Positions 1 to 57,268 of a stretch of 57,268 bases of DNA are shown here, one piece after another. Location: positions 1 through 57,268 of the forward strand of contig NZ_CAKZRO010000139.1 of assembly GCF_937146585.1 (NCBI RefSeq). The letters are read 5' to 3'. A program made the position numbers and the translations under genes. Every line of letters begins with the position of its first letter. Position 1 is the stretch's first letter. The notes beneath the pieces were generated by a model, which ran no database searches, was not told the origin of the DNA, and saw nothing but the letters and a program-made list of their open reading frames with translations. Origin of the DNA: an uncultured Halorubrum sp. GTDB taxonomy: Archaea > Halobacteriota > Halobacteria > Halobacteriales > Haloferacaceae.

Positions 1-48
1 GGTGCGGTGACCCGAACGTATATCAACGAGGTCGCGGTACGAACTGGC

Positions 49-1230
49 ATGTCGGGGCCTCCCGCAGCGCCCAGATCGGCGGATTCGTCGGCGGTCCGTG
101 TCCTCCACGTCGACGACGATCCCGCGTTCCTCGACCTGACGGAGACGTACTTAGAGCGGATCGACGAGTCGTTCGAGGTCAGGTCCGAGACGGACGTCGA
201 GGACGCGCTCGACGCGCTGACGACGACGCGGATCGACTGCGTCGTCTCCGACTACGACATGCCCGAGACGAACGGGCTGGCGTTCCTCCAGCTGGTCCGC
301 GACCGCGGCATCGAGGTCCCGTTCGTGCTGTTCACGGGGAAGGGGAGCGAGGAGATCGCGAGCGAGGCGCTCTCGGCGGGCGCGACCGACTACCTCCAGA
401 AGCAGCGCGGCAACGACCAGTACGAGGTGCTCGCCAACCGCGTGCGCAACGCCGTCGACCAGCACCGGTCGCGGGTCGCGCTCGCTGCCAGCGAGGAGCG
501 GCTCTCGCGGTTCATCGACCAGTCGCCGCTGGGGACGGTCGAGTACGACGACGCGTTCCGGATCGTCCGGGTGAACCCCGCCGCGGAGGAGATCCTCGGC
601 TTCGACGAGTCGGAGCTGCTCGGCGGGACGTGGCTCCCGTTCGTTCCCGAGCCCGAGCGCCGACACGTGGCGGCGCTGGAACGAGACCTGCTCTCGAACA
701 AGGGCGGGTTTCAGAGCGTCAACGAGAACGTCCGCAGCGACGGGACGCGGATCCGGTGCGCGTGGCACAACCAGGTCGTGACCGACGCCGACGGGGACGT
801 GATCGGCGTCTTCTCGCAGTTCGAGGACGTGACCGAGGAGGTCGCGCGCAAGCGCCAGATCGAGCGGTCGAACGCCGTGCTGTCGACCGCGCTCGACGCG
901 CTCCCCGTGGGGATGCTCGTCGAGGACGCCGACCGGCGGGTGCTCCGGGTGAACGAGCGGCTCTACGAGCTGTTCGACGTCGACGGCGACCCGTCGGCCG
1001 CGACCGGGCGCGACTGCGAGCGGCTCGCCGCCGAGCTGAGCGAGCGGTTCGCCGACCCCGAGGGGTTCGTCGCGCGGATCGGGGGGATCGTCGACGAGCG
1101 ACGCCCGGTCGACGACGAGCGCCTGGCGCTCGCGGACGGGAGCGCGCTGATCCGGACGTACCGCCCGATCGACCTGCCGGACGGAGAGGGGCACTTGTGG
1201 GCCTATCGGCGGGCGCCGGGGCCGGAGTGA
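49..1230 (+). CDS. Receiver-PAS-PAS signalling protein without kinase domain
   Basis: Two-component type signalling protein of 393 residues. Residues 17-130 form a response-regulator receiver: acidic pocket D22-D24, probable phosphoacceptor D68 in the SDYDMP motif, T96 in LFTGKG and K118 in YLQKQ. A PAS domain follows at about residues 165-280 (motif LGTVEYDDAFRIVRVNPAAE) and a second, more divergent PAS at about 290-390 (LPVGMLVEDADRRVLRVNE). There is no HisKA, HATPase or DNA-binding domain, so it probably passes or buffers a phosphoryl signal, or acts through PAS contacts, with a separate kinase. I chose the ATG at 49; an in-frame GTG at 7 would add 14 residues with no receiver-like sequence. 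Target and ligand are unknown. Confidence 0.85.
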   Translation: MSGPPAAPRSADSSAVRVLHVDDDPAFLDLTETYLERIDESFEVRSETDVEDALDALTTTRIDCVVSDYDMPETNGLAFLQLVRDRGIEVPFVLFTGKGSEEIASEALSAGATDYLQKQRGNDQYEVLANRVRNAVDQHRSRVALAASEERLSRFIDQSPLGTVEYDDAFRIVRVNPAAEEILGFDESELLGGTWLPFVPEPERRHVAALERDLLSNKGGFQSVNENVRSDGTRIRCAWHNQVVTDADGDVIGVFSQFEDVTEEVARKRQIERSNAVLSTALDALPVGMLVEDADRRVLRVNERLYELFDVDGDPSAATGRDCERLAAELSERFADPEGFVARIGGIVDERRPVDDERLALADGSALIRTYRPIDLPDGEGHLWAYRRAPGPE

Positions 1231-1295
1231 GCCGGCGGGCGCGGTAGTCGGGCGGGCCGCCGAGCACGCTCGGGCGTCTCACCGGCGGCGGGCGC

Positions 1296-1937
1296 TCAGT
1301 CGTTCGCGGGGTCGACTTCGGCGCCGTCGAACGGTCGCTCCTCTTCCGGTCGGTCGCCGGTCAACAGGACGTGACAGTCGCGGCACCGGGCCTCGTACGA
1401 CTCCTCGGCGCCGACGAGGATCGTCGGGTCGTCCGTGTGCGCGGGCTCGCCCTCGATGAGGCGCTGGTTCCGCGAGGCCGGCTCGCCGCAGACCGAGCAG
1501 ATGGCCTGGAGCTTGTCGACGTACTCGGCGGTCGCCATGAGCCGCGGGAGCGGATCGAACGGCTCGCCGCGGAACGTCTGGTCGGTGCCCGAGACGATCA
1601 CCCGGCTGCCGCGGTCCGCGAGGGCGTTACAGACCTCGACGAGCGCCTCCGAGAAGAAGTTCGCCTCGTCGATCGCGACGACCTCGGCGGGGTCGTCGTC
1701 GAGGATGTCGAGCGGGCCGTCCCCCTCGTTGTCGACGACGGTGGCCTCCCACTGCCGCCCCGTGTGGCTCCCGATCGTCGTCTCGCCGTAGCGGTCGTCG
1801 ACCGCGGGCTTGTACACCGCGACCGACTGTCCCGCGATCTCGGAGCGGCGGAGCCGGCGGAGCAGCTCCTCCGTCTTGCCCGAGAACATCGAGCCTGAGA
1901 TGACCTCGATCCAGCCGGATCGAGTGATGGCGTGCAT
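1296..1937 (-). CDS. tdk: Thymidine kinase (type II)
   Basis: Phosphorylates thymidine with ATP in the pyrimidine salvage pathway. The 213-residue protein has the full type II layout: P-loop G15-SMFSGKT-22, catalytic glutamate E91 in the motif AIDEANFF, and a zinc-binding lasso with C147, C150, C185 and C188. Length fits the family. An acidic C-terminal tail of about 20 residues is typical of haloarchaeal proteins. A TTTAG-type box lies about 28 bases upstream of the ATG on the minus strand, so the mRNA is probably leaderless. It stands alone, convergent with the receiver-PAS gene to its left. Two HD phosphohydrolases that may act on nucleotides lie 3-6 kb away, but no operon links them. Confidence 0.96.
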   Translation of the reverse strand: MHAITRSGWIEVISGSMFSGKTEELLRRLRRSEIAGQSVAVYKPAVDDRYGETTIGSHTGRQWEATVVDNEGDGPLDILDDDPAEVVAIDEANFFSEALVEVCNALADRGSRVIVSGTDQTFRGEPFDPLPRLMATAEYVDKLQAICSVCGEPASRNQRLIEGEPAHTDDPTILVGAEESYEARCRDCHVLLTGDRPEEERPFDGAEVDPAND

Positions 1938-2019
1938 ACCCGATCGGGCCGGAGCCAGCGACTAAACCGTTTCTCTCCGCGCGGACGGATGGCGGCGGCG
2001 CGCCGGTTTTATCGCGGGG

Positions 2020-2475
2020 TCAGATACCGGTCGCGACCGCCACGACGACTGCGGCGACGGCGACGTACGCGGCCGCGGAGACGGCCCAGTCCCGGCGGAT
2101 CGGACCGAGCCGCTGGCGGGGGAGGCCGGGGGCGCGCGGCAGCGGGACGAGCGCGAAGAAGCCGACCATCAGCGCGAGCTGGACGGCGCCCGCCGCGACG
2201 ACCGTGACGGCCGTGCCGACCCCGAGGAGCCGGCCGGTCGCGGCGACGAGGCCGACGAACAGCAGCCCCGAGCCCGCGCCGGCGACGTAGTGGACCCACG
2301 TCGCCAGCCGCTCCGGCGCGTCGTCGACGGGAGTGTCCGTGAGCACGCCCGCCGCGACCTTCGGCGCGGTCGCTCCCTCGGGGAGCCGCGCCATCGCCAC
2401 GTCCATCGCGAGCGTCGCGACGAGTCCGACGAGCGGCCCCAAGGCGAGGCCGGCGAGCAGCGAGAGCGTCGTCAT
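2020..2475 (-). CDS. Haloarchaeal multi-pass membrane protein of unknown function
   Basis: About 151 residues with four or five hydrophobic segments: one near the N-terminus (LSLLAGLALGPLVGLVATLA), two in the middle around VHYVAGAGSGLLFVGLVAATG and VVAAGAVQLALMVGFFALVPL, and one at the C-terminus (YVAVAAVVVAVATG). No catalytic motif is visible and I do not recognise the family. The ATG at 2475 is preferred because the first membrane segment follows at once; an in-frame GTG at 2505 adds ten residues. It is transcribed in the same direction as the amidohydrolase upstream, separated by about 100 bases. A T-rich stretch near 2006-2013 past its stop may help termination. Confidence 0.65.
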   Translation of the reverse strand: MTTLSLLAGLALGPLVGLVATLAMDVAMARLPEGATAPKVAAGVLTDTPVDDAPERLATWVHYVAGAGSGLLFVGLVAATGRLLGVGTAVTVVAAGAVQLALMVGFFALVPLPRAPGLPRQRLGPIRRDWAVSAAAYVAVAAVVVAVATGI

Positions 2476-2572
2476 GGATCCGCCCACGGACGGGAGCGGC
2501 TTCACTCCGTCGGCGGGCGAACCCCGCGGGCGGATCGGGGGACCCCCGAGCGTCGGCCGCGTCGAACGCGGC

Positions 2573-3637
2573 TCAGTCGCCGCGCGGAACGACGGGCTCG
2601 CCGCCGATCACGACCCGCGAGACGTCGGCCTGGCCGGCGCGCCTGACGACCGCGCGGACGAGGTCGCGCGCGCCGGCGAGGTTGTCGGAGTCGCCGTCGA
2701 GGACGAGCAGGTCCGCGTCCGCCCCGGGCTCGATCACGCCGCGGTTCGCCCCGGCGATCGCGGCGCCGTTGACCGTCGCCATCCGGAGGATATCCCGGGC
2801 CGGGAGGTCGGCGAGCTTCGCCGCGAACTCCATCTCGCGGAACATCGACGGCGAGTCGGTCATCACGTTGTCGGTCCCGAGCGCGACGGTCGTCCGCTCG
2901 GCCAGCTCGCGGATCGGCGGCACGCCGACGTTCGTCACGAGGTTCGACCGGGGGCAGACGACGACCGGCGTGCCGCGGTCGGCGAGCCGCTCCGAGTGGA
3001 TCCGCTCGGCGTGGACCATGTGGACGAGGAAGTCGGGGTCGAGGTCCATCGCGGGGTTGATGTCATCGGCGTCGCGCTCGCCGGCGTGGATCCCGAACAG
3101 CTTGCCCGCGTCGCGAGTCTCCGTCCGGACCGCGTCGAAGTCGGCGTCGCGGGCGCCGGAGGCGCCGTACCCGTCCGCGACGGAGAGCACGTCGGGGTCG
3201 TCGCGGCCGAGGACGACCGCGTCGATCGCGCGCTCGCCGAGCTCGACGCCCGCCCCCGCGAGCGCGTCCCGGAGCGCGGCGACGCCGTCGACGCCGCCCT
3301 CGCGGAACTCGAGGAACGTCCCCGTGCCGGTCGACTCCATGTACCGCAGCGTGCGGGCCATCGCGGCCACCAACGCCTCCCGGTCGGCCGCACGGAGGAG
3401 CCGGTGTTTCAGCCCGTCCGGCGGCGCGACAAGCTCGTCGAGCGAGAGCCCCGCGCCCGCCTCCTTGGCGATCGAGTCGCCGACGTGGGTGTGCGCGTTG
3501 ACGAACGCCGGGAGGATCACGTCGTCGCTGCCGACCGACGCCTCCTCGACCCCGACGATCTCGCCGTCCGCGACGACGACCCGGCCCTCGACCGGCTCGA
3601 AGTCGGGACCGACGAGAACCGTCCCTTCGAGGTACAT
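2573..3637 (-). CDS. Amidohydrolase family protein (metal-dependent hydrolase or deaminase)
   Basis: A 354-residue TIM-barrel amidohydrolase resembling the MTA/SAH deaminase and chlorohydrolase branch. Metal ligands are visible in order: H49 and H51 in NAHTH, H184 in GIHAGE, a histidine in the MVHAERI stretch (about 206-213), and D256 in LGTDN. A small beta-sandwich flanks the barrel at both ends (YLEGTVLVGPDF at the start, DADLLVLDGDS near the end), as in this superfamily. The ATG at 3637 is chosen because MYLEGTVLVG is the normal start of the beta-sandwich; the open frame extends 16 residues upstream without homology-like sequence. Substrate cannot be told from sequence; purine or thio-purine nucleosides, or a cyclic amide, are all possible. 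Confidence 0.85.
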   Translation of the reverse strand: MYLEGTVLVGPDFEPVEGRVVVADGEIVGVEEASVGSDDVILPAFVNAHTHVGDSIAKEAGAGLSLDELVAPPDGLKHRLLRAADREALVAAMARTLRYMESTGTGTFLEFREGGVDGVAALRDALAGAGVELGERAIDAVVLGRDDPDVLSVADGYGASGARDADFDAVRTETRDAGKLFGIHAGERDADDINPAMDLDPDFLVHMVHAERIHSERLADRGTPVVVCPRSNLVTNVGVPPIRELAERTTVALGTDNVMTDSPSMFREMEFAAKLADLPARDILRMATVNGAAIAGANRGVIEPGADADLLVLDGDSDNLAGARDLVRAVVRRAGQADVSRVVIGGEPVVPRGD

Positions 3638-3713
3638 ACCGGAGGCTCGTCGCGCCGCGGGTAAAACGTCGGGGGACCGCCTCACCGAGCGGTGGCGGCG
3701 CCGAAGCGCACCG

Positions 3714-4493
3714 TCACTCCGCGTCGAGCCGCGCCCAGAACCCGAGGGTGTCGGGGAGGAGCGCCCGGGAGTCGGCGGTCGCCGCGACGTCGCCCTCGCT
3801 CGTCGTCTCGCCGGCCGCCGGCTCCGGCTCGACGATGCGCTCGACGTCGAACCCCGCGTCCGCGAGGGCGCGGTGGAGCTCGGAGACGGACCGGTCGAAG
3901 GCGACGAGGTCCGCGTCGTACGACTCGTCGATCTCGATCTCCCGCCGCGGCGGCGCGTGATACCCTCGGCGGACGCGCCCGGTCTTCGGGTCGATCAGCT
4001 CGCGGAACGGGTGCATCACCGACAGGTAGAACGCGCCGCCCGGTCGGAGGACGCGGCGCGCCTCGCGCACCGCGGCGTCGAGATCCGCGACCAGCTGGAA
4101 CGCCGCCTCGGAGAACGCGGCGTCGAACGCGTCGTCGGCGAGCGGGACCCGGGTCACGTCGCCCTGGAGGAACCGGGCGTCGACGCCGTAGTAGTCGCGG
4201 AGCCGCCGCGCGTGGTCGAGCTGTCCCTCCGCGATGTCGACGCCGACCACGCGGTCGGCGCCCGCCAGCGCGGTGCCGACGCTCCCCTGGCCGCCGCCGC
4301 AGCCGAGTTCGACGACGTCAGCGCCCGCCACCGGCGGCGGGAACGTGGCGTCGGTCGCCGCGTGGCCGTCCGGGTCGAACGGCGTCGGCGCGGGCGGCAC
4401 CCCAGACTCGTCGGTGTCGGCGTTCCACAGCGCCTGGAAGGCGTCGCTCCACTCGTTCCAGAGGCGACGGTTCTCGCGGTGGTCGTCGGTCAC
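3714..4493 (-). CDS. Class I SAM-dependent methyltransferase
   Basis: The 259-residue protein has a Rossmann-like SAM-binding fold. Motif I is VVELGCGGGQGS at about residues 60-71, followed by an acidic residue after strand two in RVVGVDIAEGQLDHA, and a post-motif stretch DDAFDAAFSEAAFQLV resembling the Methyltransf_11 family. The region VLRPGGAFYLSVMHPF matches the usual strand-five loop. The substrate is not evident; relatives methylate small molecules, quinones or lipids. It shares its direction with the HD phosphohydrolase immediately upstream (31-base gap), so the two could be one transcript, though no functional link is obvious. Confidence 0.88.
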   Translation of the reverse strand: MTDDHRENRRLWNEWSDAFQALWNADTDESGVPPAPTPFDPDGHAATDATFPPPVAGADVVELGCGGGQGSVGTALAGADRVVGVDIAEGQLDHARRLRDYYGVDARFLQGDVTRVPLADDAFDAAFSEAAFQLVADLDAAVREARRVLRPGGAFYLSVMHPFRELIDPKTGRVRRGYHAPPRREIEIDESYDADLVAFDRSVSELHRALADAGFDVERIVEPEPAAGETTSEGDVAATADSRALLPDTLGFWARLDAE

Positions 4494-4524
4494 GGCGGCG
4501 GATCGGCCGGGAGCGACATAAGCG

Positions 4525-5787
4525 TCACTCGAACTCGTCGAGCGTCGTCGGCATCGCCCCCCGGACCTCGGTCACGAGCCCGTCCGGGTCGATCCCGAGC
4601 ACGTCCGCGGCCGCGCGGCCGACCCGGTCCGTCGCCGGCTCGGGGGCGTACACCCCGAGCCGCCACTGGTTCCGCTGCGCGGTCCGGAGCGCGGACACCA
4701 GCGGCGACTGGCGTTCGAGCCGCCGGATGTCGCCGTTGACCGTGACGCGCGCGGTCGACTCGCGCATCCCCGGCTCGGGCGGCGCGTCGAGGATCACGTG
4801 GTCGCGGGCGACGCCGGCCTCCTCGGCGATCTCGCGTTCGAGCGCGGCCTCGGCCGGGCGGTCGGCCGCGTGGACGCGCTCGGGGACGTCGTCGTACTCC
4901 GCCCACACCGCCAGCTTGTAGAGGTCGCGCTCGTCGTAGCGCCGCGAGAGCTCGGCGGTCGCCGGGCAGTTGCGGATCGCGGCGAGGAAGCCGTGGTCGT
5001 CCATCCGGCGCAGCTCGGCGGCCGTCGCCGCGGTCGCGTCGAGGAGTTCGCTCGCGGCGCGGCGCAGCATCGCCTTCGAGATGCGCGCGACGTGGTGGGT
5101 GTAGACGACCGGGTTCATCAGCGCGCGGGCGAGCAGGAGGCTCTCCGCGGTCTGGACGTTCCCCTCGTCGAGGACGAGCTCCGGGCCGTCGCGGCCCGCT
5201 CCGTCGGTCTCGGCGTCTTCGCCGCGCTCGACGAACGTCAGCTCGCGGACGAACCGCTCCGTGTCGATGGTGCCGTACGGGACGCCCGTGTGGTAGGCGT
5301 CGCGCACGAGGTAGTCCATGCGGTCGACGTCGAGCTCCCCCGAGACGAGTCCGGCGTACCGCCCCTCGCCCGCGACGATCCCGGCGATCCGGTCCGGGTC
5401 GAGGTCGTGGTCGCGCAGCACCTCGCCGACCGCGCCGGTCGCGAGCAGCTCGTCGACGTCGTCGTGGTACTTCCCGGTGCGGCGGTGGATGAGCGACTCG
5501 AGGTTGTGGCTGAACGGACCGTGGCCCACGTCGTGGAGCATCGCCGCCGCCTCGATCCGGTCGGCCCGCTTCCCGCCGATGCCGAGGTGGTCGAGCGCGC
5601 GGCTCGCGAGGTGGTAGACGCCGAGGCTGTGTTCGAACCGCGTGTGGTTCGCGGAGGGGTAGACGAGCTGGACCGTCCCGAGCTGTTTGACGTGGCGGAG
5701 CCGCTGGACGGCGGGCGTGTCGACGAGGTCCGCGGCGACACCGCCGATCTCGATGTGGTCGTGGACGGTGTCCTTGACCGTGATCAT
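4525..5787 (-). CDS. HD-domain phosphohydrolase, paralogue 1 (COG1078/SAMHD1-like)
   Basis: A 420-residue HD superfamily protein related to COG1078 and to dNTP triphosphohydrolases such as SAMHD1. Metal-binding residues are H53 in RFEHSLGVYHL, H85 and D86 in AAMLHDVGHGPFSH, and an aspartate in LDVDRMDYLVRD (152-163). The N-terminus (VKDTVHDHIEI, then DTPAVQRLRHVKQLG) is the usual family start. The C-terminal third is less conserved and carries an acidic end. It is paralogous along its whole length to the gene at 6388-7590. A TTTTATC box about 26 bases before the ATG suggests a leaderless mRNA, divergent from the Usp gene. dNTP or another nucleotide is the likely substrate by family knowledge only. 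Confidence 0.9.
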   Translation of the reverse strand: MITVKDTVHDHIEIGGVAADLVDTPAVQRLRHVKQLGTVQLVYPSANHTRFEHSLGVYHLASRALDHLGIGGKRADRIEAAAMLHDVGHGPFSHNLESLIHRRTGKYHDDVDELLATGAVGEVLRDHDLDPDRIAGIVAGEGRYAGLVSGELDVDRMDYLVRDAYHTGVPYGTIDTERFVRELTFVERGEDAETDGAGRDGPELVLDEGNVQTAESLLLARALMNPVVYTHHVARISKAMLRRAASELLDATAATAAELRRMDDHGFLAAIRNCPATAELSRRYDERDLYKLAVWAEYDDVPERVHAADRPAEAALEREIAEEAGVARDHVILDAPPEPGMRESTARVTVNGDIRRLERQSPLVSALRTAQRNQWRLGVYAPEPATDRVGRAAADVLGIDPDGLVTEVRGAMPTTLDEFE

Positions 5788-5906
5788 GCGTCCGCCTTCG
5801 GCGGCACGAGATAAAAGGCTGGGAGTGTCGGGCGGGGGTCGGCGCGCGCTCGGCGGGGCGGGGTCGGTCGATCGCCGGTCGACGCCGCGCGGAAATCCCG
5901 GTGCGA

Positions 5907-5913
5907 TTTATAA
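5907..5913 (+). promoter_or_regulatory. TATA box of the Usp gene
   Basis: TTTATAA centred 27 bases before the ATG at 5937. This is the spacing expected when transcription starts at or next to the start codon, so translation is probably leaderless and the ATG at 5937 is preferred over in-frame codons further upstream. The same 150-base gap also holds the divergent promoter of HD paralogue 1. Confidence 0.6.
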
Positions 5914-5936
5914 CCCGCCTCGCCGAACGCCGAGAC

Positions 5937-6341
5937 ATGTACCACGTGTTGCTCGGCGTCGCGCTGGAGGACGAGCCGCGGGCGATCGCGCAGGCGAAGG
6001 CGGTGGCCGACCTGCCGGCGGCCCCGGACGAAGTGACCGCGCACCTCTGTCACGTCTTCCAAGACAACCCGGAGGGCGCGTCGGTCCACCAGCTCGGGAC
6101 GGTTCGACGCGCCCGGGAGGTGCTGGAGGCGGCCGGCGTGAACTGCGCCCACCACGAGGCCAGCGGCGACCCCGGCGAGGAGCTCGTCGCGGCCGCCGAG
6201 GCCGTCGACGCCGACCTCATCTGCGTCTCGGGCCGGAAGCGGAGCCCGGCCGGGAAGGCCGTCTTCGGCAGCACCACGCAGACGGTCGTGTTGAACGCCG
6301 ACCGCCCCGTCCTGACCGTGCCGGTCGCCGGCGAGGACTGA
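5937..6341 (+). CDS. Universal stress protein family (UspA)
   Basis: A 134-residue single-domain Usp. It starts MYHVLLGVALED and ends with the nucleotide-binding segment (ADLICVSGRKRSPAGKAVFG, then STTQTVVLNADRPVLTVPV), which keeps the glycine-rich loop with final G-S/T, so ATP binding is possible. Compared with classical Usp proteins the loop between the glycines is unusual (SGRKRSPAGK rather than GHRG). It sits between two HD phosphohydrolase paralogues, divergent from the first and convergent on the second. Its specific role is unknown; two other Usp genes lie near 27 and 28.5 kb. Confidence 0.9.
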   Translation: MYHVLLGVALEDEPRAIAQAKAVADLPAAPDEVTAHLCHVFQDNPEGASVHQLGTVRRAREVLEAAGVNCAHHEASGDPGEELVAAAEAVDADLICVSGRKRSPAGKAVFGSTTQTVVLNADRPVLTVPVAGED

Positions 6342-6387
6342 GCCGAGAGGGCGGGGCGCGGTCCGACGGGACCCGTAATCGCCCCGC

Positions 6388-7590
6388 TTAGGCGGGGGGT
6401 CGCCCGGTCGCGCGAAGGCCGAGGACCTCCCGGGCCGCGGTCCCGACCGCGTCGACGTGTTCCGCCGGACAGTAGACTCCGAGCGTCCAGCGGCGGCGCT
6501 CGGCGGCGCGGAGGCCCGCGACGAGCTCCGAGGCGTCCTCCAACCGCTGCGGGACGCCGTCGACGACGACCGCGGAGCCGGACTCCTTGAGCGCCGGCCG
6601 CGAGGGGATGTCGACGATCACCGCGTCGCGGTCGATCCCGACGGCGTCCGCGATCTCGCGCTCGGCCGCCCGCTCCTCCGGGCGGCCGGCGTCGACCGTC
6701 CCGGTCGGCACCTCGTCGAGCTCGGCCCAGACCGCGCGCTTGTAGAGGTCGCGCCGCTCGATGCGCTCGCCGAGCGCCGGCACGCGGTCGCGGAGCTCGA
6801 CGAGGAGGTCGTGGTCGGCCATCCGCCGGAACGCCTCGGCGTCGGTGTCCGTGCGGTCGAGGTAGCGCTCGCAGGCGCGCTCCAGCATCGCCCCCGCGAC
6901 CCGGGAGACGTGGTGGCGGTAGACGACGGCGTTCATCAGCGACCGTGCGACGAGGAGGCTCTCGGCGGTGGCGACGTTCCCCTCGTCCAGGACGAGGTCG
7001 GCCGACGCTCCCGCCCCGTCGCCGCCGATCAGTCGGAGCTCGGTGACGAGTCGACCGGTGTCGACGGTGCCGTACGGGACGCCCGTGTGGTGGGCGTCGC
7101 GCACGAGGTAGTCCATGCGGTCGACGTCGAGCTCTCCCGAGACGAGGGGGCCGAGCGCGCCCGCGCCGTCGATCAGGGCGGCGACGCGCTCCGGGTCGAG
7201 CCCGTTGCGCTCGAGGACCTGACAGACCTCGCGGTCGGCGTCGGTGAGGAGCCACCGCACGTCGTCGTGGTCGCGGCCGGTCTCCCGCCGGATGATCCCC
7301 TCGGTCTGGTGGCCGTACGGGCCGTGGCCCACGTCGTGGAGCATCGCCGCGGCGCGGACGTGGGCCGCGGTGTCGTCGTCGACGCCGAGCCCGTCGACCG
7401 CGCGGCCGGCGAGGTGGTAGACGCCGAGGCTGTGTTCGAACCGCGTGTGGTTCGCGGAGGGGTAGACGAGCCGGACCGTGGAGAGCTGCTTGATGTGGCG
7501 CAGCCGCTGGAACGCGGGGGTGTCGACGAGCTCGGCGGCGAGGTCGCCAAGCCGGACGTGGCCGTGGACGCTGTCTTTGATCGCCTTCAT
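6388..7590 (-). CDS. HD-domain phosphohydrolase, paralogue 2 (COG1078/SAMHD1-like)
   Basis: A 400-residue paralogue of the gene at 4525-5787, colinear with it throughout. It keeps H53 in RFEHSLGVYHLA, H85-D86 in AAMLHDVGHGPYGH and the RMDYLVRDAHHTGVPYG stretch, so both copies look catalytically intact. The most obvious differences are in the C-terminal half and in the spacer after the HD helix. MBF1 lies 19 bases upstream in the same direction, so the two may be co-transcribed. Two intact copies around a stress-protein gene point to divergence after duplication rather than decay. Substrate specificity cannot be read from sequence. Confidence 0.9.
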   Translation of the reverse strand: MKAIKDSVHGHVRLGDLAAELVDTPAFQRLRHIKQLSTVRLVYPSANHTRFEHSLGVYHLAGRAVDGLGVDDDTAAHVRAAAMLHDVGHGPYGHQTEGIIRRETGRDHDDVRWLLTDADREVCQVLERNGLDPERVAALIDGAGALGPLVSGELDVDRMDYLVRDAHHTGVPYGTVDTGRLVTELRLIGGDGAGASADLVLDEGNVATAESLLVARSLMNAVVYRHHVSRVAGAMLERACERYLDRTDTDAEAFRRMADHDLLVELRDRVPALGERIERRDLYKRAVWAELDEVPTGTVDAGRPEERAAEREIADAVGIDRDAVIVDIPSRPALKESGSAVVVDGVPQRLEDASELVAGLRAAERRRWTLGVYCPAEHVDAVGTAAREVLGLRATGRPPA

Positions 7591-7609
7591 CCGCTCGCCT
7601 CGGTCCGGG

Positions 7610-8164
7610 TCACTCGTCGACGACGTCGATCCCGAACCGTTCCTCGAGGGCGCGAACGACCGAGCCGCCGACGTTGGCGGTCGCGGCCCGGCCGTCCTCG
7701 ACCGCGAGGAGGTCGTCCTCGTCGAGTTCCAGCTCGGTCGCGACCTCCTCGACGGTCAGCCCGGCGTCCTGCCGCGCCTCGGTGACGACGTCGCCGTAGC
7801 CGGAGACGAGGTACGGGAGGCGGTCGGACTCGTAGCTCGTCCCCTCCTCCTCCCAGCGCTTCGAGTCGCCGGTCGCGGAGTCGTACATCTTCGCCTGCTT
7901 CCGGGCGAGCTCCTTGTTCCGGCTCTCCGTCGGCTGCGAGCCGGACCCGGCACCGCCGGGGCTCCCGCCGGAACTCCCGCCGCTCGACCCGCCCCGGCCG
8001 CTCGGGGCGTTGCCGGCGTCGTCGTGGGGGCGGCAGTTCGAGCACACGAGCAGCTTCGCGCCGGCGACCGTCGCCTTGCGGAGGTCCGTGGTCTCGCGGC
8101 CGCAGAGCTCACACGCGTCCCCGTCGTCGCCGCCGCCGCCGCCGCCCGTCGAATACTTCGGCAT
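7610..8164 (-). CDS. Archaeal multiprotein bridging factor MBF1-type regulator
   Basis: A 184-residue protein with the archaeal MBF1 layout: an N-terminal zinc ribbon with C18, C21, C41 and C44, a Gly/Ser-rich flexible linker (about residues 52-80), a middle segment, and a C-terminal Cro/C1-type helix-turn-helix near residues 131-165 (ARQDAGLTVEEVATELELD). In eukaryotes MBF1 bridges activators to TBP; in archaea its role is unsettled and ribosome contact has been reported for relatives. A TTTTTAAC box about 29 bases before the ATG fits a leaderless transcript. The Gly run in the first 12 residues is odd for the family and is coded by a repetitive GCC-type stretch. Confidence 0.92.
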   Translation of the reverse strand: MPKYSTGGGGGGDDGDACELCGRETTDLRKATVAGAKLLVCSNCRPHDDAGNAPSGRGGSSGGSSGGSPGGAGSGSQPTESRNKELARKQAKMYDSATGDSKRWEEEGTSYESDRLPYLVSGYGDVVTEARQDAGLTVEEVATELELDEDDLLAVEDGRAATANVGGSVVRALEERFGIDVVDE

Positions 8165-8242
8165 ACCCCGAGTAGTGGAGCCGGACCGTTAAAAACTCGT
8201 GGAGGGCGTCGCTCGTCCCCGCCGCGACCCCGCCCGGTCGCG

Positions 8243-9553
8243 CTACGGCCCGAGGTACCCCCACGCCTGAAGTCGGTCGCCGTCGCCGTCGATCCACCGC
8301 TCGCCGATGTCGTCGCGGTAGTACATGTTCGGCATGACGATCCGGTCGATCCGGTCGTACGCCCGCTCGCGCGCCGCGCTCATCGTCTCGCCCTTGCCCG
8401 TGACGACGATCGGCATCCCGCTCTCGCCGGCGACGCGCCACTGGCCGTCGACCTGCTTCACGTCTTCTAGGTGGACGCCGTCGCGGTCCGCCGTCTCGAA
8501 GACGACGGCCGCGTTCCGCGAGCTCTCGTCGTACGTCTCCTCGTCGTCGAAGGGGAACGGCGGGAGGACGACCCTGACGGCGATCTGGTAGCCGCCGTGG
8601 AGTTCGGGCTCCGGCTTGTTCCCGTGCGCGAGGTCGTAGAAGAACTCGGCCGTCGACGACTCGATCGACTCCTCCTGGAGGGCGATGGTGGGATAGCCGA
8701 ACCGGGGCGTGAACTCCAGCGGGTAGATGCCCGTCTCGTTGACGATACAGTTGACGTCGATGCTGCCGACGTACCCCTCGTCGGCGAGCCACCCCTCTAG
8801 CTTCCCGAGCGTCTCCCGGAACAGCCTGTTGCGCCCCGCCCAGAACATCGAGGTTCCCATCTCGCCGGTCGAGGGGCCGATGTTCCCCGGAAACAGCTTC
8901 TTGTGCTCGAAGTTGAAGTTGACTCGGTCGACGAACTCGTCGCCGTCGAAGAAGCCGCAGACCGCGACCTCGACGCCCTCTACCTTCCGCTGGAGCTGGA
9001 ACCCTTTCATCCGGTGGCCCCACGCCTTCTCGTACGCACGGAGCACGTCGATCACGTCGCTGCCGTCCTCCTCGTCGCCGACGTAGAGGAGCCGCTTGAC
9101 GTTCTGGACCTCGCCCAGCGGCTTGATCACGTACGGCGCGGGGTTCTCTCTGACGTGCTGTATCCCCGCGTCGAACTCGCGGAACACGTGGTGTTCGACG
9201 GTGTTGACCCCGTTCTCTTCGAGTACCTCCATCGCGTAGCCGCGGTCCTCCTCGAGGCGGTCCGTGTTCGGCGTCCCGCCGACGACGGCCTTCCCCGCCT
9301 CGCGGAGGTCCCGCGCGAGCGCGCCGGTCCCGACCTCGGAGCCGACCCAGATGTCGTCGAAGACGATCGCGTCGGCCCAGTCGACCTCGGCGCGCCAGTC
9401 GCCCGTCTTCGGGACGAACCCGTCGCCGATCTCCCGGTCGCTCTCGGCCTCGACGTAGTACTTCACGGCGTGGCCCTCGCGGTGGACCTGCCACGCCAGG
9501 TCGGCGATCAGCGCCGCGTCGGCCGAGACGAAGAGGAAGTTCGCGGTGTCCAT
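8243..9553 (-). CDS. Divergent PurD-like ATP-grasp ligase
   Basis: A 436-residue ATP-grasp protein that databases often label phosphoribosylamine-glycine ligase. ATP-grasp features include PYVIKPLGEVQNVKRLLYVG (binding lysine), GFQLQRKVEGVEVAVCGFFDG and the metal-binding region SIDVNCIVNETGIYPLEFTPRFGYP, taken here as separate pieces. However, the N-terminal domain (ANFLFVSADAALIADLAW) lacks the glycine-rich GxGGREHAL loop that marks true PurD, and there is no purine gene nearby. I therefore infer an ATP-grasp ligase of unknown substrate rather than the purine enzyme. Start at the ATG 9553: the upstream extension is a basic low-complexity stretch that overlaps the divergent hydrolase promoter. 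Confidence 0.8.
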   Translation of the reverse strand: MDTANFLFVSADAALIADLAWQVHREGHAVKYYVEAESDREIGDGFVPKTGDWRAEVDWADAIVFDDIWVGSEVGTGALARDLREAGKAVVGGTPNTDRLEEDRGYAMEVLEENGVNTVEHHVFREFDAGIQHVRENPAPYVIKPLGEVQNVKRLLYVGDEEDGSDVIDVLRAYEKAWGHRMKGFQLQRKVEGVEVAVCGFFDGDEFVDRVNFNFEHKKLFPGNIGPSTGEMGTSMFWAGRNRLFRETLGKLEGWLADEGYVGSIDVNCIVNETGIYPLEFTPRFGYPTIALQEESIESSTAEFFYDLAHGNKPEPELHGGYQIAVRVVLPPFPFDDEETYDESSRNAAVVFETADRDGVHLEDVKQVDGQWRVAGESGMPIVVTGKGETMSAARERAYDRIDRIVMPNMYYRDDIGERWIDGDGDRLQAWGYLGP

Positions 9554-9657
9554 GCCGCGTCGTCGCCGGGGACGGACTTGAGTGTGGGTGCCGGCCGACC
9601 GCGATGGTTGAAACGTTAACGCCCGGGTTGATGCCGGACCGCGTCGTCGATCCGGGT

Positions 9658-10464
9658 ATGCCAAGCGTGACACGGGACGGCGTGACGATCGACTACGCCG
9701 TCGACGGGGACCCCGACGCGCCGACCGTGCTGCTGCTCGAGGGACTCGGGTACGGCCGGTGGATGTGGCGGTGGCTCGCCGAGGCGTTGGCCGACGACTA
9801 CGAGGTGCTCCGGCCGGACAATCGCGGGACCGGCGACTCCGACGCGCCGGAGGGACCGTACACCGCGGCCGAGATGGCGGCCGACGCGGCGGCCGTCCTC
9901 GACGACCGCGACGCGGACGCGGCCCACGTCTGCGGCGCGTCGATGGGCGGGATGATCGCCCAGGAGCTGGCGCTCGCGGACGACCGCGTCGCCTCGCTGA
10001 CGCTGCTTTGTACCTCGCCCGGGGGCGACGACGCGACCCCGACGCCGCCGGACGTCCAGGAGCACATCTTCTCCGCGCCCGACGACGCGGACCCGCGCGA
10101 GCGGATCCGCTACCTGATGGAGCCCGCGGTCTCCGACGGGTTCTACGAGCGCGAGCCGGAGCTCGTCGACCGCATCGTCGACTGGCGGCTGGCGGGCGAC
10201 GCGACCCCCACCGGCCGCGAGGCGCAGGCGGCCGCGGTGGCGGCGTTCGACGCGAGCGACCGCCTCGACGCGGTCGACGTGCCGACGCTGATCCTCCACG
10301 GGACGGCGGATCGCGTGCTCCCCGCGGAGAACGCCGAGCTGCTCGCCGAGCTCCTCCCGCACGCGGACGTCGACCTGTTCGACGGCGGGCCGCACCTCTT
10401 CTTCGTCGAGGAGCGCGAGCGCGTCAACGACCGGATCCGGACCTTCCTCGGCGGGGTCGCCTGA
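9658..10464 (+). CDS. Alpha/beta-fold hydrolase
   Basis: A 268-residue alpha/beta hydrolase. The nucleophile elbow is GASMGGM, the acid is the aspartate in HGTADRVLP and the base is the histidine in DGGPHLFFVEE. An oxyanion segment LEGLGYGRWMW follows strand three. It resembles 3-oxoadipate enol-lactonases and esterases, but the substrate is open. The ATG at 9658 is chosen; an upstream in-frame ATG at 9604 would add 18 residues through a promoter-like GTTAAC stretch. Its stop codon is one base from the start of the acyl-CoA synthetase, so the two are almost certainly co-translated and may act on the same carboxylic ester or lactone. Confidence 0.88.
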   Translation: MPSVTRDGVTIDYAVDGDPDAPTVLLLEGLGYGRWMWRWLAEALADDYEVLRPDNRGTGDSDAPEGPYTAAEMAADAAAVLDDRDADAAHVCGASMGGMIAQELALADDRVASLTLLCTSPGGDDATPTPPDVQEHIFSAPDDADPRERIRYLMEPAVSDGFYEREPELVDRIVDWRLAGDATPTGREAQAAAVAAFDASDRLDAVDVPTLILHGTADRVLPAENAELLAELLPHADVDLFDGGPHLFFVEERERVNDRIRTFLGGVA

Positions 10465-10465
10465 G

Positions 10466-12073
10466 ATGGCGACGGAGAACGACCCCCGGGACGGCGACGA
10501 GACGCGAGGGGAATCCGACGGGGCGGCCGACCCGCGACCGCACCCGCACGGCGACCGGACCTACGAGTGGGTCGGGTCGCTGTCGGCCCGCCGCGCGCGG
10601 CTCTCGCCGGACCGCGTCGCGGTCACCGACACGGCCGCGAACGCCGAGTACACCTACGCGGAGCTGGACGAGCGCGCCAACCGCACCGCGCGCTTCCTCC
10701 GCGACGCCGGCGTCGGGGCGGGCGACCGCGTCGCCGTCGTCTCGCGGAACCGCGTCGAGCTCGTCGACCTGTTCTTCGCGACCGGGAAGACCGGGTCCGT
10801 GCTGGCCCCGCTGTCGCACCGGCTCGCCGAGCGCGACCTCGCCGCCGTGTTGGGCACCGTCGACCCCGAGCTGCTCCTCGTCGAGGCCCCGTTCGGCGGC
10901 GACGTCATCGACGCGTTAGAGCGGGCGGACGTCGAGCCCGCGGTCCGCTCGATCCCGACCGACGGGGACGACGCCTGGCGGCCGTACACCCGCGACCTGC
11001 CGGCGGACGGCTCGCCCGTCGAGACCGCCGACGTGTCGCTCGCGGACCCGCACCTGTTCTTACACACCGGCGGCTCGACGGGCACGCCGAAGGAGACGGT
11101 GATCAGCCACGGCGCGATCCGCTGGAACGCGTTCAACACCATCACCGCGTGGGGGCTCCGCGAGGACGACGTGACGCCGATGGTGTTCCCGATGTTCCAC
11201 ACCGGCGGGTGGAACGTCCTCACCGTTCCGTTCTTCCAGATGGGCGGACGGATCCTCCTGAGTCCCGAGGTCGATCCCGGGCGCATCCTGCGCGACGTCG
11301 AGCGCGAGTCGGCGACGACGCTGGTCGCGGTCCCCGCCGTGTTGCGGATGATGGCCCAACACGACGAGTGGGACGACACCGACCTCTCCTCGCTCCGGTT
11401 CGTGAAGAGCGGCGGCGGCCCCTGCCGCGAGAGCGTCATCGCGGCGTGGCGCGACCGCGGCGTCGAGATATCGCAGGGGTACGGCCTCACCGAGTGCGGG
11501 CCGAACAACTTCGCGATGCCCGACGGTTTCCCGCGGGAGAAGACCGGCAGCGTCGGCGTCCCGGCGCTCGCGGTCGACGCGCGCGTCGTCGACGAGGACG
11601 GACCGGTCGCGGACGGGACGGTCGGCGAGCTCGAACTCGCCGGGCCCGCGGCGGCCGACCGCTACTGGGAGGAGCCGGACGAGACCGCCGAGACGTTCGG
11701 GGACTGGGTGTCGACCGGCGACCTCGCGCGCGTGGACGACGACGGCTACTACCACATCGAGGGGCGCAAGAAGAACATGTTCGTCTCCGGCGGCGAGAAC
11801 GTCTACCCGCCCCGGGTCGAGGACGCGCTCACCGACCACCCGGACGTCGAGGAGGCGGTCGTGATCGGCGTCCCGAGCGAGCGGTGGGGGACGGTCGGCA
11901 AGGCGATCCTCGTCGGCGACGAGTCGCTCACGCTCGACGACGTGGAGTCGCACCTCGCCTCGCGCGTCGCCCGCTACGCGGTGCCGAAGGAGCTGGCGTT
12001 CGTCGACGAGATGCCGACCTCCGGCCCCTCGAAGATCGACCGCGCGGCGCTGAAAGAGCGGTTCGGCGAGTAG
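10466..12073 (+). CDS. Acyl-CoA synthetase (AMP-binding, ANL family)
   Basis: A 535-residue adenylate-forming enzyme that would activate a carboxylic acid to its CoA thioester with ATP. Family motifs in order: A3 phosphate loop HTGGSTGTPKETVISH, A5 YGLTECGPNN, A7 STGDLARVDDDGYYHIEGR, A8 KKNMFVSGGENVYP, and the catalytic lysine A10 near the end in SGPSKIDRAALK. Length fits medium-chain or aryl acid ligases. It directly follows the hydrolase with a one-base gap and precedes an HTH_10 regulator and a branched-chain amino acid type transporter, suggesting uptake, hydrolysis and activation of one class of acids. Specificity is not predictable here. Confidence 0.92.
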   Translation: MATENDPRDGDETRGESDGAADPRPHPHGDRTYEWVGSLSARRARLSPDRVAVTDTAANAEYTYAELDERANRTARFLRDAGVGAGDRVAVVSRNRVELVDLFFATGKTGSVLAPLSHRLAERDLAAVLGTVDPELLLVEAPFGGDVIDALERADVEPAVRSIPTDGDDAWRPYTRDLPADGSPVETADVSLADPHLFLHTGGSTGTPKETVISHGAIRWNAFNTITAWGLREDDVTPMVFPMFHTGGWNVLTVPFFQMGGRILLSPEVDPGRILRDVERESATTLVAVPAVLRMMAQHDEWDDTDLSSLRFVKSGGGPCRESVIAAWRDRGVEISQGYGLTECGPNNFAMPDGFPREKTGSVGVPALAVDARVVDEDGPVADGTVGELELAGPAAADRYWEEPDETAETFGDWVSTGDLARVDDDGYYHIEGRKKNMFVSGGENVYPPRVEDALTDHPDVEEAVVIGVPSERWGTVGKAILVGDESLTLDDVESHLASRVARYAVPKELAFVDEMPTSGPSKIDRAALKERFGE

Positions 12074-12094
12074 GCTCGTCCCACAGGAACAACC

Positions 12095-12102
12095 ATTATA
12101 TA
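12095..12102 (+). promoter_or_regulatory. TATA box of the HTH_10 regulator gene
   Basis: TTATATAT in the short gap after the acyl-CoA synthetase gene, 22-29 bases before the ATG at 12124. The spacing implies a leaderless mRNA, although a strong AAGGAGG-like sequence also lies just upstream of the ATG (12113-12119) and could serve read-through transcripts from the upstream genes. Confidence 0.6.
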
Positions 12103-12123
12103 TGCGGGGGATAAGGAGGGGGC

Positions 12124-12825
12124 ATGCTCGACGTCACGATGGATATGGAGCAGTTCGACTGCCCGTTCATCGACACCTCCGCCGACCACGACGTCTCCTT
12201 CTCCGCCATGCACTGGCAGCTGGACACGGCGGCGGAGCAGCTGGAGACCCGGCTGCTCGTCGAGTCGCCGGACCGGTACGAGCTCGGCGACGGGCTCACC
12301 GCGCTCCGCGACCACGAGAACATGGCCGAGTACCGGCTGTTCTCGAAGCAGGACGGGACGGCGATCATCCGGACCGTCATCGAGGAGACGAACGCGATGT
12401 CGACGATCACGGACCACGGCGGCTACATCACCGGGCCGTTCCTGATCGAGGACGGCTCCGAGCGCTGGCAGGTCGGCTTCGACGACGAGTCGACGACCGA
12501 GGCGGCGCTCCACGACTTGGAGAAGGGCAACGAGTTCGTCGTCGAGGACCGCTCCGAGCTCTCGATGGAGGCGCTGTTCGACACGATGCGGAACGCGAAC
12601 GCGGCCTCGACGATGCTGGACGCGTGCCGCGACCTGACGGAGGTCGAGCGCGAGACGATCGAGTCCGCGGCCGACGCCGGCTACTTCGAGTCGCCGCGCG
12701 AGGCGACGCTGTCGACGCTCGCCGACGAGTTCGACGTCTCCACCGCGGCCGTCTCGAAGAACATGCGCCGCGGCGAGAAGAAGCTGCTCCGCAGCGTCGT
12801 CGCCGCGCTCGACGACCTGGACTGA
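12124..12825 (+). CDS. HTH_10 (bacterio-opsin activator-type) transcription regulator
   Basis: A 233-residue regulator of the haloarchaeal Bat family. The N-terminal 150 residues form a sensory or GAF-related region with no haem or Fe-S motif. The C-terminus is the HTH_10 domain, from LTEVERETIESAADAGYFES into ATLSTLADEFDVSTAAVSKN and MRRGEKKLL. HTH_10 regulators usually control nearby metabolic genes, so the liv transporter downstream and the acyl-CoA ligase upstream are the natural candidates. Two inverted repeats lie between this gene and livK. It has its own TATA box. Confidence 0.9.
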   Translation: MLDVTMDMEQFDCPFIDTSADHDVSFSAMHWQLDTAAEQLETRLLVESPDRYELGDGLTALRDHENMAEYRLFSKQDGTAIIRTVIEETNAMSTITDHGGYITGPFLIEDGSERWQVGFDDESTTEAALHDLEKGNEFVVEDRSELSMEALFDTMRNANAASTMLDACRDLTEVERETIESAADAGYFESPREATLSTLADEFDVSTAAVSKNMRRGEKKLLRSVVAALDDLD

Positions 12826-12899
12826 CCGGCGGAGCGTCGGGTGAACGGGGGCGACGGCGCGCCGAGCGAAATCGCGGTTTCGGCGCCGAGATCGGCCGA

Positions 12900-12911
12900 A
12901 ATCCGCGGATT
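12900..12911. promoter_or_regulatory. Perfect 12-base palindrome upstream of livK
   Basis: AATCCGCGGATT is its own reverse complement. It lies 12 bases upstream of the AT-rich box at 12923-12936 and about 60 bases before the livK ATG, the expected position for an activator or operator site. The adjacent HTH_10 protein is the obvious candidate binder, by inference only. Confidence 0.4.
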
Positions 12912-12922
12912 CCTCGTGACCT

Positions 12923-12936
12923 GTTAACATCTTAAC
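12923..12936. promoter_or_regulatory. Inverted repeat overlapping the probable livK TATA element
   Basis: GTTAA, four bases, TTAAC. It is the only AT-rich element in the gap before livK and about 38-51 bases upstream of the ATG at 12974, giving a short 5' leader of roughly 15-25 bases. A protein bound here would block TBP access. Confidence 0.4.
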
Positions 12937-12973
12937 TCGGCCCTTGATGGTGGTGTCCGTCGTCGGACAGTGT

Positions 12974-14401
12974 ATGCGAGACGAACACACTCGGCGAGCG
13001 TATCTGCGAGGAACCGGGGCCGCGGTCGGCGCGGCCGGACTCACCGGGCTGGCCGGCTGCTCGGGCGGGGGAGACGGCTCCGACGGGAGCGACGGCTCGG
13101 ACGGAAGCGACGGTTCGGACGGCTCCGACGGGAGCGGCGGCTCCGGCGGCGGCGACCTCTCCGGGGAGACGGTACGGATCGGCGCGCTCCAGCCGACCTC
13201 GGGCGACCTCCAGTACTACGGGCAGATCAGCCTCCGCGGGTTCTACTCCGGGCTGGCGTACAAACACGACCTCGACCCGATCGAGGAGGCGACGCCGGGG
13301 ACGTACACGGTCGAGCCCGAGGGCGGCCCGACCTACGAGATCATCGTCGAGGACACCGGCTTCAGCCCCGACACGGCCCAGAGCGTCGCGACGGACCTCG
13401 TCTTGGACGAGGAGGTCGACGTCCTGTTCGGGGGGACCTCCTCGGACAGCGCGCGCCGGCTCATCAACACCGTCGTCGACGAGACCGACGTGCCGTACCT
13501 CATCGGCCCCGCGGCCGACGCCGGCATCACGGTGAGCGACGAGTTCTGTCACCCGCTCGCGTTCCGCGCGAGCGAGCACACCGCGATGGACGCGCGGGCG
13601 GGCGGCACGTACGTCGCCGAGAACTTCGACATCGACACGGTCGCGGTGTTCGCGTCCGACAACGCGTTCGGACAGAGCGTCGCGGAAAACTACACGCAGG
13701 TCTTGGAGAACAACGGGGTCGACGTCCTCGAACCGCGGTTCGTCGAGGTCGGGTACTCGGAGTTCGACGGGCTCTTCGAGCAGGCGATCTCGGACGGCGC
13801 GACGGGGGTCGTCGGCGGTTTCACGGCGTCGACGCTGCCGCAGTTCCTCACCTCGGCCATCTCCTTCGACGTCCAGGTGTTCGGCGGGTTCGCCGCCCTG
13901 CTGACGACGAAGCTCATCGGCGGCACCATCGAGTCGGCGCTGGGCGAAGGGTTCACCGAGCAGGACATCAAGGACGCCGGGCTCGGCCCGTTCACTAGCC
14001 GATACCACTGGAACCAGTACGAGAACCCGATCAACGAGGAGTTCCGGCAGATGCACATCGACGCGTACGGCATCGTCCCCGACCTGTTCAGTTCGGGGAC
14101 GTTCACCGCGGCCTCGGCGCTCTCGCAGGCCGTCTCGGAGTCCGGCTCCACCGAGGGCGCAGACATCGCGGACGCGCTCCGCGGCATGACCGTCGCCGAC
14201 ACCCCGAAGGGCGCGGACGGGTACACGTTCCAGCAGCACAACAACCAGGCGGCCTCGCAGATGACGGTCGCGTGGCCGGTCCCGACGAGCGACGAGTACG
14301 CCGACACGTGGGACGCGCCGATCATGCCCGGCCAGCCCCTCGAACGCCTCGACGCCGAGGACGTGATGGTCCCCGAAGAGGACGCGAGCTGCTCGCTGTA
14401 A
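12974..14401 (+). CDS. livK: ABC transporter substrate-binding lipoprotein (branched-chain amino acid type)
   Basis: A 475-residue periplasmic-binding-like protein of the Leu/Ile/Val family (Peripla_BP_6) that captures the solute outside the cell. It has a Tat signal with twin arginines R7-R8 (TRRAYLRGTG) and a lipobox LAGC with C29, so it is exported folded and lipid-anchored. A six-fold Gly-Ser-Asp linker (residues 35-52) follows, then the two-lobed binding domain beginning ETVRIGALQPTSGDLQYYG. First gene of the liv operon; its TAA overlaps the ATG of livG by one base. Haloarchaeal members bind many carboxylates and amides besides amino acids, so the ligand is uncertain. The ATG at 12974 places the Tat motif correctly. 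Confidence 0.92.
   Translation: MRDEHTRRAYLRGTGAAVGAAGLTGLAGCSGGGDGSDGSDGSDGSDGSDGSDGSGGSGGGDLSGETVRIGALQPTSGDLQYYGQISLRGFYSGLAYKHDLDPIEEATPGTYTVEPEGGPTYEIIVEDTGFSPDTAQSVATDLVLDEEVDVLFGGTSSDSARRLINTVVDETDVPYLIGPAADAGITVSDEFCHPLAFRASEHTAMDARAGGTYVAENFDIDTVAVFASDNAFGQSVAENYTQVLENNGVDVLEPRFVEVGYSEFDGLFEQAISDGATGVVGGFTASTLPQFLTSAISFDVQVFGGFAALLTTKLIGGTIESALGEGFTEQDIKDAGLGPFTSRYHWNQYENPINEEFRQMHIDAYGIVPDLFSSGTFTAASALSQAVSESGSTEGADIADALRGMTVADTPKGADGYTFQQHNNQAASQMTVAWPVPTSDEYADTWDAPIMPGQPLERLDAEDVMVPEEDASCSL
13076..13129 (+). repeat. Tandem Gly-Ser-Asp coding repeat in the livK linker
   Basis: Six consecutive copies of a nine-base unit coding Gly-Ser-Asp (residues 35-52), with synonymous differences between copies. 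It forms the flexible acidic tether between the lipid anchor and the binding domain. Tracts like this change copy number readily between strains. Confidence 0.85.
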
Positions 14402-15258
14402 TGCTGCTGGAGACCGAGGGGCTCACGAAGCGTTTCGGCGGCATCACCGCCGTCGACGACGTCGACTTCGCGCTGGAGGCCGGCCAGCTCTGCTCGATCA
14501 TCGGCCCGAACGGCGCGGGGAAGACGACGTTCTTCAACCTGCTCACGGGCGTGCTGGAGCCCTCCGAGGGGAGCATCCGGTTCGCCCCGTCGAGCGGCGG
14601 CGCGGAGTCGGCCGTGGACATCACCGCGGCCTCGCCGGACGAGACGGCGCTCGCGGGGATCCACCGGTCGTACCAGATCACGAACCTGTTCCCGACGCTG
14701 TCGGTGCTGGAGAACGTCCGCGTGGCCGCGCAGGCGAGCCGCGGGAGCGACTCGTGGAAGCTGTGGCGCAACGTCGCCGACTTCGAGGAGCACTACGCCG
14801 AGGCGACCGCGATCCTCGAGCGGATCGGGCTCGCGGACGAGGCGGAGACGGTCACGGAGAACCTGAGCCACGGCGAGAAGCGCAGCCTCGAGATCGGCGT
14901 CGCGCTCGCGGGCGACCCGGACCTGCTCCTGCTCGACGAGCCGACCGCCGGCGTGTCGAGCGAGGGCGTCGACGAGGTCGTCGCGCTGATCGAGGACGTG
15001 GCCGCCGACCACTCGGTGATGCTCATCGAGCACAACGTGGAGATGGTGATGGAGGTCTCCGACCGGATCGCCGTCCTCCACCGCGGCGAGGTGATCGCCG
15101 ACGGCCCGCCGGAGGACGTGCGCGGCGACGAGGCCGTCCAAGAGGCGTACCTCGGCGGCTACGGCCGCGAGGAGTCGGCGGAAGGCGGAGAGCCATCCGA
15201 CGGGGAGGCGGCGGCCGACGGCGGTCGCCGCGCGAGCGCCGGAGGTGGGCCGCCGTGA
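14401..15258 (+). CDS. livG: ABC transporter ATPase, LivG type
   Basis: A 285-residue ATPase subunit that powers solute import on the cytoplasmic face. Walker A is GPNGAGKTT, the signature is LSHGEKRSLEI and Walker B is LLLLDEPTAGV, followed by the H-loop in MLIEHNVEMVM. The ATG at 14401 shares one base with the livK stop (TAATG), and the stop overlaps the GTG start of livF by three bases (GTGA). The last 35 residues form an acidic, Gly/Ser-rich tail not needed for the fold. LivG and LivF normally form the heterodimeric motor with LivH and LivM. Confidence 0.94.
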   Translation: MLLETEGLTKRFGGITAVDDVDFALEAGQLCSIIGPNGAGKTTFFNLLTGVLEPSEGSIRFAPSSGGAESAVDITAASPDETALAGIHRSYQITNLFPTLSVLENVRVAAQASRGSDSWKLWRNVADFEEHYAEATAILERIGLADEAETVTENLSHGEKRSLEIGVALAGDPDLLLLDEPTAGVSSEGVDEVVALIEDVAADHSVMLIEHNVEMVMEVSDRIAVLHRGEVIADGPPEDVRGDEAVQEAYLGGYGREESAEGGEPSDGEAAADGGRRASAGGGPP

Positions 15259-15953
15259 CGACGCTCGAACTCGACGGGGTCCACACCTACTACGGCGAGA
15301 GCCACATCCTCCAGGGGCTGTCGCTGTCGGTCGAGGAGGGCGAGATCGTCGCCCTCGTCGGACGGAACGGGGTCGGGAAGACGACCACGCTCCGGACCGC
15401 GCTCGGACTGACGCCGCCCCGCGAGGGGACGGTCCGGTTCGACGGCACGGACGTGACGGGGATGGAACCCCACGAGATCGCCGCCCGCGGGATGGGGTGG
15501 GTGCCCGAGGAGCGGCGCGTGTTCTCACACCTCACGGTCGCGGAGAATCTGCGCGTCGCCGCCCACTCCGCGGCCGACTCGGACGCGCGGATCGCGGAGG
15601 CGTACGAGCTGTTCCCGGCGCTCGACCGCTTCAGCGACAAGGAGGCGGGGGACCTGAGCGGCGGCCAACAGCAGATGCTCGCGATCGCCCGCGGGATGGT
15701 CGGCGACAACGACCTGCTGCTCGTCGACGAGCCGAGCGAGGGGCTCGCGCCCCAGATCGTCGAGGACGTCGTCGAGGCGCTGCGCGCGGCCTCGGCCGAC
15801 ACGACGATGGTCCTCGTCGAGCAGAACTTCCGGCTGGCGATGGACCTCGCCGACCGCTTCTACCTCGTCGACCACGGCGTCGTCGTCGAGGAGGGCGAGA
15901 CCGCGGGCGTCACCAGCGAGGACGAGCGAATCCGGAGGTACCTGACCGCATGA
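15255..15953 (+). CDS. livF: ABC transporter ATPase, LivF type
   Basis: A 232-residue ATPase, second motor subunit of the liv system. Walker A is GRNGVGKTT, signature LSGGQQQMLAIARGM, Walker B LLLVDEPSEGLAP, and the H-loop region is MVLVEQNFRLAM with Q in place of the usual His before N, as is common in LivF. It starts with a GTG that overlaps the livG stop and ends with a TGA overlapping the livH ATG, so translation of all three is coupled. Confidence 0.94.
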   Translation: MTTLELDGVHTYYGESHILQGLSLSVEEGEIVALVGRNGVGKTTTLRTALGLTPPREGTVRFDGTDVTGMEPHEIAARGMGWVPEERRVFSHLTVAENLRVAAHSAADSDARIAEAYELFPALDRFSDKEAGDLSGGQQQMLAIARGMVGDNDLLLVDEPSEGLAPQIVEDVVEALRAASADTTMVLVEQNFRLAMDLADRFYLVDHGVVVEEGETAGVTSEDERIRRYLTA

Positions 15954-17002
15954 GCCTCGCACCGCTCGCCGGGGCCGCCGCGCAGGCCGCCCCGCTCGTC
16001 GATCCGGGAACGCTGCTCTCGACCGGCGGCGCGGTCGACGGGCTCCAGACGGCCGCCCGCGTGCTCGCCGAGGGGATCGGCAAGGCCGCGGTGTACTTCA
16101 CCATCGCGGTCGGGCTGACGCTCGTCTTCGGCCTGATGGGCGTGCTCAACTTCGCGCACGGCGCGGTCGCGATGGTCGGCGCGTACCTCGGCGGACTGGT
16201 GCTCGTCCTCTTCGTCGGCGCGAACACGGGGACGCTCGCGACGATACTCGTCTTCTTCGTCGCGCTGGCGCTCGTGTTCGCGGTGACGACCGCCGCCGGC
16301 AGCGCGATGGAGGTGGCGCTCATCAGACCGATCTACGACCGGACGCCCACCTACCAGATCCTGCTGACGTTCGGCGTCTCCCTCATCATCGAGGAGGTCG
16401 CCCGGATCGTCTTAACGCTCCGCGGGATCCAGCCGAACCCGCAGTGGCAGGCGCCGATGGGCACCGCGCCCGACGTGCTGCTCGGGCGCACCGAACTGCT
16501 CGGCGTCGGCGTCAGGCGGCTGTACCTCTTCGAGGTCGCGATCGGCGCGCTCGTCGCGGTCGCGGTCTGGGCGTTCCTGACGAAGACGCTGTACGGGCTC
16601 TACATCCGCGCCGGCAGCGAGGACACCGAGATGGTCCAGGCGCTCGGCATCGACGTCAGGCAGGCGTTCACCGTCGTGTTCGGCGTCGGGACCGGCCTCG
16701 CCGCGGTCGGCGGCGTCCTGCTGATGTGGGACCCGATCTGGGGGCCCAGCGTCCTGCTGAGCATCGACGTGCTGCTGTACGCGTTCGTCGTCGTCATCAT
16801 CGGCGGCCTCGGGAGCTTCACCGGGACGCTCGTCGCGGCGGGCATCGTCGGGATCGCCGACTCGGTGACGACGTGGCTGTTCACCACCGGGATCGTCACC
16901 TTCCCCGGCCTCTCCGAGGTGACCATCTTCCTCCTGCTCGTGGTGATGCTGATCATCCGCCCGCAGGGGCTCTACGGCGTCGAGGAGGTGGGTGGCCATT
17001 AG
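15950..17002 (+). CDS. livH: Branched-chain amino acid type ABC permease, LivH
   Basis: A 350-residue integral membrane permease with about eight hydrophobic segments. The family signature FGLMGVLNFAHGAVAMVGAY is present near residues 60-80, and the cytoplasmic coupling region GSEDTEMVQALGIDV matches the EAA-like loop of LivH. A hydrophobic extension of about 40 residues precedes the first core helix. Starts at the ATG overlapping the livF stop (ATGA); the end overlaps the livM start by 11 bases. Confidence 0.93.
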   Translation: MSLAPLAGAAAQAAPLVDPGTLLSTGGAVDGLQTAARVLAEGIGKAAVYFTIAVGLTLVFGLMGVLNFAHGAVAMVGAYLGGLVLVLFVGANTGTLATILVFFVALALVFAVTTAAGSAMEVALIRPIYDRTPTYQILLTFGVSLIIEEVARIVLTLRGIQPNPQWQAPMGTAPDVLLGRTELLGVGVRRLYLFEVAIGALVAVAVWAFLTKTLYGLYIRAGSEDTEMVQALGIDVRQAFTVVFGVGTGLAAVGGVLLMWDPIWGPSVLLSIDVLLYAFVVVIIGGLGSFTGTLVAAGIVGIADSVTTWLFTTGIVTFPGLSEVTIFLLLVVMLIIRPQGLYGVEEVGGH

Positions 17003-18347
17003 CGACCCCGACTCCGGCGCCGACGCGGACGCGCCGGCCGGCGACACAGACGCTCCCGCGGTCGAAACGGACGCTCCCGTCGACGAGGCGGACCCGATCC
17101 CGCCCTCGACCGCGACCGGGGGCCTCCGCGAGTACCTGCGGGACCACGCAGTCCACGCGGCCGTGATCGTTGGCTTCGTCCTGTATCCGCTCGCCTACGA
17201 AGCGCTGCTGGCGACGCCCGCGGCGCCGTTCGCGGAGGCGTTCCTCCCCGCGATCACGTTCATGGTCGTGGTGTTGTACATGGGGCTGTTCGCGATGAGC
17301 TTCGACTTCATCAGCGGCTACACCGGCTACCTCTCGTTCGGCCACGCCGCGTTCTACGGCACCGGCGCGTACTTCGTCGTCCTGGCCGCGAACGGGCAGA
17401 TCCCGGGGGTCCCGGGCGGGACGCCGTTCATGATCACGCTCCTGCTCGGCGCGGTGGTGGCCGGGCTGCTCGCGCTCGTCATCGGGTCGGTGTCGTTCCG
17501 GCTCACGGGCGTCTACTTCGCGATGATCACGCTCGGGTTCGCGCAGGTGATCTACGAGCTGATCCGCTCGTGGGGGTACGTCTCGACGAACCCGACCGAG
17601 GGCGCGACGGTGAGCGGCGACGCGCTCGCGATCGGCGTCCCCTTCGTCGACGCGCTCAGCCTCGACGTGGGGCGGCTCACCGGCGAGAGCGTCGAGAACC
17701 TGCTCGGCCTGGGGATCGACTTATCGACGACGGTGGTCTCGTACTACGCGCTCGGGATCGTCGTCGTCGTCTGCTACTTCGCGATGCAGCGGATCCTCCA
17801 CTCGCCGTTCGGGCGCGTGATGATCGCCATCCGCGAGAACGAGGAGCGCGCCCGCGCGGTCGGCTACCCGACCTACCGGTTCAAGCTGGCCGCGTTCGCC
17901 ATCAGCGGCTTCTTCGGGGCGATCGCCGGCGGCGTCTTCGCCGCCTACTCGCGCTCGGTCGCGCCCGACGGGACGTTCTACTTCCTCGTCACCGCCGACG
18001 CGCTGATCACGACGATCATCGGCGGGTTCGGCACCCTCGCGGGGCCGGTGTTCGGGACCCTGTTCACGCAGGGGTTAGAGGACGTCCTCTCGACCGAGAG
18101 CGGCGGCGTGGCGACCCTGCTGCGCGAGGGGCTCCCGGAGAGCGTCCTCCAGGCCGACCTCTTCGGGATCAGCCTGGAGCTGTTCGTCAACACCGCGGTC
18201 GACGGGCGCGCCCCGCTGTACCTCGGGATCATCTTCGTGCTGTTCGTGCTGTTCGTCCCGAACGGCATCCTCGGGACGCTGCGCGACCGGCTCGGCGGCA
18301 CCGTCGGGAAGCGGCTCCCGGACCACCTGCGGCGCTACCTCCGGTAG
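16992..18347 (+). CDS. livM: Branched-chain amino acid type ABC permease, LivM
   Basis: A 451-residue permease partner of LivH with around ten membrane segments. The core signature GYTGYLSFGHAAFYGTGAY is near residues 114-132 and the coupling loop is IRENEERARAVGYPTYRFK. An unusual N-terminal extension of about 45 residues is strongly acidic and Pro/Thr-rich, repeating the triplet DAP, and is probably cytoplasmic. Start is a GTG at 16992, inside the end of livH. Last gene of the liv operon; the KAS III gene follows after 125 bases. Confidence 0.92.
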   Translation: MAISDPDSGADADAPAGDTDAPAVETDAPVDEADPIPPSTATGGLREYLRDHAVHAAVIVGFVLYPLAYEALLATPAAPFAEAFLPAITFMVVVLYMGLFAMSFDFISGYTGYLSFGHAAFYGTGAYFVVLAANGQIPGVPGGTPFMITLLLGAVVAGLLALVIGSVSFRLTGVYFAMITLGFAQVIYELIRSWGYVSTNPTEGATVSGDALAIGVPFVDALSLDVGRLTGESVENLLGLGIDLSTTVVSYYALGIVVVVCYFAMQRILHSPFGRVMIAIRENEERARAVGYPTYRFKLAAFAISGFFGAIAGGVFAAYSRSVAPDGTFYFLVTADALITTIIGGFGTLAGPVFGTLFTQGLEDVLSTESGGVATLLREGLPESVLQADLFGISLELFVNTAVDGRAPLYLGIIFVLFVLFVPNGILGTLRDRLGGTVGKRLPDHLRRYLR

Positions 18348-18416
18348 GGTCGCGGGCCCGCGGCTCCGCGGTCCCCGTCGCGCGTCGCGACGGACCGCGA
18401 CGCTGACAGACGACAC

Positions 18417-18476
18417 ATGACCGACACCACACGACACGACGAACCGAATCGAACGCGGCGCGGAGGCGACGGATGA
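18417..18476 (+). CDS. Possible 19-residue leader ORF overlapping the KAS III start
   Basis: ATG at 18417 opens a 19-codon frame (starts MTDTTRHDEP, basic Gly-rich end) whose TGA overlaps the next ATG as ATGA. A GGAGG at 18462-18466 lies inside it, six bases before the downstream ATG. This could couple translation, or be a chance ORF. No family is recognisable and no protein evidence is available. Confidence 0.25.
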   Translation: MTDTTRHDEPNRTRRGGDG

Positions 18477-19525
18477 CCGTCGGGATCACCGGACTCGGGA
18501 CGTACGTCCCGGACGAGACGATCACGGGCGAGGCCATCGCGGCCGAGAGCGGGATCCCCGAAGAGGTCGTCGTCGAGAAGATGGGCGTCCGCGAGAAGCG
18601 CGTCTGCCCGCCGGACGGCGACCACGCGACCGACATGTCGGTGACGGCCGCCGAGCGCGCGCTCGCGGACGCCGACGTCGACCCGATCGACCTCGACGTG
18701 GTCCTCTATCACGGCTCCGAGTACAAGGACCACGTCGTCTGGTCGGCCGCGGCCGCGATCACCGACCGGCTCGGCGCGACGAACGCGTACGCGACGGAGA
18801 GCTACACGCTGTGTGCGGGCGCGCCGATCGCGCTCCGGCAGGTGACCGCGCAGCTGGAGACCGAACCGATCGACACCGCCCTGCTCGTCGCCGCGAGCCG
18901 CGAGGAGGACCTCGTCGACTACGGCAACGAGGACAGTTCCTTCATGTTCAACTTCGGCAGCGGCGCGAGCGCGTTCGTCGTCGAGGCGGCGGACGGGGAG
19001 TCGGAAGACGGTGAGACCGCCCCCTTCGGCGGTCGCGCCCGGGCCGTCGTCCGCGCGAGCGCGGCCGAGACCGACGGCTCGTTCGCCGACGACGTGGTGA
19101 TGCCGGCGGGCGGGTCGAAGCGCCCGCCGAGCGAGGAGACGGTCCGCGAGGGGCTCCACACGCTCGACGTCCCCGACCCGGACGGGATGAAAGAGCGGCT
19201 CGGCCCCGTCTCGCTGCCGGCGTACCTCTCTGTCGCCGACACCGCGCTGGAGCGGTCCGGGTTCGGCCGCGACGACCTCGACTTCGTCGCGCTCACCCAC
19301 ATGAAGCGGTCGTTCCACGAGCGCGTCCTCGACGAGCTCGGCCTCGACCCGGGCCGCGACGGCTACTACCTCGACGAGTTCGGCCACGTCCAGAGCGTCG
19401 ACCAGGCGCTCGCGCTGGAGCGCGGCGTCGAGACGGGCCGCCTCGAACCGGGCGACCTCGGCTGCCTGCTCGCGGCCGGCACGGGCTACACGTGGTCCGC
19501 GACCGTGATCCGGTGGCAGGGATAG
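18473..19525 (+). CDS. Ketoacyl synthase III / HMG-CoA synthase-like thiolase-fold enzyme
   Basis: A 350-residue thiolase-fold condensing enzyme of the FabH/HMG-CoA synthase type, expected to form a C-C bond (or acyl transfer) between acyl thioesters. Nucleophile C114 lies in SYTLCAGAP; H276 is in FVALTHMKRSF. The position of the usual third catalytic residue, Asn in the FabH motif GNTSAAS, reads FGHVQSVDQALAL, so H305 replaces it. Family layout is otherwise complete (start ITGLGTYVPDE, end LLAAGTGYTWSATVIRW). It follows the liv operon and is convergent with a MaoC hydratase. A GGAGG six bases before the ATG supports this start. Archaeal isoprenoid HMG-CoA synthase is a relative but a poorer match. 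Confidence 0.85.
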   Translation: MTVGITGLGTYVPDETITGEAIAAESGIPEEVVVEKMGVREKRVCPPDGDHATDMSVTAAERALADADVDPIDLDVVLYHGSEYKDHVVWSAAAAITDRLGATNAYATESYTLCAGAPIALRQVTAQLETEPIDTALLVAASREEDLVDYGNEDSSFMFNFGSGASAFVVEAADGESEDGETAPFGGRARAVVRASAAETDGSFADDVVMPAGGSKRPPSEETVREGLHTLDVPDPDGMKERLGPVSLPAYLSVADTALERSGFGRDDLDFVALTHMKRSFHERVLDELGLDPGRDGYYLDEFGHVQSVDQALALERGVETGRLEPGDLGCLLAAGTGYTWSATVIRWQG

Positions 19526-19552
19526 CGCGCCGCCGAGAGCGCTCAGCGCTCC

Positions 19553-19960
19553 CTACGCGGACTCGTGCGGCAGCGAGAGCACCGTCGCCTCGCCGGAGAG
19601 GACGCGCTCGTCGCGCTCGGGAACGGTCGCGGTCGTCTCGACGACAACGCGGTCGCCGCCGAGGTCGTCGATGACGCTGACGCTCGCTTCGACCGTCTCG
19701 CCCGGATACACCGGCTTCTCGAAGGACATCTCTTGAGAGAGGTAGACGATGTCGCCGGAGAGCCGGGCGAGCGCCGCGGAGACGACCGCCGCCGAGAGGA
19801 TCCCGTGCGCGACGCGCCCGTCGAACATCGTCTCGGCGGCGTACTCGTCGTCGAGGTGGATCGGGTTCTCGTCGCCCGACAGCGCCGCGAACGCCTCGAT
19901 GGTCTCTTCGGTGATCGCTACTTCGTGGGTCGCGGTCTCGCCGACCGTCGCGACTGGCAT
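19553..19960 (-). CDS. MaoC-like (R)-specific enoyl-CoA hydratase
   Basis: A 135-residue single hot-dog-fold hydratase that adds water to an enoyl-CoA to give (R)-3-hydroxyacyl-CoA, used in fatty acid or polyhydroxyalkanoate metabolism. Catalytic D30 and H35 are in SGDENPIHLD, followed by ETMFDGRVAHGILSAAVVSA, the usual hot-dog helix. Start ATG at 19960 gives the standard N-terminus (MPVATVGETATHEV). It is convergent with the KAS III gene, 27 bases away, and both could work on the same acyl-CoA. Confidence 0.9.
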   Translation of the reverse strand: MPVATVGETATHEVAITEETIEAFAALSGDENPIHLDDEYAAETMFDGRVAHGILSAAVVSAALARLSGDIVYLSQEMSFEKPVYPGETVEASVSVIDDLGGDRVVVETTATVPERDERVLSGEATVLSLPHESA

Positions 19961-20085
19961 ACCGACTAGACGCGCGCCGACCGCCTCAACCCCGTGGTTC
20001 AGCCTCGAACCCGCGGCGCGGCGCGCTCGGAACGCTTCGCGGGGTCGACGCGCCAGAATCGCACCGCGAGGGGGACGCGCCCCGA

Positions 20086-21318
20086 TCAGTCGTCCGCCGG
20101 CGCGTCGACAACGTCGGCGTCGGTGGGGTTCGCGCCGCCGTACGCCTCGACGAGCTCGTCCAGCCGCGCCGGGTCGTCTGCGTGGGCCAGCGGCTCGCTC
20201 GCCGTCTCGCAGGCGGCGTCGACGCCGAGGCTGTCGCAGACCTCGTCGGCGGTCGTCTCGGCCATCTGGCGGTAGGTCGTCAGCTTGCCGCCCACGACGC
20301 TGTACAGCCCGGCCGCGTCGTCGCGCTCGTGGTCGAGCAGCGTGAACCCGCGCGAGATCCCGCGGCGGTCCGACCCCGCCTCGTCGGGCGAGTACAGGGG
20401 GCGGACGCCCCACCACGTCCTTACCGTCGGGGCGTCGGCGACCGCGGGGAGCATCGCGGCGCACTCCTCGACGGAGCGCTCGACCTCCCAGTCTTCCGTC
20501 TCGTAGTCGTCGGGGTCGGAGACCGGCACGCTCGTCGTCCCCAGCACGACCTCGCCCTCGTGGGGCACGACGATGTCGCCGTCGTCGGGGTCGCGACACC
20601 GGTTCAGCACGGGCGGCGCCCCGTCGTACTCCACCGAGACCATCACGCCCCGGCTCGGGGCCATCCCGACCTCGACGCCGGCCATCTCGGCGATCGAGTC
20701 GGCCCACGCGCCGGTCGCGTTGACGACGACCTCGGGCGACAGCGCGTCGTCGACCGCGCCGCCGACCCGGACCGTCTCGACCGCGCCGTCGCGGACCGTC
20801 ACGTCCTCGACCGGCGCGTGCGGATGGACGGTCGCGCCGTGGCGCTCTGCGTCCGCGGCGTTGGCCGCGACCAGCCGGGAGGGGTAGATGACGCCGTCCG
20901 GGACGCGGAACGCCTCAGCGACCTCGTCGGCGAGGCCCGGCACCGCCTCGCGGGCGGCGGCGCCGTCGAGCCGTTCGGTCTCGATGCCGATCGCCTCGCA
21001 GGCCGCGATCTTCTCCTCGAAGTAGTCCGGGTCGTCGCCGTCGAGCCGGACGAACAGGCCCCCGGTCTCCCGGACGCACGCGCCGGCGATATCGCGGAGC
21101 GTCCGGTTCTCGACGATACACTCCTCGGCCCCCTCGGCGTCCGCCTCGGCGTAGCGGGCGCCGCTGTGGAGGAGGCCGTGCGAGCGCCCGGAGGTGCCGC
21201 CGCCGAGGCCGCCGCGGTCGACGAGCGTCACGTCGACGCCGCGCATGGCGAGGTCGCGGGCGATCCCGGTGCCCGTCGCGCCGCCGCCGATCACCAAGAC
21301 CGTCGAGTCGTCGCTCAC
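20086..21318 (-). CDS. GlpA-like FAD-dependent glycerol-3-phosphate dehydrogenase, short form
   Basis: A 410-residue flavoprotein of the DAO/GlpA family, which oxidises glycerol-3-phosphate to dihydroxyacetone phosphate at the membrane. The FAD loop is GGGATGTG (11-18), followed by GGGTSGRSHGLLHSGARYA, and the C-terminal FAD contact is YSVVGGKLTTYRQMAE. Full GlpA proteins carry a C-terminal BFD-type [2Fe-2S] domain of about 120-170 residues; here the protein ends shortly after the FAD domain and no glpB or glpC follows. It may be a soluble or alternative form. GTG start; an upstream 28-codon ORF overlaps it by four bases. Confidence 0.8.
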   Translation of the reverse strand: MSDDSTVLVIGGGATGTGIARDLAMRGVDVTLVDRGGLGGGTSGRSHGLLHSGARYAEADAEGAEECIVENRTLRDIAGACVRETGGLFVRLDGDDPDYFEEKIAACEAIGIETERLDGAAAREAVPGLADEVAEAFRVPDGVIYPSRLVAANAADAERHGATVHPHAPVEDVTVRDGAVETVRVGGAVDDALSPEVVVNATGAWADSIAEMAGVEVGMAPSRGVMVSVEYDGAPPVLNRCRDPDDGDIVVPHEGEVVLGTTSVPVSDPDDYETEDWEVERSVEECAAMLPAVADAPTVRTWWGVRPLYSPDEAGSDRRGISRGFTLLDHERDDAAGLYSVVGGKLTTYRQMAETTADEVCDSLGVDAACETASEPLAHADDPARLDELVEAYGGANPTDADVVDAPADD

Positions 21319-21401
21319 GCGACGGTCACCCGGGTTGGCGCGGGAGCGTGCTCCGCCGCGAGACGCCGTCGATTCCGGTCACTGTCGATCATGCCATACA
21401 T
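21315..21401 (-). CDS. Possible 28-residue leader ORF overlapping the GlpA-like start
   Basis: A 29-codon frame starting MYGMIDSDRN ends in a TGA that overlaps the GTG start of the GlpA-like gene (GTGA). A GGGTGA ribosome-binding-like sequence near its end lies just before the GTG. Sequence is basic in the middle and resembles no family. Real, chance, or an N-terminal remnant; low confidence. Confidence 0.25.
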   Translation of the reverse strand: MYGMIDSDRNRRRLAAEHAPAPTRVTVA

Positions 21402-21499
21402 ACGCATTCCGCGCACTTGAGACTGCCGTCGAACGAGGGAGAAAACCGGTTTCGAAAGGGTGTTACCGGCCGAATTCCGGATCCGGCCGCGACGGCGGC

Positions 21500-21733
21500 T
21501 CAGCGCGGTCCGCCGGCGTCGGCGGGGCAGGTGTCGACGCCGAGCACGGAGTAGAGGCCGCAGGTCCCGGTCGCGGCGGTCGCGAGCATCGCGAGGGCGA
21601 CGACGCCGAGCACCGGGGCCGCGACCGCGGGGAGGGGCCCGGAGCCCGCGAGGGTGGCTAACGAGGCGGCACCGGCGACGGCACCGACCGCAGTCCTGAC
21701 GCGCTTGTCCATCGCACCGACGTTTTGGTTCAT
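21500..21733 (-). CDS. DUF2892 (YgaP-type transmembrane) small membrane protein
   Basis: A 77-residue membrane protein. Two transmembrane segments (VGAVAGAASLATLAGSG and APVLGVVALAMLATAATG) precede the diagnostic tail TGTCGLYSVLGVDTCP with two cysteines. DUF2892 domains often travel with rhodanese or sulfur-redox genes; a double rhodanese lies 6 kb away. The N-terminus MNQNVGAMDKRVR fits the family, supporting the ATG at 21733. A 19-base palindrome sits directly in its promoter region. Confidence 0.85.
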   Translation of the reverse strand: MNQNVGAMDKRVRTAVGAVAGAASLATLAGSGPLPAVAAPVLGVVALAMLATAATGTCGLYSVLGVDTCPADAGGPR

Positions 21734-21741
21734 ACTTCACA

Positions 21742-21760
21742 ATACGGCTCACGGCCGTAT
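21742..21760. promoter_or_regulatory. 19-base palindrome in the DUF2892 promoter
   Basis: Inverted repeat ATACGGC, five bases, GCCGTAT, spanning 9 to 27 bases upstream of the DUF2892 ATG, on top of where TBP would bind on a leaderless mRNA. The arms are perfect. A repressor responding to redox or metal is a plausible binder by analogy with other DUF2892 genes. Confidence 0.5.
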
Positions 21761-21792
21761 GAACCTTTCCACCGCCGACTCGCCTCTCGCGT

Positions 21793-23415
21793 TCACCCGA
21801 ACTCGTCGAGGCCGGTCTGCGAGGTCGCGTCGGCGTCGTCCCCGTCCGCCTCGGCCGGCCCGCCGTGGTCGGCCGCGATCGACCGCGCGGCCCCGAGACC
21901 CCCCGACAGCGACGCGCGGCGGGCGATTTCCTCGTCGCCGAGCCGCGCCGCCGCCGCGCCGTGGACCGCGCCGTAGCGCTCGCGGAACTCCAACCGGGCC
22001 CGTTCGTAGTCGGCGACCGGGTACGGGTAGTCCTCGCCGATGCGCACGCCGACCTCGCGCTGGACCGCGAGCGGCGTCTTCTCGGGGGCGTCGAGGTGCG
22101 CGGCGGGGAGCGGGTCGAGCTCGGGGACCCACCGCCGGACGAACTCGCCGTCGGGGTCCTGATCGCGGACCTGCTTGCGGGGATCGTACAAGCGCAGTCC
22201 CGGGCGGCCGACCAGCCCGCACTGCGACTGCCACTGGGTGTAGTTGATCGCGGGGTCGCCGTCGATCAGGTGCTCGTAGAAGTGGTCGGCGCCGATCCGC
22301 CACGGCTGCTGGAGGATTTGGAAGTAGACGCTCGCGCACAGCGCCCGCATCCGGAAGTTCAGCCACCCCGTCTCGCGCAGGCAGCGCATGCTCGCGTCGA
22401 CCATCGGGAACCCCGTCTCGCCGCGCTTCCACGCCGCGACGAGGTCCGGGTCGTGCCGGTCGCGGTTGAACCCCTCGTACACCGGGTTCACCGCGCGGTC
22501 GAGCCACCCCGGCCAGTCGAGCAGCTTCTGCGTGTAGTGGCGGTTCCAGAACAGCCGCGAGACGTACATCGACTTCCCGCGGCCGTCCGGCGCGCGCTCG
22601 TCGACGTGGCGGTGGACCTCGCGGACCGACAGACAGCCGAACCGGAGGTACGCCGAGAGGCCGCTCGTCCCCTCGCGGGCGTCGAGCGGCGAGGAGATCG
22701 ACCCCGGGTACTCCCCGATCGCCTCCGCGAACGCGCGGAGCCGGTCTCTCGCCGGGCCGCGTCCGCCCGTCGGGACGCGCGTCTTCGTCGGGGCGACGTC
22801 GTACGCGTCGCTCGCGCGGTCGGGATCGATCGCCGTCTCGACGCGCTCGACCGCGACCGACCGGGGGTCCCAGTCGAACGGGTCGGCGGCGAACCAGGAC
22901 TCGACGCGGTCGCTCCAGTCCTCCCGAGGTCGGTCCGCGTCGCGGACGAGCCCGTCGCCCGCGACGAAGTCGACGCCGAGCCGCTCGCGGGCGCGCTCGT
23001 CGCGTCGCCGGCCGTACCGCCCACTCGGCGTCGCGGTCGCGACGGCGTCCCAGCCGGCGTCGACGAACCGCGAGAGCACGTCCAGCGGGTCGCCGTGGCC
23101 GTACGTCAGCCCCGCCCCGCCCACGTCGCGGTACTGGCGGTCGAGGTCGCGCAGGCAGTCGTGGAGGAACTCGACCCGGGCGTCGCAGGCCGCCCCGCGC
23201 TCGTCGTAGAAGGCGGGGTCGAAGACGAACAGCGGGACGATCCGGTCGGCATCCGCCGCGGCCGCCGCGACCGCGGGGTTGTCCGCGATCCGCAGGTCGT
23301 CCCGGTGCCAGACGACGGTGCCCGGCTCGTCCGGGGCGTCGTCAGCCCGGGAGAGCGACCGGATCGCATCCGGAGCGGGCGTCGTCGGGAGCGGCGCGTC
23401 CTCGCCGGTGGCCAT
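21793..23415 (-). CDS. Photolyase/cryptochrome family FAD protein
   Basis: A 540-residue protein of the DNA photolyase/cryptochrome family, which repairs UV-induced pyrimidine dimers with blue light or acts as a photoreceptor. The N-terminal antenna domain begins VVWHRDDLRIADNPA; the FAD domain contains ETGFPMVDASMRCLRETGWL and DGDPAINYTQWQSQCG. In class I CPD photolyases this last stretch reads ANNGGWQW; here the first Asn and the proximal Trp are kept but the second Trp is lost. About 25 residues at the N-terminus and 50 at the C-terminus are acidic extensions. Repair versus signalling cannot be decided from sequence. Confidence 0.9.
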   Translation of the reverse strand: MATGEDAPLPTTPAPDAIRSLSRADDAPDEPGTVVWHRDDLRIADNPAVAAAAADADRIVPLFVFDPAFYDERGAACDARVEFLHDCLRDLDRQYRDVGGAGLTYGHGDPLDVLSRFVDAGWDAVATATPSGRYGRRRDERARERLGVDFVAGDGLVRDADRPREDWSDRVESWFAADPFDWDPRSVAVERVETAIDPDRASDAYDVAPTKTRVPTGGRGPARDRLRAFAEAIGEYPGSISSPLDAREGTSGLSAYLRFGCLSVREVHRHVDERAPDGRGKSMYVSRLFWNRHYTQKLLDWPGWLDRAVNPVYEGFNRDRHDPDLVAAWKRGETGFPMVDASMRCLRETGWLNFRMRALCASVYFQILQQPWRIGADHFYEHLIDGDPAINYTQWQSQCGLVGRPGLRLYDPRKQVRDQDPDGEFVRRWVPELDPLPAAHLDAPEKTPLAVQREVGVRIGEDYPYPVADYERARLEFRERYGAVHGAAAARLGDEEIARRASLSGGLGAARSIAADHGGPAEADGDDADATSQTGLDEFG

Positions 23416-23528
23416 GCGTTGCTCCCGTTAGGCGTTCCCGTCGCATGGGCCTGTCGGCCGGGGGCGGACGCGCCGCGGTCGCGGGCACGGGAAACGTTGA
23501 ATAGGGTTCCGCCACCGTACTTTCACGG

Positions 23529-25427
23529 ATGTCTGACACAGACGAGACCGACGTACTGCGCGAACTCGCTTCGCTGCCGACGATCGCGAGCCCGCGCGTG
23601 TCCCCGGACGGCGAGACGGTCGCCCTCTACTACGACGTCACCGGTCGCAACGAGCTCCACCTCCTCGACGTCGCGGACGGCTCGCTGGAACAGCTCAGCG
23701 ACGGCGACGTGCCGCGCTCGGTCCGCGCCGGCTTCGAGTGGGACCCGAGCGGCGACCGCCTCTTCTACCACCGCGACGAGGACGGCGACGAGCAGCACGA
23801 CGTGTGGGCGATGTCGCTCGACGGCGAGAGCGAGCCCGTCGTCGAGATGGATGGCCAGATCCGACTCAACGACGTGAGCGAGGACGGCGAGACGCTCCTC
23901 CTCGGCTCCAGCCGGGGCGGCCAGATGAACCTCTACCGCTACGACGTGCCGAGCGGCGAGGCGACGAAGCTCACCGAGTACGACCGCGCCGTCGCCGCCG
24001 GCGAGCTGTCGCCCGACGGCGACCGCATCGCGTACGCGACCAACGAGACGGACACGTACGAGAATATGGACGTCTACGTCGCGGACGCGGACGGCTCGAA
24101 CCCGCGGAACCTCGACGTCGGCGACCTCGGCGCGGAGGCCGCCTCGATCGACTGGGGGCCCGACGGCGACCGCCTGCTCGTCAACGACAACAGCGCCGAC
24201 CTCGGACGGGCCGGGATCGTCGACCTCTCCGACGGCGTCGGGAACGCGACGGTGACCTGGTTCGGCGAGGGCGAGTTCGAGGAGGGCGCGAGCCACTTCC
24301 TCGAGGGCGGCGACCGGTTCGTCGCGAGTCGGACGCGCGGGGCCGTGACGGTGCCCGTCGTCTACGACGCCGACACGGGCGAGAGCGACGAGCTCGACTT
24401 CCCGGCCGGCGTCGCCAACGTCGCTGAGGGGCGGCTGGCCGACGACGACCTGCTCGCGTACCGGACCACGTCGAGCCGCCGGCCGGAGCTGGTCGCGTAC
24501 GACCTCGACGCGGACGAGACCGAGACGGTGCTCGGCGCGGAGTACGGTCCGTTCGACCCCGACGACTTCGTCGAGCCCGAGACGGTATCGTTCACCTCCG
24601 ACGGCGTCCCCGAGACGCCGGCGCGGGCGGTCGACCACGACCCCTACGAGGAGTTCGAGATCGAGGGCCTGCTGTTCGACTCCGGCCGCCGTCCGTCGCC
24701 GCTGATCGTCAACCCGCACGGGGGTCCGCGACACCACGACATGCGCCGGTTCAGCTACCGCGTCCAGTTCCTGCTCTCGCGCGGCTACTCCGTGCTCCAA
24801 GTGAACTACCGCGGCTCCACGGGCCGCGGCCGCGAGTTCGTCGAGGAGCTGTACGACGACTGGGGCGGCGCCGAGCAGGGCGACGTGGCGACGGGCGCCG
24901 AGCGCGTCCTCGACGAGTACGACTGGCTCGACGAGGACCGCGTCGCCGTCTACGGCGGCTCCTACGGCGGCTACTCCGCGAACTGGCAGATGGTCCAGTA
25001 CCCGGACCTGTACGCCGCCGGGATCACGTGGGTCGGCGTGAGCGACCTGTTCGACATGTACGAGAACACCATGCCCCACTTCCGGACGGAGCTCATGGTG
25101 AAGAACCTCGGCGAGCCGGACGAGAACGAGGCCACCTACCGGGAGCGCAGCCCGGTGAACTACGTCGAGAACGTCGACGCGCCGCTCCTCATCGTCCACG
25201 GGGTCAACGACCCGCGCGTCCCGGTCTCGCAGGCGCGGATCCTCCGCGACGCGCTCGACGAGGCCGGCTTCGAGGAGGGCGACGACTACGAGTACGAGGA
25301 GCTCGGCGAGGAGGGCCACGGCTCGGGCGACATCGACCAGAAGATCCGCTCGCTGGAGCTGCTCGACGACTTCCTCGACCGCCGGATCGGCGCGGAGCGC
25401 ACCGCCGTCGCCTCGCCGGACGACTGA
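23529..25427 (+). CDS. S9 family serine peptidase (acylaminoacyl or prolyl oligopeptidase type)
   Basis: A 632-residue peptidase with an N-terminal WD40/TolB-like propeller (about residues 20-370) and a C-terminal alpha/beta hydrolase domain. The catalytic triad is S478 in GGSYGGYSA, D561 in HGVNDPRVP and H597 in EEGHGSGD. The propeller restricts access to short peptides, so it probably trims oligopeptides in the cytoplasm. No signal peptide is seen. Highly acidic, as expected in a salt-in cytoplasm. A weak GAATAG box lies about 30 bases before the ATG. Confidence 0.94.
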   Translation: MSDTDETDVLRELASLPTIASPRVSPDGETVALYYDVTGRNELHLLDVADGSLEQLSDGDVPRSVRAGFEWDPSGDRLFYHRDEDGDEQHDVWAMSLDGESEPVVEMDGQIRLNDVSEDGETLLLGSSRGGQMNLYRYDVPSGEATKLTEYDRAVAAGELSPDGDRIAYATNETDTYENMDVYVADADGSNPRNLDVGDLGAEAASIDWGPDGDRLLVNDNSADLGRAGIVDLSDGVGNATVTWFGEGEFEEGASHFLEGGDRFVASRTRGAVTVPVVYDADTGESDELDFPAGVANVAEGRLADDDLLAYRTTSSRRPELVAYDLDADETETVLGAEYGPFDPDDFVEPETVSFTSDGVPETPARAVDHDPYEEFEIEGLLFDSGRRPSPLIVNPHGGPRHHDMRRFSYRVQFLLSRGYSVLQVNYRGSTGRGREFVEELYDDWGGAEQGDVATGAERVLDEYDWLDEDRVAVYGGSYGGYSANWQMVQYPDLYAAGITWVGVSDLFDMYENTMPHFRTELMVKNLGEPDENEATYRERSPVNYVENVDAPLLIVHGVNDPRVPVSQARILRDALDEAGFEEGDDYEYEELGEEGHGSGDIDQKIRSLELLDDFLDRRIGAERTAVASPDD

Positions 25428-25466
25428 CCGGGCGACCGCGGGGAGGCGACGCCCGTCCGACGGGAG

Positions 25467-25474
25467 TTATTTAA
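25467..25474 (+). promoter_or_regulatory. TATA box before the PiT transporter
   Basis: TTATTTAA centred about 28 bases before the ATG at 25499, not before the transporter's own GTG at 25528. The spacing predicts a transcript starting at or near 25497-25499, so the first translated codon would be the mini-ORF's ATG. Confidence 0.6.
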
Positions 25475-25498
25475 TCGACGCCGCCGTCGGGGGGAGAC

Positions 25499-25531
25499 AT
25501 GGCTCGATACCTCGTCGGCGGGGGCGGGTGA
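25499..25531 (+). CDS. Ten-residue mini-ORF or frameshifted start of the PiT gene
   Basis: MARYLVGGGG followed by TGA, whose first two bases overlap the GTG start of the transporter (GTGA). It sits at the predicted leaderless transcription start. One extra G in the G-rich run before the TGA would fuse it in frame to the transporter, so it may be the real N-terminus broken by an indel or sequencing error, or a coupling leader. Confidence 0.4.
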   Translation: MARYLVGGGG

Positions 25532-26739
25532 CCGTGCCCGGCGTCGGCTTCTGGGTCCTCGTCGCGCTGGCGACGCTGACCAGTCTCGCCACGGCGTGGG
25601 CGCTCGGCGCGAACAGCAACTCGCCGCCGTTCGCCCCGGCGATCGGCGCGAACGCGATCTCGACGATGCGGGCCGCCTTCCTCATCGGGATCCTCGCGGC
25701 GCTCGGCGCGCTCACCCAGGGCGGCGCGATCTCCGAGACGGTCGGGGCGGGACTGATAAACGGCGTCCAGATCACGTCGCTGGCGGCGACGGCGGGGCTG
25801 CTCACCGCGACCGGGTTCATGGCCTTCGGCGTCTACACCGGATACCCGGTCCCGGCGGCGTTCGCGACCACGGGCGCGATGGTCGGCGTCGGGCTCTCGC
25901 TCGGGGGCGACCCCGCGATCGATACCTACCGCCGCATCGGGCTGTTCTGGCTGCTCGTCCCGCCGGTCTCCGGCGGCCTCGCGTACGCCACCGCCACCGT
26001 GCTCCGGCGCGACGACATCCCGGAGACGGTCGGCGTCCCGCTGCTCGCCGCCGTGGTCGGCGGGATCGTCGCTAACGTCCGGCTCGGCGTCATTCCCTCG
26101 CCACCCGACGCGGCGCAGAGCTCCGTCGCGGGGTTCGTCGCCCGGCAGATCGGCGCGCCGACGGTCGCCGGGGTCGACCCCGTGACGGTGCTCGTCACGC
26201 TGCTCGCGGCCGCGGCGTGGTTCGTCGCCGTCCGGCGGCGGACGCAGGCGTCGGCCGAGGGGGGGATCCGGTCGTTCCTCCTCGTCCTCGGGAGCGTCGT
26301 CGCCTTCTCGAGCGGCGGCAGTCAGGTCGGGCTGGCGACCGGCCCGCTCGAGAACCTCTACGGGGTCGAACTCGGCCTCCCGGGCATCGTGCTGCTCTCC
26401 CTCGGCGCCGCGGGCATCCTCGCGGGCGCGTGGATGGGCGCGCCGAAGCTGCTCCAGGCCACCTCGCGCGAGTACGCGCAGCTCGGCGCGCGGCGGTCGA
26501 TCGCCGCGCTGGTCCCCGGGTTCATCATCGCCCAGCTGGCGATCGGGCTCGGGATCCCGATCTCGTTCAACAACATCATCATCTCCGGCGTCATCGGCGG
26601 CGGGCTCGCCGGCGGCTCGGCGGGCGTCTCGCGGCGGAAGATCGGCGTCACGCTCCTCTTCTGGGGCATCACGCTCGTGGCCTCGGTCGCGATCGGCTAC
26701 GGGCTCTACGCGGCCTTCGCGGCCGTGCTCGGCGGGTGA
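25528..26739 (+). CDS. PiT-family inorganic phosphate transporter
   Basis: A 403-residue integral membrane protein of the PiT (PHO4) family, importing phosphate with a cation. The conserved motif GANSNSPPFAPAIGANAIST near residues 28-47 is a variant of the family's GANDVANA-type signature, and the second copy is in the C-terminal half (IPISFNNIIISGVIGGGLAGG). Around ten membrane segments are visible. Start is a GTG at 25528 (or GTG at 25534), but a mini-ORF with its own TATA box overlaps it, so the true N-terminus is uncertain. A Usp gene is convergent 10 bases downstream, an arrangement also known for other haloarchaeal transporters. Confidence 0.88.
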   Translation: MTVPGVGFWVLVALATLTSLATAWALGANSNSPPFAPAIGANAISTMRAAFLIGILAALGALTQGGAISETVGAGLINGVQITSLAATAGLLTATGFMAFGVYTGYPVPAAFATTGAMVGVGLSLGGDPAIDTYRRIGLFWLLVPPVSGGLAYATATVLRRDDIPETVGVPLLAAVVGGIVANVRLGVIPSPPDAAQSSVAGFVARQIGAPTVAGVDPVTVLVTLLAAAAWFVAVRRRTQASAEGGIRSFLLVLGSVVAFSSGGSQVGLATGPLENLYGVELGLPGIVLLSLGAAGILAGAWMGAPKLLQATSREYAQLGARRSIAALVPGFIIAQLAIGLGIPISFNNIIISGVIGGGLAGGSAGVSRRKIGVTLLFWGITLVASVAIGYGLYAAFAAVLGG

Positions 26740-26749
26740 GGGTCCGGAG

Positions 26750-27181
26750 TCAGCGCACGACCGTCACGGTCACGGGCGCCTCGCCGACCACGCTCGTCGC
26801 CACGGTGCCGAGTAGCCGGCGGGCGACGCGTCCCCGCTCGCCGCCGTGGCCGCCCATGACGACGTGGTCGACGTCGCGCTCGTCGACGTACTCGAGGATC
26901 GTCTCGGCCGGGTCGCCAGTCCGGACCGCCGTCTCGACGCGCCGGTCGGTCTCGGCGGCCCGCGCGGTCGCCCGGTCGACGATGCGGTCGGCCCGGTCGC
27001 GGGCGCTCTCGCGTCGGTCCTCGCCGGCGCCGAGGATCCCGCCCTCGCTCATCGGCGCGTCGAGCGGCGTCACCACGTTCAACACCGTCACCCGACAGTC
27101 GAAGAGATCGAGCGCCTCGTCGAGCGCGTCGGCGGCCAGCGGCGACCCGTCGAGCGGGACGAGCACGTGAGAGGTTGCCAT
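26750..27181 (-). CDS. Universal stress protein family (UspA)
   Basis: A 143-residue Usp with the start HVLVPLDGSPLAADALDEAL and the nucleotide-binding segment HVVMGGHGGERGRVARRLLG followed by TVATSV, so ATP binding is likely. Convergent with the PiT transporter, ten bases apart, which could place it in phosphate or envelope stress, but this is only inference from position. ATG at 27181 is chosen; a GATATGTG box about 27 bases upstream supports it. Confidence 0.92.
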   Translation of the reverse strand: MATSHVLVPLDGSPLAADALDEALDLFDCRVTVLNVVTPLDAPMSEGGILGAGEDRRESARDRADRIVDRATARAAETDRRVETAVRTGDPAETILEYVDERDVDHVVMGGHGGERGRVARRLLGTVATSVVGEAPVTVTVVR

Positions 27182-27262
27182 ACGACTCCTTGCGTTCCCG
27201 CACACATATCGGCGGTGATCGCGCGGGGACCGGTCGGGCGCGGGCGCGACCGCGTCGGTCGC

Positions 27263-28135
27263 TTACTCGCCCGTCTCGATCGGCGCGCCGACGAGGTTGC
27301 CCCACTCGGTCCACGAGCCGTCGTAGTTGCGGACGTCGTCGTAACCGAGCAGCTCGTGGAGGAGGAACCACTCGATCGACGAGCGCTCGCCCACGCGGCA
27401 GTAGGTGATCGTCGACTCGTCGCCGTCGACGCCGGCGTCACCGTACAGCTCGCGGAGCTCGTCCGCGCTCTTGAACGTCCCGTCCTCGTTCAGCGTCGTG
27501 CCGATCGGGACGCTGCTCGCGCCGGGGATGTGGCCGCCGCGCTGGGCGGTCTCGTTGAGCCCCTCGGGGGCGATGACCTCGCCGGAGAACTCCTCGGGTG
27601 AGCGGACGTCGACCATCGGGATCCCCTCCTCGATCGCCTTGTCGATGTCGTCCTTGTACGCGCGGACGCTCTCGAAGGGGCCGCGGGCCGCGTACTCGCG
27701 GGGCGTGAAGTCGGGCTCCTCGGTGGAGAGCGGGTAGTCGTTCTCGACCCAGTATCCCTTCCCGCCGTCGATCACGCGGATGTCGTCGTGACCGTAGTAC
27801 TTGTAGATCCAGTAGCCGAACAGCGCGAACCAGTTCGGCACGCGGCCGCCGCCGTACACGACGACGGTCGTGTCGGCGTCGATGCCGCCCTCGCCGTTTC
27901 GCTCCGCGAACGCCTCCTTCGAGACGATGTCGCGCTCCGTCTCGTCGGTGAACACCGCGTCCCACTCGAAGTTCAGCGCGCCGGGGACGTGGCCCTCCTC
28001 GTAGGGCGTGTACTCCGACTCGTCGGTGACGGTCGGGTTGTTGATCTCGACGAGCCGGTGATCGGAGTCGTCGTCCTGAAACGCGTCGAGGCGCTCTTCG
28101 ACCCAGTCCGCGGTAACGAGTACGTCTTCAGACAT
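27263..28135 (-). CDS. Thiosulfate/3-mercaptopyruvate sulfurtransferase (double rhodanese)
   Basis: A 290-residue protein with two tandem rhodanese domains. The N-terminal domain (about 5-140) is inactive in this family; the C-terminal domain carries the catalytic cysteine C246 in the loop TYCRVGERSS. It transfers sulfane sulfur from thiosulfate or mercaptopyruvate to cyanide or a protein thiol. CRxG-E-R-S is the usual TST-type loop. Highly acidic. It stands alone between two Usp genes, transcribed like both of them. Confidence 0.94.
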   Translation of the reverse strand: MSEDVLVTADWVEERLDAFQDDDSDHRLVEINNPTVTDESEYTPYEEGHVPGALNFEWDAVFTDETERDIVSKEAFAERNGEGGIDADTTVVVYGGGRVPNWFALFGYWIYKYYGHDDIRVIDGGKGYWVENDYPLSTEEPDFTPREYAARGPFESVRAYKDDIDKAIEEGIPMVDVRSPEEFSGEVIAPEGLNETAQRGGHIPGASSVPIGTTLNEDGTFKSADELRELYGDAGVDGDESTITYCRVGERSSIEWFLLHELLGYDDVRNYDGSWTEWGNLVGAPIETGE

Positions 28136-28273
28136 CGCCCGTGCTACGGCCTAACGCCGTTTTGAACGTCCGATAATGGCGGTTCTTTCCGGCGCCTGTG
28201 ACGGGCGGCAAACGAACGATACCGTCGAAAACGACCGCGTCGGAGGCTGAAAGTCGTTTATTTACGCTGACAC

Positions 28274-28696
28274 CTACCGGATCACCGTCACGGGAACGTC
28301 GGCCTTGTCGACGACGCTCTTCGCGACGCTGCCGACGACCTGCTCGCGCTCCGCCGAGAGCCCGCGGTGGCCGACGTAGATGGCGTCGACGGCCTCCTCG
28401 GCCGCGTACTCGGTGAGCGCGTCGGCGGGTCGTCCGGTGAGCAGTTGGGTCTCGACGGTGATCGGCTCGTCGACCGCCTCCTCGGCGATGGTCCGGGCGT
28501 TCGCTAAGACTCCCTGTCCGGCCTCGACGGCCGCGTCCTCGCCCGGGAGGATGATCGTCCCGTCGACCAGCTCCGAGTCCGGCGTCAGCACGTGGGCGAT
28601 CTCCAGCGTCTCGTAGAACGCGACCGCCTGACGCGCCGCGTACCGGACCGCCTCGTCCCCCTCCGTCGATCCGTCGGTCGCAACGAGGTAGCTCAT
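28274..28696 (-). CDS. Universal stress protein family (UspA), canonical ATP-binding type
   Basis: A 140-residue Usp with all family marks: start MSYLVATDGSTEGDEAVRYA and the complete nucleotide loop GHRGLSAEREQVVGSVAKSV. Of the three Usp proteins in the window this one best matches the ATP-binding consensus. An AATTATGTG box about 27 bases upstream of the ATG suggests a leaderless mRNA. The 138-base gap to the rhodanese gene holds no visible gene. Confidence 0.94.
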   Translation of the reverse strand: MSYLVATDGSTEGDEAVRYAARQAVAFYETLEIAHVLTPDSELVDGTIILPGEDAAVEAGQGVLANARTIAEEAVDEPITVETQLLTGRPADALTEYAAEEAVDAIYVGHRGLSAEREQVVGSVAKSVVDKADVPVTVIR

Positions 28697-28764
28697 GCGC
28701 GGAGATGGGTCCGAGAGACACATAATTCCTGTCGGGCGTTCCCGGCCCGCGACTCCGCGGCGGG

Positions 28765-29754
28765 TTACCGGCCGCCGGCGTCGGCTCCCGGCCGAACCGA
28801 GTCGCCCTCGGAGGCGTGGATCGCGTCGAGCACCTCTTGGACGCGCGTCGCCTCGGCGAAGGAGACGAGGTCGCCCCCGTCGCCGTCGACCGCGTCGGCG
28901 AACTCGGTGAGGAGCGCGCGCACGGTGTCGCCGCGCTCGTCGACGAGCGTCGCCTCGCCCTCGCGGCCGCGGTCGCGCACGAGCCGGTACCACTCCGTCA
29001 GCGACAGCGACGCCTCGTCGCCGACGACCGTGACGCTGTTCTCCTCCTCGCCCTCGTGGTCGCACAGCAGGTCGATCGTCCCGCGGACCCCGCCGGCCCG
29101 GAACGTCCCGACCACGTCGTCCTCGTAGCGCTCGGGTCCCGAGTAGCCGACGTCGGCGGAGACGGTCTCGATCGGCCCGAACAGCTCCTGGACGCCGAAC
29201 AGGAAGTGCGTCCCCACCTCGCGCAGGGGGCCGCCCTGCTCGCGCGACTCCAGCCACGACACGTCCTGCCACTCGCGGGGCCACTGCGGGAAGCGGAACC
29301 GGAGCTCCACGCGGCGCGGGTCACCGACCTCGCCCGCCTCAATCATCTCACGGAGCCGGACGAACCCGGGCGTGTAGCGGAACGGGAGGTTCACGGCCGT
29401 GACGCGGTCGGTCGACTCTTCGAGCGCGACGAGTTCGCGGCCCGCCTCGGCGTCCGCCGCGATGGGCTTCTCGCAGATGACGTGCCTGTCGGCCGCGAGC
29501 GCGTCGGCGACCACGTCGCGGTGCGCGAGCGGCGGGACGCCGACGTAGACGGCGTCGAGGCCGTCCGTCTCGACGAGCGCCTCGTGGTCGGTCGTCGTCG
29601 CGGTGCGGTCGGTGCCGTGGTCGGCCGCGAGCGACGCGGCGCGGTCGGCGTCGAGGTCGCAAGCAGCCGCCAGTTCGAACCGGTCGTGGTCCGCTATCGC
29701 GGCCGCGAGGCGGTTCCCGATCACGCCGCAGCCGACGATGCCGATCTGTATCAC
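28765..29754 (-). CDS. Gfo/Idh/MocA family NAD(P)-dependent oxidoreductase
   Basis: A 329-residue sugar or inositol dehydrogenase-like protein. The dinucleotide loop GIVGCGVIGNRLAAAIADHD is at the N-terminus, the family motif CEKPIA is near residue 95, and the C-terminal GFO_IDH_MocA beta domain follows. Substrates of the family include sugars, inositols and biliverdin; none can be chosen here. It is an isolated gene with no sugar catabolism neighbours. A weak box is seen upstream. Confidence 0.9.
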   Translation of the reverse strand: MIQIGIVGCGVIGNRLAAAIADHDRFELAAACDLDADRAASLAADHGTDRTATTTDHEALVETDGLDAVYVGVPPLAHRDVVADALAADRHVICEKPIAADAEAGRELVALEESTDRVTAVNLPFRYTPGFVRLREMIEAGEVGDPRRVELRFRFPQWPREWQDVSWLESREQGGPLREVGTHFLFGVQELFGPIETVSADVGYSGPERYEDDVVGTFRAGGVRGTIDLLCDHEGEEENSVTVVGDEASLSLTEWYRLVRDRGREGEATLVDERGDTVRALLTEFADAVDGDGGDLVSFAEATRVQEVLDAIHASEGDSVRPGADAGGR

Positions 29755-29839
29755 GGCAGATGGAAGCGGTCGGACGCGCTTGTAGCTTCGGAAGGCGAAA
29801 CGGGTCCGGGCCGCCGCAGTTCGGCGCGCGACGGCCCGC

Positions 29840-30358
29840 TCAGGCGTCGTCCAGCGGTCGCGCGACCATCTCGCCCCACGACTCGAAGCCGTGGCGGTCG
29901 TAGAACGCTCTCGCGCGCTCGTTCGCGGGGTCGACGTCCAACACCAGTCGGTCGAGCGGGAGGTCCTGGTCGGCCGCGATGTCGAGCGCGGCGCCGATCA
30001 GGTCGTCGGCGACGCCGGTGCCGCGGTGGTCGGGCGCGACGTACAGCTCGTTCAACACCGCCGCGTCCCAGACCATCGCCAGCCGCTCCGGGAGGACGAA
30101 GACGTAGCCGACGACCGCGCCCCCCTCGTCCGCGCCCCCGTCGACCGCGACGGTCACGCATCGGGGGTCGTCGGCGACGCAGCGGTCGACCCAGCCGAGC
30201 CACCGCTCGCGGTACGCGTCGGTGAGCTTGCCCTCGTAGGCGGCCGCCTTCCCGTCGCCGCCCGTGTTCGCGCCGAGGCCGCGCTCGAAGGCGACCTTCG
30301 CGGCGTAGAGGCCGGCGGCGTCGCGCTCGCGGTCGTAAGGGCGGAGTTCGACGCTCAC
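29840..30358 (-). CDS. GNAT family N-acetyltransferase
   Basis: A 172-residue GNAT fold acetyltransferase. The acetyl-CoA binding motif A is LYVAPDHRGTGVADDLIGAA (R/Q-x-x-G-x-G/A reads HRGTGVA), followed by motif B around DLPLDRLVLDVDPANERARAF and YDRHGFE. Starts with a GTG overlapping the stop of the LOR/SDH gene by three bases (GTGA), so it is the second gene of that operon. Its substrate may be an amino acid related to that enzyme's, which is inference from the operon only. Confidence 0.9.
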   Translation of the reverse strand: MSVELRPYDRERDAAGLYAAKVAFERGLGANTGGDGKAAAYEGKLTDAYRERWLGWVDRCVADDPRCVTVAVDGGADEGGAVVGYVFVLPERLAMVWDAAVLNELYVAPDHRGTGVADDLIGAALDIAADQDLPLDRLVLDVDPANERARAFYDRHGFESWGEMVARPLDDA

Positions 30359-31680
30359 GCGTCGCCCTCCGGGGGGCTTCGGCTCCCGTCGGCCGCGGCG
30401 TCGCCGCCCTCCAGCACGAACTCCGCGAGCGTCGGGACGAACGTGCCGATGTCGGTGACCATCCCGATGGCCTGCGCCGAGCCGCGGTCGAGGAGCTGGG
30501 TGACGGTGGCGGGGTTGATGTCGACGCAGACGGTCTTCGTCGTCGACGGGAGGCAGTTCCCGACCGCGACGGAGTGGAGCAGCGTGGCGAGCATGATCAC
30601 GATGTCGGCGTCGTGGGCCTGTTCCCGGATCGCGTCCTGGGCGGCGACCGCGTCGGTGATCGTGTCCGGGAGCGGGCCGTCGTCACGGATCGAGCCCGCG
30701 AGGACCGTGTCGACGTCGTGTTCGACGCACTCGTACATCACACCCTCCGTGACGACCCCGTCCTCGACGGCGGCCTCGATCCCGCCGGCGCGGATGATCT
30801 CCGAGATGGTCCAGATGTGGTGTTTGTGCCCCTTCCGCGGGTGTTCGAGCGTCTCGACGTTCATCCCCAGCGAGGTGCCGTAGATGGAGCGCTCCAAGTC
30901 GTGCGTGGCGAAGCCGTTGCCCGCGGAGAGCGCGTCGACGTAGCCCCCCGCGACGAGGTCGGCGAGCGCGTCGCCCGCGCCGGAGTGGATCACCGCGGGC
31001 CCGGCGACGACCATCACGTTACCGCCGTTCGCCTTCACCGCGCGCAGCTCCTCGGCCACCTCGCGGATCGTCGACTCGGAGGGCCGCTCGGCGGAGACGC
31101 CGCCCTGCATGAAGCCGAACGCGCCGCCGCCGCTCCGCGGGCGCTCCGGCGGGTTCACCCGGATGCCGGACTGGTCGGTCGCGACGAGGTCGCCCTCCTC
31201 GATCGCGTTGAGCGTCTTGGTGTAGGCGCGTGGGGAGTTATCCGGGTCCGAGGCGTCCGCTCGGTCCCCCTCGCCGGCGTCCGCCGCCGGCTCGGGTTCC
31301 ACCACCAGCGCGCAGTCCATCTCGATCCGCTCGACCTCGATCCACTCGCCGTCGTACAGCACTTCTGTCGGGTGGTTCGTGGTCGAGTAGAAGTCCGGCG
31401 GGACCACCTTGTCGGCGGGCGCGGCGACGAGCTCCACCGCCGAGGGGTCCTCGAGCACCGCGCCGTTCTGGTGGAGCTCGTGGAGGATCCCCCGCAGCGT
31501 CTCGGGGTCGTCGGCGGAGACGGTCAGCCGGCAGTACGACTCCTCGGTCTCGTGTTTCCCGACGTCGAACCGCTCGACGTCGAAGGAGCCGCCGAGGTCC
31601 ATCACCGCGCCGAAACAGCGCTGCATCGTCCCGCTGTCGATGATGTGGCCCTCGAGTTCGACGGTCCGCGAGTGGGTCAT
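30355..31680 (-). CDS. LOR/SDH domain protein, TIGR00300 family (ornithine cyclodeaminase-type)
   Basis: A 441-residue protein of the TIGR00300 LOR/SDH family. The N-terminal region begins SRTVELEGHIIDSGTMQRCF, and the C-terminal half has a Rossmann-like NAD region (NVMVVAGPAVIHSGAGDALA; EHPRKGHKHHIWTISEIIRA). Archaeal and cyanobacterial members are reported to convert ornithine to proline, and the family is described as using a nickel-pincer nucleotide cofactor; I give this as family knowledge, not a sequence observation. An acidic insert lies near residues 135-150. Two perfect palindromes occupy its promoter. Operon with the GNAT gene. Confidence 0.88.
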   Translation of the reverse strand: MTHSRTVELEGHIIDSGTMQRCFGAVMDLGGSFDVERFDVGKHETEESYCRLTVSADDPETLRGILHELHQNGAVLEDPSAVELVAAPADKVVPPDFYSTTNHPTEVLYDGEWIEVERIEMDCALVVEPEPAADAGEGDRADASDPDNSPRAYTKTLNAIEEGDLVATDQSGIRVNPPERPRSGGGAFGFMQGGVSAERPSESTIREVAEELRAVKANGGNVMVVAGPAVIHSGAGDALADLVAGGYVDALSAGNGFATHDLERSIYGTSLGMNVETLEHPRKGHKHHIWTISEIIRAGGIEAAVEDGVVTEGVMYECVEHDVDTVLAGSIRDDGPLPDTITDAVAAQDAIREQAHDADIVIMLATLLHSVAVGNCLPSTTKTVCVDINPATVTQLLDRGSAQAIGMVTDIGTFVPTLAEFVLEGGDAAADGSRSPPEGDA

Positions 31681-31681
31681 A

Positions 31682-31698
31682 CGGACGCGTCGCGTCCG
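31682..31698. promoter_or_regulatory. Palindrome directly upstream of the LOR/SDH gene
   Basis: CGGACGC, three bases, GCGTCCG, perfect seven-base arms starting two bases before the ATG at 31680. In a leaderless mRNA this covers the transcription start, so it would suit a repressor or, if transcribed, a short stem. Confidence 0.4.
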
Positions 31699-31701
31699 CC
31701 G

Positions 31702-31717
31702 GGGAAACGCGTTTCCC
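31702..31717. promoter_or_regulatory. Perfect 16-base palindrome in the LOR/SDH promoter
   Basis: GGGAAACGCGTTTCCC equals its own reverse complement and lies 22-37 bases upstream of the ATG, where the TATA element would be. It is only four bases from the neighbouring palindrome, so the two together form a compact candidate operator for arginine or ornithine responsive control. Confidence 0.5.
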
Positions 31718-31772
31718 TCGGGGTCGCCCGGCGCTCGGACGGTCCCCGCGGCCGCGGCACGCTTGAAGCCGC

Positions 31773-33674
31773 TCAGATCAGCCCGAGCGCGGTGAGGATC
31801 TGGTTGCCGAATATCATCGCGATCAGCCCCGCCAGCATCACCAGTCCGGAGGAGACCGTGATCGTCCGCACCGCCGCGTGCCGGTCGCTGACCGGGACCC
31901 GGCTGATCACCGCCTCGGCGGCCATCCGGAGGATGCGCCCGCCGTCGAGCGGGAACGCGGGCAGGCAGTTGAACAGCGCCAGCTGGATGTTGATCCACCC
32001 GGACCAGAACAGCAGGTTCGCGAGCAGGAACGTCCCGCCGCCGAGCGCCGCGAGCGGCCCCTCGACCACGAAGAAGTTGGTCACCTCGCCGGTGAACCCC
32101 GCGAAGTTGAACGGGAGCCCGAACAGGCTGCCGAGCGGGAGGATGAGCGCGACGAAGACGAGGCCGAGCGGCGACTCGGTGATCCCGCCGAGGGGGATCC
32201 CCTCCGCCGCGCCCTGCCCGCCGTCGCCGCCGAGCAGTTCGAGGTACGCGCCGGCGGGGTACCGGGTGACGCCGACGTCGTCGAGCGCGAGCCCGCTCGT
32301 GCCGGGGAAGACGCTGACGCCGACGAACCCGCCGTCGCGGTTCGGGTGCGGGTCGAGCTCCACGTCGTACGTGTCGCGCTCGCCGTCGGCGTCGTACACC
32401 GTGACGGGGACGGTCTCGCCCGCCTCGCGCTCGCCGAGGACGGCCGAGAGCGCGTCGTTGTCGACGACGCGCTCGCCGTCGACGGAGACGATCGTCAGCG
32501 GCTCGCCGAGCGTCGCGCCCGCGTCGTGGATCGGCCCGTCCTCCTGGACGCCGACCACGTACGCGCCGATCGGCACGTCCGGGACGCTGACGGCGACCTC
32601 GTCTTCGGCGGTCTCGACGTCGGTGGCGGTCTCGGCCCCCGGCGCGTCGCGGACCTGATCGACGACCGTCTCGTTGCCGGTCACCGTCACCGTTGCGCGC
32701 TCGTCGCCGCCGACCGCGGCGTAGAGGTCGGACTCGGTCGCGACCGACTCGCCGTTCACGCTCGCGATCGTCACCGGTTCGGCCTCGATCATCACGCCGA
32801 GGGGGTTCCCGCCGGCGGAGCCGACCACCTGTAGCTCGCGGTCGACCGTCACCGTCTCCCTGGCGTCGCCGTCGTCGACGGTGAGCGCGACGGAGTCGCC
32901 CGCGTCGGCGAGCGCGGACTCGAACTCGCCGGCGGTCTCGATCGGCGTCCCGGCGACCTCGACGACCCGGTCGCCCTGCGAGATGTCGGCGGCGGCCGCC
33001 GGCGAGCCGGGGTTCACCTCGCCGACCGCGTACCCGGCGGCGGGCGAGATGGCCCCCGCGACGGGGCCGAAGAGGAGCGCGAAGACGACGACCGTCAGCA
33101 GCGTGTTCGCGGTGACGCCGGCCGCGAACATCCGGGCGCGCGCCCCGCGGGACGCCTCCTGTGTCGCCTCCTCGTCCGGTTCGACGAACGCGCCGACCGG
33201 GAGCAGCGCGAAGAAGACGAGCCCCATCGAGTCGATGTCGATGCCCTCGACCCGGCAGAGGAGGCCGTGCGCCCCTTCGTGGATCACCATCGCGCCGGCG
33301 AGGCCGGCGACGATCTCGGGCGCGACGGACAGGGGGAGGAAGTCGTTGACGCCGGGGATGATGAGGAAGTTCTGCGGCTGCTGGATCGCGGAGGGCTGCG
33401 CGTTCGTGAACGCCGACGACGCGGAGGAGATGATGAGCGCGAACGACCCCACCATCGCCACCAGAGCCCCCCCGAGCCCGAGGTTGGCGACCGCGCGCCA
33501 GAACCGCTTCGGCGCCGCGAGTCGGCCGAGGAAGGCGCGCCCGCGGAGCGTCCGGAGGGTCAGTACCGGGCCGGAGACCCCGACTCCGTCCGGGAGGATC
33601 CCCCTGTTCCGCAGCCCCATCGCGACCGCGGAGTACGCGAGGACCCCCGTGAGCACCCAGAACAACGTGTTCAT
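31773..33674 (-). CDS. Site-2 protease family intramembrane metalloprotease with PDZ domains
   Basis: A 633-residue M50 family zinc protease. The zinc motif H132-E-G-A-H136 lies in a membrane segment, and the second ligand D577 is in LPAFPLDGGR. Between them is a large extracytoplasmic region with a clear PDZ domain (about 215-290) and one or two further PDZ-like repeats (GVMIEAEPVTIASVNGESV and VVGVQEDGPIHDAGATLGE). Two or three more membrane helices flank each motif. It probably cleaves membrane-anchored signalling or transport proteins. The ATG at 33674 gives the hydrophobic start MNTLFWVLTGVLAYSAVAMG. Longer than most M50 proteins owing to the PDZ region. Confidence 0.93.
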   Translation of the reverse strand: MNTLFWVLTGVLAYSAVAMGLRNRGILPDGVGVSGPVLTLRTLRGRAFLGRLAAPKRFWRAVANLGLGGALVAMVGSFALIISSASSAFTNAQPSAIQQPQNFLIIPGVNDFLPLSVAPEIVAGLAGAMVIHEGAHGLLCRVEGIDIDSMGLVFFALLPVGAFVEPDEEATQEASRGARARMFAAGVTANTLLTVVVFALLFGPVAGAISPAAGYAVGEVNPGSPAAAADISQGDRVVEVAGTPIETAGEFESALADAGDSVALTVDDGDARETVTVDRELQVVGSAGGNPLGVMIEAEPVTIASVNGESVATESDLYAAVGGDERATVTVTGNETVVDQVRDAPGAETATDVETAEDEVAVSVPDVPIGAYVVGVQEDGPIHDAGATLGEPLTIVSVDGERVVDNDALSAVLGEREAGETVPVTVYDADGERDTYDVELDPHPNRDGGFVGVSVFPGTSGLALDDVGVTRYPAGAYLELLGGDGGQGAAEGIPLGGITESPLGLVFVALILPLGSLFGLPFNFAGFTGEVTNFFVVEGPLAALGGGTFLLANLLFWSGWINIQLALFNCLPAFPLDGGRILRMAAEAVISRVPVSDRHAAVRTITVSSGLVMLAGLIAMIFGNQILTALGLI

Positions 33675-33809
33675 TACGACGGCGTAAGGCTCGCCCGCTC
33701 GTAAGGGGTTCGGTTCCGGGAACCTCGGCCGCCGACGCGGCGGGCGTCGGGACGGCTCTCGGGCTCCGAACGCCGAGCACTCATAGGCCCCCCGGCCGTG
33801 TGGCGAGAC

Positions 33810-34274
33810 ATGACAGACAGAGACCGAACCGGATCGACCGACCCGGAGGATGACGAGGCCGGCGGCTCCGACCGGTCGCTCGCGCCGCTCATGGGCGCGG
33901 TGTACGTCGTCGCCGGGATCGCTCACTTCCTCGTCCCGCAGCGGTTCGCGGAGGCGGTGCCGCCGGCGTTCCCGCGCCCGGTCGGGCTCGTGTACCTCTC
34001 CGGGATCGCGGAGATCCTCCTCGGGATCGGCGTCGCGATCCCGCGGACGCGCCGGCCGTCGGCGTGGGGGATCGCCGCCCTGCTCGTGGCCGTGTTCCCG
34101 GCGAACCTCCACCTCGCTCGCCGCGAGGTGCTAGACGACCTCGTGCCGGACCGACTCGTCGGGCCGGCGCGGCTCGCGGCGCTGATCCGGCTCCCGTTCC
34201 AGGGCGTCCTGATCGGGTGGGCGCTGCGGTACGCGCGGTCCGACGACGCGCCGGCGGCCGATCCGGACGCGTAG
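33810..34274 (+). CDS. DoxX-like integral membrane protein
   Basis: About 154 residues. After an acidic N-terminal stretch (30 residues) there are four hydrophobic segments: LMGAVYVVAGIAHFLVP, VGLVYLSGIAEILLGIGVAI, SAWGIAALLVAVFPANLHLA and IRLPFQGVLIGWALRYA. This is the layout of the DoxX family, whose members act as subunits of quinone oxidases or as redox-linked membrane proteins; the role here is unknown. The ATG at 33810 is preceded by a CTCATAGG box about 28 bases upstream, giving a leaderless mRNA. Confidence 0.8.
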   Translation: MTDRDRTGSTDPEDDEAGGSDRSLAPLMGAVYVVAGIAHFLVPQRFAEAVPPAFPRPVGLVYLSGIAEILLGIGVAIPRTRRPSAWGIAALLVAVFPANLHLARREVLDDLVPDRLVGPARLAALIRLPFQGVLIGWALRYARSDDAPAADPDA

Positions 34275-34315
34275 CCGCGGAGCGGGCGCGGCCCCGCCGC
34301 GAACTCAACACCCAA

Positions 34316-34329
34316 GTACCCCCCGGTAC
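34316..34329. promoter_or_regulatory. Inverted repeat before the 79-residue membrane protein
   Basis: GTACC, four bases, GGTAC; perfect five-base arms located 12-25 bases before the ATG at 34341, over the expected core promoter. Short, so chance cannot be excluded. Confidence 0.3.
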
Positions 34330-34340
34330 AACCGTGGCCC

Positions 34341-34580
34341 ATGATGGCGCTCATCGACTTCGTCTCGCGGCTGGTCCGCGACGTCGGCCGGTTCGTCGAC
34401 ATCTTCCTGAACGACCTCATCCTCGGCGCCGGCGACCCCCTGTCGGCGCTGCTCGTCCTCGTGGGACAGGTCCTGATCGTCGCGTCCGTCGGCGCCTTAG
34501 GCTACGCCGCAGTCGGCGCGCTGCTCTCCGAAATCGGCGTGAACCTCCCCGCCCTCGGCGGCCGCGGACGCTCCGAGTAA
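34341..34580 (+). CDS. Small membrane protein of unknown function
   Basis: A 79-residue protein with an amphipathic N-terminal helix (FVSRLVRDVGRFVDIFLNDL) and one strong membrane segment (LSALLVLVGQVLIVASVGALG) followed by a polar tail. I do not recognise the family; similar small proteins are common in haloarchaea. Lies in the gap between the DoxX-like gene and the transducer gene, convergent with the latter. Confidence 0.65.
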   Translation: MMALIDFVSRLVRDVGRFVDIFLNDLILGAGDPLSALLVLVGQVLIVASVGALGYAAVGALLSEIGVNLPALGGRGRSE

Positions 34581-34625
34581 CCGGCGGCGTCGACGCCGCC
34601 GACCGCGATCGGTCGCCCTCCGCAC

Positions 34626-36377
34626 TCAGTCGTCGTCCGCGCCGGTCGCCGACCGCGATCCGACGCCGGCTCCCGGGCCGCCGACGGCGCTCGCGCTCCC
34701 GCCGTCCCGGTCCGGCACCTCGAACTCCTCCAGCCGCGCCAGCAGCTCGTCGGACTGATCCGAGAGCGTGTGGACCCGCCCCGTCACCTCCGAGACCGTC
34801 GTCGTCTGCTGATCGGCCGCGGCGGCGACCGTCTCCGCCTCGGCGGCGGTCTGCCTGCTCACGGACGCGACGCCGTCGACCATGTCGACGACCTCCTGGG
34901 TCGTGCGCGCCTGGTCGTCGGTCGCGTCGCTGATCTCCTGGACGGTCTCGTCGACCGTCGTCACGTCCTCGACGACCCCCTCGAACTCCCGCAGCGTCGA
35001 CTCGATCGTCTCGACGCCGTCGGCGACCTGCGCCTCCATCGCCTCGGCGTCGGCCGCGGTCGACGCGGACGCCTCCTGGACGGCCTCGATCCGCCCGGAG
35101 ATCTCCGCCGCGGACTCTCGCGTCTCCTCGGCGAGCGACTTCACCTCGTCGGCGACGACCGCGAACCCGTCCCCGGAGCCGTCGGCGCGCGCCGCCTCGA
35201 TGGAGGCGTTCAGCGCGAGCAGGTTCGTCTCCTCGGCGATCTCGTCGATCACGGCCGCGATCTCGTCGATCTCGCCCACGCGCTCCGCGAGGTCGGTGAC
35301 CGCGTCCGCCGTCTCGCCGATCCGCGTCTCGAGCGTCTCCAGCTCCGCGATCGCCTCGGCGGCCTCCTCGCGGCCGGATCGGCCGCGCTCGGCCGCGTCG
35401 CGGGCCGTCTCGGCGGCGTCGTCGGCCGAGGCGGCGATCTCCTCGACGGTCGCCGACAGCGTGTTCATCTCGCCGGCGATCGCCTCCAGCTCGTCCGTCT
35501 GCTCGGCCGCGCCGTCGGAGATCTCCTGGACCGAGCCGGCGACCTCGCCGCTCGCGTCGTCGACCTCGTCCATGCCCGCGCGCACGTCGTCAGCGGTCCC
35601 GGCCACGTCCGCGGTGAACGCGCCGACGTCGCCGAGCGTCTCGCCCAGCGTCGCGACCAGCCGGTTGTAGTTGTCGACGAGCTCGGCGTACCGCCGCTCG
35701 TCGGTCGCCAGCGCGTCCTCGTCGATCGTCGCCGTGAGGTCGCCGTCCTGCGCCCGCTCCGCGGCGTCGCCGAACGCGTCGACGAGCGCCTCCAGCTCGG
35801 TGGTGTAGGCCGCGAGGTTCTCGGCCATCTCGTCGAGCGACTCGCCGAAGGAGCCCGGGACCTCCTCGTCGAGCACCGGGTCGTCGAACTCCTGGGCCGC
35901 GAGCGCCTCCGCCTGCGCCGAGACGGTCGTGAGGTAGCCGTGGACCTCGGCGAACCGGCCGACGAGGCTGCCGATCTCGTCGGGCTGGGTCGGGTCGAGC
36001 GCCGCCGCGGCGTCGTCCGCCGACTGGCCGTCCGCGCGGACGTCGCTCGCGCCGTCGACATCGCCCGCGGCGATCGCCTCCGCCTGCCGCTCCAGCGCCC
36101 GAATCGGACCGGCGAAGTCGCGCCGAACGATCAGCAGGGTGTTGTAGATGGCGACGACCGAGCCGAGGAACAGGATCCCGGAGACGACGTACGCCGCCGT
36201 CCCCGCGATCAGGAACTGCGTGAGGAAGATGCCGACCGTGACGAGAAACTGGATACCGACCGCCGCGACGACCTTTCGCTCTATCGACTCCGAGACGCCG
36301 AGCGCGTCCATCGTCCGCCACAGGAGGGCCTCGTACCGCCCGCGGACCCCCGGGCGGCGCTGTCGTGTCGTGGACAT
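34626..36377 (-). CDS. Methyl-accepting chemotaxis-type transducer with minimal membrane anchor
   Basis: A 583-residue halobacterial transducer. Two hydrophobic segments near residues 36-57 and 60-85 ([40 protein letters not shown]) are joined by a very short turn, so there is no extracellular sensor domain. A HAMP-like region follows ([20 protein letters not shown]), then coiled coil and the signalling hairpin ([32 protein letters not shown]), near the CheA/CheW contact. The usual GEAG before GFAVVA reads GSGD here. It likely senses a cytosolic or membrane signal. A TTCATAACC box lies about 26 bases upstream of the ATG. Confidence 0.9.
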
Positions 36378-36504
36378 GCCCCGACTTCGACGAGACCGGG
36401 TTATGAACCTCCCGCCGGCGTTATCAGGACCGATTCTCGATTGTCACCGGCAGAGAATCCACGGACCGCGGGCGTGCGGGGACCGCGGGGTCCGTCGACG
36501 GCGC

Positions 36505-37488
36505 TCAGAACAGCCCGTCGACCGCCTCGGCCGCGAGGTCGACGGCGGCCTCCAGGTCCGGCCCGAGCGGCGAGCCGACGACGAGGCCGTCGGCGTGCTC
36601 GGCGACGGCGGCGGCGCGCTCGCGGACGGTCTCGGGGGTGCCCGCCATACAGAACGCGTCGACCATCTCGGGCGTCACGCGCTCGAAGGCGGCGGAGAAC
36701 TTGCCGGCCGAGACGCGGTCGCCGATCTCGCTCGCGGCCTCCGGGTCGATCCCGTGGCGCTTCAGGACCGGCGGGGCCGCGCCCGCGGCGATGAACGCGA
36801 CCGGCGGCCGGGCGGCCTCGCGGGCGGCGGCCTCGTCCTCGGCGACCGACACCGCGGCGTAGGCGATCAGGTCGAACTCGCCGCGGTGATCGGGCCTGTC
36901 TTCGAGGCCGTCGTCGACCTGCTCGCGGGCCCACGCGAGGTCCTTCGGGTGCGACCCGTTGTACAGGAGGCCGTCGGCGTGCTTCGCGGCCATCCGGCAC
37001 ATGTGCGGCCCCTCGCCGCCGACGTGGACCGGGATGTCCGCCCCCTGCGGCGGCTCGTAGTTGAGCCCGGCGTCCGATGCGTCGAAGGTGCCGTCGCGGT
37101 CGACGCGCTCGCCGGCCCAGAGCTGCTCTGCGGTCTTGAACGCCTCCAACACCGACCGGAGTCCGCGCTCGTCTTCGAGCCCGAGGTTCGCGAGCGTCGA
37201 GGGGTCGCCGGGGCCGAGCCCGAAGACGGCGCGGCCCTCGGAGGCCTCGTCGACGGTGGCGACCTTCGAGGCGAGCGTGACTGGGTGGGTCTCGTAGGGG
37301 TTGGCGACGCCCGGGCCGAGCCGGACCGAGTCGGTGGCGGCCGCGAGCCGCGAGAGGAACGCCCACGGGTCGCGGTTGTTGTAGTGACACGTCGAGTAGA
37401 CGGCGTCGTAGCCGGCGTCCTCGGCGCGGACGCCGAGGTCGACGAGGCGAGACAGCTCGTGTTCTGGGGTGAGTTCGATTCCGAGCAT
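36505..37488 (-). CDS. Luciferase-like (F420-dependent) oxidoreductase, Mer-type
   Basis: A 327-residue luciferase-like monooxygenase fold enzyme of the type annotated as 5,10-methylenetetrahydromethanopterin reductase in archaea, using coenzyme F420. Marks include LGVRAEDAGYDAVYSTCHYN, AAATDSVRLGPGVANPYETH and HVGGEGPHMCRMAAKHADG. It follows cofE by two bases, and CofE makes F420, which supports F420 as cofactor. Haloarchaea use such enzymes in folate-type C1 metabolism or other redox steps; exact substrate is not proven. Confidence 0.85.
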   Translation of the reverse strand: MLGIELTPEHELSRLVDLGVRAEDAGYDAVYSTCHYNNRDPWAFLSRLAAATDSVRLGPGVANPYETHPVTLASKVATVDEASEGRAVFGLGPGDPSTLANLGLEDERGLRSVLEAFKTAEQLWAGERVDRDGTFDASDAGLNYEPPQGADIPVHVGGEGPHMCRMAAKHADGLLYNGSHPKDLAWAREQVDDGLEDRPDHRGEFDLIAYAAVSVAEDEAAAREAARPPVAFIAAGAAPPVLKRHGIDPEAASEIGDRVSAGKFSAAFERVTPEMVDAFCMAGTPETVRERAAAVAEHADGLVVGSPLGPDLEAAVDLAAEAVDGLF

Positions 37489-37490
37489 GG

Positions 37491-38246
37491 TTACTCCTGA
37501 AACGTCCACTCCCGCAGGGCCTGCCGGACGAAGTCGCCCTCGACCTCGCGGAAGTGATTGTCCGATCCGTCGTGGTCGCCGAACGCCCAGTCCCGGACGA
37601 CGACGACCGGGGTGCCGCCCGCGCCCTCCCCGGCGACGAGGTTGGCGGCCGCGGCGAGCTCGTCGATCACGTTCTGGACGGTGACGCCCATCTCGCGACC
37701 GTCGCGGTCGCGCTCGCCGCGCCAGTCGCGGCTGGCGGGCATCCCGGCCCAGCCGATCGCGACCCCGCGCTGGCCGTGGCGGAAGGGGCGGCCGCAGGTG
37801 TCGCTGACGACGACGCGGTCGGCCGCGAGCCCCTCGCGGATGCGCTGGGCGCTCTCGGAGGGGCGCTCCGGGAGCAGCAGCAGGTCGCCGCCCGGGACGT
37901 TCGAGCGGTCGATGCCGGCGTTGACGCCGACGTGCCCGAAGCGCGTCGCGGTGAGGAGGAAGGGGGCCTCCATGATCAGCTCCGTCGACTCCTCGATGAC
38001 CGCCTGCGCGAAGCGGGGGTCCTTCTCCTCGCCCGCGATCTCGGCGAGCCGGTCGGCGACCTCGCGGGCCCGGGGGCTGGCCGGGAAGTCGTCGAGGTCG
38101 AAGACGCGCCCCTCGACCTTCGAGACGACCGTGCTGGCGACGACGACCACGTCGTCCTCGCGGAGGTCGACGCGCTCGCCGATCATGGCCGCGAGGTCGT
38201 CTCCCTCCCGGATCTCCGGGAGGTCCGGAACCGCGAACAGCTCCAT
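37491..38246 (-). CDS. cofE: Coenzyme F420-0:L-glutamate ligase
   Basis: A 251-residue CofE that adds glutamates to F420-0 with GTP, the last step in coenzyme F420 synthesis. Recognised by the start ELFAVPDLPEIREGDDLAAM, ASTVVSKVEGR, the GHVGVNAGIDRSNVPGGDLL motif and the ending TPVVVVRDWAFGDHD. First gene of a two-gene operon with the F420-dependent oxidoreductase. A GTTTTTCC box about 27 bases before the ATG is the likely promoter. Confidence 0.95.
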   Translation of the reverse strand: MELFAVPDLPEIREGDDLAAMIGERVDLREDDVVVVASTVVSKVEGRVFDLDDFPASPRAREVADRLAEIAGEEKDPRFAQAVIEESTELIMEAPFLLTATRFGHVGVNAGIDRSNVPGGDLLLLPERPSESAQRIREGLAADRVVVSDTCGRPFRHGQRGVAIGWAGMPASRDWRGERDRDGREMGVTVQNVIDELAAAANLVAGEGAGGTPVVVVRDWAFGDHDGSDNHFREVEGDFVRQALREWTFQE

Positions 38247-38528
38247 GGATCACCGTGCGCGGCGACGAGGAAAAACCCCGCCGGTACCGGGCCGGTTTGA
38301 CGGTATCCGGGGGCGTTTGAAGCGGATCGGGTCGAGGCGAGTCGGTCTGGAGGCGGTCTCCGGCAGATCGTACTGACGACGAATACGATATTCAGAAATG
38401 AGAGTCCATGATAACTGTACGAAACCGTCGCGACGATCTACGAACCTAGACGTATATTAGGATATACCTGCGATAATGATTTATTTAGCCAAACGGTTTT
38501 CCGGGAAGGGGCGCGAGCGACGGTTGCG
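38247..38528. other. Long AT-variable intergenic region between cofE and a short ORF
   Basis: About 280 bases without a gene I can support. The left end holds the divergent cofE promoter. The right half becomes AT-rich and contains a GTATAT inverted repeat (38452-38467) and the TATA-like TTTATTTA at 38480-38487 that could serve the short ORF at 38529. Nothing else stood out. Confidence 0.6.
38452..38467. promoter_or_regulatory. Inverted repeat GTATAT/ATATAC
   Basis: GTATAT, four bases, ATATAC, with perfect six-base arms, 13 bases upstream of the TTTATTTA element and about 60 bases before the short ORF's ATG. Placed like an operator or an alternative TATA pair. Confidence 0.35.
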
Positions 38529-38639
38529 ATGTGTGAACGAACGACGGAAGACGAGCCAGCACCGATCGGGACGCGGACGCGCGTCCCGGAAGAGGCCGAC
38601 GACGGCGAACCGATCGTGACGCAGACCCGCGCCCCGTGA
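38529..38639 (+). CDS. Putative 36-residue Thr/Arg-Pro microprotein
   Basis: An open frame of 36 residues (starts MCERTTEDEPAPIG, ends EPIVTQTRAP). It has an internal repeat: acidic dyad, then Ala/Glu-Pro-Ile and a Thr-Arg pair. The same acidic, Ala-Pro, Thr-Arg pattern occurs in the short ORFs before aceA, which supports it being a coding family rather than noise. A TATA-like TTTATTTA lies about 45 bases upstream and a GGGAAGGGG sequence 15-23 bases upstream of the ATG. Function unknown. Confidence 0.35.
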   Translation: MCERTTEDEPAPIGTRTRVPEEADDGEPIVTQTRAP

Positions 38640-38720
38640 CGGCGCGCGGGCGTCGACCATCCGCATTTTTCCGCCGCGAACGTCCGCACGGCTTATACGC
38701 GACTCCGTCGAACTCCGACT

Positions 38721-39224
38721 GTGGACCTCCACGTCCGGTACGAGGGCGACGACGACCCCGACAAGTGTACGGCTCGGAAGCTCGCGCGCTTCGACCTCGC
38801 CGAGCTCCACCGCTCGGACCGGGCCACGCCGTACGGGGTCGTCCTCAACCCCCACGCCGAGCGCGCGCTCTCGCCCGCCGACGCCGAGCGGGCCGCAGAG
38901 ACCGCGCTCGTCGCGCTCGACTGCTCGTGGGAGTCGGCCGGCGAGAAGATGTTCTCGCTCCCCGGCGAACACCGCGCGCTCCCGTACCTCGTCGCCGCCA
39001 ACCCCGTGAACTTCGGCCGCCCGATGCGGCTCACGACCGTCGAGGCGTTCGCCGCGGCGCTGGTCATCCTCGGCGAGCGCGACCGCGCCGAGCGCGCGCT
39101 CTCGAAGTTCACCTGGGGCGAGACGTTCCTCGAGCTCAACGCGGAGCCGCTCCGGCGGTACGCTGACTGCGAGGACTCCGGCGAGGTCGTCGAGATCCAG
39201 CAGGAGTACATCGACAGGGAGTAG
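38721..39224 (+). CDS. tsr3: Tsr3-type rRNA aminocarboxypropyltransferase (DUF367)
   Basis: A 167-residue Tsr3 homologue, which transfers the aminocarboxypropyl group of SAM to a pseudouridine-derived base in small-subunit rRNA (in haloarchaea, the position matching 18S m1acp3-psi). Family marks: [42 protein letters not shown] and [21 protein letters not shown] start with a CTTATACG box about 27 bases upstream. Monocistronic. Confidence 0.93.
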
Positions 39225-39317
39225 TCGGCGACGGCTCGGCCCGAGGCGGCGAACCGATACCGGCACCGAACGGGGGCGCGACAAGGCTTTTGCGTGGATC
39301 GACCGTACCGAGCGGCG

Positions 39318-39791
39318 ATGGTATCCACAGGCGACGACGCACCCACGTTCACCGCGACGGTCGGCACGAGCGACCACGAGCCGTTCGACCTCGGCGAGGA
39401 GATCGGCGACGGCCCGGTCGTGCTCGCGTTCTTCCCCGGCGCGTTCACGCCGCCGTGTACGAACGAGATGGTCGCCTTCCAGGGGCGCGCCGACGCCTTC
39501 GCGGAGGCCGGCGGGACGCTGTTCGGGGTCAGCGCCGACTCGCCGTTCTCGCAGGGCGCGTTCCGCGAGGAGCACGGGATCGAGTTCGACCTCGTGAGCG
39601 ACATGGCCGGCGACGCGATCCGGGCGTACGACCTCGAGATCGACATCGCCGAGCTCGGCCTCCACGGCATCGCGAACCGCGCCGTGTTCGTGATCGACGA
39701 CGACGGCGAGGTCGTCTTCGGCTGGGTCGCCGACGACCCGACGAACGAGCCGGACTACGACGCCGTCCTCGACGCGGTCGAGAGCGCGTAA
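39318..39791 (+). CDS. One-cysteine peroxiredoxin
   Basis: A 157-residue peroxiredoxin that reduces peroxides. The peroxidatic cysteine C47 lies in FFPGAFTPPCTNEM. No second cysteine is present, so it is a 1-Cys (AhpE-like or Bcp-like) enzyme that needs an external thiol. Starts MVSTGDDAPTFTATVGTSDH. ATG at 39318 is chosen over 39294 because the family begins here and a GGCTTTTG box is about 30 bases upstream. Confidence 0.94.
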   Translation: MVSTGDDAPTFTATVGTSDHEPFDLGEEIGDGPVVLAFFPGAFTPPCTNEMVAFQGRADAFAEAGGTLFGVSADSPFSQGAFREEHGIEFDLVSDMAGDAIRAYDLEIDIAELGLHGIANRAVFVIDDDGEVVFGWVADDPTNEPDYDAVLDAVESA

Positions 39792-39893
39792 GAAGCGGCC
39801 GACCGCGGGGCAGCCTGTTCCGGCGCGTTCCGATCTTCGTGTTATACTACGACGCGGAACCCGTAGCGACGGCGCGCTTCGACCTCGGTCGCG

Positions 39894-40253
39894 CTACCCG
39901 AGCACGCCGCCGATAGCCCCCGCCAGCGCCGAGTCGACCGCGAACAGCAGCGTCAGAAACAGCCCGACGACGAGTACGCCGGCGCCGCCGAGCAGGCTCC
40001 CGAGCGGGCCGCCGGCAAGTCCGACGAGGCCGCCGAACGCGGCGAGCAGGAGCGTGACGACCACACCGCTGACGGAGCCCGCCAGCAGGCCGTGCCAGAG
40101 GCCGGAGAGCAGGCCGCCGCCGGCGACGTAGCCGGCGACGAACCCGCCGATGAGCCCCGCGCCGACGTGCCCCACGACGGGGACGAACGTCGCCAGCAAC
40201 CCGGCGATCAGCATCACGACGAAGCCGTAGCCGACGGCGCGCCAATCTGTCAT
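39894..40253 (-). CDS. DUF5518-like membrane protein
   Basis: A 119-residue haloarchaeal membrane protein with four glycine-rich hydrophobic segments and almost no loops. The order VMLIAGLLATFVPVVGHVGA, GLIGGFVAGYVAGGGLLSGL, WHGLLAGSVSGVVVTLLLAA and a C-terminal GVLVVGLFLTLLFAVD matches the DUF5518 family, function unknown. Divergent from the P-ATPase across a 138-base AT-rich gap; a TATTTA box about 27 bases upstream of the ATG suggests a leaderless mRNA. Confidence 0.8.
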   Translation of the reverse strand: MTDWRAVGYGFVVMLIAGLLATFVPVVGHVGAGLIGGFVAGYVAGGGLLSGLWHGLLAGSVSGVVVTLLLAAFGGLVGLAGGPLGSLLGGAGVLVVGLFLTLLFAVDSALAGAIGGVLG

Positions 40254-40336
40254 ACCCGCGGGTAGCCGACTCGGCGGTAAATACTTCGTCGTAGAGTTGT
40301 GTATTCGTCCCCATGATTTAATAATTATTTATAACC

Positions 40337-40347
40337 TAGCGCCGCTA
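40337..40347. promoter_or_regulatory. TAGCG/CGCTA palindrome in the P-ATPase promoter region
   Basis: TAGCG, one base, CGCTA. It sits about 14 bases upstream of the TTAATA element at 40361-40366, which is 26-31 bases before the P-ATPase ATG. The position suits a metal-responsive repressor (ArsR/SmtB-like or similar) working in either direction, as DUF5518 is divergent. Confidence 0.4.
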
Positions 40348-40360
40348 AGTGGTAGCTAGA

Positions 40361-40366
40361 TTAATA
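40361..40366 (+). promoter_or_regulatory. TATA element of the P-ATPase gene
   Basis: TTAATA within ATTAATAAC, 26-31 bases before the ATG at 40392, giving a leaderless transcript. The surrounding 40310-40340 stretch is unusually AT-rich for this genome and also contains TTTATAA-like sequences on the other strand. Confidence 0.5.
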
Positions 40367-40391
40367 ACGCTCCGGAAGCGAGGTTGAGTCA

Positions 40392-42845
40392 ATGAACGAA
40401 TCGAACCCGACGGCCGACCCCGGCGAGTCGGACGGGACCGCGCCGACGGGGGCGCAGCTCCGCCTCGCGGTGCCGGACATGGACTGCTCGTCGTGCGCGG
40501 GGAAAGTCGAGGGCGCGCTCGACCGCGAGGGCGTCGTCTCGGTCGACACGCGCCCGACCACGGGCGTCGTGGTCGCCACCTACGACCCGGACCGGACGGA
40601 CGTCGAGGCGCTGACGGCCGCCGTCGAGGGCGCGGGGTACGCGGTCGCGGACGCGGAGTCCGACGGCGTCGCCGACGACCTGTTCACGAGCCCCCGCGCG
40701 ATCGCCACCGCGGTCGGCGGCGGCTTCCTCGCGGTCGGGCTCGCGCTGGAGTGGCTGCTCCCCGGGCTCGACCCGACGTTCGCGACGATCGGCGGGGTCG
40801 GCTTCCTCGGGCCGTGGGCGGTCACGGGCGCGTCCGTCGCGTACCTGCTCGCGGTCGCGGTCGCCGGGCCGCCGATCCTCCGGAACGGGTTCTACTCGCT
40901 GCGCGGGCTGAGCCTCGATATCGACCTGCTGATGAGCGTCGGCGTCGTCGCCGCGCTGCTCGTCGACCTCCCGTTCGAGGCGGCGACGCTCGCGGTGCTG
41001 TTCTCGGTCGCGGAGCTGCTCGAGCGCTACTCGATCGACCGGGCGCGCACCTCCCTCCGCGAGCTCATGGAGCTGTCGCCCGACGAGGCGGTCGTGATCC
41101 GCGACGGGACGGAGGAGACCGTCCCCGCCGAGCGCGTCGCCACGGGCGAGCGACTGGCGGTGCGGCCCGGCGAGCGCGTCCCGCTCGACGGGGTGGTCCG
41201 CGAGGGTTCCGGCGCGGTCGACGAGTCGCCGATCACCGGCGAGTCGGTCCCGGCCGAAAAGGAGCCCGGCGACGAGGTGTACGCCGGCTCGATCAACGAG
41301 GCGGGCTACCTCGAGGTGGAGGCCACCGCGCCCGCCTCCGAGTCGACCATCGCGCGGGTCGTCGAACTCGTCGAGGCGGCCAACGGCGAGGAGACGCGCG
41401 CCGAGCGGTTCGTCGACCGCTTCGCGGCCGTCTACACCCCGATCGTCGTGGTCGGCGCGGTCGCGACCGCCGCGCTCGGCCCGGTCCTCGTCGGTGGCGG
41501 CGCGGAGACGTGGTTCGTCCGCGGTCTCACGCTCCTCGTCGTCGCGTGCCCGTGCGCGTTCGTCATCTCGACGCCGGTCAGCGTCGTCTCCGGGGTGACC
41601 GCGGCCGCCCGGAACGGCGTCCTGATCAAGGGCGGCGAACACCTGGAGGCCGCCGGCGACGTCGACGCCGTCGCGCTCGACAAGACGGGGACGCTCACGC
41701 GCGGCGAGCTGTCGGTGACCGACGTGGTCCCCCTCGGCGACCGCGACCCGGCGGACGTGCTGGCGTGCGCGGCCGCCATCGAGCGCCGCAGCGAACACCC
41801 CGTCGCCGAGGCCATCGTTGCGCGCGACGCCGAGACGGGGGACGCTGCCGAGGGCGCCCGACCCGAGTCTGCCGAAATCGCCGTCACCGACTTCGAGGCG
41901 CTGACCGGCGAGGGCGTCCGCGCCGACCTCGACGGCGAGACGCACTACGCCGGCAAGCCCTCGCTGTTCGCGGACCTCGGCTTCGACCTGAGCCACGCGC
42001 ACGTCCGGCCGGACGGCGGCGTGGTCCGAGACCCCGAGGCAGCGGAGGGAGGCCGGTCCGGGGACGCCGACGTCGCCGCGGCGGCCGAGTCCTGCGAGCA
42101 CGGGCAGTACCTCGACCTGACGAGCGAGACGATCCCGCGGCTCCAGGCCGAGGGGAAGACGGTCGTCCTCGTGGGGACCGAGACGGAGCTGGAGGGCGTC
42201 GTCGCGGTCGCGGACACGGTCCGACCCGAGGCGGCGTGGGTCGTCGACCGGCTCCACGACCTCGGCGTCGACCGCGTCGCGATGCTCACCGGGGACAACG
42301 AGCGGACCGCGCGGGCGATCGGCGAGCGCGTCGGCGTCGACGAGGTCCGCGCCGAGCTGCTCCCCGACGAGAAGGTCGCGGCCGTGCGCGAGCTCGCCGC
42401 CGAGACCGAGGGCGGCGTCGCGATGGTCGGCGACGGGATCAACGACGCGCCGGCGCTCGCGGCCGCGGACGTCGGGGTCGCGATGGGGGCCGCCGGCACC
42501 GACACCGCCATCGAGACCGCGGACGTGGCGCTGATGGCCGACGACCTGACGCGGCTCCCGTACGTCGTCGACCTCGCCTCGCGCGCGAGTTCGACGATCC
42601 GCACGAACATCGGGGCCTCCCTCGCGGTGAAGGCGCTGCTCGCCGCCGGGGCCCCGCTCGGCTACGTGAGCGTCGCGATGGCCGTCGTCGTCGGCGACAT
42701 GGGCATGAGCCTCGGCGTCACCGGGAACGCGCTCCGGCTCGGCAACGTCGAACCGACGGAGCCCCCCGAGGCGACGACGAACGACGGCGACCTGAACGCG
42801 GACGCGGCCGGTCCGAGCGCGGACGCCGCCGCGTCGGAGCCGTAG
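40392..42845 (+). CDS. Heavy-metal P1B-type ATPase, Zn/Cd/Pb (ZntA) type
   Basis: An 817-residue metal exporting P-type ATPase. An N-terminal HMA domain has C32 and C35 in PDMDCSSCAG. The membrane CPC motif is C386-P-C388, the phosphorylation site D430 in DKTGTLT, the HP motif in RRSEHPVAEAI, and the hinge GDGINDAPALAAADVGVAMG. The last helices carry a lysine in NIGASLAVKALLAAG and an aspartate in VVGDMGMSLG, the pair that marks Zn2+/Cd2+/Pb2+ pumps, not the Cu+ type. An acidic insert of about 25 residues sits in the N domain, and the C-terminus is an Ala/Asp-rich tail. A promoter palindrome suggests metal-dependent control. Confidence 0.95.
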   Translation: MNESNPTADPGESDGTAPTGAQLRLAVPDMDCSSCAGKVEGALDREGVVSVDTRPTTGVVVATYDPDRTDVEALTAAVEGAGYAVADAESDGVADDLFTSPRAIATAVGGGFLAVGLALEWLLPGLDPTFATIGGVGFLGPWAVTGASVAYLLAVAVAGPPILRNGFYSLRGLSLDIDLLMSVGVVAALLVDLPFEAATLAVLFSVAELLERYSIDRARTSLRELMELSPDEAVVIRDGTEETVPAERVATGERLAVRPGERVPLDGVVREGSGAVDESPITGESVPAEKEPGDEVYAGSINEAGYLEVEATAPASESTIARVVELVEAANGEETRAERFVDRFAAVYTPIVVVGAVATAALGPVLVGGGAETWFVRGLTLLVVACPCAFVISTPVSVVSGVTAAARNGVLIKGGEHLEAAGDVDAVALDKTGTLTRGELSVTDVVPLGDRDPADVLACAAAIERRSEHPVAEAIVARDAETGDAAEGARPESAEIAVTDFEALTGEGVRADLDGETHYAGKPSLFADLGFDLSHAHVRPDGGVVRDPEAAEGGRSGDADVAAAAESCEHGQYLDLTSETIPRLQAEGKTVVLVGTETELEGVVAVADTVRPEAAWVVDRLHDLGVDRVAMLTGDNERTARAIGERVGVDEVRAELLPDEKVAAVRELAAETEGGVAMVGDGINDAPALAAADVGVAMGAAGTDTAIETADVALMADDLTRLPYVVDLASRASSTIRTNIGASLAVKALLAAGAPLGYVSVAMAVVVGDMGMSLGVTGNALRLGNVEPTEPPEATTNDGDLNADAAGPSADAAASEP

Positions 42846-42883
42846 CCGGTCGGTCGGCCCGGAAGGCGGCCTCACGCTTTTTA

Positions 42884-42898
42884 TTACCGGGGCGGTAA
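42884..42898. promoter_or_regulatory. Inverted repeat overlapping the promoter of the 42909 gene
   Basis: TTACCG, three bases, CGGTAA, with perfect six-base arms. It begins inside the TTTTTATTA box and ends 10 bases before the ATG at 42909, covering the transcription start. It would suit a repressor, possibly of the membrane protein itself. The arms are perfect but short. Confidence 0.45.
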
Positions 42899-42908
42899 CT
42901 GCGGTCGT

Positions 42909-43886
42909 ATGCCCTCCGAGCGCGGGACGCCCTCCACCCCCGAGGAGGCGACGGAACTCGTCGGATCCGACGAGGCTTCCGCCGATTCCCGAGACGAACG
43001 CGACACCTCCGAGACCGCCGCCGAACGCGATCCGATCGAGTGGGGCCCGGTCCGCCACCAGCGACTGCGTTCGCTCGCGACCGGGGCGTCCGTCGCGATC
43101 GGCGGCGCGATTCTCGTCGTCCTCGGCGTCGTCGCCACCGCGGGGCTCGCGGATCTCGCGTCCGGCGACCCCGCGGTCCCGAGCGTCGGGGCCGAGGAAG
43201 TCGCCGTCGGGGTCGCGCTCCTCCTCGCGTTCCTGATCGGTACCGTACCGGTGCTGTACGCCGTGTACCGCGAGGGCTCGGTCGGGAAGCCGTCCGTCGC
43301 TCGGGTGCGGGAGGCCGCGAGCGGGCTTCGGCCCGGGTGGACGCTGGCCGGGCTGGGCGCGGTCGTCGCGGCCGCGGTGGCGCTCCCGGCGGACGTCCTG
43401 CCGACGCTCTGGCCGCTGTTCTGGGTCGCCTGGCTCGTGCCGGCGGCCGCGGAGTCGTCGGGGGTCCTCGTACGGGTCGACCCGGGCGACCGGACGGTCG
43501 CGCGGACGTACCCGTCGCGCGACCGGACCCGGAGCGACGACCTCGGGGCGGTCGTCAGGACGCGGCGGATCGACCTCCCGTGGACGACGGTGTTCCTCCT
43601 GGCGTATCGGGGGAACGCGTGGTTCCGGTCGACGCCGTGGCTGTTCGTCCCCCGCGACCGTGCGGACGCGGTCGAGTCCGCGCTCGACGCAGTCCTCGCG
43701 GAGAGCGACGGGCCGGACCGGGCGAGCGTCCCGGAGCGGCTCACCCTCGCGGTGTTAGGGTCGTTCTCGCTCGTCGTCGGTCTCCTCATGGCCGTCGCGG
43801 CCGGCGAGGGGGCGGGCGGGGTCGCGCTGGCGCTGCTGACCGCGCCGTTCTCGCTGCTGTTCCTCGCGCTGGCCGCGCGGCTGTGA
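42909..43886 (+). CDS. Haloarchaeal membrane protein of unknown function
   Basis: A 325-residue protein. The first 45 residues are acidic and disordered (Pro/Ser/Glu-rich). Two hydrophobic segments follow (ATGASVAIGGAILVVLGVVA; VAVGVALLLAFLIGTVPVLY), two more around LAGLGAVVAAAVALPADVLP and LWPLFWVAWLVPAAA, and two at the end (VLGSFSLVVGLLMAVAA; LALLTAPFSLLFLALAA). Between them a soluble section (about 200-260) reads DRTVARTYPSRDRTRS and then LPWTTVFLLAYRGNAWFRST. I do not recognise the family. Its promoter carries an inverted repeat. Confidence 0.7.
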   Translation: MPSERGTPSTPEEATELVGSDEASADSRDERDTSETAAERDPIEWGPVRHQRLRSLATGASVAIGGAILVVLGVVATAGLADLASGDPAVPSVGAEEVAVGVALLLAFLIGTVPVLYAVYREGSVGKPSVARVREAASGLRPGWTLAGLGAVVAAAVALPADVLPTLWPLFWVAWLVPAAAESSGVLVRVDPGDRTVARTYPSRDRTRSDDLGAVVRTRRIDLPWTTVFLLAYRGNAWFRSTPWLFVPRDRADAVESALDAVLAESDGPDRASVPERLTLAVLGSFSLVVGLLMAVAAGEGAGGVALALLTAPFSLLFLALAARL

Positions 43887-43955
43887 CGGGGTCGCGTCAC
43901 CGGACGTGCCACCCCCTACCACGCGACTCATATACCCGCGGGACCAAGGTCGAGT

Positions 43956-44255
43956 ATGGACAGAAAGCGTCTGGAACGCGCACTCGACGACGAGTTCGGC
44001 GGGACCGAGGCCGAGCGGCGGGCGGTCTCGCGGTCGGCCCGCGACCTCGTCGACTCCGGGCGGCCCTCCGAGGACCGCGGCCACGGACTGACGGTGTCGG
44101 GGGTGGTCGGACACCTGGAGGACGCCCCGGACGGCTCGTCGCTCGTCGAGCGGTGGAACTGGTGGATGGGCGCGCTCGACGCCGCCTACGGCGGGTACGA
44201 CTACTTCCGGGTACGGTTCGTCGAGGGCGACGAGGCGACCGGCCTCCGTCGGTAG
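43956..44255 (+). CDS. Haloarchaeal conserved hypothetical protein, 99 residues
   Basis: A small, soluble, acidic protein with a helical N-terminus (DRKRLERALDDEFGGTEAER) and a central stretch (VGHLEDAPDGSSLVERWNWW) followed by AYGGYDYFRVRFVEGDE. No cysteine cluster, HTH or membrane segment is visible. Family unknown to me. A CATATAC box about 25 bases upstream of the ATG gives a leaderless mRNA, and GC3 is high, both supporting a real gene. Confidence 0.65.
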   Translation: MDRKRLERALDDEFGGTEAERRAVSRSARDLVDSGRPSEDRGHGLTVSGVVGHLEDAPDGSSLVERWNWWMGALDAAYGGYDYFRVRFVEGDEATGLRR

Positions 44256-44395
44256 AGCGACGGCCGACGACCGTCCGACCTTCGTCGGGCGGCCGCAGCG
44301 GTCCGAATTCCGCGCGAGCGACGCGGAACCGTCTACTTTCACTTTCACTCCGCGGATGGCTCGGTTATAGGGGCGTTCCGGCCCGATTTGGTGAT

Positions 44396-44572
44396 ATGAG
44401 CGCAGTCACCGCCGACCGACCCCGATACGCGACGCCGACCCGCGTGGACGTCACCGACTGTCGAACCGACCGCCTCCCGGACCGCGTCCGCGCGAACCGC
44501 GTCGACGGCAGCGAGGTCCACCTCGAACGCCGAGGCGGGCGCACGTTCCTCGTCACGCGACCGAGCGAGTGA
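44396..44572 (+). CDS. Small basic/acidic hypothetical protein, 58 residues
   Basis: A 58-residue protein (starts MSAVTADRPRYATPTRVDVT) with alternating short basic and acidic runs and a single cysteine in VTDCRTDRLPDR. No domain is recognised. A GGTTATAGG box lies about 30 bases before the ATG, and codon third positions are G/C-rich, so it is more likely real than not. Confidence 0.55.
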   Translation: MSAVTADRPRYATPTRVDVTDCRTDRLPDRVRANRVDGSEVHLERRGGRTFLVTRPSE

Positions 44573-44611
44573 CCGTCGTTTCCGAGCGGTAGCGACCCGC
44601 GACCGCGGTCG

Positions 44612-45679
44612 TCAGTCGTCGGCCGTCAGTTCCGTTCGCGCCGGCCCGTCGCCTCCGAGTCGGCTCTCGAGGCCCACGCCGAGCGTCTCGTTCGTCCGCG
44701 CCATCGACTCGGCCGCGTCGACGTCGGTCGTCATCGCGCGGATCGCGTCGACGTTCTCCGGGACCACGTCGGCCTCCTGGTGGACGTTCTGGAAGAGGTA
44801 GAGGTCCCGGCCGGTGACGCTGATCGACTCCTCCCAGACGCAGTTCTCCCAGAGGTCGCCGCGGGGCCGCCCCGCGTCGGCGGCGTACTCCTTCAGCGCG
44901 CCGGCGCCGTCGATGCCCGCGGCCTCCGGGACGAGGAAGATCCGGTCCTCGTCGGCGAGGAGGTCGCGGACGGCCGCCGGGTCGGGCCCGGTCTCTAGCG
45001 TGACGTTGACGCTGTGGGTGTGCATCCCCGTGACCGGCGCCTTCAGCGCCGCGGTGTCGACCGCAACGTCGGGGAGGACCTCGTTCACGTCCGGGCCGTG
45101 GTGGGAGGGGACCGTGGCGGGGTCGGGGACGATGTCGTTTATCGGGCCGCGGTTCGTCTCGCTGGGGTCGCCGCCGCGGCGCACGAGCGTGACGCGCGCC
45201 TTCTCGACGCCGTACGTCTCGTCGAGCGGCGCGAGCAGCCGCGAGAGCGCCGTCGTGTTACAGGAGACGACGCGGACCGCGTCCGCGCCGCGGGCCGCCT
45301 CGAACCGGCCGCGAGCGTTGAACGAGGCCTCGGCGATTGCGGCGTCCTCGCCGCCCTGGAAGATCGCCGGCGTGTCGTGCGCCTCGTAGACGGGGGCGTT
45401 GCGCTCGCCGACGCCGGAGGGCGCGCAGTCGACGACGACGTCGACGGCGTCGAGCAGGTCGTCGAGCGTGCCGGCGAGGTCGACGCCGGCGGCCGCGAAC
45501 GCCTCGGCGCGGTCGTCGACCGCCGCGTACAGGTCGTACCCGCGCCGCGCCGCGGCCTCGACGCCGTAGTCGGGCGACGCCTTCGTCACGCCGACGAGCT
45601 TCATGTCCGGCTGGGCCGCGACGGCGTCCGCGACCCGCTTCCCGATCGTCCCGTAGCCGTTGACGCCCACGCGAATCAT
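44612..45679 (-). CDS. gapB: Type II glyceraldehyde-3-phosphate dehydrogenase (gluconeogenic)
   Basis: A 355-residue archaeal type II GAPDH, converting 1,3-bisphosphoglycerate and glyceraldehyde-3-phosphate with NAD(P). The dinucleotide motif [17 protein letters not shown] is at the N-terminus and the catalytic C140 is in [11 protein letters not shown]. In haloarchaea type II GAPDH mainly serves gluconeogenesis. An ATTATACC box lies about 25-30 bases before the ATG (minus strand), and a TrmB-like motif lies about 30 bases further upstream. Divergent from the aminopeptidase gene. Confidence 0.95.
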
Positions 45680-45735
45680 GTTTGCCCCTCGCTCGGGAAT
45701 CGGTATAATCTTTTCGAGGTCGGCGAAATGAAATT

Positions 45736-45751
45736 AACTACCCCACGAGTA
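45736..45751. promoter_or_regulatory. TrmB-like site upstream of gapB
   Basis: AACT, seven bases, GAGTA. This differs by one base from the TACT-N7/8-GAGTA motif described for the haloarchaeal sugar-responsive regulator TrmB. It lies about 30 bases upstream of the gapB TATA box. In Halobacterium, gapB is a known TrmB target, activated when sugar is scarce, and sites upstream of TATA activate, which is the position here. Confidence 0.45.
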
Positions 45752-45752
45752 A

Positions 45753-45779
45753 TCGATCGGTTAATTCGACGCCGATCGA
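45753..45779. promoter_or_regulatory. Inverted repeat between gapB and the aminopeptidase gene
   Basis: TCGATCGG, eleven bases, CCGATCGA, with perfect eight-base arms spaced one helical turn apart centre to centre, typical of a dimeric regulator site. It is two bases from the TrmB-like motif and 13 bases before a TAAATAATT box on the plus strand. Confidence 0.45.
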
Positions 45780-45863
45780 CACCGGACGTAAATAATTCAA
45801 TTACGGAATAGAGTAAACGCGGCGATGACAAGGCCTAACGCCCGGCCGGACGGAGACGCTGAC

Positions 45864-46814
45864 ATGGCAGCCGACCTCTCCGACGCCGCGGCGACCGCGG
45901 TCGAACAGTGTCTGAACGTCGCGCCCGACGAGTCGGTCGCGGTCGTCACCGACGACGCGCGCGAGCCGATCGGCGAGGCGCTCTACGCGGCCGCGACCGA
46001 CGCCACCGACGACGCGACGCTCCTGCGGTACCCGCCGGCCGAGCAGCACGGGACGGAGCCGCCGGCCCCGGTCGCGGCCGCGATGGCGGAGGCCGACGTC
46101 TTCCTCGCGCCGACGACGAAGAGCCTGAGCCACACCCGCGCCCGCGGCGCGGCCTGCGACGCCGGCGCGCGCGGCGCGACGCTGCCGGGGATCACAGAGG
46201 ACGTGTTCACGACCGGCCTCGACGCGGACTACGCCGCCATCGAGGCCGCCTGCGACGATGTGCTGGGGCAGATCGGCGACGCCGACGAGGTCCGCGTCAC
46301 CGCGCCCGCCGGCACGGACATCGCCTTCGAGATCGGCGACCGCGAGTGGCTCGCCGACACCGGGATGGTGCGCGAGCCCGGCGATTTCTCGAACCTCCCC
46401 GCCGGCGAGGTGTTCGTCGCGCCCGCGAGCGCGACCGGGACCTTCGTCGTCGACGGGACGATGATGCCCCACGGCCTGCTCGACGACGGGCAGGAGCTCG
46501 CGTTCGAGGTCGAAGACGGGTTCGTGACCGAGATCAGCGACGACGCGATCCGCGCCGACGTGGAGGCGGCCGCCGACGAGGTCGGCGACGCGGCGTACAA
46601 CCTCGCGGAGCTCGGCATCGGGACCAACGGCGGCGTCGAGGAGCTCGTCGGCTCGGTCCTGCTCGACGAGAAGGCGGGCGGCACCGTCCACATCGCGATC
46701 GGCGACAACGCCGGGATCGGCGGCGAGACGGACGCGCCGCTCCACCTCGACGGGATCGTCCGAGACCCGACGGTCTACGCCGACGGCGACGAGATCGACC
46801 TGCCGAGCGCGTAG
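45864..46814 (+). CDS. M29-type aminopeptidase family protein
   Basis: A 316-residue protein resembling the thermophilic metallo-aminopeptidase family M29. Family stretches include REPGDFSNLPAGEVFVAPAS (metal-binding Glu), NLAELGIGTNGGVEELVGSV and GGTVHIAIGDNAGIGGETDA with PLHLDGIVRDPT, where His and Asp ligands lie. The ATG at 45864 fits the family's usual N-terminus; an in-frame ATG at 45825 is favoured by a TAAATAATT box 26-30 bases before it, so the start is uncertain. Shorter than bacterial M29 enzymes (about 410), so it could be a related peptidase-like family. Confidence 0.8.
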   Translation: MAADLSDAAATAVEQCLNVAPDESVAVVTDDAREPIGEALYAAATDATDDATLLRYPPAEQHGTEPPAPVAAAMAEADVFLAPTTKSLSHTRARGAACDAGARGATLPGITEDVFTTGLDADYAAIEAACDDVLGQIGDADEVRVTAPAGTDIAFEIGDREWLADTGMVREPGDFSNLPAGEVFVAPASATGTFVVDGTMMPHGLLDDGQELAFEVEDGFVTEISDDAIRADVEAAADEVGDAAYNLAELGIGTNGGVEELVGSVLLDEKAGGTVHIAIGDNAGIGGETDAPLHLDGIVRDPTVYADGDEIDLPSA

Positions 46815-46880
46815 GAGCGCACCGAGCCGCGAGAGTCCCCGCGGCCGAGGCTTCGGGAGCATCTACCCGGCGGGAACGAC

Positions 46881-47768
46881 CTACTCCACGACCGCGAGCG
46901 TCACGCCCGCCACGTCCCGGACGCCGACCACCTGGTGTCGCCACCCGTCGCCGGCGTCGACGCAGAGCGTGCCCGCGTCGGTGACCGCGACCGAGATACC
47001 GGGGCCGTAGCCGAGCGCGACGGCCCGCTCGTCGACGGGCAGGTCCGCGGGCGCCCACGTCTCGTCGCCCCACCCGCCGCTCTCGCCCGCGTGGACGAGC
47101 AGGTCGCCGTCGACGACCGCCATCGCGTGCCCGTCGCCGTCGGCCGCGACCGCGTCCGCGGCGGCATCCCGGACCGCCATCCAGCCGTTGCCGAGCCAGT
47201 AGAGCCCCGCGCCGGTCGCCGCCAGCGGCATCCCCGGCCCGGCCACGTCGCGGGCGTCGTCGAGACCGACGTCCGTGAGCCCGCCCTCGCCGACCCGGTA
47301 CACTCCCTCCGCGCTCGCGACGAGGCCGCCGTCGACTGCCCGGGGGTCCGCGACGGACCCGATCTGCGCGGTCGACGCGACCGCGGTCTCTCCCGCCTCG
47401 AACGCGACGCGCTCGATCGTTCCGTCCCCGCGGGCGACGACGAGCGCCCCGTCGCGGCTCCTCGTCCTGCCGACCGCGACCGCCGGTTCGTCGTCGGCCG
47501 ACTCGAACGCGGGGTCGTCGCCGACCGCCGCGACCGAGAGCCCGTCGGGCGTGGCCGCGACGACGAGGTCGGCCCCCCCGTCCCGCGGGAGGACGGCGAC
47601 GTCGCGGGCGGGGCCGCGGGCGACCATGTCGAACGCGCCGACCTTGTCGGCCGACAGCGAGACGCGGACGATCCCCGTTCCCGTCGCGACGTAGGCGTCG
47701 GTGCGGCCGGCGCTGCCCGCGTACACGCGCTTTTCGTCGATCGAGATGTCGTCCTCGGCGGGAGCCAT
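46881..47768 (-). CDS. Beta-propeller protein, HVO_0234-like family
   Basis: A 295-residue soluble protein of repeating beta-strand pairs (DAYVATGTGIVRVSLSADKV; DLVVAATPDGLSVAAVGDDP; GALVVARGDGTIERVAFEAG; GHAMAVVDGDLLVHAGESGG), matching the haloarchaeal HVO_0234-like propeller family as I recall it. About six blades can be made out. No catalytic motif, signal peptide or metal site is seen. Divergent from the membrane protein to its right. Function unknown. Confidence 0.75.
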   Translation of the reverse strand: MAPAEDDISIDEKRVYAGSAGRTDAYVATGTGIVRVSLSADKVGAFDMVARGPARDVAVLPRDGGADLVVAATPDGLSVAAVGDDPAFESADDEPAVAVGRTRSRDGALVVARGDGTIERVAFEAGETAVASTAQIGSVADPRAVDGGLVASAEGVYRVGEGGLTDVGLDDARDVAGPGMPLAATGAGLYWLGNGWMAVRDAAADAVAADGDGHAMAVVDGDLLVHAGESGGWGDETWAPADLPVDERAVALGYGPGISVAVTDAGTLCVDAGDGWRHQVVGVRDVAGVTLAVVE

Positions 47769-47885
47769 CGGGAGGCCGTTCTCCGCGGCGGGACATAAGC
47801 CCCGCGCGGCGGCGCGCGTTCCGACCCTCCGGGAACGCCCGTCCGTTCCGACGGCCATTTGAGCGCCCCTCGCGTACGCCGATTC

Positions 47886-48869
47886 GTGCAATCGGTCGCC
47901 GCCGACCTGTCGACGCTGCTCGCGGAGGTGGTCCCCCGGCTGGCCCGCATCACGGCGTTCATCGCGGGGGGCGTCTTCGCCGCCAACGTCGCCGTCGCGT
48001 TCGGGCTGGTCCGGTACGTCGCCGGGCTCGCGGGGTGGCTCACCCGGCCGGCGAACCTCCCGGACGAGGTCGGCACGGCGATCCTCACGACCGCGGCGTC
48101 GACGACCGCGGGCTACGCGACGCTCGCGGAGTTCCGCGAGTCGGGCCTGCTCGACGACCGGGCGACGCTCGTCGCGGTGACGATGAACACGTTCTTCGGC
48201 TTCGTCCAGCACGTGTTCACCTATTACGTCCCGGTGTTGATCCCGATCCTCGGCGTCACCACCGGGGCCGTCTACGTCGGCGCTCGCGCCGGCATCGCGC
48301 TACTGATCACCGTCACCGGCGTCGTCGCGGGCGGGTTCCTCCTCTCCGAGTCGAACGTCGACCGCGCCGCGCTCGCCGACGTCGAGGCGACCGGGCCCGA
48401 GGACGACGACCGCACCGACCGGGAGCGCGTGCGCGACGCGGCCGGGAAGTCGTGGCGGACCCTCCGGCGGATCGTCCCGCGGCTCGCGGTCGTGTACACG
48501 CTGGTCATCTGGCTCGTCACGACCTACGACGTGACGGCGCTGACGAGCGTGGCGGAGCCGATCACGGGCGTGCTGGGCCTGCCGGGCGCCGCGGTGCCGG
48601 TCGTCGCGGTGTTCACGCTCGACACTACCGCGGGCGCGGCGACGCTCGCCGGGACCGAGGCCGGCATCTTCACGACGCGGACCGCGGTCGCGTCGCTGCT
48701 CATCGGGAGCATCCTCTCGTTCGCGGTCTCCACGTTCCGGCGCTCGATCCCGTTCCAGTACGGGATCTGGGGCCCGTCGTTCGGCACGAAGGTGATAGTC
48801 GTCAACACCGCGCTCAAGCTCGTCTTCATCTCGGCGACGGTCGCGCTGTTGCTCGCGCCGGTGTGGTGA
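47886..48869 (+). CDS. Nucleoside-recognition (Gate) domain membrane protein
   Basis: A 327-residue integral membrane protein with about eight hydrophobic segments and a Gate-type nucleoside-recognition layout, in two halves separated by a charged cytoplasmic loop (VEATGPEDDDRTDRERVRDA). Glycine-rich helices include ITAFIAGGVFAANVAVAFGL and AVPVVAVFTLDTTAGAATLA. The GTG at 47886 is preferred since an ATTTGAG box lies about 27 bases upstream; a TTG at 47859 would add nine residues. Transport of nucleosides or export of a small molecule is suggested by family only. Confidence 0.75.
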   Translation: MQSVAADLSTLLAEVVPRLARITAFIAGGVFAANVAVAFGLVRYVAGLAGWLTRPANLPDEVGTAILTTAASTTAGYATLAEFRESGLLDDRATLVAVTMNTFFGFVQHVFTYYVPVLIPILGVTTGAVYVGARAGIALLITVTGVVAGGFLLSESNVDRAALADVEATGPEDDDRTDRERVRDAAGKSWRTLRRIVPRLAVVYTLVIWLVTTYDVTALTSVAEPITGVLGLPGAAVPVVAVFTLDTTAGAATLAGTEAGIFTTRTAVASLLIGSILSFAVSTFRRSIPFQYGIWGPSFGTKVIVVNTALKLVFISATVALLLAPVW

Positions 48870-48923
48870 GCGGTCGAAACCCGAATCAGTAGGTTCAACA
48901 CCGGCCCGGATCGATCGGCGCAC

Positions 48924-49088
48924 ATGGCGCTCGAAAAGGACGTGGACTGTCCCGCGTGCGGCGAGACCCGTTCGTTCTACCGGACCGCGGCGATGACCCT
49001 CCACCTCGGCGAGAAGACGAAGTGGCGCTGTCCAGACTGCGGCTACGGCTTCGTCGAGATCGACGGCATCGATACGCTCCCGGCCTGA
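48924..49088 (+). CDS. 54-residue zinc-ribbon microprotein
   Basis: Too short for routine ORF calling but convincing: CPACGETRSFYRTAA gives the first zinc knuckle and WRCPDCGYGFVEIDGID the second, a CxxC...CxxC ribbon. Starts MALEKDVDCP. Similar proteins are widespread in haloarchaea with no assigned role; RNA or protein binding is typical of such ribbons. It lies 54 bases after the nucleoside-recognition gene on the same strand and may be co-transcribed. Confidence 0.85.
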   Translation: MALEKDVDCPACGETRSFYRTAAMTLHLGEKTKWRCPDCGYGFVEIDGIDTLPA

Positions 49089-49162
49089 GACGGCCGCTTC
49101 TCCGTTTCTCTTCCGTCCGATACACCCCAACACTCAGTACCCCGGCGGCTGAGGCGGATCGC

Positions 49163-49213
49163 ATGAACCGGACACGGCGGCGGTCCGCGGAGGCGAGAGC
49201 GCGTGGTCGGTGA
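49163..49213 (+). CDS. Possible 16-residue leader ORF overlapping the CoA-transferase start
   Basis: ATG at 49163 opens a 16-codon, strongly basic frame (starts MNRTRRRSAE) ending 11 bases after the GTG start of the CoA-transferase. A GGAGG at 49189-49193 is spaced nine bases from that GTG, so the GTG itself is well placed for ribosome binding. This one may well be chance. Confidence 0.2.
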   Translation: MNRTRRRSAEARARGR

Positions 49214-50480
49214 GGCGCGCGACCCCGAGAGCGACGTCGGGCCGCTGGACGGGCTCACCGTGTTGGACCTCTCTCGGGTCCTCGTCGGCCCGTTCTGTAC
49301 GATGCAGCTCGGCGACCTCGGCGCGGAGGTGATCAAAGTCGAGCGGCCCGGCCGGGGCGACCAGACCCGGACGTGGGTCCCGCCGGCGTTCAGTGCGGAC
49401 GACGGTGACGCCGGCGGGGAGGACGGAGACGACGACGGCGACGCGAGCGCCTACTACGTCAGCGTCAACCGCAACAAGCGGTCGATCCAGCTGGACCTGA
49501 CAACCGAGGCGGGGCGCGCGGTCGTCCGCGACCTCGCGCGGGAGGCCGACGTGCTCGTCGAGAACTTCCGCGTCGGGAAGACCGCCGAGTGGGGCCTCGA
49601 CTACGGCGACCTCGTCGCGGAGAACCCCGGGCTCGTCTACTGCGCCATCTCCGGCTACGGCGAGTGGGGCCCCGACCGCGACAAGCCAGCCTACGACATC
49701 ATGATGCAGGCCCGCGGCGGCTTCATGTCGTTCACCGGCGTCGAGGGCGGACCGCCGGTCCGGATCGGCGTCGCGCTCGCCGACGTCGGGGCCGGGATGT
49801 ACGCGACGCAGGCGATCCTCGCCGCCCTGCTTGAACGCGAGATCGGCGACGGCCGCGGGCAGAAGATCGACGTGAGCCTGTTGGACGGGCAGGCCGCCTG
49901 GACCAGCTACATGGCGACGAACTACTTCGCCAGCGGCGACCCGCCGGGGCGGATGGGAAGCAAACACCCGAACATCGTCCCGTACCAGGCGTTCGAGACG
50001 AGCGACGGGTACGTCGTCGTCGCCTGCTCGTCGGACCGGTTCTGGCCGCCGCTGTGCGAGGCGGTCGACCGCCCCGACCTGCTCGCCGACGAGCGGTTGG
50101 AGACGAACGAGGGGCGCGTCCGGAACCGCGAGTTCGTCGACCGCGAGCTGGGGGAGACGTTCGCGGCGATGTCGACGGCTGAGGCGGTCGAGCGGCTCGA
50201 AGCCCACGACGTGCCCGCGAGCCGCGTCCGCGACGTGAGCGAGGTGTTCGCGGACCCCCAGATCGAGGCGCGGGGGATGCTCGCCGAGGCCGAACACCCG
50301 ACCGCGGGCACGGTGCGGTTCCCCGGCTCGCCGATGCAGTTCTCGCGGACGCCGACGACCGTCCGCCGCCATCCGCCGGCGCTCGGCGAGCACACGGAGT
50401 CGGTGCTACGGGAGTACGGCTACGACGCGGGCGACGTCGACGAACTCCGAGAGCGCGGCGCGATTCCGGGGCCGCGATAA
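49203..50480 (+). CDS. Class III (CaiB/BaiF) CoA-transferase
   Basis: A 425-residue family III CoA-transferase, moving CoA between carboxylic acids by ping-pong through an aspartyl-CoA. The catalytic aspartate is D165 in KPAYDIMMQARGG, and VLDLSRVLVGPFCTMQLGDL near the start plus KIDVSLLDGQAAWTSYMATN are family marks. An acidic loop (about 66-80) is a haloarchaeal insertion. GTG start with GGAGG at nine bases. Facing aceA and a CitE-type lyase suggests a role with mesaconate, malate or succinate CoA esters, such as the Mct of the methylaspartate cycle, but formate, oxalate or carnitine relatives are similar. Confidence 0.88.
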   Translation: MVGEARDPESDVGPLDGLTVLDLSRVLVGPFCTMQLGDLGAEVIKVERPGRGDQTRTWVPPAFSADDGDAGGEDGDDDGDASAYYVSVNRNKRSIQLDLTTEAGRAVVRDLAREADVLVENFRVGKTAEWGLDYGDLVAENPGLVYCAISGYGEWGPDRDKPAYDIMMQARGGFMSFTGVEGGPPVRIGVALADVGAGMYATQAILAALLEREIGDGRGQKIDVSLLDGQAAWTSYMATNYFASGDPPGRMGSKHPNIVPYQAFETSDGYVVVACSSDRFWPPLCEAVDRPDLLADERLETNEGRVRNREFVDRELGETFAAMSTAEAVERLEAHDVPASRVRDVSEVFADPQIEARGMLAEAEHPTAGTVRFPGSPMQFSRTPTTVRRHPPALGEHTESVLREYGYDAGDVDELRERGAIPGPR

Positions 50481-50506
50481 AAACAGCCGACCGGCGGGGG
50501 CGGCCC

Positions 50507-51427
50507 CTACAGGATGCCGGCCTGTTCGGCGCGCGCGACGATGCCGCGGGCCATCTTGTCCGTCGCCTCGTCGACCATCTCGCCGTCGACCGAGACGGCG
50601 CCCCTGCCCTGTTCTTTCGCCTCCGCGTAGGCGTCGACGATCCGGCGGGCCTTCTCGGCCTCCTCGGGCGAGGGCGCGAACGTCTCGTTCGCGGGCTCGA
50701 TCTGGCTCGGGTGGATCGCCCACTTGCCGTCACAGCCCAGCTGGCTCGCCCACCGGCAGGAGTCGCGGAACCCGTCCGTGTTCTCGATCTCGGCGTAGGG
50801 CCCGTCGATCACCTGGAGCCCCTGCGCCTTCGCCGCGTGGGCGATGCGCGCGAGCTGGTAGTGCCAGTAGTGGCCGGGATAGCCGCCGCCGGAGCCGATG
50901 GTGAGGCCGGACGCGCCGACGTTCGCGGTGTAGTCGCCGGGGCCGAAGACGAGCGACTCCAGCCGGTCGCTCGCGCGGGCGATGTCGGCGACCTTCGTCA
51001 TCGCCTCCGGCGACTCGATCTGCGCCTGGAGGCCGATCTCGCCGACCGGCAGGTCGTTGTTCGTCTCGACCTGCGTCAGCAGGTTGTCGACGGTGGCGAC
51101 CGTCTCCGGGTTGTTCGCCATCGGCACCATGATCGTGTCGAGGTGTTCGCCGGCCCGCCCGACGACCTCGATCACGTCGTCGTAGAACCACCGGGTGTCG
51201 ACGCCGTTCATCCGGTAACAGGGCCGGGTGTCGGACCAGTCGTACTCGATCAGGCCCTCGATAGCGTTCTCGCGGGCCTCGATCTTCTCGGACGGCGCCA
51301 CCGAGTCCTCCAAGTCGATGAACGCCTCGTCGGCCCCGGAGTCGGGCGCCCGCTCGATCATCTTCGGGTCGGAGCCCGGCGTCGCCAGCTGGCTCCGCCG
51401 GAGCGTGACGTCGTCCGGCCCGCCCAT
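50507..51427 (-). CDS. CitE-type (HpcH/HpaI) lyase, malyl-CoA or methylmalyl-CoA lyase-like
   Basis: A 306-residue TIM-barrel lyase of the CitE family. Arginine R11 in the RSQLATPGSD opening and the metal-binding acidic pair near FIDLEDSVAPSEK (residues 37-49) are seen, then GLQAQIESPEAM and VFGPGDYTANVG. It would cleave or form a C-C bond between glyoxylate and acetyl-CoA or propionyl-CoA. The haloarchaeal malate synthase described in Haloferax is about 430 residues and of a different sequence, so this is not that protein. Its ATG overlaps the aceA stop by one base, so it is the second gene of an aceA operon. Confidence 0.85.
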   Translation of the reverse strand: MGGPDDVTLRRSQLATPGSDPKMIERAPDSGADEAFIDLEDSVAPSEKIEARENAIEGLIEYDWSDTRPCYRMNGVDTRWFYDDVIEVVGRAGEHLDTIMVPMANNPETVATVDNLLTQVETNNDLPVGEIGLQAQIESPEAMTKVADIARASDRLESLVFGPGDYTANVGASGLTIGSGGGYPGHYWHYQLARIAHAAKAQGLQVIDGPYAEIENTDGFRDSCRWASQLGCDGKWAIHPSQIEPANETFAPSPEEAEKARRIVDAYAEAKEQGRGAVSVDGEMVDEATDKMARGIVARAEQAGIL

Positions 51428-52470
51428 CAGTCGTCACCCCCCTCGGAGGCGGTGATCGGGTCGTTCTCTTCCTCGGTGAAGCCGGCCGACTCCTCCTGGC
51501 GCTTCCGGGCCTCGGGGTCGAACTCGGCCTCGATGTCCTGATACCGCGGGACGAAGGAGAGCTCGTGGTGGCTCTCGGTCTCGTGGCCGATGTAGCGCTC
51601 CTCGAGGTCGAACTGCGCCGCCTCGTCGTTCTCGGCGATGTTCGCGAAGTCCTCGTAGGCGGCGTGCGCGCCGGAGTGGAGCCCGAACAGCGTGATGAAG
51701 ATGTACTGGTAGCCCAGGTCGCCCAGCTCCTCGAAGGTGAGCGGGTCCTCCTCGGCGCCCCACTCGAACGACGAGGAGTAGTTGAACGCCAGGTCGAGGT
51801 CCGGGTGGGTCTCGTGGATCGTCTCGGCGTACTCGACCGCGTCCTCGCGGGACGGGTCGGGCATCTCCGGCCAGACGAGGTCGACGCCGGCGTCGGCGTA
51901 GATCCGCCCGCGTTCGAGGTGCTCCTCCCAGTCGCCGTTGGCGGAGCCGTACGCGTCGGTGCGGGCGATGATCACCGTGTCCTCGCTCTGCTTGGCGTCG
52001 ACGGCGGCCTCGAAGCGCGAGCGCGCCTGCTCGCGGGAGACGATCTGCTTGCCGGCGATGTGCCCGCAGCGCTTCGGCGAGGTCTGGTCCTCGATGTGGA
52101 CGGCGGCGACGCCGGCCTTCTCGTACTCGCGGACCGCGCGCCGGACGTTGTGGACGCCCCCGTAGCCGGTGTCGCAGTCGGCGATGACGGGAAGGTTCGT
52201 CGCCTCGACCATGCGTTTCGCGTTCTCGACCATCTCGGACATCGTGACCATCTCCAGGTCGGGGAAGCCGAACTGGCCGAGGACGGTCGAGTAGCCGCTC
52301 ATGTAGGCCGCGTCGAGCCCGGCCATCTCGGCGAGGCGGGCGTCGAGCGCGTGGTAGATCCCGGGCGCGAACGTGTACTCCTGCTCGTCGAACAGCTCGC
52401 GGAGTCGGCGGCCGGCCGGGTTGTCGATATCTCTGGTGAAGACGTCGTCGTCGAGTTCGTTGGGATTCAT
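51427..52470 (-). CDS. aceA: Isocitrate lyase
   Basis: A 347-residue isocitrate lyase, splitting isocitrate to glyoxylate and succinate. The signature KRCGH is at 133-137 (catalytic C135), preceded by [18 protein letters not shown] and HIEDQTSPK. The C-terminal acidic tail is a haloarchaeal trait. It is shorter than bacterial enzymes, like other haloarchaeal isocitrate lyases. The start at 52470 follows the stop of a small ORF by four bases. No TATA box is seen in the GC-rich 500 bases upstream; the nearest is at about 53101-53107, so the mRNA may have a long leader of short ORFs. Confidence 0.94.
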
Positions 52471-52474
52471 CGAG

Positions 52475-52672
52475 TTACTGCGTGGCGTCGTCTGCGGTGC
52501 GGTTCGACGCGGCGGAGCGCCCGCCGGCGCGGCGAGCGGCGGGCGCGAACGCCGTGGAATCGGGGCGCGGGCCGTCGCCGGTCCCGGTCATCGGGACGGC
52601 GCGGCGGAACGACTCCTCGGGGTCCGCGCTTGCGGAGCGGTCGCGGGGACGGAGCGTCGCGTTCGCCGTCAT
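52475..52672 (-). CDS. Short ORF 3 of the aceA leader (65 codons)
   Basis: An open frame of 65 residues, starting [12 protein letters not shown], that ends four bases before the aceA ATG. Its start overlaps the stop of the previous short ORF (ATGA). It contains [15 protein letters not shown], which resembles the acidic, Ala-Pro, Thr pattern of ORF 2. No known domain. Coding status uncertain, but high third-position G/C and tight spacing support translation. Confidence 0.4.
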
Positions 52673-52706
52673 CGCGACCCCCCGTCGGTCCGCGTTCGCG
52701 GAGCGG
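52621..52706. repeat. Pair of near-identical 20-base direct repeats in the aceA leader
   Basis: GGTCCGCG followed by a variable two or three bases and GCGGAGCGG occurs at 52621-52640 and again at 52687-52706, 66 bases apart, with two differences. The two copies lie in different reading frames of the overlapping short ORFs, pointing to duplication with frame change in the leader. Each copy is itself an imperfect inverted repeat. Confidence 0.6.
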
Positions 52707-52989
52707 GACGCAGGTCGGGGACCAGCGGCGCGTCGCGCTCGTCGTCCGTCGGGGGGCGGGCGGGTCGGGGAGCGTCGGTCGTCTGCGGCGAGCCGGACGA
52801 CCGCGTCTGCGTCGCTCGCCGAGTGGTGATCGCTGGGACCAACGGCGCGCCGGCCTCCTCGGTCAGCGGGGTGCGGCCGGGGATCGTCCGCGGAGAAGTG
52901 GTCGTGCCGGTCCGGTCGGTCGAGTCCGGATCGGTCGTCGTGTCGGTGCGTCGGGTCGTGTCGTCGGGCGTGTCGTTAGGCGTCGTCAT
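52669..52989 (-). CDS. Short ORF 2 of the aceA leader (Thr/Asp/Pro/Arg-rich)
   Basis: A 106-residue frame from the ATG at 52989, low-complexity at first (Thr, Asp, Pro, Arg), then two copies of an acidic dyad, APLVP, Thr-Arg motif: EEAGAPLVPAITTRRATQTR and DERDAPLVPDLRPAPRTRTD. A TTG at 53088 would extend it by 33 codons in frame. Third positions are mostly G/C, consistent with coding. The end overlaps ORF 3 (ATGA). No family is recognised. Confidence 0.45.
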   Translation of the reverse strand: MTTPNDTPDDTTRRTDTTTDPDSTDRTGTTTSPRTIPGRTPLTEEAGAPLVPAITTRRATQTRSSGSPQTTDAPRPARPPTDDERDAPLVPDLRPAPRTRTDGGSR

Positions 52990-53074
52990 CGGGTCGTGTG
53001 GGCGGTTGCGGCGGTCGTCTGGTGATCGCGTCTGTGCGGCGGCCGGCTGCGTGTCCGTGTACGGATACTGCCAT
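52976..53074 (-). CDS. Short ORF 1 of the aceA leader (32 codons, leaderless candidate)
   Basis: Starts MAVSVHGHAAGRRTDAITRR and is Pro/Arg-rich afterwards. Its ATG lies about 27-30 bases downstream of the TTTAATA box (minus strand), so it is where leaderless translation would begin. It overlaps the ATG of ORF 2 by 14 bases. Its codon third positions are A-rich, unlike the surrounding genes, so it could be chance. Confidence 0.3.
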   Translation of the reverse strand: MAVSVHGHAAGRRTDAITRRPPQPPTRPDDDA

Positions 53075-53100
53075 TGCGACCGAAGCAAATCGGAGGACGG

Positions 53101-53132
53101 TATTAAACATAATGATTGATAATGATAATATT
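53101..53132. promoter_or_regulatory. AT-rich promoter with direct repeats of the aceA leader
   Basis: On the minus strand TTTAATA (53101-53107) is a good TATA box for a start at about 53075. Immediately upstream the plus strand has ATAATGAT at 53109-53116 and again at 53119-53126, a period of 10 bases, plus a third partial copy (ATAATATT) at 53125-53132. Repeats one helical turn apart on one face of the DNA are typical of cooperative activator binding. The whole block is one of the most AT-rich in the window. Confidence 0.6.
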
Positions 53133-53304
53133 CGTTATGTTGTTTTATCCGATTAAATGTTCCATGACAACACGCACCACGATAACCCGACCGACCCCCG
53201 ACGCGTACTGACCGAATCCCGAGAGCACGCCGGGGCCAGCGATGAAATCGACGGCGACCGCCGGGACCGATCGCTTATTGGCCTCGCCGCGCGGAGCGTA
53301 GGTA

Positions 53305-54213
53305 GTGAACGAGCGCGACGCCCTCCGGGCCCTCGCGGCCGACCTCCCGCACGCGGGCGACGACGCCGCCGTCGTCGACGGGACGGTGATCACGACGGAC
53401 ATGCTCCACGAGCGGACCGACTTCCCGCCCGGCACGACGCGGTACACCGCCGGCTGGCGCGCAGTCGGCGCGTCGCTCTCGGACGTGGCCGCGATGGGCG
53501 CGGCCGCCCGGGCCGCGGTCGCCGTCTACGCCGACGCCGCGTTCGACCCCGGGGATCTGGACCGGTTCGTCGCCGGCGCGGTCGACGTCTCCGAGGCGGT
53601 CGACGCCGAGTACGTGGGCGGCGACCTCGACGAGCACGTCGAGTTCACGACCGCGACCACCGCCGTCGGGCGCGTGACCGACGCCGGAGCCGTCACCCGA
53701 GACGGGGCGGGGCCGGGCGACGCCCTCTGCGTCACCGGCGAGTGGGGCCGGTCCGCGGCGGCGCTGCGGCTGTTCGAGCGCGGCGACGAGGAGTCGGTCG
53801 AGCGCGCGAACGAACTGTTCCGGTTCGCGCCGCGGGTCGCGGACGGGCTGGCGCTCGCGGGGACGGCGACCGCGATGATGGACTCTTCGGACGGGCTGGC
53901 GCGGTCGTGTCACCAGCTCGCCGAGGCGAGCGGCGCGCGGATAGAGTTGGAGCGCGAGGCGCTCCCGGTCCACCCCGCGGTCGACGAGGTCGCCGACGGG
54001 GAGGGCGAGCGGTTCGAGCTGGCGGCCCACTTCGGCGAGGACTTCGAGCTGGTCTGTGCGGTCCCGGAGTCGGCGGTGTCGGCGGTCAGCGAAGCGTGTC
54101 CGGCGGGGCTCACGCGGATCGGGACGGTGAGGGAGGCGCCGGAAGGGGGACCGCGCGTCGTCGCCGACGGCGACCCGCTGCCCGACCGCGGGTTCACGCA
54201 CGGCGACGAGTGA
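53305..54213 (+). CDS. thiL: Thiamine-monophosphate kinase
   Basis: A 302-residue ThiL that phosphorylates thiamine monophosphate to the active diphosphate. Start ERDALRALAADLPHAGDDAA, then VITTDMLHERTDFPPGTT (Mg-binding Asp), SDVAAMGA and MMDSSDGLARSCHQLAEASG are the family's ATP and substrate-binding stretches. GTG start with CTTATTGG about 28 bases upstream suggests a leaderless mRNA. Divergent from the aceA leader across the AT-rich promoter block. Confidence 0.94.
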   Translation: MNERDALRALAADLPHAGDDAAVVDGTVITTDMLHERTDFPPGTTRYTAGWRAVGASLSDVAAMGAAARAAVAVYADAAFDPGDLDRFVAGAVDVSEAVDAEYVGGDLDEHVEFTTATTAVGRVTDAGAVTRDGAGPGDALCVTGEWGRSAAALRLFERGDEESVERANELFRFAPRVADGLALAGTATAMMDSSDGLARSCHQLAEASGARIELEREALPVHPAVDEVADGEGERFELAAHFGEDFELVCAVPESAVSAVSEACPAGLTRIGTVREAPEGGPRVVADGDPLPDRGFTHGDE

Positions 54214-54289
54214 ACCGTCGAAGTCTCAGCCGGTCCCCTGTGCGGCGAAATCTTTGACAAACGGCCGACTGACATGACCGCTCCCGAGG

Positions 54290-54450
54290 CCCCAGCCGCG
54301 AGGCCCGCCCAGCACCGCAACCACAGCCTCACACCTCCCCAGCCTCGTCGCTGGCGGCCTTCGCTCCGCTCGGCCGCCAGCGACTCACTCGCGCGTGCGG
54401 CTCACAGCCTCCGGCTGCTCGTCGGCACGCGCCACCGAAGAAATGCGTCG
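54290..54450. repeat. Dispersed-repeat-like element with 13-base-pair hairpin
   Basis: The 54214-54463 gap between thiL and the thiolase gene contains about 160 bases of C/T-rich, non-coding-looking sequence (CCCAGCC, CACCTCCCCAGCC, GCTCACAGCCTCCGG). Its core is a perfect hairpin: GTCGCTGGCGGCC at 54347-54359 and GGCCGCCAGCGAC at 54372-54384, with a 12-base loop TTCGCTCCGCTC. It resembles the interspersed elements I associate with Halorubrum genomes. It also lies where two converging genes end, so it may terminate both. Confidence 0.55.
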
Positions 54451-54463
54451 CCCTTCGCGGCGC

Positions 54464-55606
54464 CTATCGCAGGAACTCGATCGCCGCGCCCTGCCCGAAG
54501 CCGACGCAGAGCGTCGCGAGCCCGCGGTCGACGTCGCGCTTCTGCATCTCGTGGAGCAGCGTGACGGGGAGCCGAGCGCCGGACGCGCCGAGCGGGTGGC
54601 CGAGCGCGATGGCCCCGCCGTTGACGTTGTACTGGTCCTCGTCGATGCCGAGCTCGCGCCGCGAGTACTCGCACTGGGAGGCGAACGCCTCGTTGAGTTC
54701 GACGAGGTCGTAGTCGTCGATGTCGGTGCCGGCGCGCTCCAGCAGGCCGCGGGTGGCGGGCACCGGACCGATCCCCATGACGGTGGGGTCGACGCCGGCG
54801 ACGTTGTTCGTGCCGACCTCGGCGAGCACGTCGAGGCCGTGCGCCTCCGCGAACGCTTTACTCGTGACCACGGTCAGCGACGCGCCGTCGGAGATCTGCG
54901 AGGAGTTCCCCGCGGTGACGCTGCCGTCGCCGGTGAAGGCGGGCGGCAGGTCGGCGAGCTTCTCGGCGGTCGTGTCGGGGCGGATCCCCTCGTCCGCCTC
55001 GACGAGGCCGTCCTCGGTCTCGACGGGGACGATCTCGTCGTCGAAGCGGCCCGACTCGGTCGCCTCGGCGGCGCGCTGGTGGCTGCGGGCGGCGTACTCG
55101 TCTTGCGCCTCGCGGCTCACGTCGTACTCCTCGGCGACCTTCTCGGCGGTCATCCCCATCTGGAGCTGGAAGATGTTGTACTGCTCGGACAGCTCGGGGT
55201 GGAGGTGCTCGTAGGAGTCGCCGTCCATCGGCACGCGGCTCATGTTCTCGACGCCGCCCGCGATGATACACTCGCGGTTCCCCGCCGCGACGGCGTCGGA
55301 CGCCGAGATGACCGCCTGCATCGAGGAGGCGCACCAGCGGTTGATCGAGGTGGCGGGCACCGACTCGCCCAACTCGGAGAGGAGCGCGATGACGCGCGCG
55401 ACGTTGTTGTCCTGCTCGGTCCGCTGCTGTGCGACCCCCCACATCAGGTCGTCGACGTGGTCGCTCGTCAGCCCCGTCTCCGCGAGCGCGTGGTCGATGA
55501 GCGTCGTCGAGAGGTCCTCGCTGCGGACGTCCTCGTAGACGCCGCCGTCTTTCCCCTGCGGGGTTCGGTAGGCGGCCGCGATCACGGGCGTGGTCTCGTC
55601 TGTCAT
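54464..55606 (-). CDS. Thiolase (acetyl-CoA C-acyltransferase)
   Basis: A 380-residue thiolase, cleaving 3-ketoacyl-CoA or joining two acyl-CoAs. The acyl-binding cysteine C92 is in INRWCASSMQA, the loop NGGAIALGHPLGASGAR holds the catalytic His, and the second cysteine is in LCVGFGQG. The length and motifs fit beta-oxidation thiolases. A TTTTAATAC box about 27 bases before the ATG gives a leaderless mRNA. No acyl-CoA dehydrogenase is adjacent. Confidence 0.95.
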   Translation of the reverse strand: MTDETTPVIAAAYRTPQGKDGGVYEDVRSEDLSTTLIDHALAETGLTSDHVDDLMWGVAQQRTEQDNNVARVIALLSELGESVPATSINRWCASSMQAVISASDAVAAGNRECIIAGGVENMSRVPMDGDSYEHLHPELSEQYNIFQLQMGMTAEKVAEEYDVSREAQDEYAARSHQRAAEATESGRFDDEIVPVETEDGLVEADEGIRPDTTAEKLADLPPAFTGDGSVTAGNSSQISDGASLTVVTSKAFAEAHGLDVLAEVGTNNVAGVDPTVMGIGPVPATRGLLERAGTDIDDYDLVELNEAFASQCEYSRRELGIDEDQYNVNGGAIALGHPLGASGARLPVTLLHEMQKRDVDRGLATLCVGFGQGAAIEFLR

Positions 55607-55711
55607 GAACGATCACAGACCCGACGCCGTATTAAAACGCCGTGGAACGAGCGAGAATCGATCCGAAGTTTATCGTTTATCCGGACGGCCGCGACGCCGC
55701 GGCCGCGCGGG

Positions 55712-57229
<1,518 letters not shown>

Positions 57230-57268
57230 ACCCCAGCGTGCCGCCCGGCGGGTAACTACCCTTCGATG

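Follow-up and report, generated by a model that had tools for sequence, protein, structure and literature searches.

Results

Organization of the aceA leader

The window, i.e. the whole stretch of 57,268 nucleotides that was analysed, contains on its minus strand three short open reading frames lined up between a promoter-like block and aceA, the gene for isocitrate lyase. In window coordinates the locus comprises the following features:

53305..54213, plus strand: thiL, the divergent neighbour that bounds the leader (TIGR01379 above cut-off)
53110..53132, minus strand: conserved block upstream of the promoter, AATATTATCATTATCAATCATTA, a putative operator/BRE region, from the comparison among Halorubrum genomes
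53101..53107, minus strand: TATA-like TTTAATA (TTTATTA in most relatives), placed by its spacing to the ORF1 ATG
52976..53074, minus strand: ORF1, 32 aa, MAVSVHGHAAGRRTDAITRRPPQPPTRPDDDA, probably a leaderless first cistron (alignment A1)
52976..52989, minus strand: overlap of ORF1 and ORF2, 14 nt, ATGACGACGCCTAA, read from the sequence
52669..52989, minus strand: ORF2, 106 aa, a predicted disordered microprotein with the motifs IPGRTPLTEEAGAPLVP and ERDAPLVPDLRP (alignment A2)
52834..52863, minus strand: first motif copy in ORF2, TEEAGAPLVP, with residues invariant in Halorubrum
52709..52731, minus strand: second motif copy in ORF2, APLVPDLR, the sole match to the degenerate pattern in its genome
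52669..52672, minus strand: ATGA stop/start overlap of ORF2 and ORF3, read from the sequence
52475..52672, minus strand: ORF3, 65 aa, with a motif of 13 residues (alignment A3)
51427..52470, minus strand: aceA, isocitrate lyase, 347 aa (PF13714 and PF00463 above cut-off)
50507..51427, minus strand: C-C lyase of the CitE/HpcH-HpaI type, the probable fifth cistron (PF03328 above cut-off)

The ORF3 stop and the aceA ATG are 4 nt apart in the window. AceA shares 82% identity with the Haloferax prahovense protein. The gene for the C-C lyase (50507-51427) shares 1 nt with the aceA stop, and its product falls below all NCBIfam cut-offs. A CaiB-like CoA-transferase candidate, recognized by eye at 49203-50480 on the plus strand, converges on this lyase gene. 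None of the 46 Halorubrum genomes with a completeness of 90% or more is matched by the model of the haloarchaeal malate synthase AceB.

ORF1 likely starts at the ATG at 53074, because in 35 of 37 relatives TTTAT and this ATG are spaced by exactly 33 nt; the window itself has TTTAA in place of TTTAT, with identical spacing to the ORF1 ATG. A TATA-like box at such a fixed distance before the first ATG probably suits a leaderless ORF1 transcript, and in Haloferax volcanii 72% of the protein-coding transcripts are leaderless (PMC4983044). On the conserved TTTAT spacing an ORF1 start at 53110 was replaced by the ATG at 53074, and for ORF2 a mechanically assigned TTG start gave way to the ATG at 52989. 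Readthrough in the ORF2 frame from upstream of ORF1, considered as an alternative N-terminus, was rejected, since relatives whose ORF1 begins with ATGACA carry TGA in the ORF2 frame.

The promoter block co-occurs with aceA

The block AATATTATCATTATCAATCATTA precedes aceA in nearly all Halorubrum genomes that possess this gene and is found in none that lack it. Likewise, the form AATATTATCATTATNNNTCATNA is confined to aceA-containing Halorubrum genomes, and three additional weaker sites also lie in such genomes. The block occurs a further time, as AATATTATCATTATGTGTCAAAA, in three genomes (G009:C4:110732, G027:C20:19449 and G047:C13:19325). In many lineages devoid of the small ORFs, often so in f4 and f5g23, a similar block is located at 57-200 nt from aceA, and in L188, an apparent case of ORF loss within an ORF-bearing clade, it lies 65 nt from aceA. 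The preliminary description had placed the promoter about 630 bases upstream of aceA; this agrees with the TTTAATA element, whose first base, 53107, lies 637 nt upstream of the aceA start codon, and with the short distance between block and aceA in lineages devoid of the ORFs.

Conservation of the ORF chain within Halorubrum

Among 52 Halorubrum genomes 42 have a match to AceA, one of them (G022) at 36% identity only. From 47 loci with thiL on the other side we obtained 38 distinct leaders of 669-925 nt, 37 of which were analysed. All 37 retain the chain, i.e. the promoter block, ORF1 33 nt further on, ORF2 and ORF3, so that the overlapping frames noticed in a single genome are not due to chance and the proposed frames prove conserved among relatives. 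The overlap of ORF1 and ORF2 measures 14 nt in 36 leaders; the 37th (L020) has a miscalled start and shows the standard arrangement when read. The ORF3 stop precedes aceA by 3-5 nt in 30 leaders, and in four others ORF3 overlaps aceA by 1-4 nt.

The junction of ORF3 and aceA is broken in three leaders, those of H. coriense (L002), H. kocurii (L024) and L008. In H. coriense (L002/L031) ORF3 is frameshifted, encodes 27 aa and ends 120 nt early; the ORF3 sequence past the frameshift is still conserved, and the frameshift is either real or a sequencing error. In H. kocurii part of the aceA 5' end is repeated in tandem and fills the gap of about 106 nt; the letter N occurs at the repeat. L008 harbours a duplicated junction of the ORF2/ORF3 type, which yields a fourth small ORF with a fresh ATGA overlap before aceA.

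At the protein level, alignment A1 of ORF1 has a mean column identity of 78%. ORF2 varies from 93 to 133 codons, and its frame is open in every case; Thr43, Glu44, Ala46, Gly47, Ala48, Pro49, Val51 and Pro52 are invariant in the 36 Halorubrum sequences of alignment A2. Among the representatives listed, GACGGGGGGTCGCG or a close variant precedes the ATGA of ORF2 and ORF3, and this run of G residues could pair with the anti-SD sequence CCUCC.

ORF2 and ORF3 evolve as proteins

Selection was assessed by dN/dS according to Nei-Gojobori over 29 leaders, with bootstrapping and with shifted frames as control. ORF2 gives a dN/dS of 0.41 (bootstrap 0.33-0.49) and a GC3 of 0.85, compared to 1.18 and 2.13 in the frames shifted by 1 and 2. 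The coding-like third positions originally noted for ORF2 are hence confirmed, and dN/dS fits that frame only. For ORF3 we obtained a dN/dS of 0.57, with wide bounds, and a GC3 of 0.91, and 0.97 and 1.68 for the shifted frames. The signal is stronger in the conserved blocks, i.e. DDERDAPLVPDLRP (0.11) and IPGRTPLTEEAGAPLVP (0.19) of ORF2 and the 13-residue motif of ORF3 (0.13 at a dS of 0.61). These values (0.11-0.19) are like that of aceA itself (0.12 at a dS of 0.25). Because purifying dN/dS and GC3 coincide in the proposed frames only, ORF2 and ORF3 are, on computational evidence, proteins under selection. ORF1 has a dN/dS of 0.65 (bootstrap 0.39-1.6) and a low dS of 0.20, which indicates conservation also at the nucleotide level; the constraint may act on the encoded peptide, on the nucleotide sequence or on both.

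ORF2 is rich in Thr, Arg, Pro and Asp, of low complexity and devoid of aromatic residues and cysteine; as Arg is frequent and Lys scarce, its tryptic peptides would be short. The structure model of ORF2 has a mean pLDDT of 63 and a pTM of 0.18; like the model of the Haloferax-type protein, it is mostly of low confidence, with better segments at APLVPDLRP and in a C-terminal helix. Many microproteins of the Haloferax and Haladaptatus types end in a predicted helix L..QL.RIE. Two copies of the motif within one ORF are present in Halorubrum, Halobellus and two other genera, which suggests multivalency. The microproteins have no match over cut-off in Pfam and NCBIfam, and a PDB sequence search with alignment A2 gave none. 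We found no paper on the microprotein in the open-access literature, nor any under the locus tags HVO_1984 and HVO_1985; an earlier account of an upstream ORF in H. volcanii may exist. The ace operon of H. volcanii was reportedly the subject of work by Serrano and Bonete in 2001. ORF2 accordingly appears as an undescribed microprotein, predicted to be mostly disordered, and ORF3 as an additional, Halorubrum-specific microprotein with a motif of its own.

Distribution outside Halorubrum

In an order-wide sample aceA is present in 121 of 293 genomes, and we inspected the sequence upstream of aceA at 80 loci outside Halorubrum. A small ORF with a motif lies directly upstream of aceA in 47 of these 80 loci, from 7 of the 10 families sampled; the arrangement, initially regarded as unusual for a core haloarchaeal gene, is no oddity of one genome. 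The ORF is of type I ([DE]AP[LIV]VP or close) in 31 loci and of type II (YTD.[ED]NTG.P.VP...SH) in 16, and 33 loci have neither. Among the named species with such an ORF are Haloferax prahovense, Halobaculum litoreum and Halobellus rarus. The microprotein overlaps aceA by 4 nt in 24 of 45 scored pairs and by 1 nt in 5, with starts called by script. A microprotein of the same group from Haladaptatus caseinilyticus (WP_266080981.1), also with a 4-nt overlap with aceA, is in the public record, but as a hypothetical protein only and with no family model. While the distance from the motif to aceA ranges from tens to hundreds of nt, the motif sequence is kept across families. In several other families the microprotein is preceded by ORF1-like first ORFs of the M.V[SH]...PP.PP[TI] type with PP-rich ends.

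On the AceA tree, whose root is arbitrary, there are 8 changes among the three states type I, type II and neither, by tallies that precede the reassignment of L185. The trait hence tracks lineages, with several gains or losses. Since many lineages (f4, f5g23) have aceA without the ORF, the latter is not essential to isocitrate lyase. These comparisons point to a chain of micro-ORFs before haloarchaeal aceA that would have been retained over very long evolutionary time.

Some loci depart from the common types. Five loci of f1g9 (L150-L152, L154 and L155) contain an extra conserved ORF of 29 aa, MTFNPNP.TDLDEID.RELSLF.TE.DDR, with a 4-nt overlap; it sits between ORF1 and the APLVP ORF and has a longer relative in L158 (f1g5). 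In f4g46 (L156, L161-L163 and L166), where the motif is lacking, a short ORF.{2}TMSD... directly follows the promoter; some of these ORFs carry a helix-like LRNQIRRLE and are possibly a remnant of the same family. The type II sequence YTDIENTG (e.g. L164:1064-1204) loosely resembles an 11-residue stretch of the AceA N-terminus from the same locus, possibly by mimicry or by chance.

Linkage to aceA

No Halorubrum genome has more than one match to a degenerate DNA pattern for APLVPDLR; the match is present in 36 of 52 genomes, each time in the aceA leader and never in a genome without aceA. The ORF3 profile is matched in 15 of 15 sampled Halorubrum genomes with aceA and in 0 of 4 without it, and it retrieved nothing convincing in the sample outside aceA-containing Halorubrum. 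The gene after aceA varies and may be CitE-like, aceB or neither, which leaves AceA as the common denominator. Residues 150 and 154 rank highest among the AceA columns that separate loci with and without the ORF; these columns, together with others, follow phylogeny and form no clear patch.

The linkage of ORF2 and ORF3 to aceA is in this way established computationally. The proposal that the frames encode real microproteins co-expressed with the glyoxylate genes gains strong support for ORF2 and ORF3 from selection, frame conservation and this linkage, all of it evidence from sequence.

Discussion

A proposed coupled operon with a candidate partner of AceA

We propose a polycistronic ace operon of which the leader forms the 5' portion and which is transcribed from the promoter block about 640 nt above aceA. 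Judging from the TATA spacing, we infer that the 5' end of the mRNA coincides with the ORF1 ATG or lies beside it. ORF1 would act as a short leaderless cistron that loads ribosomes, and termination-reinitiation at the overlaps would pass them from ORF1 to ORF2, ORF3 and aceA. ORF2, whose conserved portion consists of a single or paired short linear motif of the xP[LIV]VP type, would be produced in proportion to AceA and would, most likely, bind it in trans, either as an accessory or regulatory partner or as a multivalent tether. Taken together, we assign a probability of roughly 60% to an operon in which ribosomes are relayed via ORF1 and ORF2 is made in step with AceA and probably binds it.

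The relay is modelled on Haloferax volcanii, where co-directed gene pairs with overlaps of -4 or -1 nt, as here, undergo termination-reinitiation (Huber et al. 2019, 2023; PMC6728339, PMC10666635). Reinitiation and coupling are gone by about 20 nt in that organism (PMC10666635). The 4-nt overlap and the 4-nt gap of the window fall within the range of -8 to +10 nt, while the 14-nt overlap exceeds -8. By this geometry and by analogy to the measured H. volcanii pairs, translation of ORF2 is probably wired to that of AceA. Overlapping coupled pairs of H. volcanii often encode subunits of complexes (PMC6728339, PMC10666635); pairs spaced by -8 to +10 nt are assigned to heteromeric complexes in 45.2% of cases, compared to 5.6% for distant pairs (PMC10666635). 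This enrichment, the coupled design, the doubled motif and the variable gene after aceA lend indirect support to the hypothesis that ORF2 binds AceA. In contrast to the H. volcanii pairs, the upstream genes here encode undescribed disordered microproteins in series from a probably leaderless ORF, the first overlap of -14 nt is unusual, and coupling is deduced from geometry.

Alternatively, the short ORFs could act purely in cis and deliver or meter ribosomes to aceA, with peptides that have no function. The overlap geometry throughout the chain is consistent with this, as are the nucleotide-level constraint on ORF1 and its PP.PP-type ends in many lineages, and in a variant of this model the terminal PP.PP of ORF1 might slow ribosomes before reinitiation. 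We nevertheless consider functionless peptides unlikely, as the blocks of ORF2 and ORF3 are conserved as protein at high dS and the motif, which is duplicated within the protein, persists across families despite its variable distance to aceA.

The microprotein might also bind a partner other than AceA, such as isocitrate dehydrogenase, an enzyme that forms malate or a transcription regulator acting at the promoter block, and so steer carbon at the isocitrate branch point. Its position in the operon recalls that of AceK in E. coli aceBAK, and promoter block and motif occur in the same aceA-containing genomes. The promoter block is, however, also present where the microprotein is absent, and we regard such a partner as improbable. 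In E. coli aceBAK the branch-point regulator AceK, a large kinase/phosphatase, is encoded together with isocitrate lyase; here, in contrast, the proteins mostly comprise 40-135 aa, are disordered and are encoded upstream of aceA, and for them a regulatory role is possible.

A further model holds that aceA is switched on or off by stalling during translation of ORF1 or ORF2, in response to a metabolite or to the status of aIF5A. The conserved proline-rich motifs and the overlapping downstream cistron would accommodate nascent-chain arrest or attenuation, and the leader peptides of trp, TnaC and SecM are likewise encoded by short ORFs directly before the regulated gene. The comparison ends there, as we find neither conserved RNA structure nor a fixed distance from motif to gene, and ORF2 and ORF3 are under selection at the protein level. 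RNAalifold from the promoter to early ORF2, a region including the ORF1/ORF2 start, yields -4.27 kcal/mol with a covariation term of -0.32 and one compensatory pair. The ORF2 motif lies far from the end of the protein, at variable distance and often in two copies, while the PP.PP of ORF1 is near its stop, where ribosomes may stall. A scan for sigma-70 promoters and terminators, which applies a bacterial model to a haloarchaeon, detected nothing and in particular no terminator-like site. Overall we regard arrest or attenuation as very improbable. A translational relay or an attenuation-like switch had been suggested at the outset; the relay is favoured by the geometry (14, 4, then 4-5 nt), while attenuation by RNA structure (-4.3 kcal/mol) is not.

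That the ORFs are decaying, as the preliminary description had allowed, or spurious products of GC-rich sequence can practically be dismissed: the low-complexity composition rich in Thr, Asp, Arg and Pro and the one frameshifted ORF3 would fit, but purifying selection is confined to the proposed frames, ORF2 varies by 40 codons without loss of frame, and the ORFs occur in other families.

Relation to small-protein partners of enzymes

If AceA is indeed bound, the closest functional parallel to ORF2 would be the small proteins that associate with enzymes. Such partners or inhibitors of metabolic enzymes include cyanobacterial IF7/IF17 and CP12 and the archaeal pair of sP26 and glutamine synthetase (PMC7760959, PMC11957540), each a short protein tied to one central enzyme as hypothesized for ORF2. 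ORF2 differs in that it sits in the operon of its putative partner enzyme, with overlap, and has a repeated P[LIV]VP motif. Searches of Pfam and NCBIfam, and of PDB with alignment A2, gave no homology of ORF2-type proteins to families of the IF7, CP12 or sP26 type.

Isocitrate lyase governs the split between respiration and growth on acetate. In the literature searched, no dedicated protein regulator of this enzyme is described for haloarchaea. It is conceivable, at somewhat less than even odds, that a so far undescribed group of disordered small proteins with a repeated docking motif, [DE]AP[LIV]VP or NTG.P.VP, is coupled to AceA and serves much of the haloarchaeal glyoxylate shunt as a dedicated regulator or scaffold, with control over the activity or assembly of AceA at the isocitrate branch point. 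Short disordered proteins escape profile-based annotation and are recognized here by a motif of about six residues together with gene position. The natural chain of overlapping micro-ORFs, with a probably leaderless ORF at one end and a metabolic gene at the other, offers a good system for the study of termination-reinitiation, and the small-protein family tied to aceA represents a directly testable candidate for a regulator of isocitrate lyase.
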